Assembly (NCBI RefSeq): GCF_000974785.1
Contig: NZ_BBWV01000004.1
Span: 372,001 to 436,000, forward strand
Length of the DNA stretch: 64,000 bases
Direction: 5' to 3'
From: Flavihumibacter petaseus NBRC 106054
Lineage (GTDB): Bacteria; Bacteroidota; Bacteroidia; Chitinophagales; Chitinophagaceae
Shown one piece after another: positions 1-64,000 of the stretch. The position numbers and the translations under genes were made by a program. Every line of letters begins with the position of its first letter. Positions within the stretch are counted from its first letter, which is position 1. Under the pieces are notes generated by a model that made no database searches, had not been told where the DNA came from, and worked only from the letters and a program-made list of their open reading frames with translations.

Positions 1-300
1 ACCGTTGATGGGTGCCAGGTGAAGGTGTGCATGCGGAATTTCGAGGCCTATAACGGCTGCGCCTACCCGATCACAGGGAAAAGCCTGTTCAATGGCTTTT
101 GCGATGGGCTTGGCAAATACAAGGATCTCAGACAGGTAAGTATCCGGCACTTCGAAAAACTTATCCACTTCAATTTTGGGAACGACCAGTACATGACCGT
201 GTACCAGGGGGAAGATATCGAGGAAAGCGTAAAATTTATCGTTTTCGGCGACCTTGTAGGCAGGGATTTCGCCGTTAATGATCCTGGTGAATAATGTCAT
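1..300 (-). CDS. HIT family nucleotide-binding hydrolase, 3'-truncated by window edge
   Basis: Reading from ATG at 300 towards base 1, the first 100 codons are open and begin MTLFTRIINGEIPAYKVAEN, the usual opening of bacterial HIT/PKCI (HinT-like) proteins. The triad motif HAHLHLAP falls at about residues 90-97. The family hydrolyses nucleoside phosphoramidates or related AMP conjugates in the cytoplasm; the exact substrate cannot be told. The ATG overlaps the stop of the upstream exported-protein gene in an ATGA arrangement, so the two are probably translationally coupled and share the promoter at 1006-1063. The C-terminus lies outside the window. Confidence 0.9.
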   Translation of the reverse strand, partial: MTLFTRIINGEIPAYKVAENDKFYAFLDIFPLVHGHVLVVPKIEVDKFFEVPDTYLSEILVFAKPIAKAIEQAFPCDRVGAAVIGLEIPHAHLHLAPING

Positions 301-1001
301 CTTGCGGTGATTGGTTGCAGATCTGCCCCCAATGACATCGTCAGTTTGATCTCTTTTGCGTCCCAGGTATCAAAGAAAGGCTGCCAGCGGCCCATACTGT
401 AAAAGATATCGAAAAGCTCCCTTTCGTTGGCAGGAATGTCTTCCTTATCTGCCCATTCCACATTGGTCACCTTGCCCGATGCATTGATGGTGAGTACAAA
501 GTTATGGTTCCAGTTGGGAATGGTATTGCTTTTATAATAGGCTGCGCTGAAATATTCCTGCAGTCTTGCACGGCCAAACATGTACAGCGGATCGATCTTG
601 GTGGTGTAACAGGTCTTAAGGTCTTTCAGATCGCCGTCAGAGAAACCTTCGGGTAACCTGTCGAGTTCGATCCTGAATTTGTCGTTTACCCAGGAGAACA
701 GGCCGCTGATGGGCTGACCATGGTAATAATAGATGAAGTGTTCGGAACTATCTTCCGGCGAAAAGCGGAGCAGGGTAGTGTCGCCGGCGGAATTATAGAA
801 CACGCGCGGCCCGGTGGGCTGATCATTGTGGAAAGCGCATTGCATCCTGACAGTGCCGGTGCTGTCGAAAAATAGCCATTCTCCCTGCTTTCTGCCCTGT
901 TTGTCCAGCGCGTTCAGCTGCATTCCTTTCCAGGCGATCGTCTTCTGTGCGAGGAGACCGAGCGGAAGGAGGAGGACCAGCAGGAATAGTTTTTTCAACA
1001 T
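297..1001 (-). CDS. exported MORN-like repeat protein, function unknown
   Basis: 234 residues with a clear N-terminal signal peptide ending at about residue 19 (LLLPLGLLAQ). Residues about 25-100 contain short beta-hairpin phrases (GRKQGEWLFFDSTG, QPTGPRVFYNSAG) like the MORN-type repeats of Bacteroidota exported proteins. The last 100 residues (VLTINASGKVTNVEW) resemble the TonB C-terminal-like fold seen in other exported proteins of this phylum. Its stop overlaps the HIT start. The ATG lies only about 4 bp past a -7 box that is preceded by a four-copy 11-bp array, suggesting a near-leaderless mRNA under the same regulator as the phosphate island. No enzymatic motif is visible. Confidence 0.8.
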   Translation of the reverse strand: MLKKLFLLVLLLPLGLLAQKTIAWKGMQLNALDKQGRKQGEWLFFDSTGTVRMQCAFHNDQPTGPRVFYNSAGDTTLLRFSPEDSSEHFIYYYHGQPISGLFSWVNDKFRIELDRLPEGFSDGDLKDLKTCYTTKIDPLYMFGRARLQEYFSAAYYKSNTIPNWNHNFVLTINASGKVTNVEWADKEDIPANERELFDIFYSMGRWQPFFDTWDAKEIKLTMSLGADLQPITAR

Positions 1002-1005
1002 GCCG

Positions 1006-1063
1006 CAAAGCTACCGGCCCAATGTTACCTCAATGTAAAGTCAATGTTACCGGAATATTAACT
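1006..1063 (-). promoter_or_regulatory. Promoter with four-copy 11-bp Pho-box-like array
   Basis: On the minus strand TAGCTTTG (1013-1006) matches the Bacteroidota -7 element TAnnTTTG. Exactly 6 bp upstream are four contiguous 11-bp units (1020-1030, 1031-1041, 1042-1052, 1053-1063) with plus-strand cores ATGTTAC, ATGTAAA, ATGTTAC, ATATTAA. The 11-bp period and position in place of the -33 element match how PhoB/OmpR-type regulators bind direct repeats. Core, spacing and orientation match the six-copy array at 24489-24554. Confidence 0.75.
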
Positions 1064-1065
1064 GC

Positions 1066-1092
1066 AATAAAAAACCGCCCCGTCGGGGGCGG
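1066..1092 (-). terminator. Rho-independent terminator of greA
   Basis: Perfect 7-bp GC stem (1075-1081 with 1086-1092) and a 4-base loop, followed on the minus strand by a run of U. It lies 34 bp past the greA stop and separates greA from the array-controlled promoter. Confidence 0.9.
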
Positions 1093-1125
1093 CTTCTTCC
1101 GGATATGGGTCCGTTCAACTGCCTG

Positions 1126-1599
1126 TCAGGCAGAAATCTTGTCAATTCTGAATTTCAGTACGCCGGCAGGCGCCTTCACTTCGGCAACTTCGCCTACCAG
1201 TTTACCCAGCAGGCCCTGACCGATCGGGGACGTAACGGAGATCTTTCCGCTCTTCAGATCAGCTTCCTTTTCAGAAACGATCTGGTAGGTCATGGTCTTA
1301 TTGGTAGTAATATTGGTCACGGATACGCGGGTCAGGATCGAAACCTTAGAGGTATCAATCGCATCAGCTTCGAGGATACGTGCGTTTGCCATATCCCCTT
1401 CCATTTTCTTGATCTTGGCTTCCAGGATGCCCTGTGCCTCTTTAGCCGCATCATATTCGGCATTTTCCCGCAAATCTCCCTTTTCCCTTGCTTCGGCAAT
1501 CGCTCTGGAAGCAGCAGGCCGCTCAACTGCCTTCATATGGTGCAGTTCAGCTTTCATTTGCTCCAGTGTCTCTTTGGACACATAAATAACATCAGACAT
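1126..1599 (-). CDS. greA: transcription elongation factor GreA
   Basis: 157 residues, normal GreA length. An N-terminal coiled coil (about 8-75, with the conserved stretch AREKGDLRENAEYDAAKEAQ) is followed by the FKBP-like C-terminal domain (SPIGQGLLGKLVGEVAEVKA). GreA enters the secondary channel of RNA polymerase and stimulates cleavage of backtracked transcripts. The acidic pair at the coiled-coil tip (GDLRENAEYD) is present. The gene stands alone with its own terminator and has an unusually strong Shine-Dalgarno sequence for this phylum. Confidence 0.97.
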   Translation of the reverse strand: MSDVIYVSKETLEQMKAELHHMKAVERPAASRAIAEAREKGDLRENAEYDAAKEAQGILEAKIKKMEGDMANARILEADAIDTSKVSILTRVSVTNITTNKTMTYQIVSEKEADLKSGKISVTSPIGQGLLGKLVGEVAEVKAPAGVLKFRIDKISA

Positions 1600-1605
1600 A
1601 ATTAA

Positions 1606-1613
1606 CCTCCTTT
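1606..1613 (-). promoter_or_regulatory. Canonical Shine-Dalgarno of greA
   Basis: The minus strand reads AAAGGAGG, then six bases, then the greA ATG. Bacteroidota rarely use Shine-Dalgarno pairing, so a full anti-SD match is unusual and also fixes the start codon. Confidence 0.8.
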
Positions 1614-1624
1614 GGTTAAAAAGT

Positions 1625-1666
1625 AAAAAAAAAGAACAACGCCTTCAGATCTCTTGAAAGCGTTGT
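1625..1666 (-). terminator. Terminator of the 2-hydroxyacid dehydrogenase gene
   Basis: ACAACGC (1636-1642) pairs with GCGTTGT (1660-1666), extended by TTCA/TGAA inside. The minus strand continues into a long U-rich run. Confidence 0.8.
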
Positions 1667-1695
1667 ACTTGTATTTCAAAGATAGGAAAACAGGG

Positions 1696-2619
1696 CTACA
1701 ATCCCAATTTTTCCAGTACTACCTGTGCCATTTTAAGATAGGCTTCATGGCTGTATCCCGCGATATGGGGAGTTACCAGCACATTCGGTTTGCTGACCAG
1801 TGTCTGGAGGCGGTTGTATTCTTCGGGAGAATAGGTATCGAGGCGCTCATTTTCAAGAACATCGAGGCCGGCGGCGCTTATTTTACCGCTTTCCAGTGCC
1901 CTGATCACAGCATTGGTATCATGAACTTTACCGCGGCTGGTATTCAGGAAAACAGGTTTCTGTTGCAGGCTGTCAAAAAAGGTATCGTTTGCCAGATGAT
2001 GCGTTTCCGGGGTCAGCGGTATATGCAGGCTGATCACGTCAGCATACCTGGCGATCTGTTCGGGATTGGCCTCCTTAATATAGTCGGCACCAAATCCGAA
2101 CTTGTACTTGTCATAAGCCAGTACCGTTACCTGGAAAGGTGCCAGCAGACGGGCAAAAGCCCAGCCGGTATTGCCGTAACCGATGATACCGACCGTTTTA
2201 CCGGTCAGTTCGGCACCACGATTGGCGTCCCTTATCCATTTTCCCTCTTTTACTTCGTTGGCGCTGCTGTGGAGATTGTTCAACAGGCAAAGCAACATTC
2301 CGAGTTCCTGCTCGGCAACAGCGTTCCTGTTTCCTTCAGGGCTGCTCACACACCGGATGCCGCGGGCTTCCGCATGCGCCACATCGATAAGCTCCATACC
2401 GCTGCCGAGGCGGGCGATCCATCGGAGCTGCGGTGCGGCATCAATTGCGGCTGCATCTATCTTCAGCCGCGTGGTAACCACCAGTGCGTGGGTATCGGGC
2501 AGCTCCTGTAATAGTTCGGAATAAGTGATCTGGGGTAGATAGGAAACTGTGAAACCCAACTGTTCCAGTCTTTCAAGCATCCAGGGGTGCACTTTGGCAG
2601 TAACCAGGCATTTCTGCAT
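1696..2619 (-). CDS. D-isomer-specific 2-hydroxyacid dehydrogenase, SerA-like
   Basis: 307 residues. The NAD-binding Rossmann motif GYGNTG is at about 147-152. The family catalytic residues are in place: Arg about 229 (NTSRGKV), Glu about 256 (DVLENE) and His about 285 (TPHIAG). The family oxidises or reduces D-2-hydroxyacids; candidates are 3-phosphoglycerate (serine synthesis), glyoxylate or hydroxypyruvate. It lacks the ACT domain of long SerA forms, so a phosphoglycerate role is possible but unproven. Its ATG overlaps the rsmA stop by one base (TAATG), so the two are probably coupled. Confidence 0.9.
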
Positions 2620-3374
2620 TATCCATTCATTTTAAAAGTCAACGCGGCGAAATCGTCTACGGACAATTGTTCCGCCCTTTTGTTGAAAAAATCATCTTCC
2701 AGAACTGCCGGCGGAAAGATCCCCCTGACAGCATTCCGCAGGGTTTTGCGCCGCTGGTTAAAAGCTGTTTTCACCAGTAGCCTGAAATCTTTGCGGCTGC
2801 GCATCGCCGGTGGCTGGCCATTGGGCGTCAGCCGGATCACACCGCTCATTACCTTAGGCGGCGGATTAAAGGCTCCGGGTGGTACGTCAAACAGGTAATC
2901 AACCTTATAAAACGCCTGGATCAGTACGCTGGTAACGCCATAGATTTTTGAGCCGGGCCCCGCTGCCACCCGTTGCGCCACTTCTTTCTGGAACATACCG
3001 ATCACGGACTCAACCATCGGATCCCAATCCAGCACCTTAAATAAGATCTGCGTGGAAATATTATAGGGGAAATTGCCCACCAGGGTAAATGGCTCATCAA
3101 ATGGAGGGTCGATATCCAGAAAGCTTTTATGGATGAGCTTGCCCCTGATCGCCGGAAATGTATTTTCGAGGTACGTCACTTTCTCAGCATCCAGCTCCAC
3201 TGCTTTAAACGTGATATCCGGCAGTTGCAGCAGGTATTTGGTCAATGCTCCTCCCCCGGGGCCCACTTCGAGCAACCTGGTGATAGGGCGTTCCTGTAGT
3301 GCCGTCACAATATTGCGGCAGATCTGTTCATCTTTAAGGAAGTGCTGGCCCAGCGATTTTTTGAGGGTATACAT
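2619..3374 (-). CDS. rsmA: 16S rRNA (adenine1518-N6/adenine1519-N6)-dimethyltransferase
   Basis: 251 residues. The SAM-binding motif [11 protein letters not shown] is at 35-45, the catalytic motif IV NFPYNIS at 101-107, and the typical start [11 protein letters not shown] is present. It dimethylates two adjacent adenines in the 3'-terminal hairpin of 16S rRNA during 30S assembly. It is divergent from pdxA across 48 bp that hold a palindromic promoter region, with a TAnnTTTG box ending 8 bp before this ATG. It is followed by the hydroxyacid dehydrogenase in an overlapping pair. Confidence 0.97.
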
Positions 3375-3382
3375 AAGCGCTG

Positions 3383-3402
3383 CAAAAATACATGTATTTT
3401 TA
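3383..3402. promoter_or_regulatory. Palindromic divergent promoter of rsmA and pdxA
   Basis: Bases 3384-3401 form a perfect 18-bp palindrome, AAAAATACATGTATTTTT. Its minus-strand arm carries TATTTTTG (3390-3383), a full -7 match for rsmA. Its plus-strand arm carries TATTTTTA, one mismatch, for pdxA. The two promoters mirror each other in the same palindrome. Confidence 0.55.
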
Positions 3403-3422
3403 CCCCCTTATTACGGAGCATC

Positions 3423-4520
3423 ATGTCTAATCACCCGGAAACGAACAAACCAACGATCGGTATCAGCTGTGGCGACCTCAACGGAATCGGTCTTGAACTG
3501 ATCATTAAAACCATCGCCCAGCCCAAACTGCTGGAGCTTTGCACACCGGTGGTTTTCGCTTCCAACAAGGCCATCAATTTCTACCGCAAATCGCTTCCGG
3601 AATTCAATTTCAATTTTCAGCACATCAAGGAGTTTTCCCGCATTAACCCCCGCCAGGTGAATATTTTCAACTGCTGGGATGATGAAGTGTCGATCACCCC
3701 CGGACAGCTTACCGAGATCGGCGGAAAATATGCAGTCCTGTCGCTGACCACTGCCGTACAGGCACTGAAAGATGGCCATATAGACGGTCTGGTCACCGCA
3801 CCGATCCATAAGAAAAACACCCAGAGTGAACAATTTCCCTATACCGGCCACACGCCTTTCCTGCAGGCAAGTTTTGAAGCAAAGGAAGTACTGATGTTCA
3901 TGGTGGCAGAAAACATGCGGGTCGCTCTACTGACGGAGCATGTTCCCGTATCGGCAGTAGCCCAGTTTGTTACACGTCCGCATATTCTTTCCAAATTGCG
4001 CCTGGTAGAAGACAGCCTCCGCCGTGATTTTGGCGTCGACAAACCCAAAATTGCCGTGCTGGGCCTCAATCCGCATGCCGGCGACGAAGGCCTGATCGGC
4101 AATGAAGAAGAAACGATCATTCGTCCGGCCATCCGCGATTTCAAGCAGCAAAGCAACAGTATTGTACAGGGACCATTCTCAGCCGATGCTTTTTTTGCCC
4201 GTGGTTACCATGAAAGATTTGATGCTGTACTGGCCATGTATCACGACCAGGGGCTTATTCCCTTCAAATCACTCGCGATGGGACAGGGAGTTAACTTCAC
4301 CGCCGGGCTTCCTGCAGTAAGAACTTCACCTGACCATGGCACCGCTTTCGATATTGCCGGCAAAAACCGTGGAGACGAAACGTCCTTTATCGGTGCCATT
4401 TTCACCTGCATTGATATCATCCGCCAGCGTTTCGAGTTCGCGAATAACCGGAAGAACCCGATGAAAAAGCTTACTAACCGCCTGCTTGCCAATGCGGTAG
4501 ACGAAAAAATTGAAGAGTAG
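3423..4520 (+). CDS. pdxA: 4-hydroxythreonine-4-phosphate dehydrogenase
   Basis: 365 residues from the ATG at 3423; the frame is open further upstream, but only this start gives the family's opening (PTIGISCGDLNGIGLELIIK). Metal-ligand regions are present: the first His in TGHTPFLQ and the later ones in NPHAGD and YHDQG. The phosphate/NAD region PDHGTAFDIAGK is also present. The enzyme oxidises 4-phosphohydroxy-threonine in DXP-dependent pyridoxal phosphate synthesis. The gene is divergent from rsmA, and the pairing pdxA/rsmA is common in bacteria. No other vitamin B6 gene is in the window. Confidence 0.97.
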   Translation: MSNHPETNKPTIGISCGDLNGIGLELIIKTIAQPKLLELCTPVVFASNKAINFYRKSLPEFNFNFQHIKEFSRINPRQVNIFNCWDDEVSITPGQLTEIGGKYAVLSLTTAVQALKDGHIDGLVTAPIHKKNTQSEQFPYTGHTPFLQASFEAKEVLMFMVAENMRVALLTEHVPVSAVAQFVTRPHILSKLRLVEDSLRRDFGVDKPKIAVLGLNPHAGDEGLIGNEEETIIRPAIRDFKQQSNSIVQGPFSADAFFARGYHERFDAVLAMYHDQGLIPFKSLAMGQGVNFTAGLPAVRTSPDHGTAFDIAGKNRGDETSFIGAIFTCIDIIRQRFEFANNRKNPMKKLTNRLLANAVDEKIEE

Positions 4521-4703
4521 TAAAATTCCGAAGGGTTTTTTCATGCCCGTTTTTTTGCAGTTGCCGGAAGCGCATATTATCTTGGTCCTACAATTCCTAC
4601 GAATACATACCCGTCCAATCCCCTCTGTCTACTGTTTCAAATCCTCTGAACGGAACCATTAGTCCCGATCTCGATTCCGTAATCACTTCAAAAAAGTACT
4701 ACT

Positions 4704-5408
4704 ATGAAACGGTATGTAATTGTTGTATTGTGCCTTGCCCTGATGATGAGCTACGCCAGCAAGACTAATGCCCAGCAGGCTGCTATAAATATGGAGCTGC
4801 TGAACGATGACGCTGGTTTGACTTCTCCGATTGACTACGCTCCTGCCGGTTCCGGCATCCGGTCAATCTCCGCTTCTTTTAATGAAAAAACTGTCGTCCT
4901 GAACTGGATGGCAAAAGACAATATCAGCTCCGCTGCTTATGTAGTGGAAAGAAGTCTTGACGGATCGAGCTTTGAAGCTGTTGGCGATGCTGTTACCATG
5001 TCAGACAATGGCCGCTTTGACTTTGCGGACCGCCTTGGTTCAAAAGCCATCAACACCCGCGATATCTATTATCGCATCGGCTGGAAACAAGACAATGCCC
5101 GGATGACCTATACCAAGCCCATGCTGGTTCGCGTCAATAAATCAGGTATTGTAGAATATGTGACCGTGTTTCCGCATCCGGAACAAAATGATATCAACCT
5201 GCTGTTATCCCTGAAAGACCAGGGTTTCATGACGGCTGTACTGACCGACGACAACGGGAAGGAAGTGATGCAGCGCCAGGGTAAAATGGAAGCCGGCCAG
5301 CACCAGCTGGCACTGACCGGAACCAATAACCTGAACAAAGGTATCTACTGGCTTGAAGTGCGGGTCAACAGCAAAGAAGCGCTTCGCCTGCAGCTGATCA
5401 AAGAATAA
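4704..5408 (+). CDS. exported protein with fibronectin-III-like and T9SS sorting-like domains
   Basis: 234 residues with a signal peptide ending near residue 23 (ASKTNAQ). Residues about 55-145 (FNEKTVVLNWMAKDN, YVVERSLDG, DIYYRIGWKQDN) follow the strand pattern of the fibronectin-like module common in Bacteroidota extracellular proteins. The last 75 residues (FPHPEQNDINLLLS, LNKGIYWLEVR, RLQLIKE) resemble a type A T9SS C-terminal sorting domain. It is probably secreted to the surface by the type IX system, whose core genes are at 55.8-60.7 kb. No catalytic domain is present; the ligand is unknown. It converges with the regulator gene, leaving 8 bp between stops. Confidence 0.75.
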   Translation: MKRYVIVVLCLALMMSYASKTNAQQAAINMELLNDDAGLTSPIDYAPAGSGIRSISASFNEKTVVLNWMAKDNISSAAYVVERSLDGSSFEAVGDAVTMSDNGRFDFADRLGSKAINTRDIYYRIGWKQDNARMTYTKPMLVRVNKSGIVEYVTVFPHPEQNDINLLLSLKDQGFMTAVLTDDNGKEVMQRQGKMEAGQHQLALTGTNNLNKGIYWLEVRVNSKEALRLQLIKE

Positions 5409-5416
5409 TCAGGTAA

Positions 5417-5704
5417 CTACCTGGTCTTGATATAAGACTGCAGATTTTTGACGTATTCCCTGAATGCCTTTTCGCCAGTGGCGGTTATCCTGCAAATGGT
5501 TTGCGGATAATTATCCCGGAACTGTTTCACTATATCTATATAGCCGGCATCCTTCAGCTTGTTGATCTGCACGCTGAGGTTGCCGGCTGTTGCATTTGTC
5601 TTTTCCCGGAGGATGGTGAACTCTGCTTCCTTCTCCTGAATAAGCAGCGATACAACAGCCAGTCTCAAAGGGGTATGTAATATCGGATCAAGGGACTTAA
5701 ACAT
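5417..5704 (-). CDS. small winged-helix transcriptional regulator (HTH_34 type)
   Basis: 95 residues forming one winged-helix domain: LHTPLRLAVVSLL, then the recognition helix region NATAGNLSVQINKLKDAGYI and the wing with ICRITATGEKAF. This is the MarR/ArsR-like HTH_34 group. No sensor domain or metal-binding cysteines are present. It is the last gene of a minus-strand trio behind a TonB receptor and an exported protein, 11 bp after the latter, so it may regulate that operon. Confidence 0.85.
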   Translation of the reverse strand: MFKSLDPILHTPLRLAVVSLLIQEKEAEFTILREKTNATAGNLSVQINKLKDAGYIDIVKQFRDNYPQTICRITATGEKAFREYVKNLQSYIKTR

Positions 5705-5715
5705 CAGGTGCCGTT

Positions 5716-6357
5716 CTATTTACATTGGTCCAGAAAATACTGGGTGGAAGCTTTGCCCCAGGCAGGTTCGAGATCGCCTGCCGGCTTAAAAGTATCGAAC
5801 ATGCTCAGGGCCTTTTCAAAATAAGGCTTTGCGACGGACTTACCGCCACCAAATTGCTCTGGTGTATAAAACTTCGCCTGTCCCTCCAGGTAAACCGGGC
5901 GCGGATTGGTGGGATCAGCCACTTTTGCCTTTTCAATATTCTCACCGGAAATCTTTCCATACTGCATCCAGCGGTTCTGCGGATCCACCTGCATGCGTGC
6001 GGAAGCAACCATACTTTTCACCACAAAGATTTCGCTGTTCGGCTTTCCGTTGAGTGTTTCCGCTTTTGTGATCATGGCGTCGGCCTTGTCGGCAATGGCA
6101 TCCACTTTCGATTTGTCGGGCGAGAGATAAGCACTCATTACATTGGCGTAGGCTGCATAGTAGTAAGGTAGCCACTGCGTCTTTTCAGCATCACCAATGC
6201 GCTCAAAACTGTTCGCCAGCTGGGGGAAATCGTTATTTTGAAATGCTGTTTCCAGTTTGCCGATCTGATCTTTCATGGCAGCCTTGTACTTGTCGCTTTG
6301 TGCGTTCACTGCCAGTGCGAATGCCACTGATAAAAAGAGAAAAGTAAGTTTTTTCAT
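5716..6357 (-). CDS. exported helical (TPR-like) protein, unknown function
   Basis: 213 residues with a signal peptide ending at about residue 19 (AFALAVNAQ). The mature part is mostly helical and reads like degenerate TPR units (WLPYYYAAYANVMSAYL, PRPVYLEGQAKFYTPEQFGGG, AKPYFEKALSMF). Probably periplasmic. It sits between a TonB receptor (26 bp upstream) and a small winged-helix regulator (11 bp downstream), and the three are probably one transcript. A periplasmic helper of the receptor is a possible role, but no direct evidence is visible. Confidence 0.75.
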   Translation of the reverse strand: MKKLTFLFLSVAFALAVNAQSDKYKAAMKDQIGKLETAFQNNDFPQLANSFERIGDAEKTQWLPYYYAAYANVMSAYLSPDKSKVDAIADKADAMITKAETLNGKPNSEIFVVKSMVASARMQVDPQNRWMQYGKISGENIEKAKVADPTNPRPVYLEGQAKFYTPEQFGGGKSVAKPYFEKALSMFDTFKPAGDLEPAWGKASTQYFLDQCK

Positions 6358-6383
6358 GTTTGATGGTTTTGCTTTAATGCGTA

Positions 6384-8621
6384 TTAAAGATTGTTATTGA
6401 TAACATCATCCGTACGGTCTATCCCAAAACTGATGAAGCAACCGATAAAAAAGAATTGATTGGCTGGTGGCTGTACCGGTGTTTTGATCAGGCCATTGTA
6501 GGAGTAATTGTAATTATACACCTGTTTCTGGTTCAGTACGTTATTGACAGACAGCACCCACACGGTAAAAAACTTTCCATCCGGTTTGCTGAGGCTGGGC
6601 AGGTAGTTGATGCTGATGCTGAGATTGTTGTAGGTACTGGTCTTTCCGTTATCGCGCATCTCAAATTTTGAAGCGCCGGAATTATAGGCGATATCGTAAT
6701 AAGGCCTGCCGGTAGCGAACGAATAGGAACCATTGATATTGGTCTTCCATTTGGTGATCAGTTTTTTGATCACCAGAGACGCGGTATGGTTGGCGGCAAA
6801 ATTGGGCTGGATGGAATAGGGATAATTGAGGTAATCCCGTTTGGTATCCAGGAACGAATAAGACACCCAATAGTCGACCCCTTTAAAAGTCTTTTTATCG
6901 CGCCAGAACAATTCCACGCCTTTTGCATAACCATAACCACTGTTGTTCAACCCCGGGTAAGTTTTCACGAGGTCATCATATTTTTTATAGAAAGCTTCAA
7001 TCCGGAGTGTATTCACCGATGTCACCTTCTGCAGGTTAAAAATGTAATGCGATGCCTTTGCATAACCCAGTGTCTGGCTTACAATCAGCTGGTTCTTTTC
7101 AGGTTTCTGGAAGAACAGCCCGTAAGCAAAGGATGCCTGACCCAGTGATCCAAGCTTGTATGCAATTGAAAGTCTCGGTACAATATTGGAACGGTCCAGG
7201 AGGCTTGAATGCTCAAACCTTGTCCCGAGTTTGGCCGCGAGATTGTTGGTGATGTAGATATCGGTTTCTGCAAAAGCCGCTGTGAACCGGTCGTTCATGA
7301 CGTTATGGCGGCCCAGGGTATCGGCAAAAGACATGTCATCATGAAAATACAGGTATTCACCACCAAACCGGATTGCACTCAGCCCGCGGAAGCGATGTTC
7401 CAGCACAGTTTTAAGCGTGGTAAGATTTCCCTTTAAAACTGCCGTGTAGTTTTTCAGGCTGTAGGGTATTTCGTCTATTTCCTGGCGTTCGTTATCCTGG
7501 TTCTGCAATTCGTTTGAATAGTTGTCTTTATTGGTGCTGTAGGAGGAACCGATATAGATCCGCCAGCTGCGGCTGAGGCTTTCTTTCCATGACAGGTTAA
7601 AGTAAATATTATGGTTCTTCAGGGTGAAAGCATTTTTCAGGGCCAGTGAATCAACATCGGTGCTTCGCAGTCCCAGCTGGTTGCCCTGGAAAGTCGCATA
7701 ACCTTTCAGCATTCCCGTTTTGCTGGTTTTTATCCGGAAGTTGCCGTCTGCATACTGGAATTCAGGTACACGGAAATAATCTACGCGTTGTTTGACGAGC
7801 TGGAAGTATGCCCACAGGTTGGTATAGGCATAGTTGACACCCCAGCTGGCATTTTTCTTTTTATTAAGGTGCTGGTAACCGGCTGTTCCACCGACGGAAT
7901 GTATGCCGATATTGGCTGAAGTCTTTTCGGGGAGGTCGATTGTCTCCAGGATCAGTGCGCCGGAAAGTGCCTGTCCGTATAACGCCGAATAACCGCCGGA
8001 GCTGAAGATGGTCCCTTTGAAGAGAAAGGGAGAAAACCTGCCACGCTGGGCAATATCAGGAACAGGTGAATAAAAGAAATTATTGACGAGGGTACCATCG
8101 ATGAACACCCTTGCCTCCTCACCGCTGCCACCGCGAATGAACAGGCCTTCCTTTTCACCGATCTGCTGTGTGCCGGGCAGCGTTCTGAGAGCAGCTGTGA
8201 CATCAGCGTTGGCACTTGCCGTAGTGACGATATCCAATGAGGTAAGCACCGTTGTCCGCTTGGAATCGCTGGCTTCAAAACTGCCCGCTGTTACCACCAC
8301 TGCTTTTAGTTCATTGGCAGCTTCCCTGACCTGGATATTCAGGTCTATTTGCTGATTATTCAGCGTGATCTCTTTTTCGTAGGGATTGTAACCGATGCAG
8401 CTTACGGTGACCATTCTGGCGCCGGTTTCGCTGGTGACAAAGCGGTAGTGACCTGTGCTGTCAGATGTTGCGCCGTCGTAGGAATCTTTGATGGAAATAC
8501 TGGCATTGGGAATGGCACGCCCCCTGGTGTCGGTGAGTTTGCCTGAAATAGTGGTCTGGGCGGCGGCCCCGAGGCAGCTCAGGAAGATTAATAAGGTCAG
8601 CAGGAGGCTGGAGCGTATCAA
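6384..8621 (-). CDS. TonB-dependent receptor with CarboxypepD_reg-like N-terminus
   Basis: About 745 residues. After the signal peptide (LSCLGAAAQ) comes a carboxypeptidase-regulatory-like domain (ISGKLTDTRGRAIPNASISI), then a plug (LRTLPGTQQIGEKEGLFIRG) and a large barrel. The frame has no ATG: a TTG exists at 8666, but the -7 box TATATTTG (8643-8636) lies inside that extension, so I place the start at TTG 8621, which keeps the whole signal peptide. The substrate is unknown. It heads an operon with the TPR-like exported protein and the winged-helix regulator; no SusD partner is present. Confidence 0.88.
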   Translation of the reverse strand: MIRSSLLLTLLIFLSCLGAAAQTTISGKLTDTRGRAIPNASISIKDSYDGATSDSTGHYRFVTSETGARMVTVSCIGYNPYEKEITLNNQQIDLNIQVREAANELKAVVVTAGSFEASDSKRTTVLTSLDIVTTASANADVTAALRTLPGTQQIGEKEGLFIRGGSGEEARVFIDGTLVNNFFYSPVPDIAQRGRFSPFLFKGTIFSSGGYSALYGQALSGALILETIDLPEKTSANIGIHSVGGTAGYQHLNKKKNASWGVNYAYTNLWAYFQLVKQRVDYFRVPEFQYADGNFRIKTSKTGMLKGYATFQGNQLGLRSTDVDSLALKNAFTLKNHNIYFNLSWKESLSRSWRIYIGSSYSTNKDNYSNELQNQDNERQEIDEIPYSLKNYTAVLKGNLTTLKTVLEHRFRGLSAIRFGGEYLYFHDDMSFADTLGRHNVMNDRFTAAFAETDIYITNNLAAKLGTRFEHSSLLDRSNIVPRLSIAYKLGSLGQASFAYGLFFQKPEKNQLIVSQTLGYAKASHYIFNLQKVTSVNTLRIEAFYKKYDDLVKTYPGLNNSGYGYAKGVELFWRDKKTFKGVDYWVSYSFLDTKRDYLNYPYSIQPNFAANHTASLVIKKLITKWKTNINGSYSFATGRPYYDIAYNSGASKFEMRDNGKTSTYNNLSISINYLPSLSKPDGKFFTVWVLSVNNVLNQKQVYNYNYSYNGLIKTPVQPPANQFFFIGCFISFGIDRTDDVINNNL

Positions 8622-8635
8622 GGCAGTTGTTTTAC

Positions 8636-8643
8636 CAAATATA
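8636..8643 (-). promoter_or_regulatory. -7 promoter element of the TonB receptor trio
   Basis: The minus strand reads TATATTTG, a full match to TAnnTTTG, about 15 bp upstream of the proposed TTG start. Confidence 0.5.
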
Positions 8644-8671
8644 AACTGGTTTACGATATAAACCAAATATT

Positions 8672-8704
8672 CAAAAAAATGGCCCGGCTAAGAATAGCCC
8701 GGCC
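8672..8704 (-). terminator. Terminator upstream of the TonB receptor operon
   Basis: A 9-bp stem with one mismatch (8681-8689 with 8696-8704) is followed on the minus strand by seven U. It would end transcripts coming from the lipoprotein gene at 8931-9398 and insulate the TonB operon. Confidence 0.75.
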
Positions 8705-8930
8705 TTTGTTGATCGTACCCTTTAAAACTATAAATATGTAGTGGAGTGCAACATGAAGTTGACCCTATGCTGGTAATAAATTAAATCGGAAAGGTTGTGC
8801 TGAATTGAAAAACAGATGGAGGTAAATCGGAGAAATTGGATAGGCGACCTGAGTAGTACAAAGATTGAAAGAGAATTTCATATTTGCAAGTATCGCTTTC
8901 ATTTTTTTTCGCTTAATGGACCCCGTTAGC

Positions 8931-9398
8931 TTAAAGAACGTTTTCAATCATCAGTTGCTGCACTGCAAATTCTTTACCGCAGCTGGCACGTACCACAACT
9001 GTTCCTGCAGGCAGGCCACTTAAATCGATCGTCAGGTTTGTGGCTGACCGGTGTTCGATCACCTTTCGCATCAGTTTGCCGTCTGCGTTATAAAAATCAA
9101 ACACAACTTCCTTTTCCATCCAGTTGATAGGTATGCCCAGTTTCAGCTGGTCTGTCACCATCTTGTGCAGCACATTCATTTCCACCTGCTGCATATCGTC
9201 TGCCCTGTTCAATTGATTTGCGTTCTTCTGACGTGCGTTGCCATTATGACCGGCAGGAACAACCGGAAGGCTATCGACAGTAGTGTAATGTGAAACTTTG
9301 GGTGAAGCGGGCGCTATGCTTTGCGCCTGTGAGGAAGCAACACATCCTGCCAGCAGGAGCGTGCATATATTTCTGAGTACCGGGTACAATTGTTTCAT
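8931..9398 (-). CDS. small exported protein or lipoprotein, unknown
   Basis: 155 residues. The N-terminus carries a possible lipobox (LLLAGC, Cys about 19) and, a few residues later, an alternative signal-peptidase site (SSQAQ), so it may be a lipoprotein or a soluble exported protein. The C-terminal part (EVVFDFYNADGKLMRKV, DLSGLPAGTVVVRA) resembles the strand pattern of T9SS sorting domains, though it is short. No enzyme motif is visible. It is a single gene flanked by an inverted repeat upstream (9400-9435) and a 264-bp non-coding stretch downstream. Confidence 0.65.
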   Translation of the reverse strand: MKQLYPVLRNICTLLLAGCVASSQAQSIAPASPKVSHYTTVDSLPVVPAGHNGNARQKNANQLNRADDMQQVEMNVLHKMVTDQLKLGIPINWMEKEVVFDFYNADGKLMRKVIEHRSATNLTIDLSGLPAGTVVVRASCGKEFAVQQLMIENVL

Positions 9399-9750
9399 GA
9401 TCTATAGCTTAGGGTGGTCCGAAAACACTATAGATATTGGAATACGAACGGATTAGTTCGCAGGATCTGGATCATGTAACAAAGGGACGGGAATCAACGT
9501 CTGGTAATCAGGGGGTATGCGGATTTCAGTGAGAGTAGGTCAAAGATGGAAGATAATTCCCGTTTTTGCAAGCGGGAAGCGAGGTTTTCGACGAATGGAA
9601 AAATAGAAGTACCTTAAAAAGACCCTAGATCACCGTCGGGCTTCAATTCCTGAGGGCGGAAACTGCTTACCCGGTTAAAGCATTGCGGTCAGAATAATAT
9701 CCCAATAAAAAAGGGGCCGATGGCCCCTTTTTCCTTTATCAGAAAACTGA
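9399..9750. other. 352-bp non-coding region between atpA and the small lipoprotein gene
   Basis: No convincing reading frame. It holds an 8-bp inverted repeat (ATCTATAG at 9400-9407, CTATAGAT at 9428-9435) right before the lipoprotein ATG, a 6-bp hairpin (TTCCCG 9557-9562 with CGGGAA 9573-9578) and the atpA terminator. atpG, which often follows atpA, is absent here. Confidence 0.7.
9705..9733 (-). terminator. Terminator of the atp operon
   Basis: GGGGCC (9713-9718) pairs with GGCCCC (9722-9727), flanked by A and T runs on both sides, 18 bp after the atpA stop. The symmetry could also stop plus-strand transcripts. Confidence 0.9.
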
Positions 9751-11331
9751 TTATTTCTTGTACTGTGGCACCAGGCTTTTGGTGAGTTCGGTCACTACCT
9801 TGATACCTTCATCAGACAGGTTACCTTTTTTGAATTCGGCCAGGATATTGGCGTGTTTGTTTTCCATTTCCAGGAGGAAATGTTCTTCAAATGCCTTCAC
9901 CTTGTTTACCGGTACTTCACGGAGAAGACCCTGTGTACCGAGGTAAATGATCGCTACCTGTTTTTCAACAGTAAACGGTGTGTATTGAGCCTGTTTCAGG
10001 ATTTCCACGTTACGGGCACCTTTGTCGATTACCAGTTTGGTAGCGGGATCGAGGTCACCACCGAATTTGGAGAATGCTTCCATCTCGCGGTAGAGGGCCT
10101 GATCGAGTTTCAGGGTACCGGCCACTTTCTTCATGGATTTGATCTGTGCGTTACCACCCACCCGGCTTACGGAGATACCTACGTTGATCGCAGGACGGAT
10201 ACCGGCGTTGAAGAGGTTACCTTCCAGGAAGATCTGACCGTCTGTGATAGAGATAACGTTCGTCGGGATATAAGCGGAAACGTCACCAGCCTGGGTTTCA
10301 ATGATCGGCAAAGCGGTCAGGGAACCACCACCCTTAACCAGGTGTTTGATGCTGGCGGGCAGGTCGTTCATGTTTTTGGCCACTTCATCCTTCGCAATGA
10401 TCTTGGCAGCACGCTCAAGCAGACGGCTATGCAGGTAGAATACGTCACCGGGATAAGCTTCACGGCCTGGTGGACGACGAAGCAACAGCGACACCTCACG
10501 GTAAGCAACGGCCTGCTTGGACAGATCATCATAAATGATCAGTGCGGGACGGCCGGTGTCACGGAAGTATTCACCGATGGCAGCACCGGCAAAAGGAGCG
10601 TAAAACTGTTGGGGTGCGGGGTCAGAAGCGGAGGCTGCCACGATAGTGGTATACTCCATTGCGCCATGCTCTTCCAGTGTCTTCATCACACCGGCAATGG
10701 TGGATGCCTTCTGGCCGATCGCAACATATATACAATAAACAGGTTTGCCTGCCTTGAAAAATTCTTTCTGGTTGATGATGGTATCAATGGCGATCGCAGT
10801 TTTACCTGTCTGACGGTCACCGATGATCAGTTCCCGCTGGCCACGGCCGATGGGAATCATCGCATCGATAGATTTGATACCGGTCTGAAGCGGCTCTTTT
10901 ACCGGTTCCCGGAAAATTACACCCGGTGCTTTACGCTCCAGGGGCATTTCGTAGAGTTCGCCGGAGATCGGGCCTTTGCCATCGATCGCTTCACCCAGCA
11001 TATTGATCACGCGACCTACCAGTCCCTCTCCCACTTTAATGGAAGCGATCTGACCGGTACGGCGTACTTTATCACCTTCTTTGATCTCGGAAGATTCACC
11101 CATCAATACCACACCCACATTGTCTTCTTCGAGGTTGAGGGCAATGGCCTTAACACCATTCGGAAACTCCACCAATTCACCGGCGCGTACATTGCTGAGG
11201 CCGTATACGCGGGCGATACCATCACCCACCTGCAATACCGTGCCCACTTCTTCCAGCTCAGCGGAAGTGTTGAAATTGCTCAACTGCTGGCGCAGGATCG
11301 CTGATATTTCATCTGGTTTAATATCTACCAT
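9751..11331 (-). CDS. atpA: F1Fo ATP synthase subunit alpha
   Basis: 526 residues, full length. The nucleotide-binding P-loop GDRQTGKT is at about 171-178, and the alpha signature [20 protein letters not shown] is intact. It forms the regulatory, non-catalytic nucleotide sites of the F1 hexamer. It is the last gene of the atpBEFHA operon and ends at a strong terminator; gamma, beta and epsilon are not in the window. The gap to atpH is 28 bp. Confidence 0.98.
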
Positions 11332-11359
11332 GTCGTTGAATATTTAGACGTTTATCGAA

Positions 11360-11923
11360 TTATCTGATTTTCTGTATATACATATTCTCAATGAACTGGG
11401 TCTTGATGTCTTTCAGGTCGCGCTGAATGCTTGCGTCAAAAAGATCATCTTCCATCTGCAGCACGAAGCCACCGAGGATATTGGCGTCCACCTTTTCCTG
11501 GATCTGGACGGTTTTGCCCTGGTACCTTTCCATTTTCAGAAGACGGTTGCGGAAATCGTTCCGCAGTTCGTCGGAGATCGGTACAGCCGTGGTTAGTTCC
11601 ACGATCCGGATACCCTTGAGTTCGCGGTAGCGATCGTTGAAAGCATCAAGGATTTCCACCATCGACAATTCACGTCCCTTGGTAAATACCAGGTCGAAGA
11701 ATTTCTCTGTGATGGGCAATACTTTTCCACCGAAGAGGGCTTTGAAGATCTGGCACTTCTTGTCGTGACGGATCACGGGAGATACCAGTGCTCTTTCCAG
11801 TTCACCCGTAGTAGCCTTGCGGATACCATCGATGTCAGCCTTAACGGCATCTACCTGGTTGGTCTCGATTGCGAGATCCATCAGTGCCTTGGAATAACGG
11901 TGTGCAACGCGCGTATTGGACAT
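11360..11923 (-). CDS. atpH: F1Fo ATP synthase subunit delta
   Basis: 187 residues, typical length. It has the delta/OSCP pattern: RVAHRYSKALMDLAIE near the N-terminus and the C-terminal signature VDANILGGFVLQMEDDLFDA. It joins the F1 crown to the b-subunit stalk. It lies between atpF and atpA in the operon, 18 bp after atpF. Confidence 0.96.
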   Translation of the reverse strand: MSNTRVAHRYSKALMDLAIETNQVDAVKADIDGIRKATTGELERALVSPVIRHDKKCQIFKALFGGKVLPITEKFFDLVFTKGRELSMVEILDAFNDRYRELKGIRIVELTTAVPISDELRNDFRNRLLKMERYQGKTVQIQEKVDANILGGFVLQMEDDLFDASIQRDLKDIKTQFIENMYIQKIR

Positions 11924-11941
11924 TTGTGCGGTGTTTTTGCT

Positions 11942-12445
11942 TTAGTTCCTGTTCGTCAGCGGTAATTCATCTGCAAGTGTGCGGATGTACTGTTCCTGTT
12001 CTGATTTATTGCTCAATTCGCGGCGGATAACCTTCTCCGTAACCTCAATCACCATATTACCGATCTTGTTCTTTACTTCTGTGAGGGCGGCATTTTTCTG
12101 TTGCTCGATAGAAGCCTGCGCATCGGCAAGAACCTTGTTGGCTTCCACCTTTGCCTGCTCTTTGGCTTCGTTTACGATCTTGTCGCGGATTTCCTTGGCT
12201 TCCTTCAGCATTTCAGCGCGCTCTTCACGTGCCTTTTGCATCAGGGCTTCATTCTCATTCTTCAGCTGCGCCATTTCCAGTTTCACGCGCTCCGCCGTAG
12301 CAATGGAGTCGGCAATATTTTTCTCCCTGTCGCTCAGGGTACTGAGGATTGGCTTCCAGGCAAACTTCTTCAGGATCAGGAACACAATGACGAAAGCGAC
12401 CAGTGTCCAGACAAAATATCCTAAAGCGGGCATTAATAATTCCAT
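11942..12445 (-). CDS. atpF: F1Fo ATP synthase subunit b
   Basis: 167 residues. One N-terminal membrane helix (about 7-26, YFVWTLVAFVIVFLILKKFA) is followed by a long charged coiled coil (about 40-145, rich in Glu/Lys/Ala). This is the peripheral stalk that holds F1 against Fo. Only one b-type gene is present, so it is probably a homodimer. It is separated from atpE by 111 bp that hold a strong hairpin. Confidence 0.96.
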   Translation of the reverse strand: MELLMPALGYFVWTLVAFVIVFLILKKFAWKPILSTLSDREKNIADSIATAERVKLEMAQLKNENEALMQKAREERAEMLKEAKEIRDKIVNEAKEQAKVEANKVLADAQASIEQQKNAALTEVKNKIGNMVIEVTEKVIRRELSNKSEQEQYIRTLADELPLTNRN

Positions 12446-12506
12446 GAAATATAATTTGGAGGCTGATGATTTGATTTTACACGGTCATAGCAACTGAACG
12501 CGATAG

Positions 12507-12547
12507 AAATGCTGCAGCGTCGGCCCTTTGCGTCAGCTGCAGCATTT
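12507..12547 (-). other. 12-bp-stem intercistronic hairpin between atpE and atpF
   Basis: AAATGCTGCAGC (12507-12518) is perfectly complementary to GCTGCAGCATTT (12536-12547), with a 17-base loop, starting 9 bp after the atpE stop. There is no long U-run directly after it on the minus strand, so it is more likely an RNA-stabilising, processing or partial-attenuation element than a full terminator. It would fit the need for many more c subunits than b subunits. Confidence 0.7.
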
Positions 12548-12556
12548 TTGTTGTGG

Positions 12557-13952
<1,396 letters not shown>

Positions 13953-13971
13953 GCGGGTTCTAAATTTTGCG

Positions 13972-13979
13972 CAAAGATA
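13972..13979 (-). promoter_or_regulatory. -7 promoter element of the atp operon
   Basis: The minus strand reads TATCTTTG, a full TAnnTTTG match, giving an estimated leader of about 15 nt before the atpB ATG. Confidence 0.6.
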
Positions 13980-14080
13980 GGGAGAAGCCAGTGAACGGTA
14001 AAACGTCGGAGCGGAAAAGAAGGCCGCCAGCCGAAATATTTTACAGGTTTCCGTTATATTACAGATAATAACTATTTATA

Positions 14081-15862
14081 TTATGCCCGTCCGGCCTTCC
14101 GGTTCCCTTCATACTGGCTTTCCACCAGGGAATAATAAGCGCCGCCCCTGGCCATCAGCTCTTCATGTGAGCCGATTTCCCGTATTTCACCCTTATCGAG
14201 CACAATGATCTTGTCTGCCTTCCGGATCGTACTGAGGCGGTGGGCGATCACAATGGCCGTTCTGCCCGAAATAAGGGTATCGATCGCCTGCTGGATCAGC
14301 TGTTCGCTTTCCGTATCCACACTGGAAGTAGCTTCATCAAGGATCAGGATCGACGGATTGTACAGGAGCGCCCTGATAAAACTCAGCAGCTGCCGCTGCC
14401 CAAGGGAGAGGGTACTCCCCCTTTCCATAACCTTATAATCATATCCCCCGGGCAGCTGTTCTATGAATTGGTGCATGCCGATCAGCCTGGCGGCCGCTTC
14501 CACCTGTTCCCGCGAAATAGCCGGGTTCCGCAGGGTGATATTCTCCATCACAGACCCGGAGAAAAGGAAAACATCCTGCAGCACCACACCCGTCTGCCGC
14601 CGGAGAGCATTCAGCGTGTAGTCATCAATGTTAACGCCGTCAATCCGGATCTCACCCTGCTGGATATGGTACAACCGGTTCAGCAGGCTGATAATAGAGG
14701 TTTTGCCACTGCCGGTATGGCCAACGAGTGCTACAGTTTCGCCGGGCTGCACCGTAAAATTGATATCCTTCAGCACGTAACGGGTATCGGTATAGGCGAA
14801 CCACACATGGTTAAACTCAATCTTTCCCATAACCTTGGCGGGCGCAAAACTGCCTTCGGTTTTGATCACATCATCGTTATCGATCAGTTTAAACACCCGC
14901 TCACTCGCTACCATACCCATCTGCAGCACATTGAACTTATCGGCAATCACCCGGAGTGGCCGGAATAACAGGTTCAGAAAAAGAATAAAGGATATCATCT
15001 TTCCCGTCAGGGCTGCAGCCTGATCCGGTGGCAGATTCAGACTCTTGCCGGCACCCCACCACACCAGTATAGCGGAAGATACGGCCAGCACGATTTCGAC
15101 CACAGGGAAGAACACCGAGTAAGCGAATATGGCATTGATATTGGCGTTCCTGTGTTCGCTGTTGATCTTTTTGAACTTCGCATACTCCCTGCCTTCAGCG
15201 GCAAAAGCCTGGACGATCTGGATGCCGGTCACATGTTCCTGAACAAAGGCATTCAGGGCAGTTACAGCGTTCCTGACCCGGATAAACGAACGGTTGACCG
15301 ATTCCTTGAAGATATAGGTGGCAAGGATCAGGATGGGGAATGGTGCCAGGCTGATCAGGGCCAGTTTCCAGTCCACCACGAACATCACCACCAGAATGGA
15401 GATAATGGAAAGGAGGTCAGCGATTATCGGGATGAGTCCATCCGAGAAAATCTCGTTGATCGACTCAATGTCATTAATTGTTCTCGTGGTAAGGGTTCCG
15501 ACAGGCGTTTTATCAAATTGTGACAGGTTCAGATGAAGTACCCTGTTGAAGACCGTAACCCTGAGATCCTTTACTACTGTCTGTCCCAGCCAGGCAGTAA
15601 TAAATGAAAAAAGGAAACGGAATGCTGTTTCCAGCAGCAGGAACACCATCTGTATGAGGGTGATCCTCACCACCATATCGATCAGGCCATTTTTAATGTA
15701 ATCGTTAACGGTAATCTGGATCAGGTAAGGTCGCACCGGCGAAAGCACCGCCAGGGCTATGGCCAGTGCCAGGGAGAGATATACCCGGTTCCGGTAGGGC
15801 GCAGCCAGCCGGAACACGCGCCGCAGCAAAGCCGTGTTGAAAATTTTCTTTTCTCCGTTCAT
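14081..15862 (-). CDS. ABC exporter, fused permease and ATPase (MsbA-like)
   Basis: 593 residues: an N-terminal six-helix membrane domain (about 1-320) and a C-terminal ATPase with Walker A GHTGSGKTS, signature LSLGQRQLLS, Walker B ILILDEATSS and the H-loop AHRLST. It acts as a homodimer half-transporter; the class exports lipids, peptides or drugs, and the substrate cannot be assigned. The frame extends to a TTG at 15871, but that codon lies inside the -7 box TATCTTTG, so I use the ATG at 15862. The upstream neighbour is an exported protein that ends 26 bp before. Confidence 0.93.
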   Translation of the reverse strand: MNGEKKIFNTALLRRVFRLAAPYRNRVYLSLALAIALAVLSPVRPYLIQITVNDYIKNGLIDMVVRITLIQMVFLLLETAFRFLFSFITAWLGQTVVKDLRVTVFNRVLHLNLSQFDKTPVGTLTTRTINDIESINEIFSDGLIPIIADLLSIISILVVMFVVDWKLALISLAPFPILILATYIFKESVNRSFIRVRNAVTALNAFVQEHVTGIQIVQAFAAEGREYAKFKKINSEHRNANINAIFAYSVFFPVVEIVLAVSSAILVWWGAGKSLNLPPDQAAALTGKMISFILFLNLLFRPLRVIADKFNVLQMGMVASERVFKLIDNDDVIKTEGSFAPAKVMGKIEFNHVWFAYTDTRYVLKDINFTVQPGETVALVGHTGSGKTSIISLLNRLYHIQQGEIRIDGVNIDDYTLNALRRQTGVVLQDVFLFSGSVMENITLRNPAISREQVEAAARLIGMHQFIEQLPGGYDYKVMERGSTLSLGQRQLLSFIRALLYNPSILILDEATSSVDTESEQLIQQAIDTLISGRTAIVIAHRLSTIRKADKIIVLDKGEIREIGSHEELMARGGAYYSLVESQYEGNRKAGRA

Positions 15863-15868
15863 TCCGGG

Positions 15869-15876
15869 CAAAGATA
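15869..15876 (-). promoter_or_regulatory. -7 promoter element of the ABC exporter gene
   Basis: TATCTTTG on the minus strand ends only 6 bp before the ATG at 15862, so the predicted transcript is leaderless or nearly so. Confidence 0.55.
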
Positions 15877-15887
15877 ACCACCCAGGG

Positions 15888-18089
15888 TTATTCCTCGTCC
15901 TCTACGCCGCGATAGGCTTTGATAAAGATCGCACCAAGATTCTTGTATGGGGGAATGTAATCATCAAACCGCTCGCGGCTTTCGCCGGTAAACTGTTTGC
16001 TGAGTTCCTGCCACATCGGCACCCAGTCGATACTGCGGCCATTCCGCAGACTGGTGTTGATGGCATTCAGGATCGGTTCATTCACCGTACGGGTTCCGAT
16101 CTGTTTGGACGAGATAATATGGGCATCCGGGCTGATCATGAGTACTTCATTCAGGTTATTGTACCCACCGCAGGAACCGAGGATAACGATCCTGGCTGAT
16201 GGTGTCACCTGGTCAAGCGTCGATTTCACATGGTAGCTGTGGCCGCGGTGGATATAAATTGACGGTTCCAGCCCCTTGTCGTCAAAATAAGCCCGGAGTT
16301 TTTGCTGTGCCTTGGCATCCGGGTCATCTTCCCCGTAAAGCGGCTTATTGGCAAAGATCCAGACGGGTTTCCCTTTCGTGGACTTGATCGTAACGAAGTC
16401 GGGATTTTCGGTTATGGCCCAGTCTGCTTTATTCCTGAACAGGGTCATGAAGTTGGCATAGCTGTTCTGGCCGTCCTTATCTTCATCGCCATAAAAGAAT
16501 ACCTGCTGCACAATCCGTCCGGCGGTATCCAGCAGCCGCTCGTAAGGTACCTGGTAAACAGGAGGTATGCCCAGTATTTTGGAGATGTCAGTATGGTTGG
16601 TACTGTCAGCCGACTCGAAGAGGGATTTTTCAATAAAATATACTTTCTGGCCATTGGGGTCGCCGTTTCGCTGGCAGCGGTCATAGTTCTGACGGGCCTC
16701 TTCCAGCATATTGGCCGCGAGTGTCTTGTTCTTCTCGAAAATGCTGCTGTAGGCATCAGCAACGTCTACGGCATCTTCCACATTGACGAGGGAAGTATTA
16801 CGTTCCAGGCCGAACATGAAGGATTTCATCAATACAGTAGCATTGCTGTCCGGCATCAGTTTCAGCAGGGTGTCGAGCTCGTTGTAGGCGGCCGCCATTT
16901 TAATGAACTTCCGGAAATAATCGAAGTTCATTGTCATGAAAAGACTATCGGTCGGTGTGCCTTTCAGCCTCTGGATGATCCGTTTAAAAACACCCCGGTA
17001 GCTGGAGGTATAGATTTCATCTTCTCCGAGCACGCAGAGATAATACAGTTCATGTGGCTGCAGCGGTTCCAGTACTTTGAACCGCACCGGATCGGGTGAA
17101 TTGTGAAGGCCATTGATCTGACTGATATAAAACTGGCGGGCCTTGTTTTCCATCCTTTCCACAAGTGCTTTCCTTTCCATTGGAGTATCGCGCTGAATCA
17201 TCCTGGCAGTATGCTGCATCCGCACTTTTACCATAAGGCGGTAGTATTCCAGGTCATTGCCCTTTACCTTGTCGATTTCGTCAAAAGAGATTTTGCCCCG
17301 GTAGATCTCGTCTATAAACGGGAAATACAATTGCCCGCTTTTACTGCTGGCCATCTCTGCCACCACTTTTACAACGGGATCGGGGTGTATCTTGATATAG
17401 CGGGCCAGCGCATCATTGGCAGCCGCAAAATCATATACTTTACGGGGATCGCGACGGGCTTCGGCAGCAATCAGGCTATCCCGTTTCGGGTAGTTGAGGT
17501 TCGTTTTCAGGAAGGCCATGGTCCTTTCCGGGTAGAGCTGCAGGTATTTAATGGTCAGGATATCCTTACTGGCCGGCACCCCCTTGTTTTCGGGGTAGCT
17601 AAAGCAATCCACCAGCGTTTTGCCTACCCAGTAGTGATTCTCGCGCACCACAGGGTCAATTCCCTTGTTATTGCGGTCCAGCTCCATGGAGGCTTCAAAT
17701 CCTTTTACCATCTGTGGTACCAGTGCAGCTGTGAAAAGGCGGCTTTTCACGCCCTGGCCTGCCTGTTTTACCAGTATTTCAAGGCCTTTCAGGTATTTTT
17801 TCTTTTCATTGTCCTTGAATACAGAATCCATCTCGATCTCCATTTGCATGTTGTCTACCTCATCGATGATGGCAAATCTTACCTGGCCGTTAAAAGTTTC
17901 GTCTTTGGTAATGGGAATATAGCCCCGTATGTAGGACCCGGGCTGGGTATAGAGCTTTTTTTGCTCCTTGTCGATATTTTCGTGGAAAATCAGCCTTCCA
18001 CGGTCGATCACGTATTTCGGGGCCGCGTTCTGGGCGGTTACCATTCCGGTAATCAGGCTTGCCAGGAGTAATGACAATAATCTGTTCAT
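15888..18089 (-). CDS. large exported protein with possible clan CD peptidase-like C-terminus
   Basis: 733 residues from the ATG at 18089, which starts directly with a signal peptide (LLSLLLASLITGMVTAQ); the open frame reaches 18134 but without function. The middle is helical and unrecognised. Near the C-terminus a hydrophobic strand followed by His (SIYIHRGHSYH, His about 617) and, 23 residues on, another strand followed by Cys (RIVILGSCGGYNN, Cys about 640) match the His/Cys arrangement of the caspase/gingipain/CHAT fold. Peptidase activity is therefore possible but unproven. It lies upstream of the ABC exporter on the same strand and is divergent from the PhoB-like regulator. Confidence 0.7.
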   Translation of the reverse strand: MNRLLSLLLASLITGMVTAQNAAPKYVIDRGRLIFHENIDKEQKKLYTQPGSYIRGYIPITKDETFNGQVRFAIIDEVDNMQMEIEMDSVFKDNEKKKYLKGLEILVKQAGQGVKSRLFTAALVPQMVKGFEASMELDRNNKGIDPVVRENHYWVGKTLVDCFSYPENKGVPASKDILTIKYLQLYPERTMAFLKTNLNYPKRDSLIAAEARRDPRKVYDFAAANDALARYIKIHPDPVVKVVAEMASSKSGQLYFPFIDEIYRGKISFDEIDKVKGNDLEYYRLMVKVRMQHTARMIQRDTPMERKALVERMENKARQFYISQINGLHNSPDPVRFKVLEPLQPHELYYLCVLGEDEIYTSSYRGVFKRIIQRLKGTPTDSLFMTMNFDYFRKFIKMAAAYNELDTLLKLMPDSNATVLMKSFMFGLERNTSLVNVEDAVDVADAYSSIFEKNKTLAANMLEEARQNYDRCQRNGDPNGQKVYFIEKSLFESADSTNHTDISKILGIPPVYQVPYERLLDTAGRIVQQVFFYGDEDKDGQNSYANFMTLFRNKADWAITENPDFVTIKSTKGKPVWIFANKPLYGEDDPDAKAQQKLRAYFDDKGLEPSIYIHRGHSYHVKSTLDQVTPSARIVILGSCGGYNNLNEVLMISPDAHIISSKQIGTRTVNEPILNAINTSLRNGRSIDWVPMWQELSKQFTGESRERFDDYIPPYKNLGAIFIKAYRGVEDEE

Positions 18090-18210
18090 AGATATCGGGC
18101 GATTCAAAGGTACGTCCAATAGTGAAGAACGCAATTACCCCCCCTTTGCGTATGCAAACCGCTTAACAATTTCATAATCGGTTGAAAAATCAGGGGTTAC
18201 ACAAGGGCAT

Positions 18211-18218
18211 TAACTTTG
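18211..18218 (+). promoter_or_regulatory. -7 promoter element of the phoB-like gene
   Basis: TAACTTTG matches TAnnTTTG, 16 bp before the ATG at 18235. At the register used by the Pho-like arrays (6 bp upstream) there is one degenerate unit (GTTACAC, 18196-18202). Autoregulation is possible but weakly supported. Confidence 0.5.
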
Positions 18219-18234
18219 CGTAAACAAATTGTTA

Positions 18235-18921
18235 ATGGACACCAAGGGAAAAAAGATACTCATTGCCGACGACGAACCGGATATCCTGGAGATTATTCAG
18301 TATAATCTACAGGCTGAGGGGTATGAAGTATATACGGCAAAGGATGGTGATGAGGCTTTGGCGCGGGCAAAACAGATCAAACCGGATCTGATCATACTTG
18401 ACATCATGATGCCCAAAAAGACCGGGGTGGAGGTTTGCGAATTATTGCGGGCGCAGGCGGCTTTCAAAGATACCCTGATCATATTCCTGACAGCGTTGAA
18501 CGATGAAGGCAGCCAGATGAAAGGCCTCGACACCGGCGCGGATGATTACGTAAACAAACCGATCAGTCCAAAGTTGCTGCTGAGCCGGGTGAATGCCCTG
18601 TTCCGCCGGGTCAGCAAAAAAGACGCACCGGTCAACGGGGTACTGGCCATAGAAAATATGGTAATCGACCCGCATAAGTTTGTGGTGATGGTCAACCAGG
18701 AGGAGAAAGTGCTGGCAAAAAAGGAATTCGAACTGTTATACCTGCTTGCTTCCCGGCCCGGTAGGGTATTCCTCCGGAATGAGATCCTGAACCAGGTATG
18801 GGGGAACGACGTGATTGTAGGCGACAGGACCATCGATGTGCATATCCGGAAGATTCGTCAGAAACTGGGGCTGGATTGTATTACCACTGTAAAGGGTGTA
18901 GGATATAAATTTGACCTGTAA
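18235..18921 (+). CDS. PhoB/OmpR-family response regulator
   Basis: 228 residues. Receiver domain (about 7-120) with acidic pocket ADDEPD, phospho-acceptor Asp about 56 (LIILDIMMP), Thr in FLTALND and the invariant Lys in DYVNKPIS. The C-terminal winged helix (about 135-228) ends with RTIDVHIRKIRQKLG and VKGVGYKF, typical of PhoB/PhoP. The ATG at 18235 is preferred over a TTG 6 bp upstream. It is followed 32 bp later by its histidine kinase. The downstream phosphate transport genes and 11-bp repeat arrays point to a PhoB role, which is an inference. Confidence 0.92.
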   Translation: MDTKGKKILIADDEPDILEIIQYNLQAEGYEVYTAKDGDEALARAKQIKPDLIILDIMMPKKTGVEVCELLRAQAAFKDTLIIFLTALNDEGSQMKGLDTGADDYVNKPISPKLLLSRVNALFRRVSKKDAPVNGVLAIENMVIDPHKFVVMVNQEEKVLAKKEFELLYLLASRPGRVFLRNEILNQVWGNDVIVGDRTIDVHIRKIRQKLGLDCITTVKGVGYKFDL

Positions 18922-18953
18922 ACACCCTGCCCCCCGGGGCAAATACCGGAACC

Positions 18954-20006
18954 ATGTTCAATTTTAAAAATCTATCACCCCGGCAGGTGGCCGGTGTGCT
19001 GGCATTTTCAATTGCCGCACTCGTCAGCCTGGCGAACCTCGCGCTCGATAAATCCTGGAAGATAGCCTTGATTTATTTTGCGCTTCTTTTCATTGTCTCC
19101 TATGCGCTGATCTTCTATTTCCTGCAGCAATTCATCTACCGGAGAATCAAACTCATCTACAAATTCATTTACCAGACCAAGGCCAGCAAGCGGGAAGAGT
19201 TTTACAACAAGTACATCATTCCCCAGAAGAGCATTGACGAAGTGAAGGAAGATGTAGAGAAATGGGCAGAGCAACGGGAAGGCGAGATCCGGATGCTGAA
19301 GAAAAATGAAGCTTTCCGGAAAGAATTCCTGCAGAATCTGGCGCATGAATTCAAGACGCCGATTTTCGCCATCCAGGGCTATGTGGATACATTGCTCGGC
19401 GGCGCCATGGAGAATACGGAGGTACGGAAAAAATTCCTTGAAAATGCCAGCCGCAATGTAGACCGGCTGGTGAACCTGATGACGGACCTCGACGAAATCT
19501 CAAGATTGGAATCAGGCGAACAGGTGTTGTATAAACAATACTTTATCATCCAGGACCTGGTAAGGGAAGTTATTGAATCGCTTTCCATCAAACTCAGCCA
19601 GAAACAGATTACTGCGTCCATAAAAAAAGGGTGCGAGTCCCCTCCCATCTATGTCTTTGCTGATAAGGAAAAGATCCGTCAGGTAGTGATCAACCTGGTG
19701 GCGAACGGTGCCAAGTACGGCAAACCAGGAGGAACCATTGTAGCCAGCATGTACAATACAGATGAATTCAAAGTACTGGTGGAGATCAGTGATGACGGCA
19801 TCGGGATTGAAGAAGAACATCTGCCCCGCATCTTTGAACGTTTTTACCGGACTGACAAAGCACGTAGCCGCGATAAGGGCGGTACCGGACTTGGTCTTGC
19901 CATTTGCAAACATATTATTGAAGCGCACGGAGAATCCATGCATGTGCGCAGTAAGCCGGATGTCGGCACCACGATCGGCTTTACACTCCCTTCCAGCAAA
20001 GAATAA
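18954..20006 (+). CDS. PhoR-like sensor histidine kinase
   Basis: 350 residues. Two membrane helices (about 11-29 and 36-57) with only a very short outer loop, then a HAMP-like linker, HisKA with His about 131 (LAHEFKTPIFA) and HATPase with N box (VVINLVANGAKYG), G1 (DDGIGI), and G2 (GGTGLGLAI). The tiny extracytoplasmic loop means it probably does not bind phosphate itself and instead senses through a partner, as PhoR does. No PAS domain is visible. It is the probable partner of the upstream regulator. Confidence 0.92.
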   Translation: MFNFKNLSPRQVAGVLAFSIAALVSLANLALDKSWKIALIYFALLFIVSYALIFYFLQQFIYRRIKLIYKFIYQTKASKREEFYNKYIIPQKSIDEVKEDVEKWAEQREGEIRMLKKNEAFRKEFLQNLAHEFKTPIFAIQGYVDTLLGGAMENTEVRKKFLENASRNVDRLVNLMTDLDEISRLESGEQVLYKQYFIIQDLVREVIESLSIKLSQKQITASIKKGCESPPIYVFADKEKIRQVVINLVANGAKYGKPGGTIVASMYNTDEFKVLVEISDDGIGIEEEHLPRIFERFYRTDKARSRDKGGTGLGLAICKHIIEAHGESMHVRSKPDVGTTIGFTLPSSKE

Positions 20007-20149
20007 AAAAGCCAACGTATGGAGATACACCGGCTTCACTGCATGAGAAAAAGCTAACGCTTTTGTACACAACAACTGAGATATGTATGACAGCCCAAAG
20101 CTAGGGCTGCAGTGTTACTGCAATTTGACCTGCACATTACGGAACTATG

Positions 20150-20178
20150 AAAAAAAGCCCGTCACCAGAGTGACGGGC
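20150..20178 (-). terminator. Terminator of the TonB receptor/beta-helix lipoprotein operon
   Basis: GCCCGTCAC (20157-20165) pairs perfectly with GTGACGGGC (20170-20178), followed by seven U on the minus strand, 22 bp after the lipoprotein stop. Confidence 0.92.
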
Positions 20179-20200
20179 CCTCACATTCAAACCATAGAAA

Positions 20201-21589
20201 TCAGTAAGTATTGTTTTTCGGATTGAAGCTGGTCCAGCCCTCCATCCAGTTGGTTGTACCAAATGCTCCGCGGAATGTTGTCGGTGTGAAGAACACATCC
20301 ATCCCGGTAAAGTTGCCGCCTGTCAGCGCAGGAGAGCCGGCTTTCGGCAAGAAGTTGGGCGCGTTCAGGTTGAACGGATCAGTCAGTTGTACATCATCGC
20401 GGGATGGCAGCACAGTGTTACCCTGGGCAGCAGCAAAAGCCTGAAGCTGTGCAGCCGTGAAAACTGTGGAGGCGGGGTCGGGAGCCGGGTTACCGCTACC
20501 ATCTTTCTTGTCTTCAGAAGTATAATACGGATTTTTATACACTGCAATGATATTGTCCATGAATTCAGACAAACCATCTTTATAAGCCTGCGCGGTCTCT
20601 TTACTTTCCATAGAGAATCCCGCCTTGCGATGGCCGATCAGGAGAGAGTTGCGCAGCACGAAACGGGTGGAACGGCGCCAGCGGTTGCTGTAGCCATGGT
20701 TGGCGCTTGAACCGGTGGTATCGTATGGTCCGATCAGCGTAAGATTGCTCAGCTGGGGGCGTGTAAATGGTTCTGTCTGTGTACCACTGCCATCATTATC
20801 ACACTCAATGCCGTTGGCCTGATCTGTATCTGCCGGCTTGTCGCGAAGGGAAACTGCATATTGGATCTTTCCGGTATAGCCAAAGTCGAAGTCATAGTCA
20901 TCATCCATTGTACCGAAAGCAACCAGGTTTTTACAATTTACAGTACCGCCAAAAAATTCGTACGCATCATCACCACCGTAAGAAACCTGAACGTTCTCAA
21001 TAATAGTACCCGCACCAACACCGCCGAAGGTGATGCCGTTGATCTCTGAACCCGGCTCGGCAGCGATACCGGAAAATTCAACCCTTACATATCGCAGGAT
21101 ACCACTGTTGTCGTTAGGATCAGTTCCGCCGTAGGGGCGGCCGATTCCGCCCTCAATAATGGGCGCTGGTGATGTGGGACGGTTGGTGGGTGCTTTGCCC
21201 AGCAAAATAATACCTCCCCAGTCGCCGGGCTGACGTTCGCCGGCAGCCTTACCGGAGGTGAAGATGATCGGTGCGTCGGGGCGCCCATCGGCTATGAGCT
21301 TGGAACCCCGTTCAATAATCAGCGCACCTTTATCTGCCACATCGCTTTTGATAATGGTGCCTGGTTCAATAGTAAGCGTAGCGCCATTGTTCACATATAC
21401 ATACCCCTTCAGTGTATATACACCTGCTGCAAGGGTACGGCTCTGGTCAATCGTTCCGTTCAGCACCTTGCTGGTGGAGTCTGTCCCATCCGGCGGATAG
21501 TTGTATTCGTCGCCCACTTCCACCTTGATGCAACTGCTGATCATGAGTGCACTCACTGCAACTGCTGTTATTTGCTTTACCAATTTCAT
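20201..21589 (-). CDS. beta-helix lipoprotein, partner of the TonB receptor
   Basis: 462 residues. Lipobox ISSC with Cys about 20 marks an outer-membrane lipoprotein. The body has the repetitive pattern of a right-handed parallel beta-helix (GYVYVNNGATLTIEPGTIIK, GALIIERGSKLIADGRPDAP, IIENVQVSYGGDDAYEFFGG). It begins 38 bp after the TonB receptor gene and ends at the shared terminator, so it occupies the place SusD-like proteins take beside SusC receptors. I infer surface capture of a phosphorus-containing substrate because of the Pho-like control; the actual ligand is unknown. Confidence 0.82.
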   Translation of the reverse strand: MKLVKQITAVAVSALMISSCIKVEVGDEYNYPPDGTDSTSKVLNGTIDQSRTLAAGVYTLKGYVYVNNGATLTIEPGTIIKSDVADKGALIIERGSKLIADGRPDAPIIFTSGKAAGERQPGDWGGIILLGKAPTNRPTSPAPIIEGGIGRPYGGTDPNDNSGILRYVRVEFSGIAAEPGSEINGITFGGVGAGTIIENVQVSYGGDDAYEFFGGTVNCKNLVAFGTMDDDYDFDFGYTGKIQYAVSLRDKPADTDQANGIECDNDGSGTQTEPFTRPQLSNLTLIGPYDTTGSSANHGYSNRWRRSTRFVLRNSLLIGHRKAGFSMESKETAQAYKDGLSEFMDNIIAVYKNPYYTSEDKKDGSGNPAPDPASTVFTAAQLQAFAAAQGNTVLPSRDDVQLTDPFNLNAPNFLPKAGSPALTGGNFTGMDVFFTPTTFRGAFGTTNWMEGWTSFNPKNNTY

Positions 21590-21627
21590 ACCTCTTTGTT
21601 TAAAAATTTCTGGTTGTTTTACGGTCT

Positions 21628-24453
21628 TTATTTGCGTTTCTTAAGTTCAAAATCGTAGGTGAAGCCGATGGTGATGGTGGTTCCCGGCTTGTAACTGCTG
21701 AAGATCCTGTCCTCACCGTTAAATGCTTTACCTGAGCTCCTGTTCTCGTAAAGTGTAATGGAGTTGTTGAAGATGTCGCTTACACTGAGTTTTAATTCAC
21801 CTCTCCTTTCCATGATCTTGCGCGATAACTGGAAGTCAAGCAGGTTCCGCGGACGTTCATAGATATCCGGGAATTCCTGCTGAAATTCTCCGTTGACATC
21901 CTTGGTAGGCGTGCTGCCTACGAGTGCCAGGCGCGGTCCGATGACATTGTACAGGAGCGTTGCACTGAAAAGCTTGTCTGAAGTATACTGGATACCGGCA
22001 TTCACGAGATATGGCGACTGTCCCTGGATCGGACGGTTGCTGTTGATTGGCTGTCCTGATGTTTCGTCGGGAAAGCTGACATCAGAGAACAGGTAAGTGA
22101 TGTTTCCGAAAGCAGTCATGTTGCTGAGCACTTTGCTGCCCTTGTTCAGGAAATCGAGGTTTTTCCTGAATTCAAGTTCTGCTCCATAGGTATTGGCGTC
22201 TGTGGCGTTCTGATAAAAGTATTGGCGGCGGTCTGCATTGGAACCCGGATCAAGCCTGAACTCGATGGGATTCTTGAAATTCTTGTAAAAAGCGCCAACA
22301 GAAAAAGTTTCTCCTGCTGCAGGATAGATTTCATACCGTACATCAAAGTTGTTGATCTTGGTACGCTTCAGGTCCGGGTTACCCACGATGCCGTAGTTGG
22401 CTTCATAATCAAAGAAGGCAAACGGAGCAATCTCCCTGAACTCTGGCCGTGCAACAGTCTGGAAGGCTGAGAAGCGAAGGTTGTTTTTGGTGTTCAGCGA
22501 CCAGGTCAGGTTGACGGAAGGAAGGAAGTCCCATGTTTCCTGGTCAACATCCACTCTTTTGGCTTCCTGGTTCTTGGTAGTCAGGTACTGTTCAAAAAAT
22601 TCCAGCCTGGCTCCCCACACTAATCTTACTTTTTCACTCAGCTTGTTGTCAAACATGGCGAAACCAGAATTGATGGTGGAGATACCAAAATACTTATCCT
22701 GATTGTTGGTAAAGTCGTCCAGCACAAATCCTGTTCTGCTGATATTTTCTTTTTTAAAGATCTGGTCGTAGGGAAGTGATGCCAGTTCCTGGTTGAAGTT
22801 GGATTGATTGGTTTCCACATACCGGAAAATGCGACTCTGGAAATCGCGGAAACGAATGATCGTTGAAGCGCCGCCCTTGAATTGCTGCTTTTGTCCAAAC
22901 AGTTCGAAAGGAAGGGTCAGTGCTCCCGAAGCCGTAATCGTATGATCCTGCAGGTCACTCCAGAAACGGCGGGTGTCATCGGGATCGATTTCAAATTTAT
23001 TGCTGCCGATCGCACGCACATACTGCTGCGTGCGCAGATCGGGCTGGGAACGGGTAACGAGTGAATAACCGGTGTTCCAGCGGAACTTCATCTTTGCCAG
23101 TTTCAGCTGGTGATCGCCCTCAAATTGTCCGCTGTAAAAGCTTCTCTGGTTCAGGAAAGAGGAATAAAAATTGATATCCTGGTTCCGGTTGGAGTTAAGT
23201 CCGGTGCGAACGAAGTAGTTGTCGTCATAGAACCGGTTGAAAATATTCTTGAAAGAGATTTTGTTGTTCTTCTGGGCATAGGTGATATTCACCAATGCAC
23301 CGATATTGGTCTGGTAGCGGTTCTGGTTATCAGTCAGCTGAAAGATAGGTGTGGCATCAGACTGCAACAACTGGCGCTGCACATCATATTTCAGCATGGT
23401 GTTGCGATATATGACAGATGCGATAAAGCCCAGTTTAGCATCATTCTTCAGTATGCGTGTGGAACCATAGGCAAGATTGTAGGTTTGTGCTGGCCTTGCA
23501 GTGGCATTCGCCTGGGCGTACACATCATCACGCATGAGCTGCGATTTGGAGATCTGGTCATCAACAGGAAGTGCGCGGTATTCCTGGGGAGTTGCCGGAA
23601 ATGCGGAAGGGAATTTCCTTGTTCCGTTATCCCATCCCAGCCAGTCTGTGCTGGTGCGGGGGTTGCTCGTGAAATCCCTGAATACTGAATTCAGGTTGAA
23701 CCCCAGCTGGAAACCGATAGAAAGGAAATCTTTTGTAGGTACATCCTTTGTCTGCACCTGGATCAGGCCACCGGCAAATTCACCGGTCAGTTCCGGGGTG
23801 GCTGTTTTATTGATCACAATATTGTCGATCATATTCGCGGGGATCACATCAAAGGAGAATGCCTTGCGGTCCGGTTCACTTGAAGGCAGCTGCGAGTTGT
23901 TGATAAAGGCGGCATTATACCGGTCGCTAAGACCACGAACGATTACGAATTTGTTATCCTGGATACTGGCGCCGCTCACACGCTTCAACACTTCACCCGT
24001 AGTGCGGTCAGGTGTCCTCCTGATCAGGTCGGCTGCTATACCGCTGGATACTGCTGTATTGTTCCGCTGAAGATTGATGAGTGCGCTGGTAGTTTCTTTC
24101 CGCACTGAACTTCTTACTACTACCTCTCCCAGTTCTGATTTGCTTTCGAGTACAACAGAGAGTGTATTGTCTTCACCTGATTTCAGTTCAACATCTTCAA
24201 GTGATTTGGTGGTATATCCGGCACTCGAAATCTTAAGGGTGTATTTCTTTCCGGGTTCCAGCTGCAGGGTAAATCTTCCTTCCACATCAGCGGCTGTTTT
24301 ACGGTTGGTACCATCTACTGTAATGGTAGCACCAGGAACAGCTTCGTTACGGGAATTGATCACTTTTCCGCTGAGCCTGAGGCTGCTTTGGGCAGAAAGT
24401 TTCAGCAATGCGATCAGAAGAAAACTCAGCAGAAATAGGGTCTTTTTGCGCAC
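21628..24453 (-). CDS. TonB-dependent receptor under Pho-box-like control
   Basis: 941 residues from GTG 24453, which gives a compact signal peptide (LFLLSFLLIALLKLSAQ). A longer frame starts at TTG 24477, but that codon lies in the -7 box. Order: carboxypeptidase-regulatory-like domain (LSGKVINSRNEAVPGATITV), plug (ADLIRRTPDRTTGEVLKRVS, FVIVRGLSDRYN) and a large barrel ending in aromatic ITIGFTYDFELKKRK. It would import a nutrient using TonB energy. It is cotranscribed with the beta-helix lipoprotein and preceded by six 11-bp repeats. Confidence 0.92.
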   Translation of the reverse strand: MRKKTLFLLSFLLIALLKLSAQSSLRLSGKVINSRNEAVPGATITVDGTNRKTAADVEGRFTLQLEPGKKYTLKISSAGYTTKSLEDVELKSGEDNTLSVVLESKSELGEVVVRSSVRKETTSALINLQRNNTAVSSGIAADLIRRTPDRTTGEVLKRVSGASIQDNKFVIVRGLSDRYNAAFINNSQLPSSEPDRKAFSFDVIPANMIDNIVINKTATPELTGEFAGGLIQVQTKDVPTKDFLSIGFQLGFNLNSVFRDFTSNPRTSTDWLGWDNGTRKFPSAFPATPQEYRALPVDDQISKSQLMRDDVYAQANATARPAQTYNLAYGSTRILKNDAKLGFIASVIYRNTMLKYDVQRQLLQSDATPIFQLTDNQNRYQTNIGALVNITYAQKNNKISFKNIFNRFYDDNYFVRTGLNSNRNQDINFYSSFLNQRSFYSGQFEGDHQLKLAKMKFRWNTGYSLVTRSQPDLRTQQYVRAIGSNKFEIDPDDTRRFWSDLQDHTITASGALTLPFELFGQKQQFKGGASTIIRFRDFQSRIFRYVETNQSNFNQELASLPYDQIFKKENISRTGFVLDDFTNNQDKYFGISTINSGFAMFDNKLSEKVRLVWGARLEFFEQYLTTKNQEAKRVDVDQETWDFLPSVNLTWSLNTKNNLRFSAFQTVARPEFREIAPFAFFDYEANYGIVGNPDLKRTKINNFDVRYEIYPAAGETFSVGAFYKNFKNPIEFRLDPGSNADRRQYFYQNATDANTYGAELEFRKNLDFLNKGSKVLSNMTAFGNITYLFSDVSFPDETSGQPINSNRPIQGQSPYLVNAGIQYTSDKLFSATLLYNVIGPRLALVGSTPTKDVNGEFQQEFPDIYERPRNLLDFQLSRKIMERRGELKLSVSDIFNNSITLYENRSSGKAFNGEDRIFSSYKPGTTITIGFTYDFELKKRK

Positions 24454-24474
24454 AGTGACTGGTTTGTTTGCGCG

Positions 24475-24554
24475 CAAAACTAGTTGCGTAATGTTACCGT
24501 GTTGTTATTGGCTGATTAACGAATTGTAACGCTAATATTACCGGAATGTTACCT
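24475..24554 (-). promoter_or_regulatory. Promoter with six-copy 11-bp Pho-box-like array
   Basis: The minus strand carries TAGTTTTG (24482-24475), a full -7 match. Six bp upstream begin six contiguous 11-bp units (24489-24499 to 24544-24554). Their plus-strand cores are ATGTTAC, TTGTTAT, TGATTAA, TTGTAAC, ATATTAC and ATGTTAC. The last unit reaches the porin stop codon. Six units could hold three dimers of a PhoB-type regulator. Spacing and orientation are identical to the array at 1020-1063. Confidence 0.8.
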
Positions 24555-25858
24555 CAGAAGCGGAATTGCAGCCGAACCGTCAGAACGTTGTCGCTCAGGT
24601 CTTTGGTATATCCCGGAAGATGGGTGGATTCGTTGGTGACAAAGTCGTACCAAAGTACCAGTTTGAGGTTCTGGTTGATATAATTGAGGTAACCCAGCCC
24701 GAGTGTATTGTAGCGGATATCCGCGGCGTGGTAATTGCCTTCTTCCCTGATGTCCTTCCCCCTGACCTTGGTATTCGGATCGTACCAGTCATATTTGGCT
24801 GCAAACTGGTGCTTTCCGATGGAATGTAACAGGTAAAAGAATGCACCGTTAAACGGTCGCGTATAGAGAGGTTCAGTTGGTAATCCCCCGGGGGTCTCAC
24901 TGGTCAGGGCCAGTGATGTCTGGCGGCCGAACCAATACTCAGCCCTTACGATGGTTTTACTTTTGGGATGCTTGAACTCCCATTGCATGTCTGCACCAGC
25001 ATATTGCCTTGGTGCCTTGCTGCCCACATTGCCTTCGCTGGAATCCACCACAAAACCCTTTCCCTCTTCCATATTATATATGTACTTCGAGCTCTGCATG
25101 AACCCGCCATACAGCAAAGACATAGCAGCAGACAATTTTATTTTCGGGGTTAGCTGCCTGGGTTTCATCCCGGCCCGCATGATCAGGTCTTTATAGGAAT
25201 CATATTCCGTTGGTCCGGTGAGGCCCTGCCCATTGAATACGCCAAAGTCCACCTTTAACCACGCATACTTGTGACCTTTCCGCCTGGGTTCAAAACTGAC
25301 CATGGCCCCCAGGTCGCGCTCAGTGCGCATCAGGGTCTGTGACATCCGTCCCCTTTCCGGCGATTCCCGGTCAATGGAGGACAGGTTGACTTCGTAACCG
25401 AAAGGCCGGGCAAACATCCCCATGGCCAGGGTAAATACTTCCCACCGGTTTTCGAATACCCTGCCCCAGAAATCCCGGATAGCGACCCCCCTTTCGGTGC
25501 CATCGAACTGAAAGGCAAACTGCACACTGGCCTTTTCATCTTTATTGAACCGGGTATAATCGAACCGGACCCGTCCTCTCCTGAGCATAAACCGGCTGTT
25601 CACATTGGGAGGGAAATCCGGACCAGCAAAAGTGCGGATACCCTTTTCAGATGCCAGCTGGAACTGGGGCTGCATATAGCCAATGATGGTGAGGTAATTG
25701 TACTTTTCGTAGATGCCCAGCAGGTTCTTATTGGTCATTTTTGACGTGTCCATCATATCCATCAGGAACTGGGATTTCGCATGAAAGTTTAGTCCCAAAC
25801 ACATGAAAACCAATAGAAAAAGATTCCTGAAGTACCGTGAAACCTGCGTTAACGCCAT
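24554..25858 (-). CDS. OprP/OprO-type phosphate-selective porin
   Basis: 434 residues with a signal peptide ending near residue 30 (LNFHAKSQ). The barrel shows the OprO/P family pattern: FMLRRGRVRFDYTRFNKDEK near the N-terminus, repeated amphipathic strands, and a terminal Phe (LTVRLQFRF). Such porins pass phosphate or pyrophosphate across the outer membrane. It is divergent from DUF47-PiT and upstream of the TonB receptor gene, whose promoter array begins at its stop. Anion selectivity is inferred from family and context. Confidence 0.88.
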   Translation of the reverse strand: MALTQVSRYFRNLFLLVFMCLGLNFHAKSQFLMDMMDTSKMTNKNLLGIYEKYNYLTIIGYMQPQFQLASEKGIRTFAGPDFPPNVNSRFMLRRGRVRFDYTRFNKDEKASVQFAFQFDGTERGVAIRDFWGRVFENRWEVFTLAMGMFARPFGYEVNLSSIDRESPERGRMSQTLMRTERDLGAMVSFEPRRKGHKYAWLKVDFGVFNGQGLTGPTEYDSYKDLIMRAGMKPRQLTPKIKLSAAMSLLYGGFMQSSKYIYNMEEGKGFVVDSSEGNVGSKAPRQYAGADMQWEFKHPKSKTIVRAEYWFGRQTSLALTSETPGGLPTEPLYTRPFNGAFFYLLHSIGKHQFAAKYDWYDPNTKVRGKDIREEGNYHAADIRYNTLGLGYLNYINQNLKLVLWYDFVTNESTHLPGYTKDLSDNVLTVRLQFRF

Positions 25859-25880
25859 ATTACCAAATTATTAACGGCCG

Positions 25881-25939
25881 CAAATGTAGTTCCGGAATGC
25901 AGGCTGGACGGGACTTTCCATGTTAAGGAATTATTATCA
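25881..25939 (-). promoter_or_regulatory. Porin promoter with a weaker Pho-like repeat pair
   Basis: The minus-strand -7 box TACATTTG (25888-25881) lies 22 bp before the porin ATG. Two 11-bp units with cores ATGTTAA (25920-25926) and TTATTAT (25931-25937) lie further upstream, one base out of the register of the strong arrays. Same orientation, weaker match. Confidence 0.4.
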
Positions 25940-25973
25940 ACTGGAAAAAGCCTTAACTGGAGCCGAAAGACTC

Positions 25974-25981
25974 TATTTTTG
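25974..25981 (+). promoter_or_regulatory. -7 promoter element of DUF47-PiT
   Basis: TATTTTTG is a full TAnnTTTG match 14 bp before the DUF47 ATG. No clear 11-bp repeats are in register, so this operon may not be under the same regulator. Confidence 0.5.
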
Positions 25982-25995
25982 CGCAAAATTCAAGT

Positions 25996-26643
25996 ATGTC
26001 CATATCGTCCATCCTGAAATTATTCACTCCCAAGGACAAGGTTTTTTATTCCTTATTTGAAGAGGTGGCTGGTACTGTGGCTAAAATGGGCCGGTTGATG
26101 AAGGATGTGGTCAACGAGACTGATTTCGACAAAAGGGCGGCGCTGATCGCCCGGATGGAAGACCTGGAACATGTAAACGACGATCTTACCCACAAGATCT
26201 TTACTGAATTGGGCCGGAACTTCATTACTCCCTTTGACCGGGAAGACATTCACTACCTGGCCAGTTCCCTTGACGATATCTGCGACTATATTTTTGCTTC
26301 TGCCAAAAAGATCAATTTCTACCGTGTTAACCCCAACGATCCCGGGATCCAGAAGATGGCTGACCTGATCGATCAGGGTGCGGACCAGATCCGGAATGCG
26401 GTGCTTGAACTCCGGAACATGAAAAACATGCGGCAGATGACAGATGCGCTGGTTAAGGTAAACAGCATTGAAAATCAGGCCGATGATATATTTGACCTCA
26501 GTATTGACCGGTTGTTTGAAACAGAACCCGATGCGAAAGAGGTTATCAAAAAAAGAGAGATCTACCAGGTGATGGAAATCGTTACAGACAAGTGCGAAGA
26601 CGCCGCCAATGTGATCGAAAGCATCATCATCAAATACGCGTAA
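25996..26643 (+). CDS. DUF47 family (PhoU-like) protein, partner of PiT
   Basis: 215 residues, all-helical, with the PhoU/DUF47 pattern: DKVFYSLFEEVAGTVAKMG at the start, a mid-protein E/DxxxD cluster (LASSLDDICDYIFASAKKI) and KCEDAANVIESIIIKYA at the end. DUF47 proteins are encoded next to PiT carriers and are thought to control their activity. Cytoplasmic. The next gene begins 12 bp later and is the PiT carrier, so they form one operon. Confidence 0.95.
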   Translation: MSISSILKLFTPKDKVFYSLFEEVAGTVAKMGRLMKDVVNETDFDKRAALIARMEDLEHVNDDLTHKIFTELGRNFITPFDREDIHYLASSLDDICDYIFASAKKINFYRVNPNDPGIQKMADLIDQGADQIRNAVLELRNMKNMRQMTDALVKVNSIENQADDIFDLSIDRLFETEPDAKEVIKKREIYQVMEIVTDKCEDAANVIESIIIKYA

Positions 26644-26655
26644 CCACTCCTTCGT

Positions 26656-27696
26656 ATGACCTTTCTCGTTATCATCATTGTTCTCGCGCTGGTTTTCGAT
26701 TATATCAATGGATTTCATGACGCGGCCAACTCCATTGCCACTATTGTTTCTACCAAAGTACTGACGCCGTTTCAGGCGGTTTTGTGGGCGGCATTCTTCA
26801 ACTTCGCCGCCTTTTTTATTTCCAAATACTGGATCGGGGAATTTAAGATCGGCAATACGGTAGCGAAATGGGTGAATGAAGATTTTATCAACCTGCATGT
26901 GGTTTTCTCGGGATTGATCGCAGCCATCGCCTGGAACCTGATTACCTGGTGGTTCGGCATTCCTTCCAGCTCCTCCCATACGCTGATGGGTGGATTTCTT
27001 GGCGCGGCACTTGCGCACGCAGGGGGACTCAGCCAGAATGGGCACAATGTGGTAAACTATGCCAAGGTAATTCCAACTTTCCTGTTCATTTTCCTGGCGC
27101 CACTCATCGGTATGGTGATCGCCTATATTATAACGGTGATCATCCTGAACATCTGCAGGAAGGCTATACCGCACAAGGCCGACAAATGGTTCAGGAGGCT
27201 GCAGCTGGTATCCAGCGCCCTCTTCAGCCTCGGGCATGGCGGTAATGATGCCCAGAAAGTTATGGGTATCATCGGTGCAGCCATCATTTACCACGATAAG
27301 ATGAAGGGCATTTCCATGGATTTCAACACTTTTGTCAATATCTACTGGTGGGTACCGCTGGCCAGCTTTACTGCAATCGGTCTCGGAACACTGAGTGGTG
27401 GCTGGAAGATTGTCAAAACAATGGGAACCCGTATTACCAAAGTTACACCGCTGGAAGGTGTTGCCGCTGAAACTGCAGGTGCAGCCACCTTGTATCTTAC
27501 CGAGCATCTGGCCATTCCCGTTAGTACCACGCACACCATTACCGGAGCAATTATTGGTGTGGGCGCAACCAAAAGATTATCTGCAGTCCGCTGGGGTGTT
27601 ACGATCAACCTGTTATGGGCCTGGATCCTGACGATCCCCGTCAGCGCCCTTTTTGCAGCGATCATTTACTTCCTGGTGAAATTGTCCGGAATCTAA
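26656..27696 (+). CDS. PiT family low-affinity inorganic phosphate transporter
   Basis: 346 residues with about ten membrane helices. Both family signature regions are present: [20 protein letters not shown] at the start and [18 protein letters not shown] in the second half, plus the paired SSSHTLMGG and [12 protein letters not shown] motifs. It carries phosphate, probably as a metal complex, with protons or sodium across the inner membrane. With the porin and TonB receptor next door, it completes a path from outside to cytoplasm. No high-affinity PstSCAB system is in the window. Confidence 0.96.
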
Positions 27697-27763
27697 CCAG
27701 CCTTCCCTTCCATCGCCTGTTTGGAGCTGCTTTTTGTTTATCTTGTGCCATCATTTGATAAGC

Positions 27764-28660
27764 ATGAAGGGAATTATTTTAGCAGGTGGTTCCGGTACCA
27801 GGTTACATCCGATCACTTTTGCCATCAGCAAGCAGATCATGCCGGTTTATGATAAGCCGATGATCTATTATCCGCTTTCTACACTGATGCTTGCCGGTAT
27901 CAATGAAATTCTCATCATCAGCACCCCCCACGACCTCCCGTTATTTCAGAAATTATTGGGTGATGGCACGCAGCTTGGCCTCCGGCTGAGCTATGCAGAA
28001 CAACCGGTTCCCAATGGACTCGCACAGGCCTTTGTAATCGGTGCCCCCTTCATCGGCACAGACAAGGTTGCCCTCGTTCTGGGAGACAATATTTTCTACG
28101 GAAGTGGCCTGGGAGAACAACTGGCAAAAAACAGTAACCCTGACGGCGGTATTGTATATGCGTATCATGTAAGCGATCCGGAACGCTATGGCGTAGTGGA
28201 ATTTGATCAGAACAAACAGGCACTGTCGATCGAAGAGAAACCCGCGAATCCTAAAAGCAATTACGCCGTACCAGGGCTCTATTTTTACGACAACGAGGTA
28301 GTGGAAATAGCTAAAAACCTTCAGCCCAGTGCAAGAGGTGAATATGAGATCACCGACGTTAACCGGGAATACCTGAGGAGGGGCAAGCTGAAAGTGTCTA
28401 TCATGGATCGCGGAACCGCGTGGCTCGATACCGGCACCTTCGACTCGCTCATGCAGGCTTCGCAGTTCGTACAGGTGATCGAACAACGGCAGGGAATCAA
28501 GATTGCCTGCGTTGAGGAAATCGCCTGGCGGAAGGGTTTTATCAATAACCAGCAACTGGAAACGATTGCGCAACCTCTTCTGAAAAGCGGATATGGTCAG
28601 TATCTTACGGGACTTTTAAAAGAATCAAACCAGTATAAAGCAAACATCAGCAAATCATGA
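27764..28660 (+). CDS. rfbA: glucose-1-phosphate thymidylyltransferase
   Basis: 298 residues from the ATG at 27764, where the family's conserved start [18 protein letters not shown] begins; the frame upstream is probably untranslated. The pyrophosphorylase loop GGSGTRL, the DNIFYG motif and EEKP (IEEKPANP) are present. It makes dTDP-glucose, the first step to dTDP-rhamnose and other deoxysugars for surface polysaccharide. It overlaps galE by four bases (ATGA). The later genes rfbB, C and D are not here. Confidence 0.96.
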
Positions 28661-29712
28661 GCAAAATTCTTGTAACGGGAGGATGTGGATATATCGGGTC
28701 ACACACACTGGTTGACCTTGTTGAAAACGGGTTCGAGGTAATTTCCGTGGACAATAACTCACGGTCTACCCCACATATTCTCGAAGGCGTGGAAAAGATC
28801 ACCGGCCAAAAGATCAAGAACTACAAAGTTGATCTCTGCAACTTTGACGATACCTACGCAATTTTCCAGGAAAACGAAGACATCACCGGCATTATTCATT
28901 TCGCGGCATTCAAGTCAGTAGGTGAATCTGTTGCCCAGCCGCTGATGTATTTTGAAAATAACCTGACGAGCCTGATGAACCTGCTCAAATGTGTTCAGGA
29001 ATTCAAAGTGCCCTATTTTGTCTTTTCTTCTTCCTGTACTGTATACGGAAATCCGGATGTGATCCCGGTAACGGAAAGCACACCGCCCAAACCTGCAGAA
29101 TCCCCCTACGGGTATACCAAACAGATGGGCGAACAGATCATCAGTGAATTCGCCAAGATTCATCCCACGCAATGCATCCTGCTGCGGTACTTCAATCCTG
29201 TTGGCGCCCATCCCAGCATCGAGATCGGGGAACTGCCGATCGGAAGGCCCGCCAACCTTGTACCCGCCATCACACAGACTGCCATCGGCAAATTGCCGCA
29301 AATGACCGTTTTCGGTGATGACTACGACACCAGGGACGGCAGCTGTCTTCGTGATTTCATCCACGTTTCCGATATCGCTCATGCCCATACCCTGTCGCTG
29401 CAGTACCTGATCCAGGGACGCACCTTGAAATTCTGTGAAGTTTTCAATCTTGGAACAGGAAATGGCGTAACAGTACTGGAAGCAATCAGGGCGTTTGAAA
29501 AAGTGAGCGGAAGATCCCTGAACTATGTTATTGGTCCACGCCGGCCAGGTGATGTAATTGCCATCTACGCCAACAACGAACATGCTGTCAACGAACTTGG
29601 CTGGAAGATCCGGTATTCACTCGAAGACATGATGAGCACCGCATGGAAGTGGGAATTGCGGATCAAGGAGGATGAAGCCTTCTATCTTGTTCAAAATGCA
29701 AAACTGAACTAA
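28657..29712 (+). CDS. galE: UDP-glucose 4-epimerase
   Basis: 351 residues, full length. Rossmann start [12 protein letters not shown], catalytic Ser/Tyr/Lys set (FSSSCTVYG and YGYTKQMGE) and the substrate region NPVGAH are present. It interconverts UDP-glucose and UDP-galactose through a bound NAD, for the Leloir pathway or surface glycans. It overlaps rfbA, so the two are translationally coupled. The transketolase half follows 28 bp later. Confidence 0.95.
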
Positions 29713-29740
29713 CTCAATACGAAACATATAAAATCGAAAC

Positions 29741-30700
29741 ATGCTGAAAGATATCCAGGTAACAGGGAAAAAAGATACCCGCAGCGGATTTGGTGATGGC
29801 ATTGCCGAACTCGGCCGCAATAATCCCAATGTTGTTGCGCTGACCGCCGATCTTGCAGGCTCACTGAAACTTAATCAGTTTATCAAGGAAAATCCTGACC
29901 GTTTTATTCAGTGCGGTATCGCGGAAGCGAATATGATCGGCATCGCTGCCGGATTGACCATTGGAGGAAAAATTCCATTTACAACCACATTTGCCAATTT
30001 CTCTACCGGCCGCGTATATGATCAGATCCGTCAGTCCGTAGCCTATAGCGGCAAGAACGTGAAGATTTGTGCTTCACACGCGGGGCTGACACTTGGCGAA
30101 GATGGCGCAACCCACCAGATCCTGGAGGATATCGGCATGATGAAGATGCTTCCTGGCATGATGGTGGTAGTTCCCTGCGATTATGCGCAAACCAAGGCAG
30201 CCACACTGGCTGTCGCCGATCACGAAGGACCCGTTTACCTGCGTTTCGGACGTCCGGTATGGCCGATCTTCACTGAAGGACTTCCATTTGAACTCGGCAA
30301 GGCACAGATCCTGAACGAAGGATCTGACATCACACTGTTCGCCTGCGGCCACATGGTCTGGATAGCGATCGAAGCTGCAAAACAGCTCGAAGAGAAAGGC
30401 CTGAGTGTTGAAGTCATCAATATTCACACCATCAAACCGCTGGATGAAGCTGCAGTTCTGGCCTCTTTAAAGAAAACCGGCTGCGCGGTAACAGTGGAAG
30501 AGCACAATATTCTTGGTGGTCTGGGAGACAGTATCGCGCAGGTTGCTGCCCGTCACCTTCCCACACCGATCGAATACGTTGGCACCAATGACACCTTCGG
30601 TGAAAGTGGTACGCCAACACAACTGCTGGAAAAATACGGACTGAACGCAGACCATATCATTAAGGCAGCTGAGAAGGCGCTCGAACGCAAAAAATCCTGA
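29741..30700 (+). CDS. transketolase, C-terminal subunit
   Basis: 319 residues covering only the pyrimidine-binding and C-terminal domains of transketolase. Motifs: DLAGSLKLNQF, GIAEANMIGIAAGL with the catalytic Glu that activates thiamine diphosphate, and SHAGLTLGEDGATHQ. The thiamine-diphosphate-binding half is not next to it, although split transketolases usually sit side by side; here the upstream neighbour is galE. It would pair with a separately encoded N-terminal subunit for the pentose phosphate pathway. Confidence 0.93.
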   Translation: MLKDIQVTGKKDTRSGFGDGIAELGRNNPNVVALTADLAGSLKLNQFIKENPDRFIQCGIAEANMIGIAAGLTIGGKIPFTTTFANFSTGRVYDQIRQSVAYSGKNVKICASHAGLTLGEDGATHQILEDIGMMKMLPGMMVVVPCDYAQTKAATLAVADHEGPVYLRFGRPVWPIFTEGLPFELGKAQILNEGSDITLFACGHMVWIAIEAAKQLEEKGLSVEVINIHTIKPLDEAAVLASLKKTGCAVTVEEHNILGGLGDSIAQVAARHLPTPIEYVGTNDTFGESGTPTQLLEKYGLNADHIIKAAEKALERKKS

Positions 30701-30707
30701 TACCTGC

Positions 30708-31247
30708 ATGGAGGATAGCGAGCTTCTATTGCAATTCAGATCTCCCGAAACCAGGGAGAAAGCTTATACAGCCATCATCCGCAAATACCAGGAACGGCTG
30801 TACTGGCATATCAGAAGAATGCTGGTGGACCATGATGACAGTAATGATGTTCTGCAGAACGTCTTTATCAGGGTGTGGAATGGTCTGGAAAACTTTCGCG
30901 AGGATGCCAGGCTTTTCACCTGGCTCTACCGGATTGCGACAAATGAATGCCTCACCTTTCTCGACCAGAAAAAACGAAGAAGTTCGGTACCGTTGGGAGA
31001 TGTTGAAGAAGGTTTGGCCAACCAGGTAAAAGCGGATAAGGACTTCGATGCGGCAAAAATTGAATGGAAGCTGCAACTGGCCATCCAAAGGCTGCCGGAA
31101 AAGCAACGCCTGGTGTTCAACCTCCGGTACTTTGATGAGATGCCATACGAAGAAATGAGCAGGATCCTGGAAACATCAGAAGGGGCTCTGAAAGCTTCCT
31201 ATCACCATGCGGTAAAAAAAATAGAAGACTTTATCCTGAATCATTAA
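30708..31247 (+). CDS. ECF-type RNA polymerase sigma factor
   Basis: 179 residues. Region 2 (SNDVLQNVFIRVWNGLENF, with the FTWLYRIATNECLTFL segment) and region 4 (LPEKQRLVFNLRYFDEMPYE) are complete; regions 1 and 3 are absent, as in group 4 sigmas. It starts 7 bp after the transketolase gene and is followed by a membrane protein with a likely anti-sigma role and a Spy-like periplasmic protein. This is the layout of envelope-stress sigma operons. The controlled genes are unknown. Confidence 0.93.
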   Translation: MEDSELLLQFRSPETREKAYTAIIRKYQERLYWHIRRMLVDHDDSNDVLQNVFIRVWNGLENFREDARLFTWLYRIATNECLTFLDQKKRRSSVPLGDVEEGLANQVKADKDFDAAKIEWKLQLAIQRLPEKQRLVFNLRYFDEMPYEEMSRILETSEGALKASYHHAVKKIEDFILNH

Positions 31248-31277
31248 ACTTTGACCCATATCAGCGTCTAATAGTTG

Positions 31278-32078
31278 ATGAAACCCGAAGCCCAAATAGC
31301 AGCAGAAATGTTGTCAATCAGTCCATGGTTGGCGGAAAAAGGCAGACAATCAATGCCTTATGGCATTCCTGGGGGCTATTTTGAAGGTTTTCCCGACAAG
31401 ATGCTGGTCTTGGCCAGAAGCGCCTCGGAACTCGGAGATTACACTGATAATCAAGATATTGTCATTGATCCAATAGATTCCAGATCCGAAACGGAGGGTC
31501 TGTCGACCCTACTCGCCGGAATTTCCCGCAAGGCACCTTTCAATGCGCCCGAAGGTTATTTTGAACAACTGGCAATACCGGAGAATGTTGGAGACCCGGA
31601 AATTTCCCCTGTTTTGACCCGTTTGAATCCCTACGCCGTTCCGGAGCGTTATTTTGACGCCTTTCCTGAAAGGATGCTTGCTGCAGTGACGCCGTCACGA
31701 AAACTACCTGCGCGCGTGTTCCCCATGGGCCGGAATATTTTACGGTATGCCGCAGCAGCAGCCATTACCGGTATCATTGCCCTGGGAGGCTGGTACTACC
31801 AATCGAAAAACGGAAGCATAAACGGAGCCGATGCCGGCAGCCAGGAAAGCGTAACCCTTCAATTGGAAAAAGAGCTTAACCAGCTGAGCGACGATGCCTT
31901 TGCAGATTATTCATTTCTGCCACCAGCTGGCGAAATGCCACCGGCTGCACTGGCCAATAATGATGACGACCTGAACGCCAACGATATTCATTTCCTGCTG
32001 GAAGATATCAGCGACAAGTCGCTGCAGGAATTTCTTGCTGATCAGCCTGGTAAAATGGCCTCACCATCGAACAACTAA
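31278..32078 (+). CDS. putative membrane anti-sigma factor with a repeated P-x-GYF motif
   Basis: 266 residues from ATG 31278. The N-terminal cytoplasmic part contains three copies of a motif of the type MPYGIPGGYFEGFPDKML at about 25-43, 85-100 and 116-134 (APFNAPEGYFEQLA; NPYAVPERYFDAFPERML). One membrane helix (about 155-173) leads to an acidic periplasmic tail (about 175-266). I infer an anti-sigma role from the position right after a sigma gene and the topology; no standard zinc-binding anti-sigma motif is visible. The repeats may bind the sigma factor. Confidence 0.75.
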   Translation: MKPEAQIAAEMLSISPWLAEKGRQSMPYGIPGGYFEGFPDKMLVLARSASELGDYTDNQDIVIDPIDSRSETEGLSTLLAGISRKAPFNAPEGYFEQLAIPENVGDPEISPVLTRLNPYAVPERYFDAFPERMLAAVTPSRKLPARVFPMGRNILRYAAAAAITGIIALGGWYYQSKNGSINGADAGSQESVTLQLEKELNQLSDDAFADYSFLPPAGEMPPAALANNDDDLNANDIHFLLEDISDKSLQEFLADQPGKMASPSNN

Positions 32079-32087
32079 CGCTTTGAT

Positions 32088-32486
32088 ATGAAAAGGATAT
32101 TTACCCTGCTTTTTACCATCTTTTTTCTGATCACTGCTGCAACGGCACAGCAACCCCGGCCGGGTGAAAGGGTTGAAGCATTAAAAATCGCCTACCTTAC
32201 GAAAAAGCTGAACCTCACTACAGATGAAGCACAGCGATTCTGGCCGGTATACAATGCTTACATGGCTGAATTGAAGAAAGTCAGGATTGAAGGACGCAGC
32301 ATGGATGAACTGGAAAAAGACGAAAAGGTGCTGGCAGTCCGAAAAAAGTATTACAACGATTTCAGCAAGGCGCTCAACCCGGAAAAAGCCAATCAGTTCT
32401 TCCGGTACGAAAAAGAATTTTATGGCTTTGTTGCCAAGGAATTACAGGACCGAAAAGACAATCGCCAGCATAAGCAGCAGGATTAA
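32088..32486 (+). CDS. periplasmic Spy/CpxP-like helical protein
   Basis: 132 residues with a signal peptide ending near residue 21 (LITAATAQ). The mature protein is charged and helical, with LTKKLNLTTDEAQRFWPVYN resembling the LTxxQ-type segment of Spy/CpxP-like proteins. This class often senses envelope damage or metals and feeds back on a sigma/anti-sigma pair. It is the third gene of that operon. Its stop shares the TTAA at 32483-32486 with the stop of the convergent MBL gene. Confidence 0.78.
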   Translation: MKRIFTLLFTIFFLITAATAQQPRPGERVEALKIAYLTKKLNLTTDEAQRFWPVYNAYMAELKKVRIEGRSMDELEKDEKVLAVRKKYYNDFSKALNPEKANQFFRYEKEFYGFVAKELQDRKDNRQHKQQD

Positions 32487-33229
32487 CCGAATACAGGTGT
32501 TTTGATATCGTGATAGAACAGGAATTTCCATCCTGCAGCCCGGCCTTCTTCCCACCACTGCTGACGCAATTCCATCGCCTTTTTTCCATCCGCATCATAT
32601 TTAGCGACAAACTTGCTTTTCATCTGTTGCAGCTGCGGCGCATTGTCTCCACCAAAAAATACAGTTTCTCCTCCATCAACAATTCGAAAGACCTGGTGGT
32701 AAGGGCAGTGGCCGCCAACGAGTTCATATTTGATATAGCCGTCAATCACACCATCTCCGTCGAGCCAGTGCACATTGGCAGCATCTTTAAGACATTCGAT
32801 CTCGTGTGGCATATAAGACGGGAACCCCTTCTCCATCGCAAATGCAAATTCCTGCCGCTGAACATAGTAGGTCGCATCAGGAAACGCCAGTTCATACTTC
32901 CGGGCTTGCGGATTCAACCGGCTGATACCGCCTGCATGATCCTTATGAAGGTGACTCATCAGGATTTTTGTAACCTTCCCGGGGTCTATGCCGGCTTCCC
33001 GGAGATTCTGAAACAACTGCAGTTCACCGTTCTTTTCGAATCCAAGGCCCGCATCCAGCAGCAACACATCTTCCGGAGTAATGATTACAAAGGGTTGAAT
33101 CTCGACAAGTAAACTTCCTACCGGACGATCCTGGAGTTCATCTTTCGACGTATCGAAAGGAATAAACAATTTTGTTTTGTCGATGGTGAAAGACCCTTCT
33201 GAAAGTGGCAATATAGTCAAGTGAATCAA
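32483..33229 (-). CDS. MBL-fold metallo-hydrolase
   Basis: 248 residues. The zinc-binding motif HLHKDHAGG is intact, followed by a second His (GGHCPYHQ) and an Asp (FFGGDNAP), giving a complete binuclear site. The subgroup resembles lactonase or hydroxyacylglutathione hydrolase-like enzymes; the substrate is unknown. The frame has no ATG; TTG at 33229 is the first option, with another TTG at 33220. It begins 10 bp after rodA and may be the last gene of the cell-shape operon. Confidence 0.85.
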   Translation of the reverse strand: MIHLTILPLSEGSFTIDKTKLFIPFDTSKDELQDRPVGSLLVEIQPFVIITPEDVLLLDAGLGFEKNGELQLFQNLREAGIDPGKVTKILMSHLHKDHAGGISRLNPQARKYELAFPDATYYVQRQEFAFAMEKGFPSYMPHEIECLKDAANVHWLDGDGVIDGYIKYELVGGHCPYHQVFRIVDGGETVFFGGDNAPQLQQMKSKFVAKYDADGKKAMELRQQWWEEGRAAGWKFLFYHDIKTPVFG

Positions 33230-33239
33230 TTATAGGTTG

Positions 33240-34583
33240 TTAACGTAATACCATCTGCCGGTCGGCGTCAAGCCTGATCATGATAAATAACAGTACGGTA
33301 AAGGTAAGCAACGCCGTTCCGCCGTAACTGATAAATGGCAGGGGAATGCCGATCACAGGAGCCAGGCCAACAGTCATACAGATATTGATGGCAATGTGAA
33401 AGAACATGACTGATGCAACGCCGTAGGCATAACACCGGCTGAACACACTGCGCTGTCTTTCCGCTATGGTAATGATTCGCATCAGTAACAGGAAATAAAT
33501 CCCCATCAGCACTGTACTGCCGATAAAGCCGAAGCCCTCCCCTATTGTACAGAAAATAAAGTCAGTTCGTTGCTCGGGTACAAATTCATATCGTGTCTGG
33601 GTGCCTTTCAGCAAACCTTTCCCTGACAGGCCACCACTGCCGATGGCGATCTTACTTTGTTTCACGTTGTAATCACCGTCATCCTTCTTTTTGGTGCCGG
33701 ATGTCTGTTCGATCTCAAGCGCTTCCCGGGCATCTTTTGGAATATAGTCCTTACCAATCGTATCGTAGATCCGTTTTACCTGGTATGGCTGCAATACATT
33801 GTCGAAGATGTATGGTACGGCAAAACGCTGGATGCCTACGCACACAAACCAGATACCCATGATGAGGAACAACAGTCTTCGCCTGCGTTTGATCTGCCGC
33901 CGCAGCAAATAAATAGCAAGCGCTGCAACGGCAGTCAGGATGATAGCAAGCGTGTTGGGCTCCATCAACAACGTCGCCACAACCAGTACTGCCAGCGAAA
34001 ATCCGATAATCAAAACTCCGGCAGGAAGACCTTCCCGAAACATGACCAGGAAAAATGAAAAATAAACCAGCGCCAGTCCGGTTTCATGTTGCATGATGGA
34101 AATGACCGCCGGTGCCAGGGCGATTGCAGCTGCAATCAGCTGACTGCGCGTTTTGGAAAAATCTGTTTCAACCCTTGACAAATACTTGGCCAGTGCGAGG
34201 TTTACAAACACCTTACACAATTCGGCCGGTTGCAGTTGAAATGCCCCGAACCGGATAATGGATTGAGTGCCCTTTACCTGCGTATGAAAAGGGAAAACCA
34301 GCAGCAGCAGGATCATCCCGAAGGCATACCACAGGTTTGCAGTAGCGGTGAAGAACTTACTGTCCGTCAGCAGGATGAATACAGCGAGCACACCACCAAT
34401 TCCGAAGAATAGAAGCTGACGGCTGTAATCTGTTTTAAAAGACAGAAAGGATTGCAGGATCGGATCTCCCTCCCGGTAAGTTGCAGCAAAAATGCTGAGG
34501 ATGCCGATGGATACCAGGATGATGTACAACCAGACAACCAGCCAGTCGATCCCTTTTGATATTTCGGGTTTCTTTTGCGTCAT
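33240..34583 (-). CDS. rodA: SEDS peptidoglycan polymerase RodA
   Basis: 447 residues with about ten membrane helices. SEDS features are present: FVPEQRTDFIFCTIGEGFGF with the catalytic Asp region, and the C-terminal GLAPVIGIPLPFISYGG motif. It polymerises lipid II into glycan strands during elongation, paired with the class B PBP encoded just upstream (2-bp gap). It lies in the order mreB-mreC-mreD-mrdA-rodA. It is somewhat longer than E. coli RodA because of loops around residues 240-330. Confidence 0.95.
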   Translation of the reverse strand: MTQKKPEISKGIDWLVVWLYIILVSIGILSIFAATYREGDPILQSFLSFKTDYSRQLLFFGIGGVLAVFILLTDSKFFTATANLWYAFGMILLLLVFPFHTQVKGTQSIIRFGAFQLQPAELCKVFVNLALAKYLSRVETDFSKTRSQLIAAAIALAPAVISIMQHETGLALVYFSFFLVMFREGLPAGVLIIGFSLAVLVVATLLMEPNTLAIILTAVAALAIYLLRRQIKRRRRLLFLIMGIWFVCVGIQRFAVPYIFDNVLQPYQVKRIYDTIGKDYIPKDAREALEIEQTSGTKKKDDGDYNVKQSKIAIGSGGLSGKGLLKGTQTRYEFVPEQRTDFIFCTIGEGFGFIGSTVLMGIYFLLLMRIITIAERQRSVFSRCYAYGVASVMFFHIAINICMTVGLAPVIGIPLPFISYGGTALLTFTVLLFIMIRLDADRQMVLR

Positions 34584-34585
34584 GG

Positions 34586-36697
34586 TCAGGTACGGGAGTT
34601 TTTGATAGTTGGTCTTTCAGGGATAATGGCGTCCGTATTCAACTTTACAACCGCCGGAACTGGTTTGGCCGGCTTAGGTTTTGCCTTCTTCTCCGGCTCG
34701 GGAACATACCGTGGAACGGGGCGCTCCATTAATTTTTTGATGGCAGAACTATCGTTGGTAGACTTGAACCAGTTCCAGGCCCTGATAGAATCAGCCTTGT
34801 ATTGCTCACGCACCAGCCATCCGGGCATCAGGTTCGCTCCCGATACTCTTTCCACTTCTTTCAGCCTTTCCGTGCGCAGGGTATCATTGAGGTACTTTTC
34901 CATGAGCAGCGCTGCGATAGGGCCGGCCCAGGTAGCGCCAAACCCAGCATTCTCCACCACCACGGCAATGGCGATCTTCGGATTTTCTCTCGGCGCAAAA
35001 CAAACGAACATGGAGTTATCCTTCAGCTTAGTACGTCTGCCGTCAATCATCCGGTAGTTTTCTGCCGTACCTGTTTTGGCACAAACATTAATGCCTGGAA
35101 TACGCGCAACTCTTGCTGTACCTACGTCTACCACATCCTGCATACCACTGATCACCGTTTCATAATCAGCATCAGAAATATGGGTCAGTACTTCATTCTT
35201 TCGGCGGTATTTATTCAGCAAAGTATCTTTTCCCGTTTCACCGTCAATTTTTTCCACGAAGTGAGGGGTATAGAAATAACCTTTATTGGCCACGATGCAA
35301 ACGGCATTCGCCATCTGCAATGGCGTGGCGAGCAATTTATCCTGGCCAATGCCGATCGTCACCATAGTACAGGAATTCCATGAACCCCTGTATTCCTTGT
35401 CATATGCTGCCGTATCGGGAACATTGCCACCATCTTCACTCGGCAGATCGATACCGGTCCGGTGACCCAGATCAAAACGGGAAAGATAGTCATGCCAACG
35501 GGTCAGACCTTCTCTTGCATTGCCATACTTGTTGTTGTCGATCGTCAACCGGAAAGCGTTTGAGAAAAAAGAGTTACAGGACCATGCAATGGCCAGCCGC
35601 AGGTTGGCGGCATGTCCTGACCAGTGTTCCGTGCATTTTACCGGTCTCCGGCAGCCATAATAAGCGCCATTGCAGCCAATTCCACTCGCCGAAGTGATCA
35701 CACCTTCATCCAGGGCAACCAGTGCACCTAAGGGCTTATAGGTAGAGCCGGGAGGATACTGCCCCTTAATGGCACGGTTCAATAGCGGGCTGCTGACGTC
35801 CAGGAACAGTTTATTGAAGTTCTTTTGCTTGTCCGGGCCGGTAAGCAGGTTGGGATCGAAATGCGGTCCGCTCGTCATGGCAATAATACCGCCTGTTTTC
35901 GGTTCGATGGCGACAACGGCACCTACTTTATTGGACATCAGCTTTTCCGCGAGTTGCTGCACTTCCACATCAATATAGGTACGCAAATTCCGACCGGCTA
36001 TTGCAGCCGTATCGTAAATGCCATTCTCATATTTCCCTACCAGCCGGTTTTTATTGTCTTTGATCATGTATTCCACCCCCCTTTTGCCCATCAGTATCCT
36101 TTCATAGTTCTGCTCCAGTCCACTGCGGCCGACAAAGTCACCCAGCCGGTAGAAATTATTGGACCTCTTGATGATGTTGGAATCTGCTTCTCCGATATAG
36201 CCCATGATATGCGCTGCGGCCTGGAAGGGATAGGTACGTACCGGTCTTTCCACGAGACTGAATCCGGGGAACTTATAAATGTTCTCCTCCAGCCGGGCAT
36301 GTACCAGCGGCGGGAGCAGATCTTCGAATATACTTGGACGGTAGCGGCCGTTTTTCAGGATGGATGTAACGATGCGCTTCTTGAACTCGGTGGTATCGAT
36401 TTCCAGAAGCTGGCAGAGATAGGCTGTATCTACCCCCTTGATCTGGTTAGGCGTCACCTCCAGGTCATACATGATGGTATTATTCAGGATGGCTTTTCCT
36501 TTCCTGTCATAGATAATACCACGGTCGGGATATTTAACCTTGGGGTAGACGGCATTGTTCATCGCCAACTCCTTGTATTTGCCGGAAACCAGTTGCAGGT
36601 TGATCAGTTGGGCGATGATCACCAAAAATATTCCGGCCATAATCAGCCGGATAACGGTAGAACGGGATTGGTTGAAAACAGACAACGCAAAATGCAA
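34586..36697 (-). CDS. mrdA: penicillin-binding protein 2, elongation transpeptidase
   Basis: About 703 residues: one N-terminal membrane helix (about 16-36), a dimerisation domain and a C-terminal transpeptidase with active-site STYK (PPGSTYKPLGA), SCN (AWSCNSFF) and KTG (CAKTGTAEN). It cross-links new side-wall peptidoglycan with RodA. The C-terminus has a Pro/Lys-rich tail (PEPEKKAKPKPAKPVPA). No ATG is available at the start; TTG at 36697 is given and TTG at 36685 is an alternative. Confidence 0.95.
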   Translation of the reverse strand: MHFALSVFNQSRSTVIRLIMAGIFLVIIAQLINLQLVSGKYKELAMNNAVYPKVKYPDRGIIYDRKGKAILNNTIMYDLEVTPNQIKGVDTAYLCQLLEIDTTEFKKRIVTSILKNGRYRPSIFEDLLPPLVHARLEENIYKFPGFSLVERPVRTYPFQAAAHIMGYIGEADSNIIKRSNNFYRLGDFVGRSGLEQNYERILMGKRGVEYMIKDNKNRLVGKYENGIYDTAAIAGRNLRTYIDVEVQQLAEKLMSNKVGAVVAIEPKTGGIIAMTSGPHFDPNLLTGPDKQKNFNKLFLDVSSPLLNRAIKGQYPPGSTYKPLGALVALDEGVITSASGIGCNGAYYGCRRPVKCTEHWSGHAANLRLAIAWSCNSFFSNAFRLTIDNNKYGNAREGLTRWHDYLSRFDLGHRTGIDLPSEDGGNVPDTAAYDKEYRGSWNSCTMVTIGIGQDKLLATPLQMANAVCIVANKGYFYTPHFVEKIDGETGKDTLLNKYRRKNEVLTHISDADYETVISGMQDVVDVGTARVARIPGINVCAKTGTAENYRMIDGRRTKLKDNSMFVCFAPRENPKIAIAVVVENAGFGATWAGPIAALLMEKYLNDTLRTERLKEVERVSGANLMPGWLVREQYKADSIRAWNWFKSTNDSSAIKKLMERPVPRYVPEPEKKAKPKPAKPVPAVVKLNTDAIIPERPTIKNSRT

Positions 36698-36812
36698 TTA
36701 GAAGTTAAAACTACACCTGGCAAGCACCGTTTTCAAGAGGGAAACCCCTTGGTTTGAGCCGGATTTTCGCTAAGTGAAAACAGCTACGCAAAAGTAAGGC
36801 TATATCCTTTGC

Positions 36813-37349
36813 CTACGCCGTATTCGTGCGATAACGTTCTTTCCGGTAGAACAGCAGTTCTGTTATCAGGATGAGTAATAAACTGATTGCAGTCATCACG
36901 CCGATTTTTCCGATAAAAAACCAGAAATCGTTCCCCAGGGTCAGCCATTCAAGGAAAACAAGATAGGTGTGGTGGAGTATGGTCAACACCAGTACCAGCA
37001 GGAAATAGGGCGCCCATCCCATACTATGGATCGAAGGTGAACCGTAACTCTGTTCTGCGCCTTCCTGGCGGATCAGCAGGTTTACCAAAAAAGGCCTTAC
37101 ATAGGCGATCAGCACGCAGGGCGCTGCATGCAGTCCGGGGAAACCCAGGAAGTAATCGAGTGTCAACCCGAAGAAAAAGGAGATGACCATCAGCCATCCC
37201 CTGCCAATGTTGAAAGGCAGCCAGATGATATAGAGAAAATAAAGATAGGGAACAACAAACCGGTGCAGCGGCGGGATCTTGTGCAGTACGTAGACCTGAA
37301 CAAGAATGAACACCATGAATCGGATGATATTTTTTACCAGGTCACTCAT
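36813..37349 (-). CDS. mreD: rod-shape-determining protein MreD
   Basis: 178 residues with about five membrane helices (for example FMVFILVQVYVLHK and FFFGLTLDYFLGFPGLHA). The sequence is poorly conserved, as is normal for MreD, and the call rests on size, topology and position between mreC and mrdA. Its ATG overlaps the end of mreC by eight bases. It is an inner-membrane part of the elongasome. Confidence 0.9.
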   Translation of the reverse strand: MSDLVKNIIRFMVFILVQVYVLHKIPPLHRFVVPYLYFLYIIWLPFNIGRGWLMVISFFFGLTLDYFLGFPGLHAAPCVLIAYVRPFLVNLLIRQEGAEQSYGSPSIHSMGWAPYFLLVLVLTILHHTYLVFLEWLTLGNDFWFFIGKIGVMTAISLLLILITELLFYRKERYRTNTA

Positions 37350-38196
37350 TGGTCTTTTTTGTTGCCGACTCCAGTTGCAGTTGTTCTGCAGCCTGGCTGT
37401 TCTGCACTACGTACACATATTGCACCACGGAAAAGTTCGTAGCAGACTTCAACCGGAGCGTATAAAAGTTAGAGCTGGGGTCGTTCTGGAAGGTATCCAC
37501 CACGCCCACCATGATATTCGCGGGGAAGATAGATGACAGCTCACTGGTCAATACACTGTCCCCCCGGGCAATCTTTACATTCTTGGGCACATTTCGCATC
37601 TGCACATACTGCGGGCTGATGCCATCCCAGCTGATAGTGCCCCGTTCACCGGAATTTTTAAGCTTTGCATCCACCTTGAACTGGCGGCTGAGCATGGTCA
37701 TAACGGTGGAAAAATTGGCGCTTACGTTCACCACCCGGCCTACCACACCTGTCGGGCCGATAACGGCCATATCCACCTTTACCCCCTGATCTGCACCCCG
37801 GTGGATGGTCATGAAATTGTTCTGGGTTGTGAGGAAATTGCCCACAACCGCCGCATCCATATAATGATATTTCTGGTATTTGAAAAGAGAATCGACGCGG
37901 ATGGAATCCACCACAATCGTGTGCAGGGTATCCGCAGGCTGGTAGTTACTCCGCAACTTTTCCCGCAGATCGACATTCTCCCGCACCAGTTCCGCATTAG
38001 CCTTCTTAAGCTTGAAATATTCGGTTACCGTCTGGTATCTTTCGTTGATCCTGCCCGTTATTTCGCTCGCTACACCCATAAAAGCCGCTTCGTGAAAGCG
38101 GTTATACCGGAAGAGAAAATAAAGCGACAATGCCTGCAATGCAAGGAAAAAAAGGAAATTGAAATAACGTCTGATGAACAGAAAGATATTACGCAT
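37342..38196 (-). CDS. mreC: rod-shape-determining protein MreC
   Basis: 284 residues: one membrane helix (about 12-28), a coiled coil (about 60-80, KKANAELVRENVDLREKLRS) and two beta domains with the conserved GPTGVVGRVVNVSANFSTVM. It forms a periplasmic scaffold that links MreB filaments with PBP2 and RodA. It follows mreB after 12 bp. Confidence 0.95.
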   Translation of the reverse strand: MRNIFLFIRRYFNFLFFLALQALSLYFLFRYNRFHEAAFMGVASEITGRINERYQTVTEYFKLKKANAELVRENVDLREKLRSNYQPADTLHTIVVDSIRVDSLFKYQKYHYMDAAVVGNFLTTQNNFMTIHRGADQGVKVDMAVIGPTGVVGRVVNVSANFSTVMTMLSRQFKVDAKLKNSGERGTISWDGISPQYVQMRNVPKNVKIARGDSVLTSELSSIFPANIMVGVVDTFQNDPSSNFYTLRLKSATNFSVVQYVYVVQNSQAAEQLQLESATKKTNE

Positions 38197-38208
38197 GTTG
38201 TCCCTTTA

Positions 38209-39234
38209 TCAGCGCATCACAAACGGATAGCGATCGTAATTTTTCAAAGCGATCCCTGTTCCGCGAACCACGCTCTTCAGCGGGTCATCCGCTACGTGAA
38301 CCGGCAGTTTGATTTTCTGGCTGAGCCTTTTGTCAAGCCCTCTCAGCAACGCACCACCACCGGTGATATACAGGCCGCGGCGGTAAATATCCGCCGCAAG
38401 CTCCGGAGGCGTCGTTTCGAGCGCTTTAAGAATAGCTTCCTCTATTTTGAAAATACTTTTGTCAAGTGCTTCCGCAATTTCCTGGAAGCTGACCATGATC
38501 TGCTTGGGTATACCGGTTACCAGGTCACGTCCGTTTACCGGAATATCGTCAGGCGGGTTTTCGAGATCTTTCATGGCAGCACCAATCTGGATCTTGATCT
38601 GCTCCGCGGTCCTTTCACCGATCAGCAGGCTGTGATAGCGACGCAACGCTTCCATGATATCCGCCGTGAACTCATCACCGGCGATCCGGATACTCTGATC
38701 GCAGACGATACCGGCAAGTGCGATCACGGTGATACCGGTTGTACCACCGCCGATGTCGATGATCATATTACCGACAGGCTCTTCAACATCTATTCCGATC
38801 CCCAGGGCCGCTGCCATAGGTTCATGTATCAGGTAAACTTCCTTTGCTCCGGCTTGCTCTGCACTGTCTCTTACCGCACGTTTCTCTACCTCCGTAATGG
38901 AAGACGGGATACAGATCATCATCCGCCAGCTGGGTGGGAAAAGCGGTTTTTTGGGATAGATCATTTTAATCATCTCCCGTATCATCAGTTCAGCTGCGTT
39001 GAAGTCGGCAATAACGCCATCCTTCAGGGGTCTGACCGTCCTGATGCTTTCATGGGTCTTCTCATGCATCATCAATGCACGTTTTCCTACAGCCAGTACG
39101 TTCTTGGGGTTGTTCCGGTCAAGCGCCACAATCGAAGGCTCATTCACCACAATTTCATCGTTATGTATGATTAGGGTATTGGCAGTACCCAGGTCCATGG
39201 CGATTTCCTGGGTCAGAAAATTGAATAATCCCAT
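38209..39234 (-). CDS. mreB: rod-shape-determining protein MreB
   Basis: 341 residues, normal actin-fold length. Phosphate 1 loop DLGTANTLI, phosphate 2 loop DIGGGTTGITV and adenosine motif TGGGALLRGL are present. It polymerises under the membrane with ATP and guides cell-wall synthesis. It is the first gene of the mreBCD-mrdA-rodA set, so the cell is expected to be rod-shaped or filamentous. Confidence 0.97.
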   Translation of the reverse strand: MGLFNFLTQEIAMDLGTANTLIIHNDEIVVNEPSIVALDRNNPKNVLAVGKRALMMHEKTHESIRTVRPLKDGVIADFNAAELMIREMIKMIYPKKPLFPPSWRMMICIPSSITEVEKRAVRDSAEQAGAKEVYLIHEPMAAALGIGIDVEEPVGNMIIDIGGGTTGITVIALAGIVCDQSIRIAGDEFTADIMEALRRYHSLLIGERTAEQIKIQIGAAMKDLENPPDDIPVNGRDLVTGIPKQIMVSFQEIAEALDKSIFKIEEAILKALETTPPELAADIYRRGLYITGGGALLRGLDKRLSQKIKLPVHVADDPLKSVVRGTGIALKNYDRYPFVMR

Positions 39235-39383
39235 TTTGTTTGAGGTCTGATTTTTGGTCAGGATATAATGTCAGCAAAATTGATGCAAATAATTCGATTT
39301 ATCAAAGTACCCTACCTTGATTACCAGTAATTTTTCCACAATTCTCCAACCTTCGGATAACGGGCAAACAACCCTTTGTAGTA

Positions 39384-40751
39384 TTACAAGCCCCCTTTTC
39401 CCCCATACAGGCTGATGGGACCATCCAGTTCCAGCGCCAGTACTGACATATAAGTATCTTTTACTGTTTCAGGAACAGATATAAACACCAGTCCTGGTAC
39501 CGGACTCCAGGAGATCTTTCCCACAACTTTATGCGGGAGCGTTTGCGCAGTTCCGACAACCCTTACTTTTTTTACCGCATTCTTCAACCCCTTGATCATG
39601 ATGTTCCCGTTAGGCTTTCCTGCAAGGAACAGGTAAAGCGTTGATGAATCCTTTGAATAGGTGGAAGGTCCATAGTAATGTCCGGGTTGCAAACCGCCCA
39701 CTGTACCAAAGATTGCTTCGCTGTGCTTGCCGCTCCATTCACCCAGTGCTTTCAGCACGGCAACCTCCTGATCCGGAATGGTGCCGTCTTCTCTCGGTCC
39801 GATATCCAGCAACAGGTTACCGCCACTGGATATCGCATCTGCAAAAATGGATATGATCTCTGCCGGCGTCTTCCAGTTCTGGTCCTGCGGCTGAAAGCCC
39901 CAGTTGTCGTTAATGGTCATACACAGCTCCCACCACTTTCCTTTGGGTCGTACCACGGGTGTATTCTGCTCTGGTGTTTCATAGTCTCCGTAACCCTGCA
40001 GGCGCGAATTGATGATCGCCTGGGAATTGCGGGTCAGAATATTCTTGCGGATTCCAGCCGCATCCCATTCGTCAGCCGAGTGTTCCCAATCACCGTCAAA
40101 CCAGAACAGGTCCGGGTTAAAACGGTCACTGATCTCTTTGATCTGCGCCTGGTTGAAATTGCTGAAACGTTTCCAACGGTTGGGGTCATCGGCCAGTTTA
40201 TACCGGCTGCTGTCCTTCAGAAATCCCGGATAATCCGGGTAGGACCAGTCGATCAGGGAGAAATAGGCGCCTTTACGTATACCGTTTTTCTCCAATGCCT
40301 TAAAAAAAGGCGTCAGCAGGTCCCGCTTTGCAGGCGTGTTCCGGACCACATCGTAATGTTTTTGTGCGGTTGGCCATAAAGCCACACCGTCGTGGTGTTT
40401 CGTCGTAATGACGGCATACCGCGCACCCGAAGATTTTATCAGTTCAGCCCATTTTTCAGGATCATACTTTGAAGCTGTAAAGCCCTTCAACTGGGCCATA
40501 TAGGCCGGCCAGGTAACTTTCTTATTGTGGAAACTCCAGCTTTCGTCAATGCCATTCACAGCATAGATACCATAATGGATGAATATGCCCAGCTTGGCAT
40601 CTCCGAACCAGCCCATTTTTGCAGTGTCAGCACCTGGTTGCAGGGAGGCATCCCTGCCGGTAACACCGGTTTGGCCGGATACTGCCAGTACAACCAGCAA
40701 ACAACACGTTAACGCTGCCAAAGGCAGCACATTTGATATTTTCCGCTTCAT
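39384..40751 (-). CDS. exported alpha-L-fucosidase (GH29)
   Basis: 455 residues from the ATG at 40751, which begins a signal peptide (LPLAALTCCLLVVLAVSGQ); the open frame reaches 40775. GH29 features: GIFIHYGIYAVNG, YAVITTKHHDGVALW and the nucleophile Asp in FNPDLFWFDGDWEH. It removes alpha-L-fucose from glycans in the periplasm or outside. It stands alone, with no SusCD pair or other glycosidase next to it, so it is not part of an obvious polysaccharide locus. Confidence 0.93.
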   Translation of the reverse strand: MKRKISNVLPLAALTCCLLVVLAVSGQTGVTGRDASLQPGADTAKMGWFGDAKLGIFIHYGIYAVNGIDESWSFHNKKVTWPAYMAQLKGFTASKYDPEKWAELIKSSGARYAVITTKHHDGVALWPTAQKHYDVVRNTPAKRDLLTPFFKALEKNGIRKGAYFSLIDWSYPDYPGFLKDSSRYKLADDPNRWKRFSNFNQAQIKEISDRFNPDLFWFDGDWEHSADEWDAAGIRKNILTRNSQAIINSRLQGYGDYETPEQNTPVVRPKGKWWELCMTINDNWGFQPQDQNWKTPAEIISIFADAISSGGNLLLDIGPREDGTIPDQEVAVLKALGEWSGKHSEAIFGTVGGLQPGHYYGPSTYSKDSSTLYLFLAGKPNGNIMIKGLKNAVKKVRVVGTAQTLPHKVVGKISWSPVPGLVFISVPETVKDTYMSVLALELDGPISLYGGKGGL

Positions 40752-40838
40752 GATACGAATGTAGCGCCGGAGCATTCAGCTTACCTGTTCGATTTTCCGA
40801 AAGACAGCGCTATTATTAACCCAGCAGTATGCAGCCAG

Positions 40839-41834
40839 TCAGGTTAGATTCCGGAATCCGAGCATTTGTTCGGTTTCCCTGTTCAGCTGAGGAAGCCGGC
40901 TGCGTTCAAGGAGAAAACTGGTCAGCCTTGCAATCTCAGCGAAAATGGCATGTTTGTCCAGCGCTCCTTTCAGATAATCCCGGCCCGTACTGCCACCTGT
41001 TCCAACCCTGGAACCAATGATCCGGTGCACCATATTCATATGCCGGTACCTCCAGGTGCTGAGTTGTTCATCCACTTCAAGCAATGTATTCAGCAACTGA
41101 AATGGCAGCTGCAGCAAAGGGTATCCCCTGTACAACATAATAAAGAGTGCTGCCCGGCTGGCTCTCGGAGAAAGCTGCCGGTTTTCGTCCCCACCGGTTA
41201 CAAACACGCTTTCCATAGCAACGAGGTTCGATAGCTCGTTTTCGGATAGGCTGGACCGGTAGGCATCGGTATATGTCGACCACCATTGTTCGTCGTTCTG
41301 CGGAAAAGGCATCCTTTCTAACCAGGTATTGAGCAACTGGATCAGCGTGGGGCTTGATTCCGCCTTCCTGATCAGTTCCACCTGTTCCAGCCGAAGCTGC
41401 GAGAGGTAATATTCCTGCCCGTGCCGTTGCTGATACAGCAGTCCCAGTCTGGCTTCCAGGGTTTTAAACTGCCAGCTTTGAAATCCCGAGGCCGGCCGCA
41501 ACATATCTCTGAAGTCAAGGAAATCCATGGGGGTCATCGTCTCCATGATATCAATCTGCTGCACCAGCACCTTTAATATGGTAACGCAGCGTTGCAGCCG
41601 GTGGACGACTGTTTGCAATTCAGGCGAATTATCATTGAGCGCGGGCTGTTCCATGATGGCAATCACTGACTCCACTTCAAACAATACCTGTTTGAACCAG
41701 AGTTCATAGGCCTGGTGGATAATGATGAACAGCATCTCATCATGGGCAGGTTTCCCCAGGCGCTCGCTTTCAGGTTCCTGTGAACCCAGTATCCTGGACA
41801 ACTGCAAATAATCGGAATAGTGTACAGCTGGCAT
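40839..41834 (-). CDS. kynA: tryptophan 2,3-dioxygenase
   Basis: 331 residues from ATG 41834; a TTG two codons upstream is less likely. The family segments HDEMLFIIIHQAYELWFKQV (haem pocket and substrate binding) and PMDFLDFRDMLRPASGFQS are present. It opens the indole ring of tryptophan to N-formylkynurenine using haem and oxygen. Other kynurenine genes are not nearby; nadC is 6 kb away on the same strand but is not an operon partner. It follows purD after 14 bp. Confidence 0.94.
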   Translation of the reverse strand: MPAVHYSDYLQLSRILGSQEPESERLGKPAHDEMLFIIIHQAYELWFKQVLFEVESVIAIMEQPALNDNSPELQTVVHRLQRCVTILKVLVQQIDIMETMTPMDFLDFRDMLRPASGFQSWQFKTLEARLGLLYQQRHGQEYYLSQLRLEQVELIRKAESSPTLIQLLNTWLERMPFPQNDEQWWSTYTDAYRSSLSENELSNLVAMESVFVTGGDENRQLSPRASRAALFIMLYRGYPLLQLPFQLLNTLLEVDEQLSTWRYRHMNMVHRIIGSRVGTGGSTGRDYLKGALDKHAIFAEIARLTSFLLERSRLPQLNRETEQMLGFRNLT

Positions 41835-41848
41835 AAGCAATGTTGTGA

Positions 41849-43126
41849 TTATTCAAACTCGTAGCCTATATCACGGCGGTAATTCATGCCGTCGAAGGTT
41901 ATCCCTTCAAGAACTTTCTTCGACTGAGAAACTGCTTCCGGGATGGAATTCCCGTATGAAGTAACGCAAAGCACCCGCCCACCGCTGGTAACAACCTTTT
42001 CCCCATCTTTCGAGGTACCGGCATGGAACAACAGGCTGCCGGCCGGCAATCTAAGGTCCAGTCCACTGATCGTTTTTCCTTTACTGTAATCGCCGGGATA
42101 TCCGCCACTGACTGCCATAACAGTGCAGGCTACACGAGGATCGTGTTTGACCTGTTTTGAAGCCAGCGTCTGATTGCCGGTTGCCAGTAACAGGTCTACC
42201 AGGTCGCTCGCCAGGCGGGGCATCACCACTTCTGTTTCGGGATCACCCATACGGCAATTGTATTCTATCACATAGGGTTCGTTCTGCACCTTGATAAGGC
42301 CGACAAAGATGAACCCCTTATAATCGATATTTTCTTCCTGAATGCCCTTTACCGTGGGTTTTACTACCCGCTCCAGCACCTTGTTCATGAACTGGTCATC
42401 TGCAAATGGTACAGGACTTACAGCACCCATGCCACCGGTATTCAGTCCGGTATCGCCTTCGCCTATCCGCTTGTAGTCTTTTGCATCGGGAAGCAACAGG
42501 AAATCTTTTCCGTCGGTGAGAACGAAAACACTCATTTCGATGCCATCAAGGAATGCTTCGATCACCACCTTTTTACTGGCATCGCCGAATTTGCTCTGGC
42601 GGATCATCTGGGTGAACTCACCAATGGCTTCTTCCCGGTCGTTCAGGATCAGTACGCCCTTTCCGGCTGCAAGGCCATCTGCTTTTAACACGATCGGAAG
42701 GGGGTGCTGCCGGATATAGGCTAACCCCGCTTCAAAATTGTCTGCGTCAAATTCACGGTAAGCAGCTGTAGGAATGCCATGCCGCTCCATAAAAGCTTTG
42801 GCGAAAGCTTTTGAACCCTCCAGTTGCGCACCATATTGAGAGGGACCAATAACGGGCATGCCGTCAACCGGGTTCGCGTGAAAATAATCGACAATTCCCC
42901 TGACCAGCGGCTCCTCCGGTCCAACGACCAACAACCTGATATCCAGATCCAGGCAAGCCTTCCGGATCGCCGGAAAGTCATTCTGTGACAGGGCGAGATT
43001 GATGCCAACCTGGGCAGTTCCTGCATTTCCGGGAGCAATATAAACCTGTGAGCAAAGGGGACTTTGTGACATTTTCCAGGCCAGCGCATGTTCCCGGCCC
43101 CCGGAACCTAAAAGCAGGATATTCAT
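41849..43126 (-). CDS. purD: phosphoribosylamine-glycine ligase
   Basis: 425 residues from ATG 43126, which starts the conserved MNILLLGSGGREHALAWK; the open frame to 43156 is not needed. ATP-grasp features (PIVLKADGLAAGKGVLI, YNCRMGDPETEVVMPRL) are complete. It makes glycinamide ribonucleotide in purine synthesis. It is divergent from the POT transporter. No other pur gene is in the window. Confidence 0.97.
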   Translation of the reverse strand: MNILLLGSGGREHALAWKMSQSPLCSQVYIAPGNAGTAQVGINLALSQNDFPAIRKACLDLDIRLLVVGPEEPLVRGIVDYFHANPVDGMPVIGPSQYGAQLEGSKAFAKAFMERHGIPTAAYREFDADNFEAGLAYIRQHPLPIVLKADGLAAGKGVLILNDREEAIGEFTQMIRQSKFGDASKKVVIEAFLDGIEMSVFVLTDGKDFLLLPDAKDYKRIGEGDTGLNTGGMGAVSPVPFADDQFMNKVLERVVKPTVKGIQEENIDYKGFIFVGLIKVQNEPYVIEYNCRMGDPETEVVMPRLASDLVDLLLATGNQTLASKQVKHDPRVACTVMAVSGGYPGDYSKGKTISGLDLRLPAGSLLFHAGTSKDGEKVVTSGGRVLCVTSYGNSIPEAVSQSKKVLEGITFDGMNYRRDIGYEFE

Positions 43127-43265
43127 AATGATTGTTTCAGATATGTTTGATGGCAATCAGCCCGATCAGGACGCGAAAATAGAGAAATGCCGGCAAAGCA
43201 CGCCCGGACAGCGTCCTTATCGATTTTATCCATTATTTTGCCGATTTCGTGTAAACACCACAACT

Positions 43266-44765
43266 ATGACGAACGCCACTGCCCCTGTTGCGCCGGCTAT
43301 TCCCGCCCACAAAGGCCACCCGAAAGGCCTGTATGTTTTATTCTTTACTGAAATGTGGGAACGATTCAGCTATTATGGCATGCGGGCAATTCTTCTACTG
43401 TTCCTGCTGGATAAAGTAAAAGGCGGAATGGGTTATGCGGAAGGAGAAGCCGGTGCCATCTATGGTCTGTATACTTTCTCCGTTTACCTGCTTTCATTGC
43501 CCGGAGGATGGCTGGCAGATAACGTTATCGGTCAGCGCAAGGCTGTCTGGTACGGTGGTATCCTCATCATGATCGGCCACATCATTCTCGCCATTCCCGG
43601 CAGTCATATGGTCTTCTTCAGCGGCCTGGCATTCGTTGCACTGGGAACGGGAATGCTGAAACCCAATATCAGTTCGGTTGTCAGTGAGTTGTATCCGGAA
43701 GGCGGCGCACGCCGGGATGCTGCCTTTTCCATTTTTTATGTGGGTATAAACCTTGGCGGATTCCTGGGCATGCTGATCGTCGGCTACCTGGGTCAGAAAG
43801 TAGGCTGGCACTATGGATTCGGTGCTGCGGCGGTTGCAATGTTTCTTGGATTGATCGGATACCGGTTCCTGGCACCCCGATACCTTGGCGACAAGGGTAT
43901 GACGCCCAAGGCGAAACTGGATACACACCATGTCAAAACACCACTTTCACCCCTGAGCTGGGCATTGGGTGGCTTGTTGCTTGCTTTCCTGATCGTGATG
44001 CAATTAACCGGGAAATTTTCATGGGTAAGCAAACAGAGTACCGCTACTTCAATGGGACTGATCTGCGTGGCTGTGGTAGTGATCTATTTCGCCAATCTAC
44101 TTTTCGCTTCAAACCTGGACAATGGAGAGCGGAAAAGGGTGGGTATCCTGTTCATCTTATTCTGGGGGGCGGTATTGTTCTGGGCCGGCTTTGAACAACA
44201 GGGCTCGTCGTTTCAGATCTTCGCTGACCGTTATTCACAGATGCCTGCCTGGATGCCTTCCAGCTGGTTCCAGACCTTTAATAATATTTATATCCTGATT
44301 TTTGCCCCGATCCTGGGAATGTTGTGGATCTACCTGGAAAAAAGGAAACTTAATCCTCCGACCCTCACCAAATTTGCCATCGCGCTTTTCCTCCTGGCGA
44401 TCGGCTATTACATCATGGTCATTGGTGCAAAAACTGCTGTTACCGGCGTAAAGGCGCCATTCTGGATCCTGACCTGCACGTATTTCTTTCATACACTCGG
44501 CGAACTTTGTCTCAGCCCAGTGGGCCTCAGCTCCTTTACCAAACTCGCACCACCAAGATTTCTCAGTCAGCTGATGGGAATCTGGTTCGTCGCTACAGCC
44601 CTGGGGAACCTGTTCGCGGGACTGTTTGCCGGTGGATTTAACGAAGAAAACCTACAGCAGATGCCACAGATGTTCATGAGCATCGTCTGGTTCTGCCTGA
44701 TCGTTGGCGGCGTAATCTTCCTGCTGCAGAAACCTACGCAGAAATGGTTTGGCGGGATAAAATAA
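43266..44765 (+). CDS. POT family proton-dependent oligopeptide transporter
   Basis: 499 residues from ATG 43266; a longer open frame begins inside purD and adds a non-homologous stretch. Family motifs: ExxERFxYYG (EMWERFSYYGMRA) in helix 1 and the PTR2 signature FSIFYVGINLGGFLG. About 14 membrane helices are expected, as in bacterial POTs. It takes up di- and tripeptides with protons across the inner membrane. It converges with apaG, with 12 bp between stops. Confidence 0.93.
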   Translation: MTNATAPVAPAIPAHKGHPKGLYVLFFTEMWERFSYYGMRAILLLFLLDKVKGGMGYAEGEAGAIYGLYTFSVYLLSLPGGWLADNVIGQRKAVWYGGILIMIGHIILAIPGSHMVFFSGLAFVALGTGMLKPNISSVVSELYPEGGARRDAAFSIFYVGINLGGFLGMLIVGYLGQKVGWHYGFGAAAVAMFLGLIGYRFLAPRYLGDKGMTPKAKLDTHHVKTPLSPLSWALGGLLLAFLIVMQLTGKFSWVSKQSTATSMGLICVAVVVIYFANLLFASNLDNGERKRVGILFILFWGAVLFWAGFEQQGSSFQIFADRYSQMPAWMPSSWFQTFNNIYILIFAPILGMLWIYLEKRKLNPPTLTKFAIALFLLAIGYYIMVIGAKTAVTGVKAPFWILTCTYFFHTLGELCLSPVGLSSFTKLAPPRFLSQLMGIWFVATALGNLFAGLFAGGFNEENLQQMPQMFMSIVWFCLIVGGVIFLLQKPTQKWFGGIK

Positions 44766-44777
44766 AATCGGAAAACA

Positions 44778-45164
44778 TTAATTGTTCTTAAACGGAACAA
44801 TCATTTCAAAGGCGGGAATATCGACATCGAAAAATCTTTTGGTGTCGATATTTTCCATTTGATAGGACCCTGACATGCGACCCATTTCGGACCGGAGGTT
44901 ACATCCACTGACATACTGGTAACGGTCACCGGGCTGCAAAACTGGCTGAACGCCTACCACGCCTTCTCCTTCCACCTCGCGGTATTCACCGTTTGAATCA
45001 AAAATGTGCCAGTGACGACGATGCAGTTTTACAGAAAAATTATTGTGGTTGTCGATCGTGATCCGGTAGGCGAACATGAACTCACCTGACAACGGATTCG
45101 AATAATCGGGCTGGTAATAGGTTTCCACGCTCACCTCAACCCCCTGGGTGGTTGTACTGCTCAT
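44778..45164 (-). CDS. apaG: ApaG family protein
   Basis: 128 residues forming one fibronectin-III-like beta-sandwich: FAYRITIDNHNNFSVKLHRR HWHI near the start, then GVVGVQPVLQPGDRYQYVSG and MSGSYQMENI. These are the conserved ApaG stretches. ApaG has been linked to cobalt and magnesium efflux in enterobacteria; its biochemical role is unclear. It is a single gene between two plus-strand genes. Confidence 0.93.
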   Translation of the reverse strand: MSSTTTQGVEVSVETYYQPDYSNPLSGEFMFAYRITIDNHNNFSVKLHRRHWHIFDSNGEYREVEGEGVVGVQPVLQPGDRYQYVSGCNLRSEMGRMSGSYQMENIDTKRFFDVDIPAFEMIVPFKNN

Positions 45165-45210
45165 TCAGTGGAATTTGTTTAAAGGTATAAAAAAAATGCG
45201 ACCCTCCACG

Positions 45211-45218
45211 TACCTTTG
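45211..45218 (+). promoter_or_regulatory. -7 promoter element of icd
   Basis: TACCTTTG matches TAnnTTTG, 45 bp before the icd ATG. Confidence 0.5.
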
Positions 45219-45263
45219 CAGCGCTTATCGCATAACACCACCTATCAAGCAAAATTAATACAC

Positions 45264-46715
45264 ATGAAAATCGCTGTAGCTAAAGGAGATGGTATCGGCC
45301 CCGAGATTATGGATGCAGTATTGTCCATTTTTGATGCCGCTAAAGTGCCCCTTGAATATGAATTTGTTGACATGGGTAAATGGGTATTTGATAAAGGATT
45401 TAACAATGGCATGACTCCTGAGGCCAAGGCAACTATTGAGAAACTGGGCATCCTTTTTAAAGGCCCTATGGAAACGCCCAAGGGAAAAGGTGTAAAGAGC
45501 ATTAACGTTACTGCACGTAAAACGTGGAATACTTATGCCAACAAAAGAACATTTCAAACACTGTACGGCGTTGATACGGTATTCTCAAAGGCAGGGATTC
45601 CGATCGACATTACGATTGTCAGAGAGAATATTGAAGACACCTACGGCGGTGTGGAACATCTGCTTACTCACGATGTGGCACTCAGCCGCCGTTTTATCAC
45701 CCGCCCGGGCTCTCTTCAGGTGATCCGTTACGCCTTTGAAATGGCTAAAAAGAAGCAGGCGAGAAGAATCACCTGTGGCCATAAGGCGAATATCATGAAA
45801 TTGACCGACGGGCTTTTCCTGGAATGCTTCTATGAAGTAGCAAAAGAATATCCCGAACTGAAAGCGGACGATGTGATCGTAGACGACCTCTGTATGAAGC
45901 TCGTTACACGCCCCGACAATTTTGATGTGGTGGTACTGACCAACCTGCAGGGCGATATTGTCAGTGACCTTTGTGCCGGCCTGGTAGGTGGTCTCGGATT
46001 CGCACCATCTGCCAACATCGGAGATCACATCTGCATCTTTGAAGCGGTACATGGGACTGCACCGGATATTGCAGGAAAAAATATCGCCAACCCCACTGCC
46101 CTCTTGTTAAGCGGATTTGCGCTGCTGCAACATGTGGGACTGCTGGATACGGCTTCCATGATTGAAAATGCTTTGCTATATACCCTTGAAAGTGGTGTTC
46201 ATACCGGGGACTTCGGTAGCAAAGAAACGCCATCGCTTAACACTACCGCTTTTGCTCAGGCGATCATTTCCAATTTTGGAAAGAAACCGGCGCATAATCC
46301 CAAGCCAGCAATGGTGGACATGCCCACTACCTGCACAGTCATCAACCTGGACAAGAACCCGATGCTGGAAAGCGCTGAAGGTGCACAGGAAAGGATCGTT
46401 GGAGTGGATTTCTTCCTGGAAAGCAATCTCCAGCCTGAAGAAATAGCTCAGAAAAGCCTGCGTCACGGTGGAGTTAAATTCAAGCTGGTAAATATCAGTA
46501 ACCGCGGCACCCAGGTCTGGCCCACTGGTTCAAAGTTCACCAACCTGGTGAACCAGTATAACGTAAGGTTTGAAGGCATCGACGAAACGCCACTGAACCA
46601 GCAGGACATTATCGGGTTGTATGTAAGCATGACCGGTAACTTCAAAATCGCATCCCTGGAACTGTTGAACCAGTGGGGTGAAAAGAAGGGATTCAGCCAG
46701 GCGCAGGGACAGTAA
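45264..46715 (+). CDS. icd: isocitrate dehydrogenase (NADP-type, long form)
   Basis: 483 residues from ATG 45264 (MKIAVAKGDGIGPEIMDAV); upstream codons back to 45216 overlap the -7 box. The dehydrogenase core (about 1-335) has the substrate motif TIVRENIEDTYGGVEH and the metal-binding VVVLTNLQGDIVSDLCAG region. A 140-residue C-terminal extension (from about 340) fits the Thermus-type long isocitrate dehydrogenases. It catalyses isocitrate to 2-oxoglutarate in the TCA cycle. A terminator follows. Confidence 0.93.
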   Translation: MKIAVAKGDGIGPEIMDAVLSIFDAAKVPLEYEFVDMGKWVFDKGFNNGMTPEAKATIEKLGILFKGPMETPKGKGVKSINVTARKTWNTYANKRTFQTLYGVDTVFSKAGIPIDITIVRENIEDTYGGVEHLLTHDVALSRRFITRPGSLQVIRYAFEMAKKKQARRITCGHKANIMKLTDGLFLECFYEVAKEYPELKADDVIVDDLCMKLVTRPDNFDVVVLTNLQGDIVSDLCAGLVGGLGFAPSANIGDHICIFEAVHGTAPDIAGKNIANPTALLLSGFALLQHVGLLDTASMIENALLYTLESGVHTGDFGSKETPSLNTTAFAQAIISNFGKKPAHNPKPAMVDMPTTCTVINLDKNPMLESAEGAQERIVGVDFFLESNLQPEEIAQKSLRHGGVKFKLVNISNRGTQVWPTGSKFTNLVNQYNVRFEGIDETPLNQQDIIGLYVSMTGNFKIASLELLNQWGEKKGFSQAQGQ

Positions 46716-46720
46716 TGATT

Positions 46721-46755
46721 GTTTGGAAGTTTGGAAGTTTATTAGTTTAATTGTT
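46721..46755 (+). repeat. 8-bp GTTTNNNN tandem array after icd
   Basis: Four contiguous 8-bp units GTTTGGAA, GTTTGGAA, GTTTATTA, GTTTAATT and a final GTT, starting 5 bp after the icd stop. The same design occurs at 50703-50737. Confidence 0.75.
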
Positions 46756-46756
46756 A

Positions 46757-46788
46757 GCTGCCCCTGCCTCGCAGGGGCACTTTTGTTT
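46757..46788 (+). terminator. Terminator of icd
   Basis: TGCCCCTGC (46759-46767) pairs perfectly with GCAGGGGCA (46771-46779), loop of three bases, then a U-rich tail. Confidence 0.92.
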
Positions 46789-46796
46789 GTACAGGC

Positions 46797-47141
46797 TTAC
46801 CCTGCTTTTTTCGCCTGGGTATATCCTTTTTTCTGCAACCAGAGCAGTACCTTGTCCCGCTGGTCACCCTGAATGATGATCTCACCATCCTTTACTGCAC
46901 CGCCGGTTCCGCAAAATTGTTTAACAGCTTTACCCAATGCTTCAAGGTCGGCACCTGTACCTGTAAAATTGGTGATCAGGGTAACCGCCTTCCCTGCACG
47001 CTGTTTTTTATCCAGCATCACGCGGAGATTTTGTTTTGCCGGAGGCAGGGTTTCCGCCTCCTCCTGTGCATCCGGTTCATACCTGAAATCGGGATCTGTA
47101 GAATAGACAAATCCATGTTTATCGCCGGGTTTCTTTTTCAT
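46797..47141 (-). CDS. SUI1/YciH-type translation initiation factor
   Basis: 114 residues. The C-terminal two thirds form the SUI1/eIF1 domain (RAGKAVTLITNFTGTGADLE, CGTGGAVKDGEIIIQGDQRD). The N-terminal 40 residues are a charged tail. In bacteria these proteins resemble eIF1 and may affect start-codon fidelity; the role is not settled. It is followed by nadC on the opposite side of a 35-bp gap upstream and lies back to back with the icd terminator. Confidence 0.92.
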   Translation of the reverse strand: MKKKPGDKHGFVYSTDPDFRYEPDAQEEAETLPPAKQNLRVMLDKKQRAGKAVTLITNFTGTGADLEALGKAVKQFCGTGGAVKDGEIIIQGDQRDKVLLWLQKKGYTQAKKAG

Positions 47142-47176
47142 AAGTCACTTTTTCAAGCTGTTTTCTAACTGAAGCA

Positions 47177-48037
47177 TTATGCTTTCACTGCTTTCAGGCT
47201 GAGGTCCAGACTTCTCGCCTGGTGAATCAGGGCGCCTACACTTACATAGTCAACACCTGTATTTGCATAGTCAAGCAGGTTCTGCAGGTTAATGCCGCCG
47301 CTGGCTTCTGTTTCAAAGTCGCGGCCGATCAATGGAAGCGCCGTTTCTATTTGAGGAATGGTAAAATTATCGAGCATGATGCGAAAGACTTTTCCTTTAC
47401 CAATTGCCACCAGTTCTTTGACGTCTTCCAAAGTGCGTGTCTCCACTTCAATTTTCATCCCCGGCTTTTTCGTCTGCACATAGTGCCATGCTTTTTCAAC
47501 GGCTTTTGTAATACCCCCGCAATAATCAATATGATTGTCTTTCAGCATGATCATATCGTAGAGGGCAAAACGGTGGTTAACGCCGCCACCGATAGCGACC
47601 GCCCATTTCTCCAGCAGCCGGAAATTCGGTGTTGTTTTCCGGGTGTCCAGGATCCTGGTGTGATGGCCATTCAGAACCTGCGCATACTGGTGCGTGAGGG
47701 TAGCGATCCCGCTCATGCGTTGCATGCAGTTCAAAACAAGGCGTTCTGCCTGGAGGATGGTGTGTACATCTGCTGAAACGATAAAAGCAGTTTCGCCCGG
47801 AACCATTGCTTCACCGTCCTGTTTGTGCCGTTCGAATTTGCAGGCAGGTTCCAGGTAACGGAAGATGCGCCCGGCGGCTTCAACACCAGCCAGGATACCG
47901 GCCTCCTTTATTTTCAGAACGGCTGTCCCTTTCTCTCCCGGAGGAATTACGCTTAACGTGGAATGATCACCATCGCCTATGTCTTCTGCCAGACCATTTG
48001 CGATCAGTTGGTTAAGTTGCTGGTCAAAATCCATCAT
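47177..48037 (-). CDS. nadC: nicotinate-nucleotide pyrophosphorylase (carboxylating)
   Basis: 286 residues, normal length. Conserved segments ILDTRKTTPNFRLLEKWAV, GGVNHRFALYDMIMLKDNH and the C-terminal EASGGINLQNLLDYANTGVD are present. It converts quinolinate and PRPP to nicotinate mononucleotide in NAD synthesis. The start is one of two adjacent ATGs. nadA and nadB are not in the window. It is upstream of the SUI1 gene on the same strand, 35 bp apart. Confidence 0.97.
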   Translation of the reverse strand: MMDFDQQLNQLIANGLAEDIGDGDHSTLSVIPPGEKGTAVLKIKEAGILAGVEAAGRIFRYLEPACKFERHKQDGEAMVPGETAFIVSADVHTILQAERLVLNCMQRMSGIATLTHQYAQVLNGHHTRILDTRKTTPNFRLLEKWAVAIGGGVNHRFALYDMIMLKDNHIDYCGGITKAVEKAWHYVQTKKPGMKIEVETRTLEDVKELVAIGKGKVFRIMLDNFTIPQIETALPLIGRDFETEASGGINLQNLLDYANTGVDYVSVGALIHQARSLDLSLKAVKA

Positions 48038-48054
48038 GGAACAAATCTAGGAAA

Positions 48055-48081
48055 TAAAAAACCCGGCACTGCTGCCAGGTT
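48055..48081 (-). terminator. Terminator of the DUF4783 gene
   Basis: AACC-C-GGCA pairs with TGCC-A-GGTT (one mismatch) around a four-base loop, then a U run on the minus strand, 29 bp after the stop. Confidence 0.8.
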
Positions 48082-48109
48082 CTCAGATTCACGGGGAAAT
48101 GTTGTTGTC

Positions 48110-48505
48110 TTATTCCTGCTGGAATCGCATTTCCTGAAGTAATTGTTTTTCTCCTTTCTGCTTCATGAACAAAGTGGTGCGGTAACGGCCATTGTTGGTC
48201 ATTAACAGACCGATCACGAAATTTGCGCCATTGTTCTCACCCCGGTGCTTCAATTCAAAATTCTTTACGCCTCCGTTATTGCTGAAGAAGTCTTTCAGAA
48301 TCATTTCAGCCTGGCTGCGGCTGTAGTTATCGCTTTTTTCGGGAAGGGCGATATCGATACGGTTGTCAAAGTAGCGGGAAAGCTGGTTGGCATTTCCCGA
48401 TTTTAACGCAACTACCACTGAATCCATTTCAGCAGCTTCTTTGTTGGCAAACCCCGTCAGCATCACCCCCACGCTCAATAGGATAATTGTTATTAATGCT
48501 TTCAT
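48110..48505 (-). CDS. DUF4783 exported protein
   Basis: 131 residues with an N-terminal signal peptide (IILLSVGVMLTGFA). The rest shows the cone-like alpha+beta fold of the SnoaL/lumazine-binding group: NQLSRYFDNRIDIALPEKSD and SRSQAEMILKDFFSNNGGV are typical of DUF4783. No catalytic residues are known for the family, which is mostly limited to Bacteroidota. It is a single gene with its own terminator, divergent from gpmI. Confidence 0.85.
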   Translation of the reverse strand: MKALITIILLSVGVMLTGFANKEAAEMDSVVVALKSGNANQLSRYFDNRIDIALPEKSDNYSRSQAEMILKDFFSNNGGVKNFELKHRGENNGANFVIGLLMTNNGRYRTTLFMKQKGEKQLLQEMRFQQE

Positions 48506-48689
48506 ACGTCGATGTTTATCGGTTTTTCAGGCGTTTTCAGGGGAATTCGGAATCGGGTAGGTAACCAATTGCTACCCAAAAGTGTGCCAAGTCGCAATTT
48601 TTCCCTTACACACGCCCCGCCCTCCCGGATTTTAGCCTAGATTTACGCTCCGGAAATACCATACCGGCAGATTAAGAAGCAACGGAAAA

Positions 48690-50207
48690 ATGAAAAAAGC
48701 AATCCTGATCATCATGGACGGATGGGGACTGGGCAAGGTAGCCGCCAGTGACGCCATTCAGCATTCGAATGTTCCCTTTGTAAGCAGTCTCTATCAAAAA
48801 TACCCACATACCACATTGATAACCTGTGGGGAAGCGGTCGGTCTGCCGGAAGGCCAGATGGGCAATAGTGAAGTGGGCCACCTTAATCTTGGCGCCGGCA
48901 GGATCGTTTACCAGGAACTCCAGCGGATCAATGTAGCCATTCGGGACGGAGAATTTCAACAGAATCCGGTTTTGCTCAGGGCTATCCGCCTTGCCAAACA
49001 ATCCGGCAAAGCACTGCACCTGCTTGGCCTTGTTTCCGATGGCGGGGTCCATTCCCATACCACCCACCTGAAGGCAATCACCAGTGTGTGCAGGCAGGAA
49101 GGGCTTTCCAATGTATTTATTCATGCGTTTACCGATGGCCGTGACACAGATCCGAAGAGCGGCCTCGCCTTTCTTACATCTCTTGAAGCACACCTTGATC
49201 AGACAACGGGTAAAATAGCGACTGTTAGTGGCCGTTATTACGCGATGGATCGCGACAAGCGCTGGGAAAGGGTAAAACTTGCCTACGATGCCCTGGTGAA
49301 AGGCATTGGTGAAAAATCTGACAATGCACTGTCTGCCATTAAGGATTCGTACGACAAGAACATTACAGACGAATTCATCCTGCCAACAGTTATCACCCAG
49401 GCAAACGGGAACCCGGTCGCTACTATCCAGAATGGTGATGTTGTGCTCTGTTTCAATTTCCGTACCGACCGCTGCCGTGAAATTACTGAAGTGCTGAGCC
49501 AGCAGGATTTTCCTGATTTCGGTATGAAGCACCTGCAACTGGACTATACAACCATGACAGAATATGACAAGACCTTCAGGGGAGTTTCAGTCATATTTGA
49601 AAACGACAACCTCAACAACACACTTGGTGAAGTATTGGCTGCCCAGGGAAAAAAACAGATCAGGATCGCCGAAACCGAGAAATACCCCCACGTGACTTTC
49701 TTTTTCAGTGGCGGGCGCGAGGTGCCTTTTGAAGGCGAAACCCGGATCCTGAAACCTTCTCCCAAGGTGGCAACCTATGACCTGCAGCCGGAAATGAGTG
49801 CTTATGACCTCACCGATGCACTGGTTCCTGAGATCGAAAAGGAATCGGCAGATTTTATCTGTCTGAACTATGCCAATACCGACATGGTGGGCCATACCGG
49901 CGTTTTCTCCGCAGCGATCAAGGCTGCAGAAACCGTAGACAAATGCGTGGAAAGGGTGGTAACGGCAGCACTTGCCCATGGTTATACCATCTTTCTGACC
50001 GCAGACCATGGCAACGCAGATTACATGATCAATGAGGATGGAAGTCCTAATACCGCCCACACGCTGAACCCCGTTCCGCTTTTCGTTATTGACAACGAAT
50101 GGAAAGGTGTACTGCACCCCGGAAAACTTGGCGATATCGCCCCTACCATTCTCACATTTATGGGATTACCTATTCCAGCTGAAATGACCGGAAAAATCCT
50201 GATTTGA
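48690..50207 (+). CDS. gpmI: 2,3-bisphosphoglycerate-independent phosphoglycerate mutase
   Basis: 505 residues, full length. The catalytic Ser lies in EGQMGNSEVGHLNLGAGR, and the metal sites are in MDGWG, NYANTDMVGHTG and TADHGNADYM. It interconverts 3- and 2-phosphoglycerate in glycolysis with manganese. It belongs to the alkaline phosphatase superfamily. The haem-binding gene begins 2 bp after its stop, so they are probably cotranscribed. Confidence 0.97.
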   Translation: MKKAILIIMDGWGLGKVAASDAIQHSNVPFVSSLYQKYPHTTLITCGEAVGLPEGQMGNSEVGHLNLGAGRIVYQELQRINVAIRDGEFQQNPVLLRAIRLAKQSGKALHLLGLVSDGGVHSHTTHLKAITSVCRQEGLSNVFIHAFTDGRDTDPKSGLAFLTSLEAHLDQTTGKIATVSGRYYAMDRDKRWERVKLAYDALVKGIGEKSDNALSAIKDSYDKNITDEFILPTVITQANGNPVATIQNGDVVLCFNFRTDRCREITEVLSQQDFPDFGMKHLQLDYTTMTEYDKTFRGVSVIFENDNLNNTLGEVLAAQGKKQIRIAETEKYPHVTFFFSGGREVPFEGETRILKPSPKVATYDLQPEMSAYDLTDALVPEIEKESADFICLNYANTDMVGHTGVFSAAIKAAETVDKCVERVVTAALAHGYTIFLTADHGNADYMINEDGSPNTAHTLNPVPLFVIDNEWKGVLHPGKLGDIAPTILTFMGLPIPAEMTGKILI

Positions 50208-50209
50208 TT

Positions 50210-50698
50210 ATGATGCGCAAAATCCTGACCGCCGCTCTTGCCTTATTTGTCATCATTCAGTTCCTGCGTCCAGCCAGGGACAATAATGATGCAAGTGCCC
50301 AGGCATCCAACATCAACAACTTTCTTGCTGTGCCGGCTGACATAGATCAGACCCTCAAGACCAGTTGTTATGATTGCCACAGCAATCGCACCAATTACCC
50401 CTGGTATTCTGCCGTGCAGCCTTTCGGATGGTGGCTCGATCACCATGTTTACGAAGGAAAGAAAGAACTTAATTTCGATGCCTTTGGCGGATACAGCCTT
50501 CGTCGCCAGTTCCACAAACTGGAAGAAGTAGAGGAAATGATCGAAGAAGATGAAATGCCCCTGTCGTCCTATACACTGATCCACAGAGGATCGAAACTCA
50601 GTCCCGAACAGAAACGCCAGCTGATTACCTGGTCTGAGAAAGCCCGTGCAGAAATGTCAGCGAAATATCCGGCAGACAGCCTGAAGGCGAAGAAGTAA
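50210..50698 (+). CDS. haem-binding domain protein, membrane anchored
   Basis: 162 residues from ATG 50210. One N-terminal membrane helix or uncleaved signal (LTAALALFVIIQFLR) is followed by a single c-type haem motif CYDCH in the context TSCYDCHSNRTNYPWYSAVQ, typical of the Haem_bd family. A Met near ASP-rich EEDEMPLSSY could be the second haem ligand. Probably a periplasmic electron-transfer or redox-sensing protein; the partner is unknown. Confidence 0.88.
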   Translation: MMRKILTAALALFVIIQFLRPARDNNDASAQASNINNFLAVPADIDQTLKTSCYDCHSNRTNYPWYSAVQPFGWWLDHHVYEGKKELNFDAFGGYSLRRQFHKLEEVEEMIEEDEMPLSSYTLIHRGSKLSPEQKRQLITWSEKARAEMSAKYPADSLKAKK

Positions 50699-50702
50699 AT
50701 TA

Positions 50703-50737
50703 GTTTAAGGGTTTAGTAGTTTAACGGTTTAGTAGTT
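50703..50737 (+). repeat. 8-bp GTTTNNNN tandem array after the haem-binding gene
   Basis: Units GTTTAAGG, GTTTAGTA, GTTTAACG, GTTTAGTA and a final GTT, starting 4 bp after a stop codon. The array also reads as two 16-bp repeats differing by one base. Same design as 46721-46755. Confidence 0.75.
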
Positions 50738-50897
50738 CGCTTTACTGTGTGAAATTGTCGCAGGCGCTATTTTCCTGATATTCCTCGTTGGCTACTATTC
50801 ATATGACCATCAATCACTTACAAACTATCGTTGCGTTTGGATTACTTTTTGCCAGATTACCATAAAACAGGTATGTTTTATCCCGGGCCAGAGAATG

Positions 50898-50941
50898 CTT
50901 AGGGTCTGCTTAGGGTCACCTTAGGGTCACCTTAGGGTCCT
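50898..50941 (+). repeat. Four-copy 11-bp tandem array CTTAGGGTCAC
   Basis: CTTAGGGTCTG, CTTAGGGTCAC, CTTAGGGTCAC and CTTAGGGTCCT follow each other without a gap. Period equals one DNA helical turn. It lies about 180 bp before the promoter of the sigma/Dma-like operon, so it may be a regulator binding site. Confidence 0.85.
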
Positions 50942-51119
50942 TTACTTCAGTCATAAATCCCCGTGCTCGCATGGGCGAACAAAGGTTAAAGCACATCAGG
51001 AGCAGCAACAACAAACAAAACCATTTACCACTAACCTCCAGGAAAACTTCCCTTGAAACCCTCCTTTCGTACTTCGTTACAGGCAATCTGTCGTTTCTTC
51101 AGCATGCGGAAAGTCAATT

Positions 51120-51127
51120 TAGATTTG
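51120..51127 (+). promoter_or_regulatory. -7 promoter element of the second sigma operon
   Basis: TAGATTTG matches TAnnTTTG, 41 bp before the sigma ATG at 51169. Confidence 0.5.
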
Positions 51128-51168
51128 GATGTAAAAAAATCTTAAATTACAAATGCATAAAGTTCTGT

Positions 51169-51747
51169 ATGACAGAAGAAGCGCTGCTCCAGGGATGTCT
51201 TCAAAATGATCCGATCGCTCAGAAAGCACTGTACCAACGGTACAGTTCACGCATGCTTTCCGTTTGCTATCGGTTCGCGCACAACCGCGAGGATGCCGAA
51301 GACATGTTACAGGAGGGCTTTATCAAGGTTTTTTCACAAATCCACACATTCCGTTCACAGGGCGCATTTGAAGGCTGGGTACGCCGGATAATGGTCCACA
51401 CCTGCATTAACCATCTCAAGCGCAACAAGAAATTTAATGAGAGTGTAGACATTATTCATGCGTCGGGGCTGCAAACACGCGAGGAGACGATTCCGTCAAT
51501 TGTTCAGGCCAAGCAGATTGTGGAATGTATCCGGCTGCTGCCTATTGGGTACCGGACGGTGCTGAACCTTTATGCCATTGAAGGCTATTCGCACAAGGAA
51601 ATTGCTGCCGTGCTGGATATAGAAGAAAGCACGAGCAGGTCTCAATATACCCGAGCCCGGCAGATGCTGGAGGAAATCCTGGTTAAACGAAAAATCATGC
51701 AAAAACCCCAGGAGAAATTGCCATTGTTAGCAGCGTTTGGCCGCTAA
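51169..51747 (+). CDS. ECF-type RNA polymerase sigma factor
   Basis: 192 residues from ATG 51169, which gives the usual sigma start MTEEALLQGCLQNDPIAQKA; the open frame upstream contains the promoter. Region 2 (EDAEDMLQEGFIKVFSQIHT) and region 4 (LPIGYRTVLNLYAIEGYSHK with SQYTRARQMLEE) are complete. It is followed 57 bp later by a protein that may span both membranes and hold an anti-sigma domain, so its activity is probably set by outer-membrane state. Confidence 0.93.
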   Translation: MTEEALLQGCLQNDPIAQKALYQRYSSRMLSVCYRFAHNREDAEDMLQEGFIKVFSQIHTFRSQGAFEGWVRRIMVHTCINHLKRNKKFNESVDIIHASGLQTREETIPSIVQAKQIVECIRLLPIGYRTVLNLYAIEGYSHKEIAAVLDIEESTSRSQYTRARQMLEEILVKRKIMQKPQEKLPLLAAFGR

Positions 51748-51804
51748 CAGTGCTCTTAGGAATGGGCCTGGATATAGGATTTATATATCCCGAACCGCAA
51801 GAAG

Positions 51805-53169
51805 ATGGAGCAACATTATTTTGAGGACGAATTTGAACAGTTTTTAAAAGACCACGCCGATCAACATAGAATGTACCCTTCAGACGGAGTGTGGACGAAT
51901 ATTTATCGTCAATTTCATTCCGGACGGAGGAGAGTCGCTCTTGGCGTGATGCTTTTACTGGTTGCCGGCAGCCTATTCTGGTTGACGCAAACAAGTCCGG
52001 ATGCTCCCAAATATTCATTTAACGATTCCCCGCAACATACAGGAAAAGGCTATCCGGCTGCCCCGGCTAAACCTGCGGTGACCGTTGACGATATTATTGC
52101 CAAATTAAGGGCAAAATCTCTCATGCCACCGCTCAGGATCGATGCACCCGTCAAACTTGCTCCCCTCGCTATGGCCAAGACTTACTTCTCCAGCCTGGCT
52201 GATGCAATGCCCGTACTTTATCCTGAGTTACCAGCAGATGTCGATCGTAAAGCTGCTATAGCTGCAGCTAAAACAAATGGCCAGGAACCATTTTATACCT
52301 CCAAGGCGATTGGATCTTTCCAGCAACTGCAACAGGCACCAAGGCCTGCTTTGACAGCTCACGTGGATCCCCCCGCCACGGCACTCGAAGAGCCTGATCA
52401 GCAACTGGAAACCAGCAGTATTGTCAAGCTGTCACCAACCCGCCGCAAGCGCTGGTCGGTGATGATGTCTTTCGCGCCGGCGATTGGCTACCGGAAATTG
52501 TATGATGGTAACCAGAAAAGCAATTTCGGTAACTCACCCGTATTGGTACAGCGGCTGAATGTAAACGAATTTGTAGACCATCAGCCAGCAATCGGCTTTG
52601 AATTCGGGGGCGCTTTCCGATATGAAGCAAGCCGTTCCCTTGTACTCAAGACCGGCCTCCAGCTTAATCTGACCCGGTATACCATTGAAGCTTTTGCCCA
52701 CACACCGGAAAAAGCCACATTAACACTGAATACCGCATATGGCTACCAGAACGATACGCTCGTCGCTACTTCCAACATGCGTAATTTCTCCGGTATCCAT
52801 CCCGAAAGACTGCAAAACCAGTATTTGCAGATCGCCCTGCCGATCGGTGCCGAACTCAAACTTTTCGGTTACAGCAAATTCCAGGTTAACCTGGCAGGCA
52901 GCCTGCAACCCAGTTACCTGCTGAATGCCAACCAATACCTGCTGAGCAGCGATTTCACCAACTATGTTAAAGAACCATCCCTGATCCGTCGCTGGAATGT
53001 CGCTACCAGTATCGAAGCATTCTTCTCCTACCAATCAGGAGACCTGCGCTGGCAATTGGGGCCACAGTTCCGGTATAACCTGCTCTCTACCTACAAAAAA
53101 GAATATCCCATCAAAGAGAACCTGATGGAATACGGCGTAAAAGTAGGCATCAGCAAAACCATCCGTTAA
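51805..53169 (+). CDS. candidate dual-membrane-spanning anti-sigma factor with outer-membrane barrel
   Basis: 454 residues with three parts. A short cytoplasmic N-terminus (about 1-43, acidic then RRR) is followed by one inner-membrane helix (about 44-62). A Pro/Ala-rich periplasmic linker (about 63-214) leads to a C-terminal region of alternating amphipathic strands (about 215-454) like an 8-10-stranded porin-type barrel (RYEASRSLVLKTGLQLNLTR, QIALPIGAELKLFGYSKFQV). It follows an ECF sigma gene. The layout matches the dual membrane-spanning anti-sigma (Dma) proteins described in Bacteroides. The topology is inferred, not shown. Confidence 0.75.
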   Translation: MEQHYFEDEFEQFLKDHADQHRMYPSDGVWTNIYRQFHSGRRRVALGVMLLLVAGSLFWLTQTSPDAPKYSFNDSPQHTGKGYPAAPAKPAVTVDDIIAKLRAKSLMPPLRIDAPVKLAPLAMAKTYFSSLADAMPVLYPELPADVDRKAAIAAAKTNGQEPFYTSKAIGSFQQLQQAPRPALTAHVDPPATALEEPDQQLETSSIVKLSPTRRKRWSVMMSFAPAIGYRKLYDGNQKSNFGNSPVLVQRLNVNEFVDHQPAIGFEFGGAFRYEASRSLVLKTGLQLNLTRYTIEAFAHTPEKATLTLNTAYGYQNDTLVATSNMRNFSGIHPERLQNQYLQIALPIGAELKLFGYSKFQVNLAGSLQPSYLLNANQYLLSSDFTNYVKEPSLIRRWNVATSIEAFFSYQSGDLRWQLGPQFRYNLLSTYKKEYPIKENLMEYGVKVGISKTIR

Positions 53170-53194
53170 TTAGCACGCTTCAGTACATTTGGGA

Positions 53195-53794
53195 ATGTTT
53201 AAAAGCATTTCGAATCGCACCTGGCTGTTGACCATCAGTGCATCATTTTCCGTGATCCTTTACGCCTGCGGCCAGGGCAAATCCTCCCAACCGGCTCCCG
53301 ACGTTGAATTCGTGCCGATAACTGCCTATATCAGGGAAGAGCTGAAATCAATCGACTCCCTGAAATTACCAACCACCCTTTATTACCAGGACAAAGACCG
53401 GAAGGATACATCAGCCATCCCGTTTGCCACCTGTGACAGCCTGGCCCGGGCTGGTTTTCTTGCCGAAGATATTACCCGCGAGCCGCTTAAATCCAGTTAT
53501 AAGGAGTCCAGCTTTGCCGATCAGTCCATTCCCAATGTCACATTCACTTACCTTACGTCAGATAGCACATTGCCCCTCAAAAGAGCTGATGTGATCCTGA
53601 AGCCTGATCCTGCCGGACTGGACAAAGTCAATACTATTTACCTGGAAAAGCTGTATCAATCCGGCGATACCCTGATTCAGGATAAACTTTTCTGGAAGGC
53701 CAATCATTATTATCAGATACTTCGTAGCCGCCAGATCGGACAGGGTGAAGCAACAGTCACCCAGTGGAAGGTGGTTTGGGATCCTGTTGAATAA
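53195..53794 (+). CDS. lipoprotein of the sigma/Dma-like operon
   Basis: 199 residues from ATG 53195. Signal peptide with lipobox LYAC (Cys about 25) marks a lipoprotein. The mature part (VPITAYIREELKSIDSLKLP, LKRADVILKPDPAGLDKVNT) is not assigned to a family I know. It is the third gene after the sigma and the barrel protein, 25 bp after the latter, so it may act as an outer-membrane sensor or plug for the barrel. uvrC follows after 5 bp. Confidence 0.75.
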   Translation: MFKSISNRTWLLTISASFSVILYACGQGKSSQPAPDVEFVPITAYIREELKSIDSLKLPTTLYYQDKDRKDTSAIPFATCDSLARAGFLAEDITREPLKSSYKESSFADQSIPNVTFTYLTSDSTLPLKRADVILKPDPAGLDKVNTIYLEKLYQSGDTLIQDKLFWKANHYYQILRSRQIGQGEATVTQWKVVWDPVE

Positions 53795-53799
53795 CGACT

Positions 53800-55617
53800 A
53801 TGACGCCTGAGAATTTTCAGCAAATCGCGCACACAATTCCATTATCACCGGGCATCTATAAATACTTCGATGCCGGCGACCGGCTGCTTTATGTCGGGAA
53901 GGCCAAAAGCCTGCGCAAACGGGTAAGCTCCTATTTCAACAAAACTTTCACCAGTTACAAAACACATGAACTGGTTCAGCGGATCCACCGTATCGAGTTT
54001 ACCCTGGTGGATTCTGAACAGGATGCCTTTCTGCTGGAAAACGCCCTGATCAAACAATATCAGCCTTTTTACAATATCAACCTGAAGGATGACAAGACCT
54101 ATCCGTACCTGGTAATCAAAAAAGAACCCTTCCCAAGGGTTTTTCTGACCCGTCGCAGGATTAACGACGGATCAGAGTACCTGGGACCATTTACCTCGGT
54201 AGGGAAAGTGCGTGAACTCCTTGATTTTATCCGGCAGAACATCGCCCTCCGCACCTGCAAGCTGAACCTGACGGAAGCCAATATCCGCAAGGGAAAATTC
54301 AAAGTCTGCCTGGAGTATCATCTCGGCAATTGCAAAGGCCCGTGTGAGGGATTGCAAACAGCAGAAGATTATCACCAGGACCTGATGCAACTGAAGAACC
54401 TGATGAAAGGTAACCTGCAGCCCGTCATCAGCCAGTTCCGTCAGGAAATGCAGGAGAAAGCGCAGGCCATGCAGTTTGAAAAGGCGGAGCTGATCAGGAA
54501 AAAAATTGAGCACCTGGAACAGTACAGGAGCCGCTCTGTAATCGTCAGCAGCCACCTCACCCACCTTGACGTTTTTTCCATTCTTAAAGACGGAGATATT
54601 GCCTACGTCAATTACCTGATGGTACAGCACGGCACGATCGTGCAAACCCACACCATTCAGCTGGAAACCCACCTGGATGAGGAGCCTGACGAAGTATTGT
54701 CCTTTGCCGTCGGGCAGATCCGGGAAACTTTTAACAGCCAGGCTGACGAAGTAGTTGTTCCATTTGAGTTGCCGGAGCTACCCGAAGGCATCCAGGTGAC
54801 TGTACCCAAAGGGGGCGACAAGCGGAAACTACTCGAGTTATCCCAGAAGAATGTGAATTACTTCAAGGAGGAAATCCGGCGGAAAAAGACCCTCAACCTT
54901 GAGGGTCGCTCAGCAGAAGAAAAATCAGCAGTATTGCAACAATTACAGGAAGACCTTCACCTTCAGGAACTGCCTGTACATATTGAATGCTTTGACAACT
55001 CCAACTTCCAGGGGGCATTCCCGGTTTCCGCCATGGTGGTATTCAGGGATGGCGTTTCCAGCAAGAAAGACTACCGGCATTATAATGTGAAGACCGTAAC
55101 CGGCATTAACGACTTTGCCACCATGAAAGAAGTTGTTTTCCGGCGCTACAGGCGGCTAAGGGAGGAAGGCGCTGCATTGCCCCAGCTGGTCATTATAGAC
55201 GGCGGAAAAGGGCAGCTTGGTGCCGCAATGGAAAGCATACGGGAACTGGGTCTCACAGGCAAAATGACTCTGGTGGGACTAGCCAAAAATGAAGAAGAAA
55301 TTTTCTTTACCGGAGATACCGCTTCCGTTAAACTGCCCTATAACAGCGCTTCGTTAAAACTGATCCGCCAGGTGCGGGACGAAGTGCACCGTTTCGGTAT
55401 CACATTTCACCGGAACCAACGCAGCAGGGGAACTTTCAAAAACGAACTGGAACAGATCGCCGGCATTGGCAAGGCCACAGCCGACCTGTTACTGAAGACT
55501 TTCCGCAGTGTGAAAAATGTACGGGAAAGAAATAGGGAAGAATTGACTGCCGTTGTAGGAAGCAAGAAAGCGGAATTGGTGTTCAGACATTTTCAACCGG
55601 AGGATACCGGGGAATAA
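53800..55617 (+). CDS. uvrC: excinuclease ABC subunit C
   Basis: 605 residues, full length. The N-terminal GIY-YIG nuclease domain (SPGIYKYFDAGDRLLYVGKA), a Cys-bearing segment (CLEYHLGNCKGPCEG), the UVR domain (about 205-240), the RNase H-like nuclease (IECFDNSNFQG, VIIDGGKGQLGA) and the C-terminal helix-hairpin-helix (IAGIGKATADLLL) are present. It cuts DNA on both sides of a lesion with UvrAB. It ends in a terminator. It is 5 bp from the lipoprotein gene, possibly a shared transcript. Confidence 0.98.
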   Translation: MTPENFQQIAHTIPLSPGIYKYFDAGDRLLYVGKAKSLRKRVSSYFNKTFTSYKTHELVQRIHRIEFTLVDSEQDAFLLENALIKQYQPFYNINLKDDKTYPYLVIKKEPFPRVFLTRRRINDGSEYLGPFTSVGKVRELLDFIRQNIALRTCKLNLTEANIRKGKFKVCLEYHLGNCKGPCEGLQTAEDYHQDLMQLKNLMKGNLQPVISQFRQEMQEKAQAMQFEKAELIRKKIEHLEQYRSRSVIVSSHLTHLDVFSILKDGDIAYVNYLMVQHGTIVQTHTIQLETHLDEEPDEVLSFAVGQIRETFNSQADEVVVPFELPELPEGIQVTVPKGGDKRKLLELSQKNVNYFKEEIRRKKTLNLEGRSAEEKSAVLQQLQEDLHLQELPVHIECFDNSNFQGAFPVSAMVVFRDGVSSKKDYRHYNVKTVTGINDFATMKEVVFRRYRRLREEGAALPQLVIIDGGKGQLGAAMESIRELGLTGKMTLVGLAKNEEEIFFTGDTASVKLPYNSASLKLIRQVRDEVHRFGITFHRNQRSRGTFKNELEQIAGIGKATADLLLKTFRSVKNVRERNREELTAVVGSKKAELVFRHFQPEDTGE

Positions 55618-55652
55618 AAAAGGGGCCAGGATAGACATCCAGCCCCGTTTTT
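55616..55652 (+). terminator. Terminator of uvrC
   Basis: GGGGC and GGAT pair with ATCC and GCCCC (55622-55646) with a small internal loop, then a U-run. Confidence 0.8.
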
Positions 55653-55781
55653 AAAATCCAATATCCTATGAAAAACCGATGTAAAGATACGATGATTTAT
55701 TGATCCTGCAATACCCCTATCCGGGTATTTTCGGCTATTCGTTAACGTTGCGGAAACTGCTTTATCAGATTGATTTATAAT

Positions 55782-55810
55782 GAAAAACCCCGCCGGTCGG
55801 CGGGGTTTTT
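55782..55810 (-). terminator. Bidirectional terminator beside gldN
   Basis: CCCCGCC (55788-55794) pairs with GGCGGGG (55799-55805), with A and T runs on the outer sides, 19 bp after the gldN stop. It can stop transcription from either direction. Confidence 0.9.
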
Positions 55811-55828
55811 ATGTTGAAACAGGCTGGC

Positions 55829-56866
55829 TTAGTAAGACCAGAGGTCCTGTTCGTAGTTGAAAATTTTGTCCTTGATATTTTCACCTTCCAGGAGACGCAG
55901 GATCGGATCCTTGATGTAGGTCATGATAAATGCATCACTGGGGTTATCAATCGTAGACTTGATGATCCGGCTGGAGAACATTCTGCTTTCGAACAGCTCT
56001 TCCCAGCTCATACGGGCACCGAAGTTTTTGCCATTATAAGCTTCATAACGAGCCAGCAGGGGGCGCATGTCGGGATAATAAACCCAGAACAGTGGCGTCA
56101 CGTCCCTTAAGCTTCCATCAGCATTCTTGATGGTTTTCAGGGGAGCAATACCGAGGATGCGCACGTGCAGACGGGAAGACTCCTTATCGAAAACAACTTC
56201 TTCCTTGATCCAGTATTTTTCAATATTCTCAGGGTTGAACTCGTTCACGATAATACTGTCCTTCATGATGCCTTTGGAACCATCCGGGTCTTGTATCCAG
56301 TCAGGGATCTGAATGGTCTGGGGTTCACCCACGAGTTGTTTTGCAATCTCACCAATGGTGATGGGAGTGGTAAAACGGTCGTCGATCGGGTTAAAGGCAG
56401 TCAGTTCGCCGGACTTCAATGAATTCAGCAGGATGTTGATGAAACGCTGGTTACCATTATCATCGTCTGCCTTGTACATGAAGGGAAGGTTCATCTTTTC
56501 GTGGATGTCGATCTCCCTCCACAGACGCTGGCGGTAAACCGCATCGTCCTCACGGATATGTTCATACGTCAACGGAATCCTTTCTTTCACCAGGTTGCGT
56601 TCGATCGCATTGTCGTTACGAAGCGATTTACGTACCGGACCGAGGTCGAAAGTTGGTTCTGGCGCTACCAGCGGAACAGTGTCCTGAACAGCCGGGGCCT
56701 GTGTTAACGCAGCAGCATTGCCACTTTTGCTTTTATTCGTACTTGTCTTCTTGGCCGTCGTCCTTTTTTTGGCTGTCCGGCTTTTCTTCGCCTGCGCATC
56801 GGCAGTGCTGACAAACAGCCCCATAGCGGCGACCACAAGACAGAGTTGGATGATACGGTTTTTCAT
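55829..56866 (-). CDS. gldN: type IX secretion/gliding protein GldN
   Basis: 345 residues with a signal peptide (VVAAMGLFVSTADAQ) and a Lys/Thr-rich segment (about 25-50, KKSRTAKKRTTAKKTSTNKS) before the GldN domain (YEHIREDDAVYRQRLWREID, WIQDPDGSKGIMKDSIIV, IAPLKTIKNADG). GldN joins GldK to form the outer-membrane ring of the type IX system. It is the last gene of gldKLMN. The basic linker is longer than usual. Confidence 0.95.
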   Translation of the reverse strand: MKNRIIQLCLVVAAMGLFVSTADAQAKKSRTAKKRTTAKKTSTNKSKSGNAAALTQAPAVQDTVPLVAPEPTFDLGPVRKSLRNDNAIERNLVKERIPLTYEHIREDDAVYRQRLWREIDIHEKMNLPFMYKADDDNGNQRFINILLNSLKSGELTAFNPIDDRFTTPITIGEIAKQLVGEPQTIQIPDWIQDPDGSKGIMKDSIIVNEFNPENIEKYWIKEEVVFDKESSRLHVRILGIAPLKTIKNADGSLRDVTPLFWVYYPDMRPLLARYEAYNGKNFGARMSWEELFESRMFSSRIIKSTIDNPSDAFIMTYIKDPILRLLEGENIKDKIFNYEQDLWSY

Positions 56867-56888
56867 TTTATGCCAGTTTTATCAATGC

Positions 56889-58427
56889 TTATTTCAGGTT
56901 AAAGAAGATACCGGGCAGTTCGCGCACTTTGCCATCAGGACCTTTTACACGGATCTGATCGAAGAAGATGCTTGAACCGGGTGTAGCCATGCTAATGATC
57001 TGTGCTGCACTTCCTGTCCAACGGGCACCATCATTCGGAGCCTGACGGTAAACCTGGAACGCGCCACCATTTGCACCAACTACATAACTCAGTACATCAT
57101 ATTTTGCTTCAAATTCAGAATCAAGTAGTTTAGCCAATACACCACCCATCGCTTTGAATTGTGCAGCTCCCATTGAACCTCCACGGCTGTTTCCTACAGT
57201 TGCAGTCGGGTCAGGCAGGTTTTTACAACGCAGCGGGAAGGAGGTTGTTTTGCCGTCAACGGTTACTTTCAGTTCACCGGGGCCCATTTTAGAAGGCTTG
57301 ATGATATAACGGTCGCCGCCAGCAGGGCTAATGGTACCGTTGGTAAAGGAAACATTCATTTTCTCTTTACCTGCAGAACCTGCAGACACCATTACCGGGT
57401 TATCCACTGCCATATACACCACGTTCATTTTCTCCAGGAAAACAGAGGCTCCGGAAGGAACACCTACAGTGTAGGTTACGTCTTTGGTAGTGGTTTTATC
57501 TTCACCGGTGTTCGGGTCTTTGTAAGCTACCACAACTTTTACAGTGTGCTCGCCGGCGCCATTTACAGTTGTCTTATAGATGGCAGAACCGTCGGGGTTG
57601 GTAGTTACTTTTGCACCATTCACGGTTACGGAAGGAAGCGCTTCAGTTGAGAACGCACCGATTCCGGAAGTGATCACCAGTTCCTGGCCAGGCATCAGGT
57701 ATTGTGAGTTCTGGGAAGCGAAGGCCTCGAATTTATCGAGCTTGAACTTCACTTTACCGATCTGCTGGTAGAAATGATCTACCACGATCGCTTCAGAATT
57801 CTTCACATCATTCTGGAATTTGCTCAGGATGGTCAGGGCAGCAATGGTTGGAGTCATGTGGAAATAAGCAGACTTCCATTCTTTGCTGGTAGTAGAACCA
57901 GTCTGAGACTTGGGGATGGAAAGATCAAGCGGCAGTGATTTTTCAATCGCAGCCCTTTGGTCTTCCGGGATCACATTCAGAAGGTTTGTTTTGAAAGCCT
58001 TCAGCCTGTTTTCCAGCTCAACACCATCTTTACCTTCCACCAGCATCCGGGTAGCAGCGTCGAGATTGTCTTCGCTGAATTTTTCTTCCGGTGTACCGAT
58101 GTTTTCGCCTTTAGCTTCTTTCTTCAGGCGGGTTTTCAGGTCGTTAATATAGTTAGAGAGATCATCAGACAGCTTCTGTGCTTCCTGGGCTTTTGGAAAC
58201 CACTTGTTGGCATTTTCAGCGGTCTTGGGATCACTCAGCGCTTCTTTGAAAGCTTCAAAGATTGAAGCGTTTTTCTTATCAACTACCGCATTGGCGGTAG
58301 TGATGCTATTGTTTACGGTTTTGAAAGCGTTCAGGATTTCAGATGACACGTTCAATGCAAGTAGCGCGGTAAGCACCAAATACATCATGTTGATCATCTT
58401 CTGCCTGGGCTCTTTAGGTAAGGCCAT
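56889..58427 (-). CDS. gldM: type IX secretion/gliding motor protein GldM
   Basis: 512 residues: one N-terminal membrane helix (about 13-31, MMYLVLTALLALNVSSEIL), then a long periplasmic region of four domains, with Ig-like repeats and the C-terminal domain (DSEFEAKYDVLSYVVG). GldM together with GldL forms the proton-driven motor that powers T9SS. The start MALPKEPRQKMINMMYLV is the conserved GldM opening. It follows gldL after 71 bp. Confidence 0.97.
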   Translation of the reverse strand: MALPKEPRQKMINMMYLVLTALLALNVSSEILNAFKTVNNSITTANAVVDKKNASIFEAFKEALSDPKTAENANKWFPKAQEAQKLSDDLSNYINDLKTRLKKEAKGENIGTPEEKFSEDNLDAATRMLVEGKDGVELENRLKAFKTNLLNVIPEDQRAAIEKSLPLDLSIPKSQTGSTTSKEWKSAYFHMTPTIAALTILSKFQNDVKNSEAIVVDHFYQQIGKVKFKLDKFEAFASQNSQYLMPGQELVITSGIGAFSTEALPSVTVNGAKVTTNPDGSAIYKTTVNGAGEHTVKVVVAYKDPNTGEDKTTTKDVTYTVGVPSGASVFLEKMNVVYMAVDNPVMVSAGSAGKEKMNVSFTNGTISPAGGDRYIIKPSKMGPGELKVTVDGKTTSFPLRCKNLPDPTATVGNSRGGSMGAAQFKAMGGVLAKLLDSEFEAKYDVLSYVVGANGGAFQVYRQAPNDGARWTGSAAQIISMATPGSSIFFDQIRVKGPDGKVRELPGIFFNLK

Positions 58428-58498
58428 GGATCTGGGATTTAAATGTTGTCAATCTGTTATTCAATGTTCGTCAAGGTTGGCTGGTAAAAGGTGCGGGA

Positions 58499-59266
58499 TT
58501 AAGCGCGACCCTGCATTGCACTCAACATGTTGCCATAAACCTGGTTAAGGTTGCCGAGGTTCTTGGCCAGCAAAGTGATTTGCTCCTTGGTTTTGTTAGC
58601 ATCTTCAACACTTCCCTGCATGGCCTGTGAAGCCTGGGCGAGGTTGCTGTAGAAGTTGTTCATTGCTTTCAGATGGTTATTCGTATCCTGCAGTTCCAGC
58701 TCATAGATAGTGTTCAGTGAACCCAGGTTTTTGGTCAGGGTCTGAACCTGAGAATGGAATTGCTTGGTAGACTCAGATGCATCATTGAAAGACTGCATGG
58801 TCGCAGCGCTCTTGGTATATGCGTCTTTCATCTGACCGAGTGCACCGGCAGCTTCTTTCGTTTTAGAAGCGTACTCGTTGGTAGCTGCTACAACGTCAGA
58901 AACGTCTTTCATTTGATTTACAGTAGTACCGAGTTTGTTGAAACCTTCGCTGAGTTTTTTCAGGTTGGTCGGAGTGATATCAGCTTCCTGCATCATTTTG
59001 TCCAGGCTCTGCAGGGCGGGGTTACCACTGGTACCGCCAGCCATTTTCGGAAGTGCTTCTGCCAGGGCAGCCATTTCCTGGCCGGGAGGCGGGAGCAATG
59101 CATAGATCAGGAAGATCGCCGCTTCGGTCAACAGACCAACGGTCAACATGATATCGGCAAACGATTTGTGCAGGATTTTAGCCCAGGCTCCGAAGATTAC
59201 CACCGCGGCGCCAACGCACACTACAACGTTTACCAGTCTTTCAGTAGATTTAGATGTACCAGCCAT
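58499..59266 (-). CDS. gldL: type IX secretion/gliding motor protein GldL
   Basis: 255 residues. Two membrane helices near the N-terminus (about 12-27 and 38-56), with the Glu of TVGLLTEAAIFLIYAL in the second helix as the probable proton-carrying residue. A coiled-coil cytoplasmic tail (about 100-250) is also present. GldL is the stator-like proton channel part of the T9SS motor. It lies 113 bp downstream of gldK. Confidence 0.96.
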   Translation of the reverse strand: MAGTSKSTERLVNVVVCVGAAVVIFGAWAKILHKSFADIMLTVGLLTEAAIFLIYALLPPPGQEMAALAEALPKMAGGTSGNPALQSLDKMMQEADITPTNLKKLSEGFNKLGTTVNQMKDVSDVVAATNEYASKTKEAAGALGQMKDAYTKSAATMQSFNDASESTKQFHSQVQTLTKNLGSLNTIYELELQDTNNHLKAMNNFYSNLAQASQAMQGSVEDANKTKEQITLLAKNLGNLNQVYGNMLSAMQGRA

Positions 59267-59379
59267 AGTTTTAAAGTTTAGATTGCTTTTGTTAAAGGGT
59301 TTAGATAATAGTATACCGTTTTGATTATTTCAATCAATTAATTAAATAAGAGTTTGTCCTTTAGAAATTTGCTATAAGC

Positions 59380-60678
59380 TTATTTTTTGCCTTTGCCCTG
59401 CATGGGAGGAAGATCGATCACTGTACGGAAGCCGATGTAAGATTTGGCAGTATCCTGGTACTCATAAGAGCGTGTACCTGTCTGCAGGAAGTAGCCAACA
59501 TCTTTCCAGCTGCCGCCGCGCAATACTTTACGCTTCATCCGGGGAGGATCTGAATCCTTCGCGTTGTAACGGATGTCGGGGTTCATGTCATGCTGAAAGT
59601 TGTAACCGCCTTCGTAGTAGAGTGAAGAAGTCCATTCTGCAACGTTACCTGCCATGTTATACAGACCGAAATCGTTAGGCCAGTAAGCATCGGCACGAAC
59701 AGTGTAGAATCCGCCATCTTCGGGATAGTTACCACGGCCGGGTTTGAAGTTGGCCAGGAGACATCCTTTCTTATTACGGAGGTAATAGTTACCCCAGGGG
59801 AACATTGATTGTGAACGGCCGCCGCGGGCTGCATATTCCCACTCTGCTTCAGTTGGCAGGCGGAAATCGGATTCCTGAGCGCGCTTCTTGCTGGCCAGGA
59901 AAGCATTCAGATAATGTGTTCTCCACTCGCAGAAGGCAGTAGCCTGGTTCCAGTTTACACCTACAACAGGGTAGTTGCCAAACGCAGGGTGAGAGAAATA
60001 ACGCTTCGTCATGGGCTCATTGTAAGAGTAGGCGAAGTCACGGATCCATACCAGGGTATCCGGATAGATACGTACATCTTTCTTTACGATGAACTGGGAA
60101 CGGGGTTTACCCGCATTTTCCCTTCTGGCAGCATCTTTATTATCGAAAATCTCGGAATGATAGATAAGCTTGGAGGCATCGATCTCTTTCTTGCCGAAAA
60201 TCCGGTTCTCAGGAGAGAGGATCAGCTGGTCGATTTTCTCAACAGTAGCTTTATCGCCCCATTTAATAGTATTCGCCTTATTCCAGTCCACATAATCAAC
60301 TCCATCAGCATTCTTCACAAAACCCATCAGCTTTGCTGCTGTAGAATCACGTACCCAGTAAACAAACTGGCGGTATTCGTTGTTGGTGATTTCAGTTGCA
60401 TCCATCCAGAATCCATTGATAGACACCTGCTTATTCCTTGCTGTAAAGGCAAAGTTGATGTCTTCATCGCTGGGACCCATGTGGAAGGTTCCAGGCGGTA
60501 CGTAGACCATTCCGGGTGGCTTGGGCATGGAGTATTTGTTGCCGGCAGACACACCGTGCAACTGACCGTCTTGGGGAACTCCGTTTCCTTTGGAGCTCTT
60601 CCCCAACTTGCCGCAACTCACCACCAGCGTGGACAAAGCCGCCAATGTGAGTAGTGTGGACAGGTTTTTCATTTTCAT
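59380..60678 (-). CDS. gldK: type IX secretion lipoprotein GldK
   Basis: 432 residues from ATG 60678; the longer frame begins inside the promoter region. Lipobox VVSC with Cys about 22 gives an outer-membrane lipoprotein. The body is an FGE-sulfatase-like domain (PPGMVYVPPGTFHMGPSDED, FRLPTEAEWEYAARGGRSQS, VLRGGSWKDVGYFLQ), as in all GldK/PorK proteins, with no enzymatic role known. It forms periplasmic rings with GldN. It heads the gldKLMN operon. Confidence 0.96.
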   Translation of the reverse strand: MKMKNLSTLLTLAALSTLVVSCGKLGKSSKGNGVPQDGQLHGVSAGNKYSMPKPPGMVYVPPGTFHMGPSDEDINFAFTARNKQVSINGFWMDATEITNNEYRQFVYWVRDSTAAKLMGFVKNADGVDYVDWNKANTIKWGDKATVEKIDQLILSPENRIFGKKEIDASKLIYHSEIFDNKDAARRENAGKPRSQFIVKKDVRIYPDTLVWIRDFAYSYNEPMTKRYFSHPAFGNYPVVGVNWNQATAFCEWRTHYLNAFLASKKRAQESDFRLPTEAEWEYAARGGRSQSMFPWGNYYLRNKKGCLLANFKPGRGNYPEDGGFYTVRADAYWPNDFGLYNMAGNVAEWTSSLYYEGGYNFQHDMNPDIRYNAKDSDPPRMKRKVLRGGSWKDVGYFLQTGTRSYEYQDTAKSYIGFRTVIDLPPMQGKGKK

Positions 60679-60697
60679 AATATTAAAGGGTAGTGGG

Positions 60698-60705
60698 CAA
60701 ATATA
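60698..60705 (-). promoter_or_regulatory. -7 promoter element of gldKLMN
   Basis: The minus strand reads TATATTTG, a full TAnnTTTG match, about 20 bp before the gldK ATG. A TTG lies about 22 bp further upstream at a position suited to the -33 element. Confidence 0.6.
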
Positions 60706-60837
60706 ATATTTTGTCAACATCGACTTCCAAGTTTATAATTTAATGCCTATTCTATCAATCACTTGTGATCCACGTACAATTTTAACGGTTGTTTAGCGGG
60801 AATTATTGCGTTTCCCCCTAAAATTATGACTGCCTTA

Positions 60838-62856
60838 CTATAACTGACGCAACATGGCTGTCACCGTCTCCACTGGCTGAAGACAGGAATAGTTCTGGCA
60901 AACATAGATCAAACTGGTAGCGGAAGGCTTGTTTCGCAAAAGCGGGTAAGCTAAATTTTCATGGGTGGCCGACTGGAAGATATGATTCGGAATAAAATTA
61001 GCTAATATTTCAATCCGCAAAGCATCCACCGCAGGTCCCACTGCAACAATTTCTGCACACCCTTCTACCTCCAACAGCCACCCCGAAGCCCAGGTTCCAA
61101 AAGAACCGGGATAACGGGTTACTGCCTTACCCAGACTGGCCACCATCCGGCTGGCATGGCTGATCCATTCCTGCCTGTCCAGAATTTTTCCCAGGTAACG
61201 CAGATTCCACTGCATGACCGCATTTCCCGAGGGAACTGCCGCATCATAAATCTCTCTCTTCCTTACTACAACGTCTTTTTGCCCCGCTGAAGTATAGAAA
61301 AAGAGATTATTTGTTTCATCCCCAAAATGTTGAAATACCCATTCTGTAAGTTGTCCTGCCTTTTCCAGATACGCCTGATTCCCCGTAATTTCCTGCAGGT
61401 AAATCAAAGCCTGTACCAAGTATGCAAAGTCATCCAGGAATCCGGGAAACTTAACGATTCCGCCCTTGTAGGTATGCCGTAATCCCCTTTCCGGGTCCTG
61501 AAATACCTGAAGCATCCAGTTCATATTCCTGGTGGCAAGTTCCCGGTAAGCCTCGTTACCCGTCGCAGCAAAAGCTTTGGAACAGGCCGTATTCATCAGT
61601 GCATTCCAGGACAGAATCTGCTTGTCATCCAGTGACGGCCTGATCCTGTGTGACCGCCGTTCCATCAGGCGACTACTGATTGTCAATAACTTATGTTCCC
61701 ATTTTGCTGTCTCCATGCCGTGTTTACGGGCAAAATCATCCTTATCCTGTTTCCGGGTCAGAATGTTGATCCCTTCCCAGTTACCCTCACTGGTTACGCC
61801 AAACCAGTCAGCTGCCAGTGCTGCGTCAGCTCCCAGCACTTCCTCCAGTTCCCCCAGTTCCCACACATAATATTTCCCTTCTTCCCCCTCCGAATCTGCA
61901 TCCAGTGCAGCATAAAACCCTCCCTCAGGTGACAATAGCTCCCGGGTTACAAATTCCATAGTGTGGTCAATGGTTTCCCGGTATAAACTGTGGTGACTTA
62001 CCTGGCTGGCATCCGCAAGCACCCCAATGAATAAGGCCTGATCATATAACATTTTTTCAAAATGCGGAATCAGCCACTCATTGTCCGTTGCATACCTCGC
62101 CAATCCACCGCCCAGCTGATCATAAATGCCGCCCCTGATCATTTTGTCAAGACTAAGAAATGCATGGTCGCGAACAGCAGGAGTCGGATGGAAATAATCG
62201 TATTGTAGCAAAAACGCGATGCTCTGTGTCTGCGGAAACTTTGGCGCCCTTCCGAAACCACCATCGGTTCTGTCTGCCGTCTGCATCAGCGCAGCCGACA
62301 TGTCATGGACCGAAGCCGTGGTAAACATCCCCTCTTCCTGGTTCGTCTGACCAAACAAACTCGACTGTTCCAGGTGCCGGGTCAGGTTTTCCGCCTGGTG
62401 CCCGATTTCTTCCCGGCGATTCTCCCAGGCTTCACTGACGCCATTCAAAACATCCGTCCAGCTCGGTCGGTTAAATGCGGCACGGGGTGGGAAATAAGTA
62501 CCCCCATAAAAAGGCTTTCCTTCCGGTGTCAGAAAAACATTCAGCGGCCAGCCTCCGGATCCTGTCATGGACTGCACTGCATCCATATAAATGTGATCCA
62601 GGTCCGGCCTTTCTTCCCGGTCTATCTTGATGTTCACAAAGGATTTATTCATGAGCACAGCCACTTCGCGATCCTCAAAACTTTCCCTTTCCATTACATG
62701 ACACCAGTGGCAGGCTGCATATCCGATGCTTACCAGTATTGGTTTTTGCTGGTCACGGGCAAGCGCAAGCGCTTCTTCACTCCAGGGATACCAGTCCACC
62801 GGATTGTGTACGTGCTGCAGCAGGTAGGGGCTGTTTTCGCCCGAAAGATGATTCAT
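60838..62856 (-). CDS. DUF255 (YyaL/SSP411-like) thioredoxin-domain protein
   Basis: 672 residues. The N-terminal thioredoxin-like domain has a CxxC motif ([17 protein letters not shown], about 46-63), and the remainder is an (alpha/alpha)6 barrel like the N-acylglucosamine 2-epimerase/glycosidase group ([34 protein letters not shown]). Length and order match bacterial YyaL. The cellular role is unsettled; a cytoplasmic redox or sugar-processing role has been proposed for relatives. It is a single gene, 159 bp upstream of gldK on the same strand. Confidence 0.93.
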
Positions 62857-63251
62857 AACTTTTCAGCATTCAACTGCTAAAATAGAAAAAGCATAAAGGT
62901 GAACAGAAATTGAAGTTATACGAGGGACGGATTCTGGTTGGTTAGGGAAGATTGCCGGTACATGAAAATGACAACAATCTTGATTTGTTGGGTGACAACC
63001 TTTGGTTGTATTTCCGTTGCGCGGGTGCATTTGCCGGAAAACAGTCCAATTTCAGGGTAAACCTACAGCCGACCCCCAGCAAAACAACATCCGTCCCTAT
63101 GCAAACCCACCCTTTCGCTGTAGGATCGGTGCAGGTCGGCTGTTGGTCGGCTGTTGGTCGGCAGCCAGCCGACCCAATGAAAGAAACCTCTCTGCCACAG
63201 GAAAAGCCAACATTTTTGTTTTATCGGGCAACAATCTTAAATTTCTGAACA
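62857..63251. other. 395-bp non-coding region with 11-bp repeats and inverted repeats
   Basis: No credible gene; a 98-codon frame at 62952 is built from the repeats. Contains CAGCCGACC (63066-63074), the three-unit array at 63134-63166 and the hairpin at 63156-63174. The start of the SMP-30 gene follows. Confidence 0.7.
63134..63174 (+). repeat. Three-copy 11-bp array GGTCGGCTGTT with hairpin
   Basis: GGTCGGCTGTT, GGTCGGCTGTT and GGTCGGCAGCC are contiguous. The third unit plus following bases forms a perfect hairpin (GGTCGGC with GCCGACC, loop AGCCA). A complementary CAGCCGACC lies 60 bp upstream and could pair with any of the units. Confidence 0.8.
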
Positions 63252-64000
63252 ATGAAGTTAATTACAGCAATCTTGCTCCTGCCCGCACTCGCCTTTGGTC
63301 AGCAATTCACCGGCAAAATTGTAACTGTGGATCCGGCCTTTGAGAAACTGGTTCCCGCTACTGCAAAGGTTGAAATTCTCTCCACCGGGTTTCAGTGGTC
63401 AGAAGGCCCCGTTTGGGTAAAGGACAGTGGTTACCTGTTGTTCTCTGATGTGAAGCGGAATACGATCTTTCAGTGGAGAGGCGGATCAGGTCTGAGTGAA
63501 TTCCTCATGCCCTCCGGATATACAGGCAGGCTGCCGTACAGTTCCGAGCCCGGCAGCAACGGCCTGCTGATCAACCAGGCCGGCGAACTGGTCACCTGTG
63601 AACATGGCGACCGCCGTATTGCTGCGATGCCATTGTCCGGCGGTGGCAAAAGGACATTGGCAGACAATTACCAGGGAAAAAGACTCAATAGCCCCAATGA
63701 TATCGTACAGGGGAAAAACGGAGACTATTACTTCACGGATCCTGCTTATGGAATGCCCCCGGGTACAGCACATCAGCCAATGGGATTGTACCGCCTCTCT
63801 ACGGAAGGCAAGGTTTATCTTATTGATGAGTATTTAGCACCAAACGGTGTTGCCATGTCTCCGGATGGAAAGACACTTTACCTGGCACAATCGCATGATG
63901 AAAAGCCCTTTATCATGGCTTATCCGGTTCAACCCGACGGCAGTGTGGGCAAAGCAAAATTATTCTATGATGCTACGCCATTGCTGAAGGCGGGTCTTAA
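63252..64000 (+). CDS. SMP-30/gluconolactonase family exported protein, 3'-truncated
   Basis: 249 complete codons from ATG 63252 to the window end. Signal peptide (ITAILLLPALAFGQ) then a beta-propeller: FQWSEGPVWVKDSGYLLFSD, the metal-binding Asn and Asp in LNSPNDIVQGKNGDYYFTDP, and PNGVAMSPDGKTLYLAQS. The family hydrolyses sugar lactones (for example gluconolactone) with a divalent metal. Probably periplasmic. The stop is beyond the window. The upstream 395 bp hold the repeat array that may influence it. Confidence 0.9.
   Translation, partial: MKLITAILLLPALAFGQQFTGKIVTVDPAFEKLVPATAKVEILSTGFQWSEGPVWVKDSGYLLFSDVKRNTIFQWRGGSGLSEFLMPSGYTGRLPYSSEPGSNGLLINQAGELVTCEHGDRRIAAMPLSGGGKRTLADNYQGKRLNSPNDIVQGKNGDYYFTDPAYGMPPGTAHQPMGLYRLSTEGKVYLIDEYLAPNGVAMSPDGKTLYLAQSHDEKPFIMAYPVQPDGSVGKAKLFYDATPLLKAGL

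What the first reader, a model, noticed from the sequence alone, without database searches (positions are those of the whole stretch)
24475..24554. Six tandem 11-bp repeats form a probable Pho box upstream of a TonB receptor
Seen: six contiguous 11-bp units share the core (A/T)TGTTAC-like on the plus strand, begin exactly 6 bp upstream of a perfect -7 box TAGTTTTG, and control the TonB receptor that shares its region with a PhoBR-like pair, PiT and an OprP porin. Known: PhoB-family regulators bind tandem 11-bp direct repeats placed upstream of the -10. Inference: this is the operator of the adjacent PhoB-like regulator. The core differs from the E. coli CTGTCAT, so it may be a clade-specific Pho box.
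Basis: partly seen in the sequence, partly recalled or inferred. Interest (0 to 1): 0.85.

Follow-up and report, generated by a model that had tools for sequence, protein, structure and literature searches.

The report
Phosphate-starvation switch in Bacteroidota promoters
A repeated DNA signal in front of an outer-membrane uptake gene is very probably the landing site of the cell's phosphate-starvation regulator, and the same signal also sits in front of a previously unlisted small RNA next to that regulator's genes.

Summary
Six 11-bp units fill 24488-24553 on the minus strand, followed by 5 bp and TAGTTTTG (24475-24482). On the coding strand the unit is GGTAACATTnn. The layout (11-bp period, 5-bp gap, TAnnTTTG) is kept in 10 of 10 Flavihumibacter orthologues of the receptor and in other genera. 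A profile made without sequence from this genome finds three sites in its 5.69 Mb at E<0.003: this one, window 1006-1051, and a second receptor/lipoprotein pair. In 98 Chitinophagaceae genomes 63 have sites, against 2 with the reversed profile. Of 92 sites examined, 45 precede TonB receptors, 7 the lipoprotein, 8 OprP-like porins, 3 PhoX; others phytase-like, PAP2 and metallophosphatase genes. A PstS gene in another family has one. The Pho-box reading is supported; the likely regulator is the adjacent PhoB-like protein, the best PhoB match of the genome, though binding is untested. The unit resembles cyanobacterial CTTAACCT and Riemerella TTTAACA motifs, not E. coli CTGTCAT. New: a third array (20096-20141) precedes a conserved ~90-nt RNA (invariant UUUCUCAUGCAGU, covarying terminator), tail to tail with the kinase gene, found strongly in two other genera and without an Rfam match at gathering score.

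The parts
24488..24553 (-). Pho-box array 1: six 11-bp direct repeats (consensus GGTAACATTnn) upstream of the TonB-dependent receptor
   Evidence: six units in 10 of 10 Flavihumibacter orthologues
24475..24482 (-). -7 promoter box TAGTTTTG, 5 bp after the last unit
21628..24453 (-). TonB-dependent receptor (conserved GTG start at 24453)
   Evidence: Pfam PF13715, PF07715, PF00593, PF14905; translation; orthologue starts
20201..21589 (-). lipoprotein downstream of the receptor, called F-lipoprotein here because of the like-placed Pi-induced lipoprotein of F. johnsoniae (gene content and lipoprotein-like signal by eye; no sequence comparison)
   Evidence: no Pfam or NCBIfam match; PMC8115612
18235..18921 (+). 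PhoB-like OmpR-family response regulator, proposed to bind the arrays
   Evidence: TIGR02154 222.2 bits and NF053854 216.8 bits, both under cut-off, best in the genome for NF053854; tree
18954..20006 (+). PhoR/PnpS-like histidine kinase (HisKA + HATPase_c; under the NCBIfam cut-offs)
1006..1062 (-). Pho-box array 2: four units, 5 bp, TAGCTTTG, upstream of the gene at 297-1001
   Evidence: held-out profile E 1.8e-8 in the genome
297..1001 (-). gene of unknown function driven by array 2; its ATG is 4 nt after the box
20096..20141 (-). Pho-box array 3: three units, 5 bp, TAGCTTTG
   Evidence: missed by the profile R1
20003..20095 (-). conserved small RNA (about 90 nt, start site inferred): invariant TTTCTCATGCAGT at 20038-20050, then an intrinsic terminator 20008-20037
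25843..25875 (-). weak: three array-like units over the porin start, no -7 box at 5 bp
18162..18218 (+). weak: regulator promoter; two conserved units CTTAACAATTT CATAATCGGTT and box TAACTTTG
   Evidence: matrix score 1.0, 9 of 200 shuffles as high
25996..27696 (+). PhoU_div (25996-26643) and PiT phosphate transporter (26656-27696); no array found upstream in the window

Best explanation
The six repeats are a Pho box: the operator through which the PhoB-type response regulator encoded nearby (18235-18921) activates the TonB receptor and its lipoprotein when phosphate runs out. Shown: head-to-tail 11-bp units ending a fixed 5 bp before a Bacteroidota -7 box, and the same layout in front of phosphate genes across the family. 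Inferred: phosphorylated regulator molecules bind the units in tandem, the one nearest the promoter contacts sigma and replaces a -33 element, and the other units add affinity. A third array of the same kind in the window precedes a small RNA that would extend the response after transcription (inferred).
For: Layout kept in 10 of 10 Flavihumibacter orthologues and in further genera; 11-bp period best in 22 of 22 and 5-bp gap in 21 of 23 scoring upstreams. Held-out genome hits at E<0.003: this array, array 2, and a second receptor/lipoprotein pair. Family: 63 of 98 genomes against 2 of 98 for the reversed profile; of 92 sites examined, 45 receptors, 7 lipoproteins, 8 OprP-like porins, 3 PhoX, 1 phytase-like, 2 PAP2, 1 metallophosphatase, 1 Exo_endo_phos. 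PstS in another family. Regulator: best NF053854 match of the genome and one clade (100/99) with regulators near the same receptor in four other families. F. johnsoniae: receptor and lipoprotein in its PhoBR cluster are Pi-depletion-induced (table values 8.02 and 9.91, taken by me as log2 changes since the column heads were not in the passage; PMC8115612). Riemerella PhoP, a Bacteroidota regulator up-regulated in phosphate starvation, has the DAP-seq motif core TTTAACA (PMC9603813).
Against: No binding or expression data for this organism. The regulator is under the curated PhoB cut-offs (222.2 of 296.2; 216.8 of 270). In the window the lipoprotein and the PhoU_div-PiT operon have no clear array, the regulator's own promoter scores weakly (9 of 200 shuffles as high), and the only PstS-like gene of the genome has none. 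Only 11 of 296 genomes across the phylum match at E<=3e-4. 12 of 92 family sites lead into genes of no recognised kind, 4 into other families, 5 have no usable ORF, and 12 of 92 score under 15 with the matrix, two of those because my script mis-centred them. The Riemerella regulator had 583 DAP-seq peaks and a motif that its authors liken to ArcA, so a TTTAACA core is not proof of a phosphate-only regulon. Plain-pattern control in the own genome: 3 rows against 3.
Confidence: 0.86

Rival explanations
1. The arrays are bound by a different OmpR/PhoB-family regulator of the same genome, and the phosphate genes are controlled through that regulator.
For: The genome has ten further regulators that match the PhoB profile over its whole length, members of this family also use tandem repeats, and the window regulator lies under the PhoB cut-offs.
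Against: Of the eleven, only the window regulator is known to lie beside the arrays; it is the best PhoB match and groups with regulators found near the same receptor/lipoprotein pair in other families; its recognition-helix residues differ from all ten paralogues. Array scans were not made around the ten paralogues.
Confidence: 0.08
2. The array is an operator at which the regulator mainly represses, or that serves a wider outer-membrane nutrient response rather than phosphate.
For: 45 of 92 sites precede TonB receptors of unknown substrate.
Against: The fixed position 5 bp from the -7 box is that of an activator, and like-placed genes are induced on Pi depletion in F. johnsoniae (PMC8115612).
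Confidence: 0.05
3. For the 20096 array: not an independent RNA gene but the leader (attenuator) of the DUF5690 transporter gene, left behind after that gene was lost here.
For: In L071 and L073-L079 the conserved element lies between the array and a DUF5690-type gene, 91 to 391 nt from the box.
Against: The element with promoter and terminator persists without the transporter next to it in the window and in L070, and in another genus (L183) tail to tail with the kinase.
Confidence: 0.25

Closest known systems
PHO box bound by PhoB/PhoP (E. coli, B. subtilis, Streptomyces), reviewed in PMC4415409 (passages seen)
   Same: tandem 11-nt direct repeats, head to tail, upstream of phosphate genes; consensus known to differ between species
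   Different: coding-strand unit GGTAACATTnn instead of E. coli CTGTCAT or S. coelicolor GTTCACC; up to six units; 5-bp spacing to a Bacteroidota -7 box. (B. subtilis TTAACA, which is closer, is recalled, not from a call.)
SphR boxes of cyanobacteria (CTTAACCT, 8 bp plus 3-bp linker; PMC1906773, passages seen)
   Same: TTAAC core and the same 11-bp step
   Different: different phylum; here the array abuts a TAnnTTTG box
Riemerella anatipestifer PhoP DAP-seq motif TTTAACA (PMC9603813, passages and section 5 seen)
   Same: Bacteroidota, PhoPR up-regulated in phosphate starvation, TTTAACA core, EMSA shift of a TonB-dependent receptor promoter
   Different: 583 peaks and a motif likened to ArcA; no 11-bp array rule or promoter spacing in the parts seen; orthology of the two regulators was not tested
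PhoB of Bacteroides fragilis (PMC3547664, passages seen)
   Same: Bacteroidota PhoB shown by EMSA to bind the pstC promoter and needed for its expression in low phosphate
   Different: names a Pho box but no sequence in the passages; no hit for motif or consensus in the main text
PhoBR cluster (PUSIV) of Flavobacterium johnsoniae (PMC8115612, passages and section 16 seen)
   Same: PhoB, PhoR, TonB receptor with the same Pfam domains, lipoprotein and OprP in one cluster, receptor and lipoprotein strongly Pi-induced
   Different: no operator described (no hit for Pho box or motif in the main text); OprP there is not induced
Putative Pho boxes at plcP clusters of marine bacteria (PMC4796936, passages seen)
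   Same: bioinformatic Pho boxes before plcP-type genes, as at the metallophosphatase operon here
   Different: no consensus in the passages seen; which of those strains are Bacteroidota with a box was not seen
elpS and the TonB receptor Cc0171 of Caulobacter crescentus (PMC2996285, abstract and passages seen)
   Same: a Pi-starvation-induced surface lipoprotein whose gene co-occurs with a TonB receptor
   Different: another phylum; there the receptor is reported as constitutive; no hit for Pho box in the main text

Membership tests
PHO box | two or more tandem 11-nt direct repeats | tested here: met
   six units here, four at 1006-1062, three at 20096-20141; period 11 best in 22 of 22 scoring upstreams
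PHO box | fixed place next to the core promoter | tested here: met
   5-bp gap best in 21 of 23 scoring upstreams
PHO box | occurs upstream of phosphate-acquisition genes genome-wide | tested here: met
   with reversed-profile control
PHO box | bound by a phosphate-responsive PhoB/PhoP regulator | not testable with these tools
   needs EMSA, footprint or DAP-seq
PHO box, E. coli type | CTGTCAT unit | tested here: not met
   unit consensus GGTAACATTGC
PhoB (TIGR02154) and Bacteroides PhoB (NF053854) | curated score cut-off | tested here: not met
   222.2 of 296.2 and 216.8 of 270 bits; still the genome's best for NF053854
PhoB-type regulator | receiver plus Trans_reg_C domain, one clade with regulators near the same phosphate genes | tested here: met
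   (support 100/99)
Small regulatory RNA gene | own promoter, conserved element without a conserved ORF, intrinsic terminator | tested here: met
   (promoter predicted, not shown)
Small regulatory RNA gene | expressed transcript and trans target | not testable with these tools
   needs RNA-seq or Northern
Known Rfam RNA family (Qrr RF00378 weakly hit) | gathering score | tested here: not met
   none at gathering in the window; Qrr 17.6 of 50 bits, E 0.44

The most novel reading that the evidence does not exclude
Besides protein genes, the Bacteroidota Pho box drives a family of about 90-nt small RNAs, encoded beside the kinase gene in this genome and in another genus. They carry an invariant UUUCUCAUGCAGU segment before a terminator and act in trans, perhaps by pairing with start regions such as AUGAGAAA (no target was found here), to remodel the outer membrane when phosphate is scarce.
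Probability: 0.6. Interest if true: 0.78.

Novelty: new variant of a known kind. Interest (0 to 1): 0.66.

Why it matters
It gives a sequence rule (11-bp GGTAACATTnn units, 5-bp gap, TAnnTTTG) for reading phosphate regulons from Chitinophagaceae and probably other Bacteroidota genomes, a phylum important for organic phosphorus turnover in soil. It links TonB receptor/lipoprotein pairs of unknown substrate to phosphate, and it points to a PhoB-controlled small RNA as a second layer of the response. In the ten literature searches made (open PubMed Central papers only) I found no printed Pho-box rule of this form for Bacteroidota; the nearest is the Riemerella TTTAACA motif.

Tried and rejected
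Rejected: a chance repeat; an E. coli-type box; clear arrays at the PstS-like gene, PhoU_div-PiT or the lipoprotein in this genome. First thought that the 20096 array was only an orphaned promoter after loss of the DUF5690 gene; the conserved RNA with terminator also exists without that gene, so this is now a rival. DUF5690 copies elsewhere in the genome are distant (41% and 38%). The two-unit-plus-box pattern gave five matches in the genome: the three window arrays and two others (L002, L005) that I did not pursue beyond. Weak genome hits of the profile (E 0.096 to 7.2 outside this array) lead mostly to unrelated genes; one (C22:1325402, E 0.89) is upstream of a metallophosphatase + glycosyltransferase operon. 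There, of 13 Flavihumibacter genes (own included), 11 score 10 or more in the common register with a box at 5 bp, mostly GAnnTTTG; L219 scores in another register, L218 scores 4.3, and three more distant homologues show no array (no shuffle control was made there). Small-RNA targets: complements of the invariant segment (three overlapping 11-mers) in the 1.35 Mb held were found only on the RNA's own loci and variants, so no target is proposed. Of 14 weaker matches of the RNA model tested, 8 have no array upstream, several of them in transporter coding sequence; two partial rows (L036, L078) and a duplicate (L091) were not tested. With other gaps than 5 the window's best score is 17.7 to 28.6 against 38.7, since the arrays alone score well. 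Structure prediction was not used.

Full report
What is there. The window belongs to a Chitinophagaceae genome of the genus Flavihumibacter (inferred and contig lengths). On the minus strand, between the stop codon of a porin gene (24554) and the TonB receptor, six 11-bp units run from 24553 to 24488, followed by GCAAC and TAGTTTTG. The coding-strand consensus of the unit, from 17 receptor upstreams, is GGTAACATTGC with a strongly conserved TAAC/TAAT core. The receptor's start listed by the ORF finder (TTG 24477) overlaps the -7 box; relatives share a GTG start equivalent to 24453.

Conservation. Receptor homologues were found in 34 of 39 genomes searched, own included, in 55 rows by my count; I examined the upstreams of the first 38 rows, the window's among them. 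Twenty-two of these 38 score above 28 with the four-unit matrix, where the best of 190 simple shuffles scored 6.7; 16 do not reach 28 (five of them are above 6.7), all of them homologues of at most 40% identity (17 of the 38 trained the matrix). All ten Flavihumibacter orthologues with 70-76% identity have six units, the 5-bp gap and TAnTTTTG. Units 4 and 5, the weakest in the window, correspond to GTTAACnnnnn or GGTAACnnnnn and nnTAACAnnnn in relatives. A matrix made without the window still scores this array 34.2, array 2 38.7 and array 3 26.3; other periods reach at most 5.9 anywhere in the window, other gaps 17.7 to 28.6. A plain three-unit pattern is a weaker test: 3 rows and 3 backward-control rows in the own genome at three mismatches, 29 against 2 in 39 genomes at two mismatches.

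The genome. A sequence-only profile (R1) from 20 sites of relatives, none from this genome, was run on the whole 5.69 Mb: three sites at E<0.003, namely 1006-1051 of the window, C22:1267034 (upstream of a second receptor/lipoprotein pair, L090), and this array; next come another part of this array (E 0.094) and C20:242479 (E 0.096). Array 3 (20096-20141) was missed by R1 but found by a degenerate pattern and by the matrix.

The family. R1 matched 63 of 98 Chitinophagaceae genomes at E<=0.01, 104 rows; five of these genomes had supplied training sites. The reversed profile, with the same composition, information and periodicity, matched 2 of 98. I examined 92 of the 104 sites. First downstream gene: a TonB receptor in 45 (44, L128 added), the lipoprotein in 7, a porin of the L180 type in 8 (L180 itself matches Porin_O_P, the others match L180 at 46-57% identity), PhoX in 3, PAP2 in 2, one each of phytase-like, metallophosphatase, Exo_endo_phos and gene 297-1001, four of other families, the small RNA in 2, other 12, no usable ORF 5 (three at contig ends). 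Twelve of the 92 score under 15 with the matrix, two of these mis-centred. Across the phylum 11 of 296 genomes matched at E<=3e-4, two of them already in the family; the others include a PstS gene over its cut-off (259 against 206.6 bits), a metallophosphatase and a MauG-like gene, while receptor-like ones were judged by eye. The model is tuned to one family, so the 285 genomes without a match do not show absence.

The regulator. The response regulator at 18235-18921 is the best of 83 NF053854 matches in the genome (216 bits; next 185), although below the cut-off. In a tree it groups, at 100/99 support, with regulators near receptor/lipoprotein pairs in four other families (L101, L103, L104, L106) and apart from ten paralogues; the recognition-helix stretch GDRTxDVHIRK is constant in that clade. 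In G022 regulator and kinase (80% and 73% identical) lie beside the small RNA. F. johnsoniae has PhoB, PhoR, a receptor with the same Pfam domains, a lipoprotein and OprP in one cluster, with receptor and lipoprotein strongly induced on phosphate depletion and OprP not (PMC8115612). The correspondence rests on domains and gene content, not on a sequence comparison.

The small RNA. Array 3 points at the 3' end of the kinase gene. Downstream of its TAGCTTTG box lies an element shared with relatives: 11 aligned sequences (ten Flavihumibacter, one other genus) share an invariant TTTCTCATGCAGT followed by a hairpin and T-rich tail. The hairpin pairs in 98.3% of cells, 7 of 11 pairs change on both sides, and none of 500 shuffles reaches the covariation score; terminators do covary in general, so the invariant 13-mer is the more telling part. 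The window terminator is at 20037-20008. A model of this RNA found it held-out in L183, another genus (51 bits, E 4e-9), a locus that the Pho-box profile had already picked and whose downstream ORF is only the antisense of the kinase. All 13 strong matches tested have a matrix array directly upstream (0 of 200 shuffles as high in each); 11 of the 13 are the model's own sequences and one (L077) is a near copy. Of 14 weaker matches 6 do (L124, L165, L203, L210, L162, and L166, which is a receptor promoter) and 8 do not. These loci were fetched because they hold arrays, so only the exact placing, not the presence, of arrays is informative. In L071 and L073-L079 the element lies before a DUF5690-type transporter gene; in the window and L070 it stands without it. 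Rfam has no match at gathering in the window.

Mechanism. By analogy with PhoB, regulator molecules bind the repeats head to tail and recruit RNA polymerase at the -7 box; the fixed 5-bp spacing and the lack of an evident -33 element at the array (judged by eye) support activation. Binding, phosphorylation and induction are inferred. The unit is closer to the cyanobacterial CTTAACCT boxes (PMC1906773) and the Riemerella PhoP motif TTTAACA (PMC9603813) than to E. coli CTGTCAT (PMC4415409). The -7/-33 promoter type of Bacteroidota and the B. subtilis TTAACA box are recalled.

Limits. No expression or binding data exist here for this organism; the PstS-like and PiT promoters lack arrays and the regulator promoter scores weakly; literature searches cover open PubMed Central papers only.

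Noticed in passing
window 50898-50941: Four tandem 11-bp units (CTTAGGGTC plus two variable bases) just upstream of a gene (50971-51747) that looks like an ECF sigma factor by eye; possibly the operator of another OmpR-family regulator.
   Followed up: no
window 1001-1013: Gene 297-1001 has its ATG only 4 nt after the -7 box, 4-5 nt in the relatives printed, so its mRNA is probably near-leaderless; the next gene is a HIT-domain protein.
   Followed up: partly
L071, L073-L079 between lipoprotein and kinase: Relatives have a DUF5690-type transporter (Pfam tested on L074) and some an Exo_endo_phos-type protein here; neither is at this place in the window.
   Followed up: partly
L211-L223; L072, L074-L077, L079, L080: Promoters of the metallophosphatase operon and of several small-RNA copies have GAnnTTTG-like or CAnnTTTG boxes instead of TAnnTTTG behind the array.
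   Followed up: no
G000:C22:1325402 (L118): PlcP-like metallophosphatase plus glycosyltransferase operon with a degenerate three-unit array, like lipid-remodelling genes of other Pho regulons.
   Followed up: partly
L240: The only PBP_like_2 (PstS-type) match of the genome lies next to a weak TonB-family match and scores far under the PstS cut-off, so a classical Pst transporter was not found.
   Followed up: partly
window 18162-18183(+): Two array-like units CTTAACAATTT CATAATCGGTT in the regulator promoter recur in relatives and the core CTTAACAATTTCATAATCG in L183; they end 27 bp before the box, 22 bp (two units) farther than in the arrays.
   Followed up: partly
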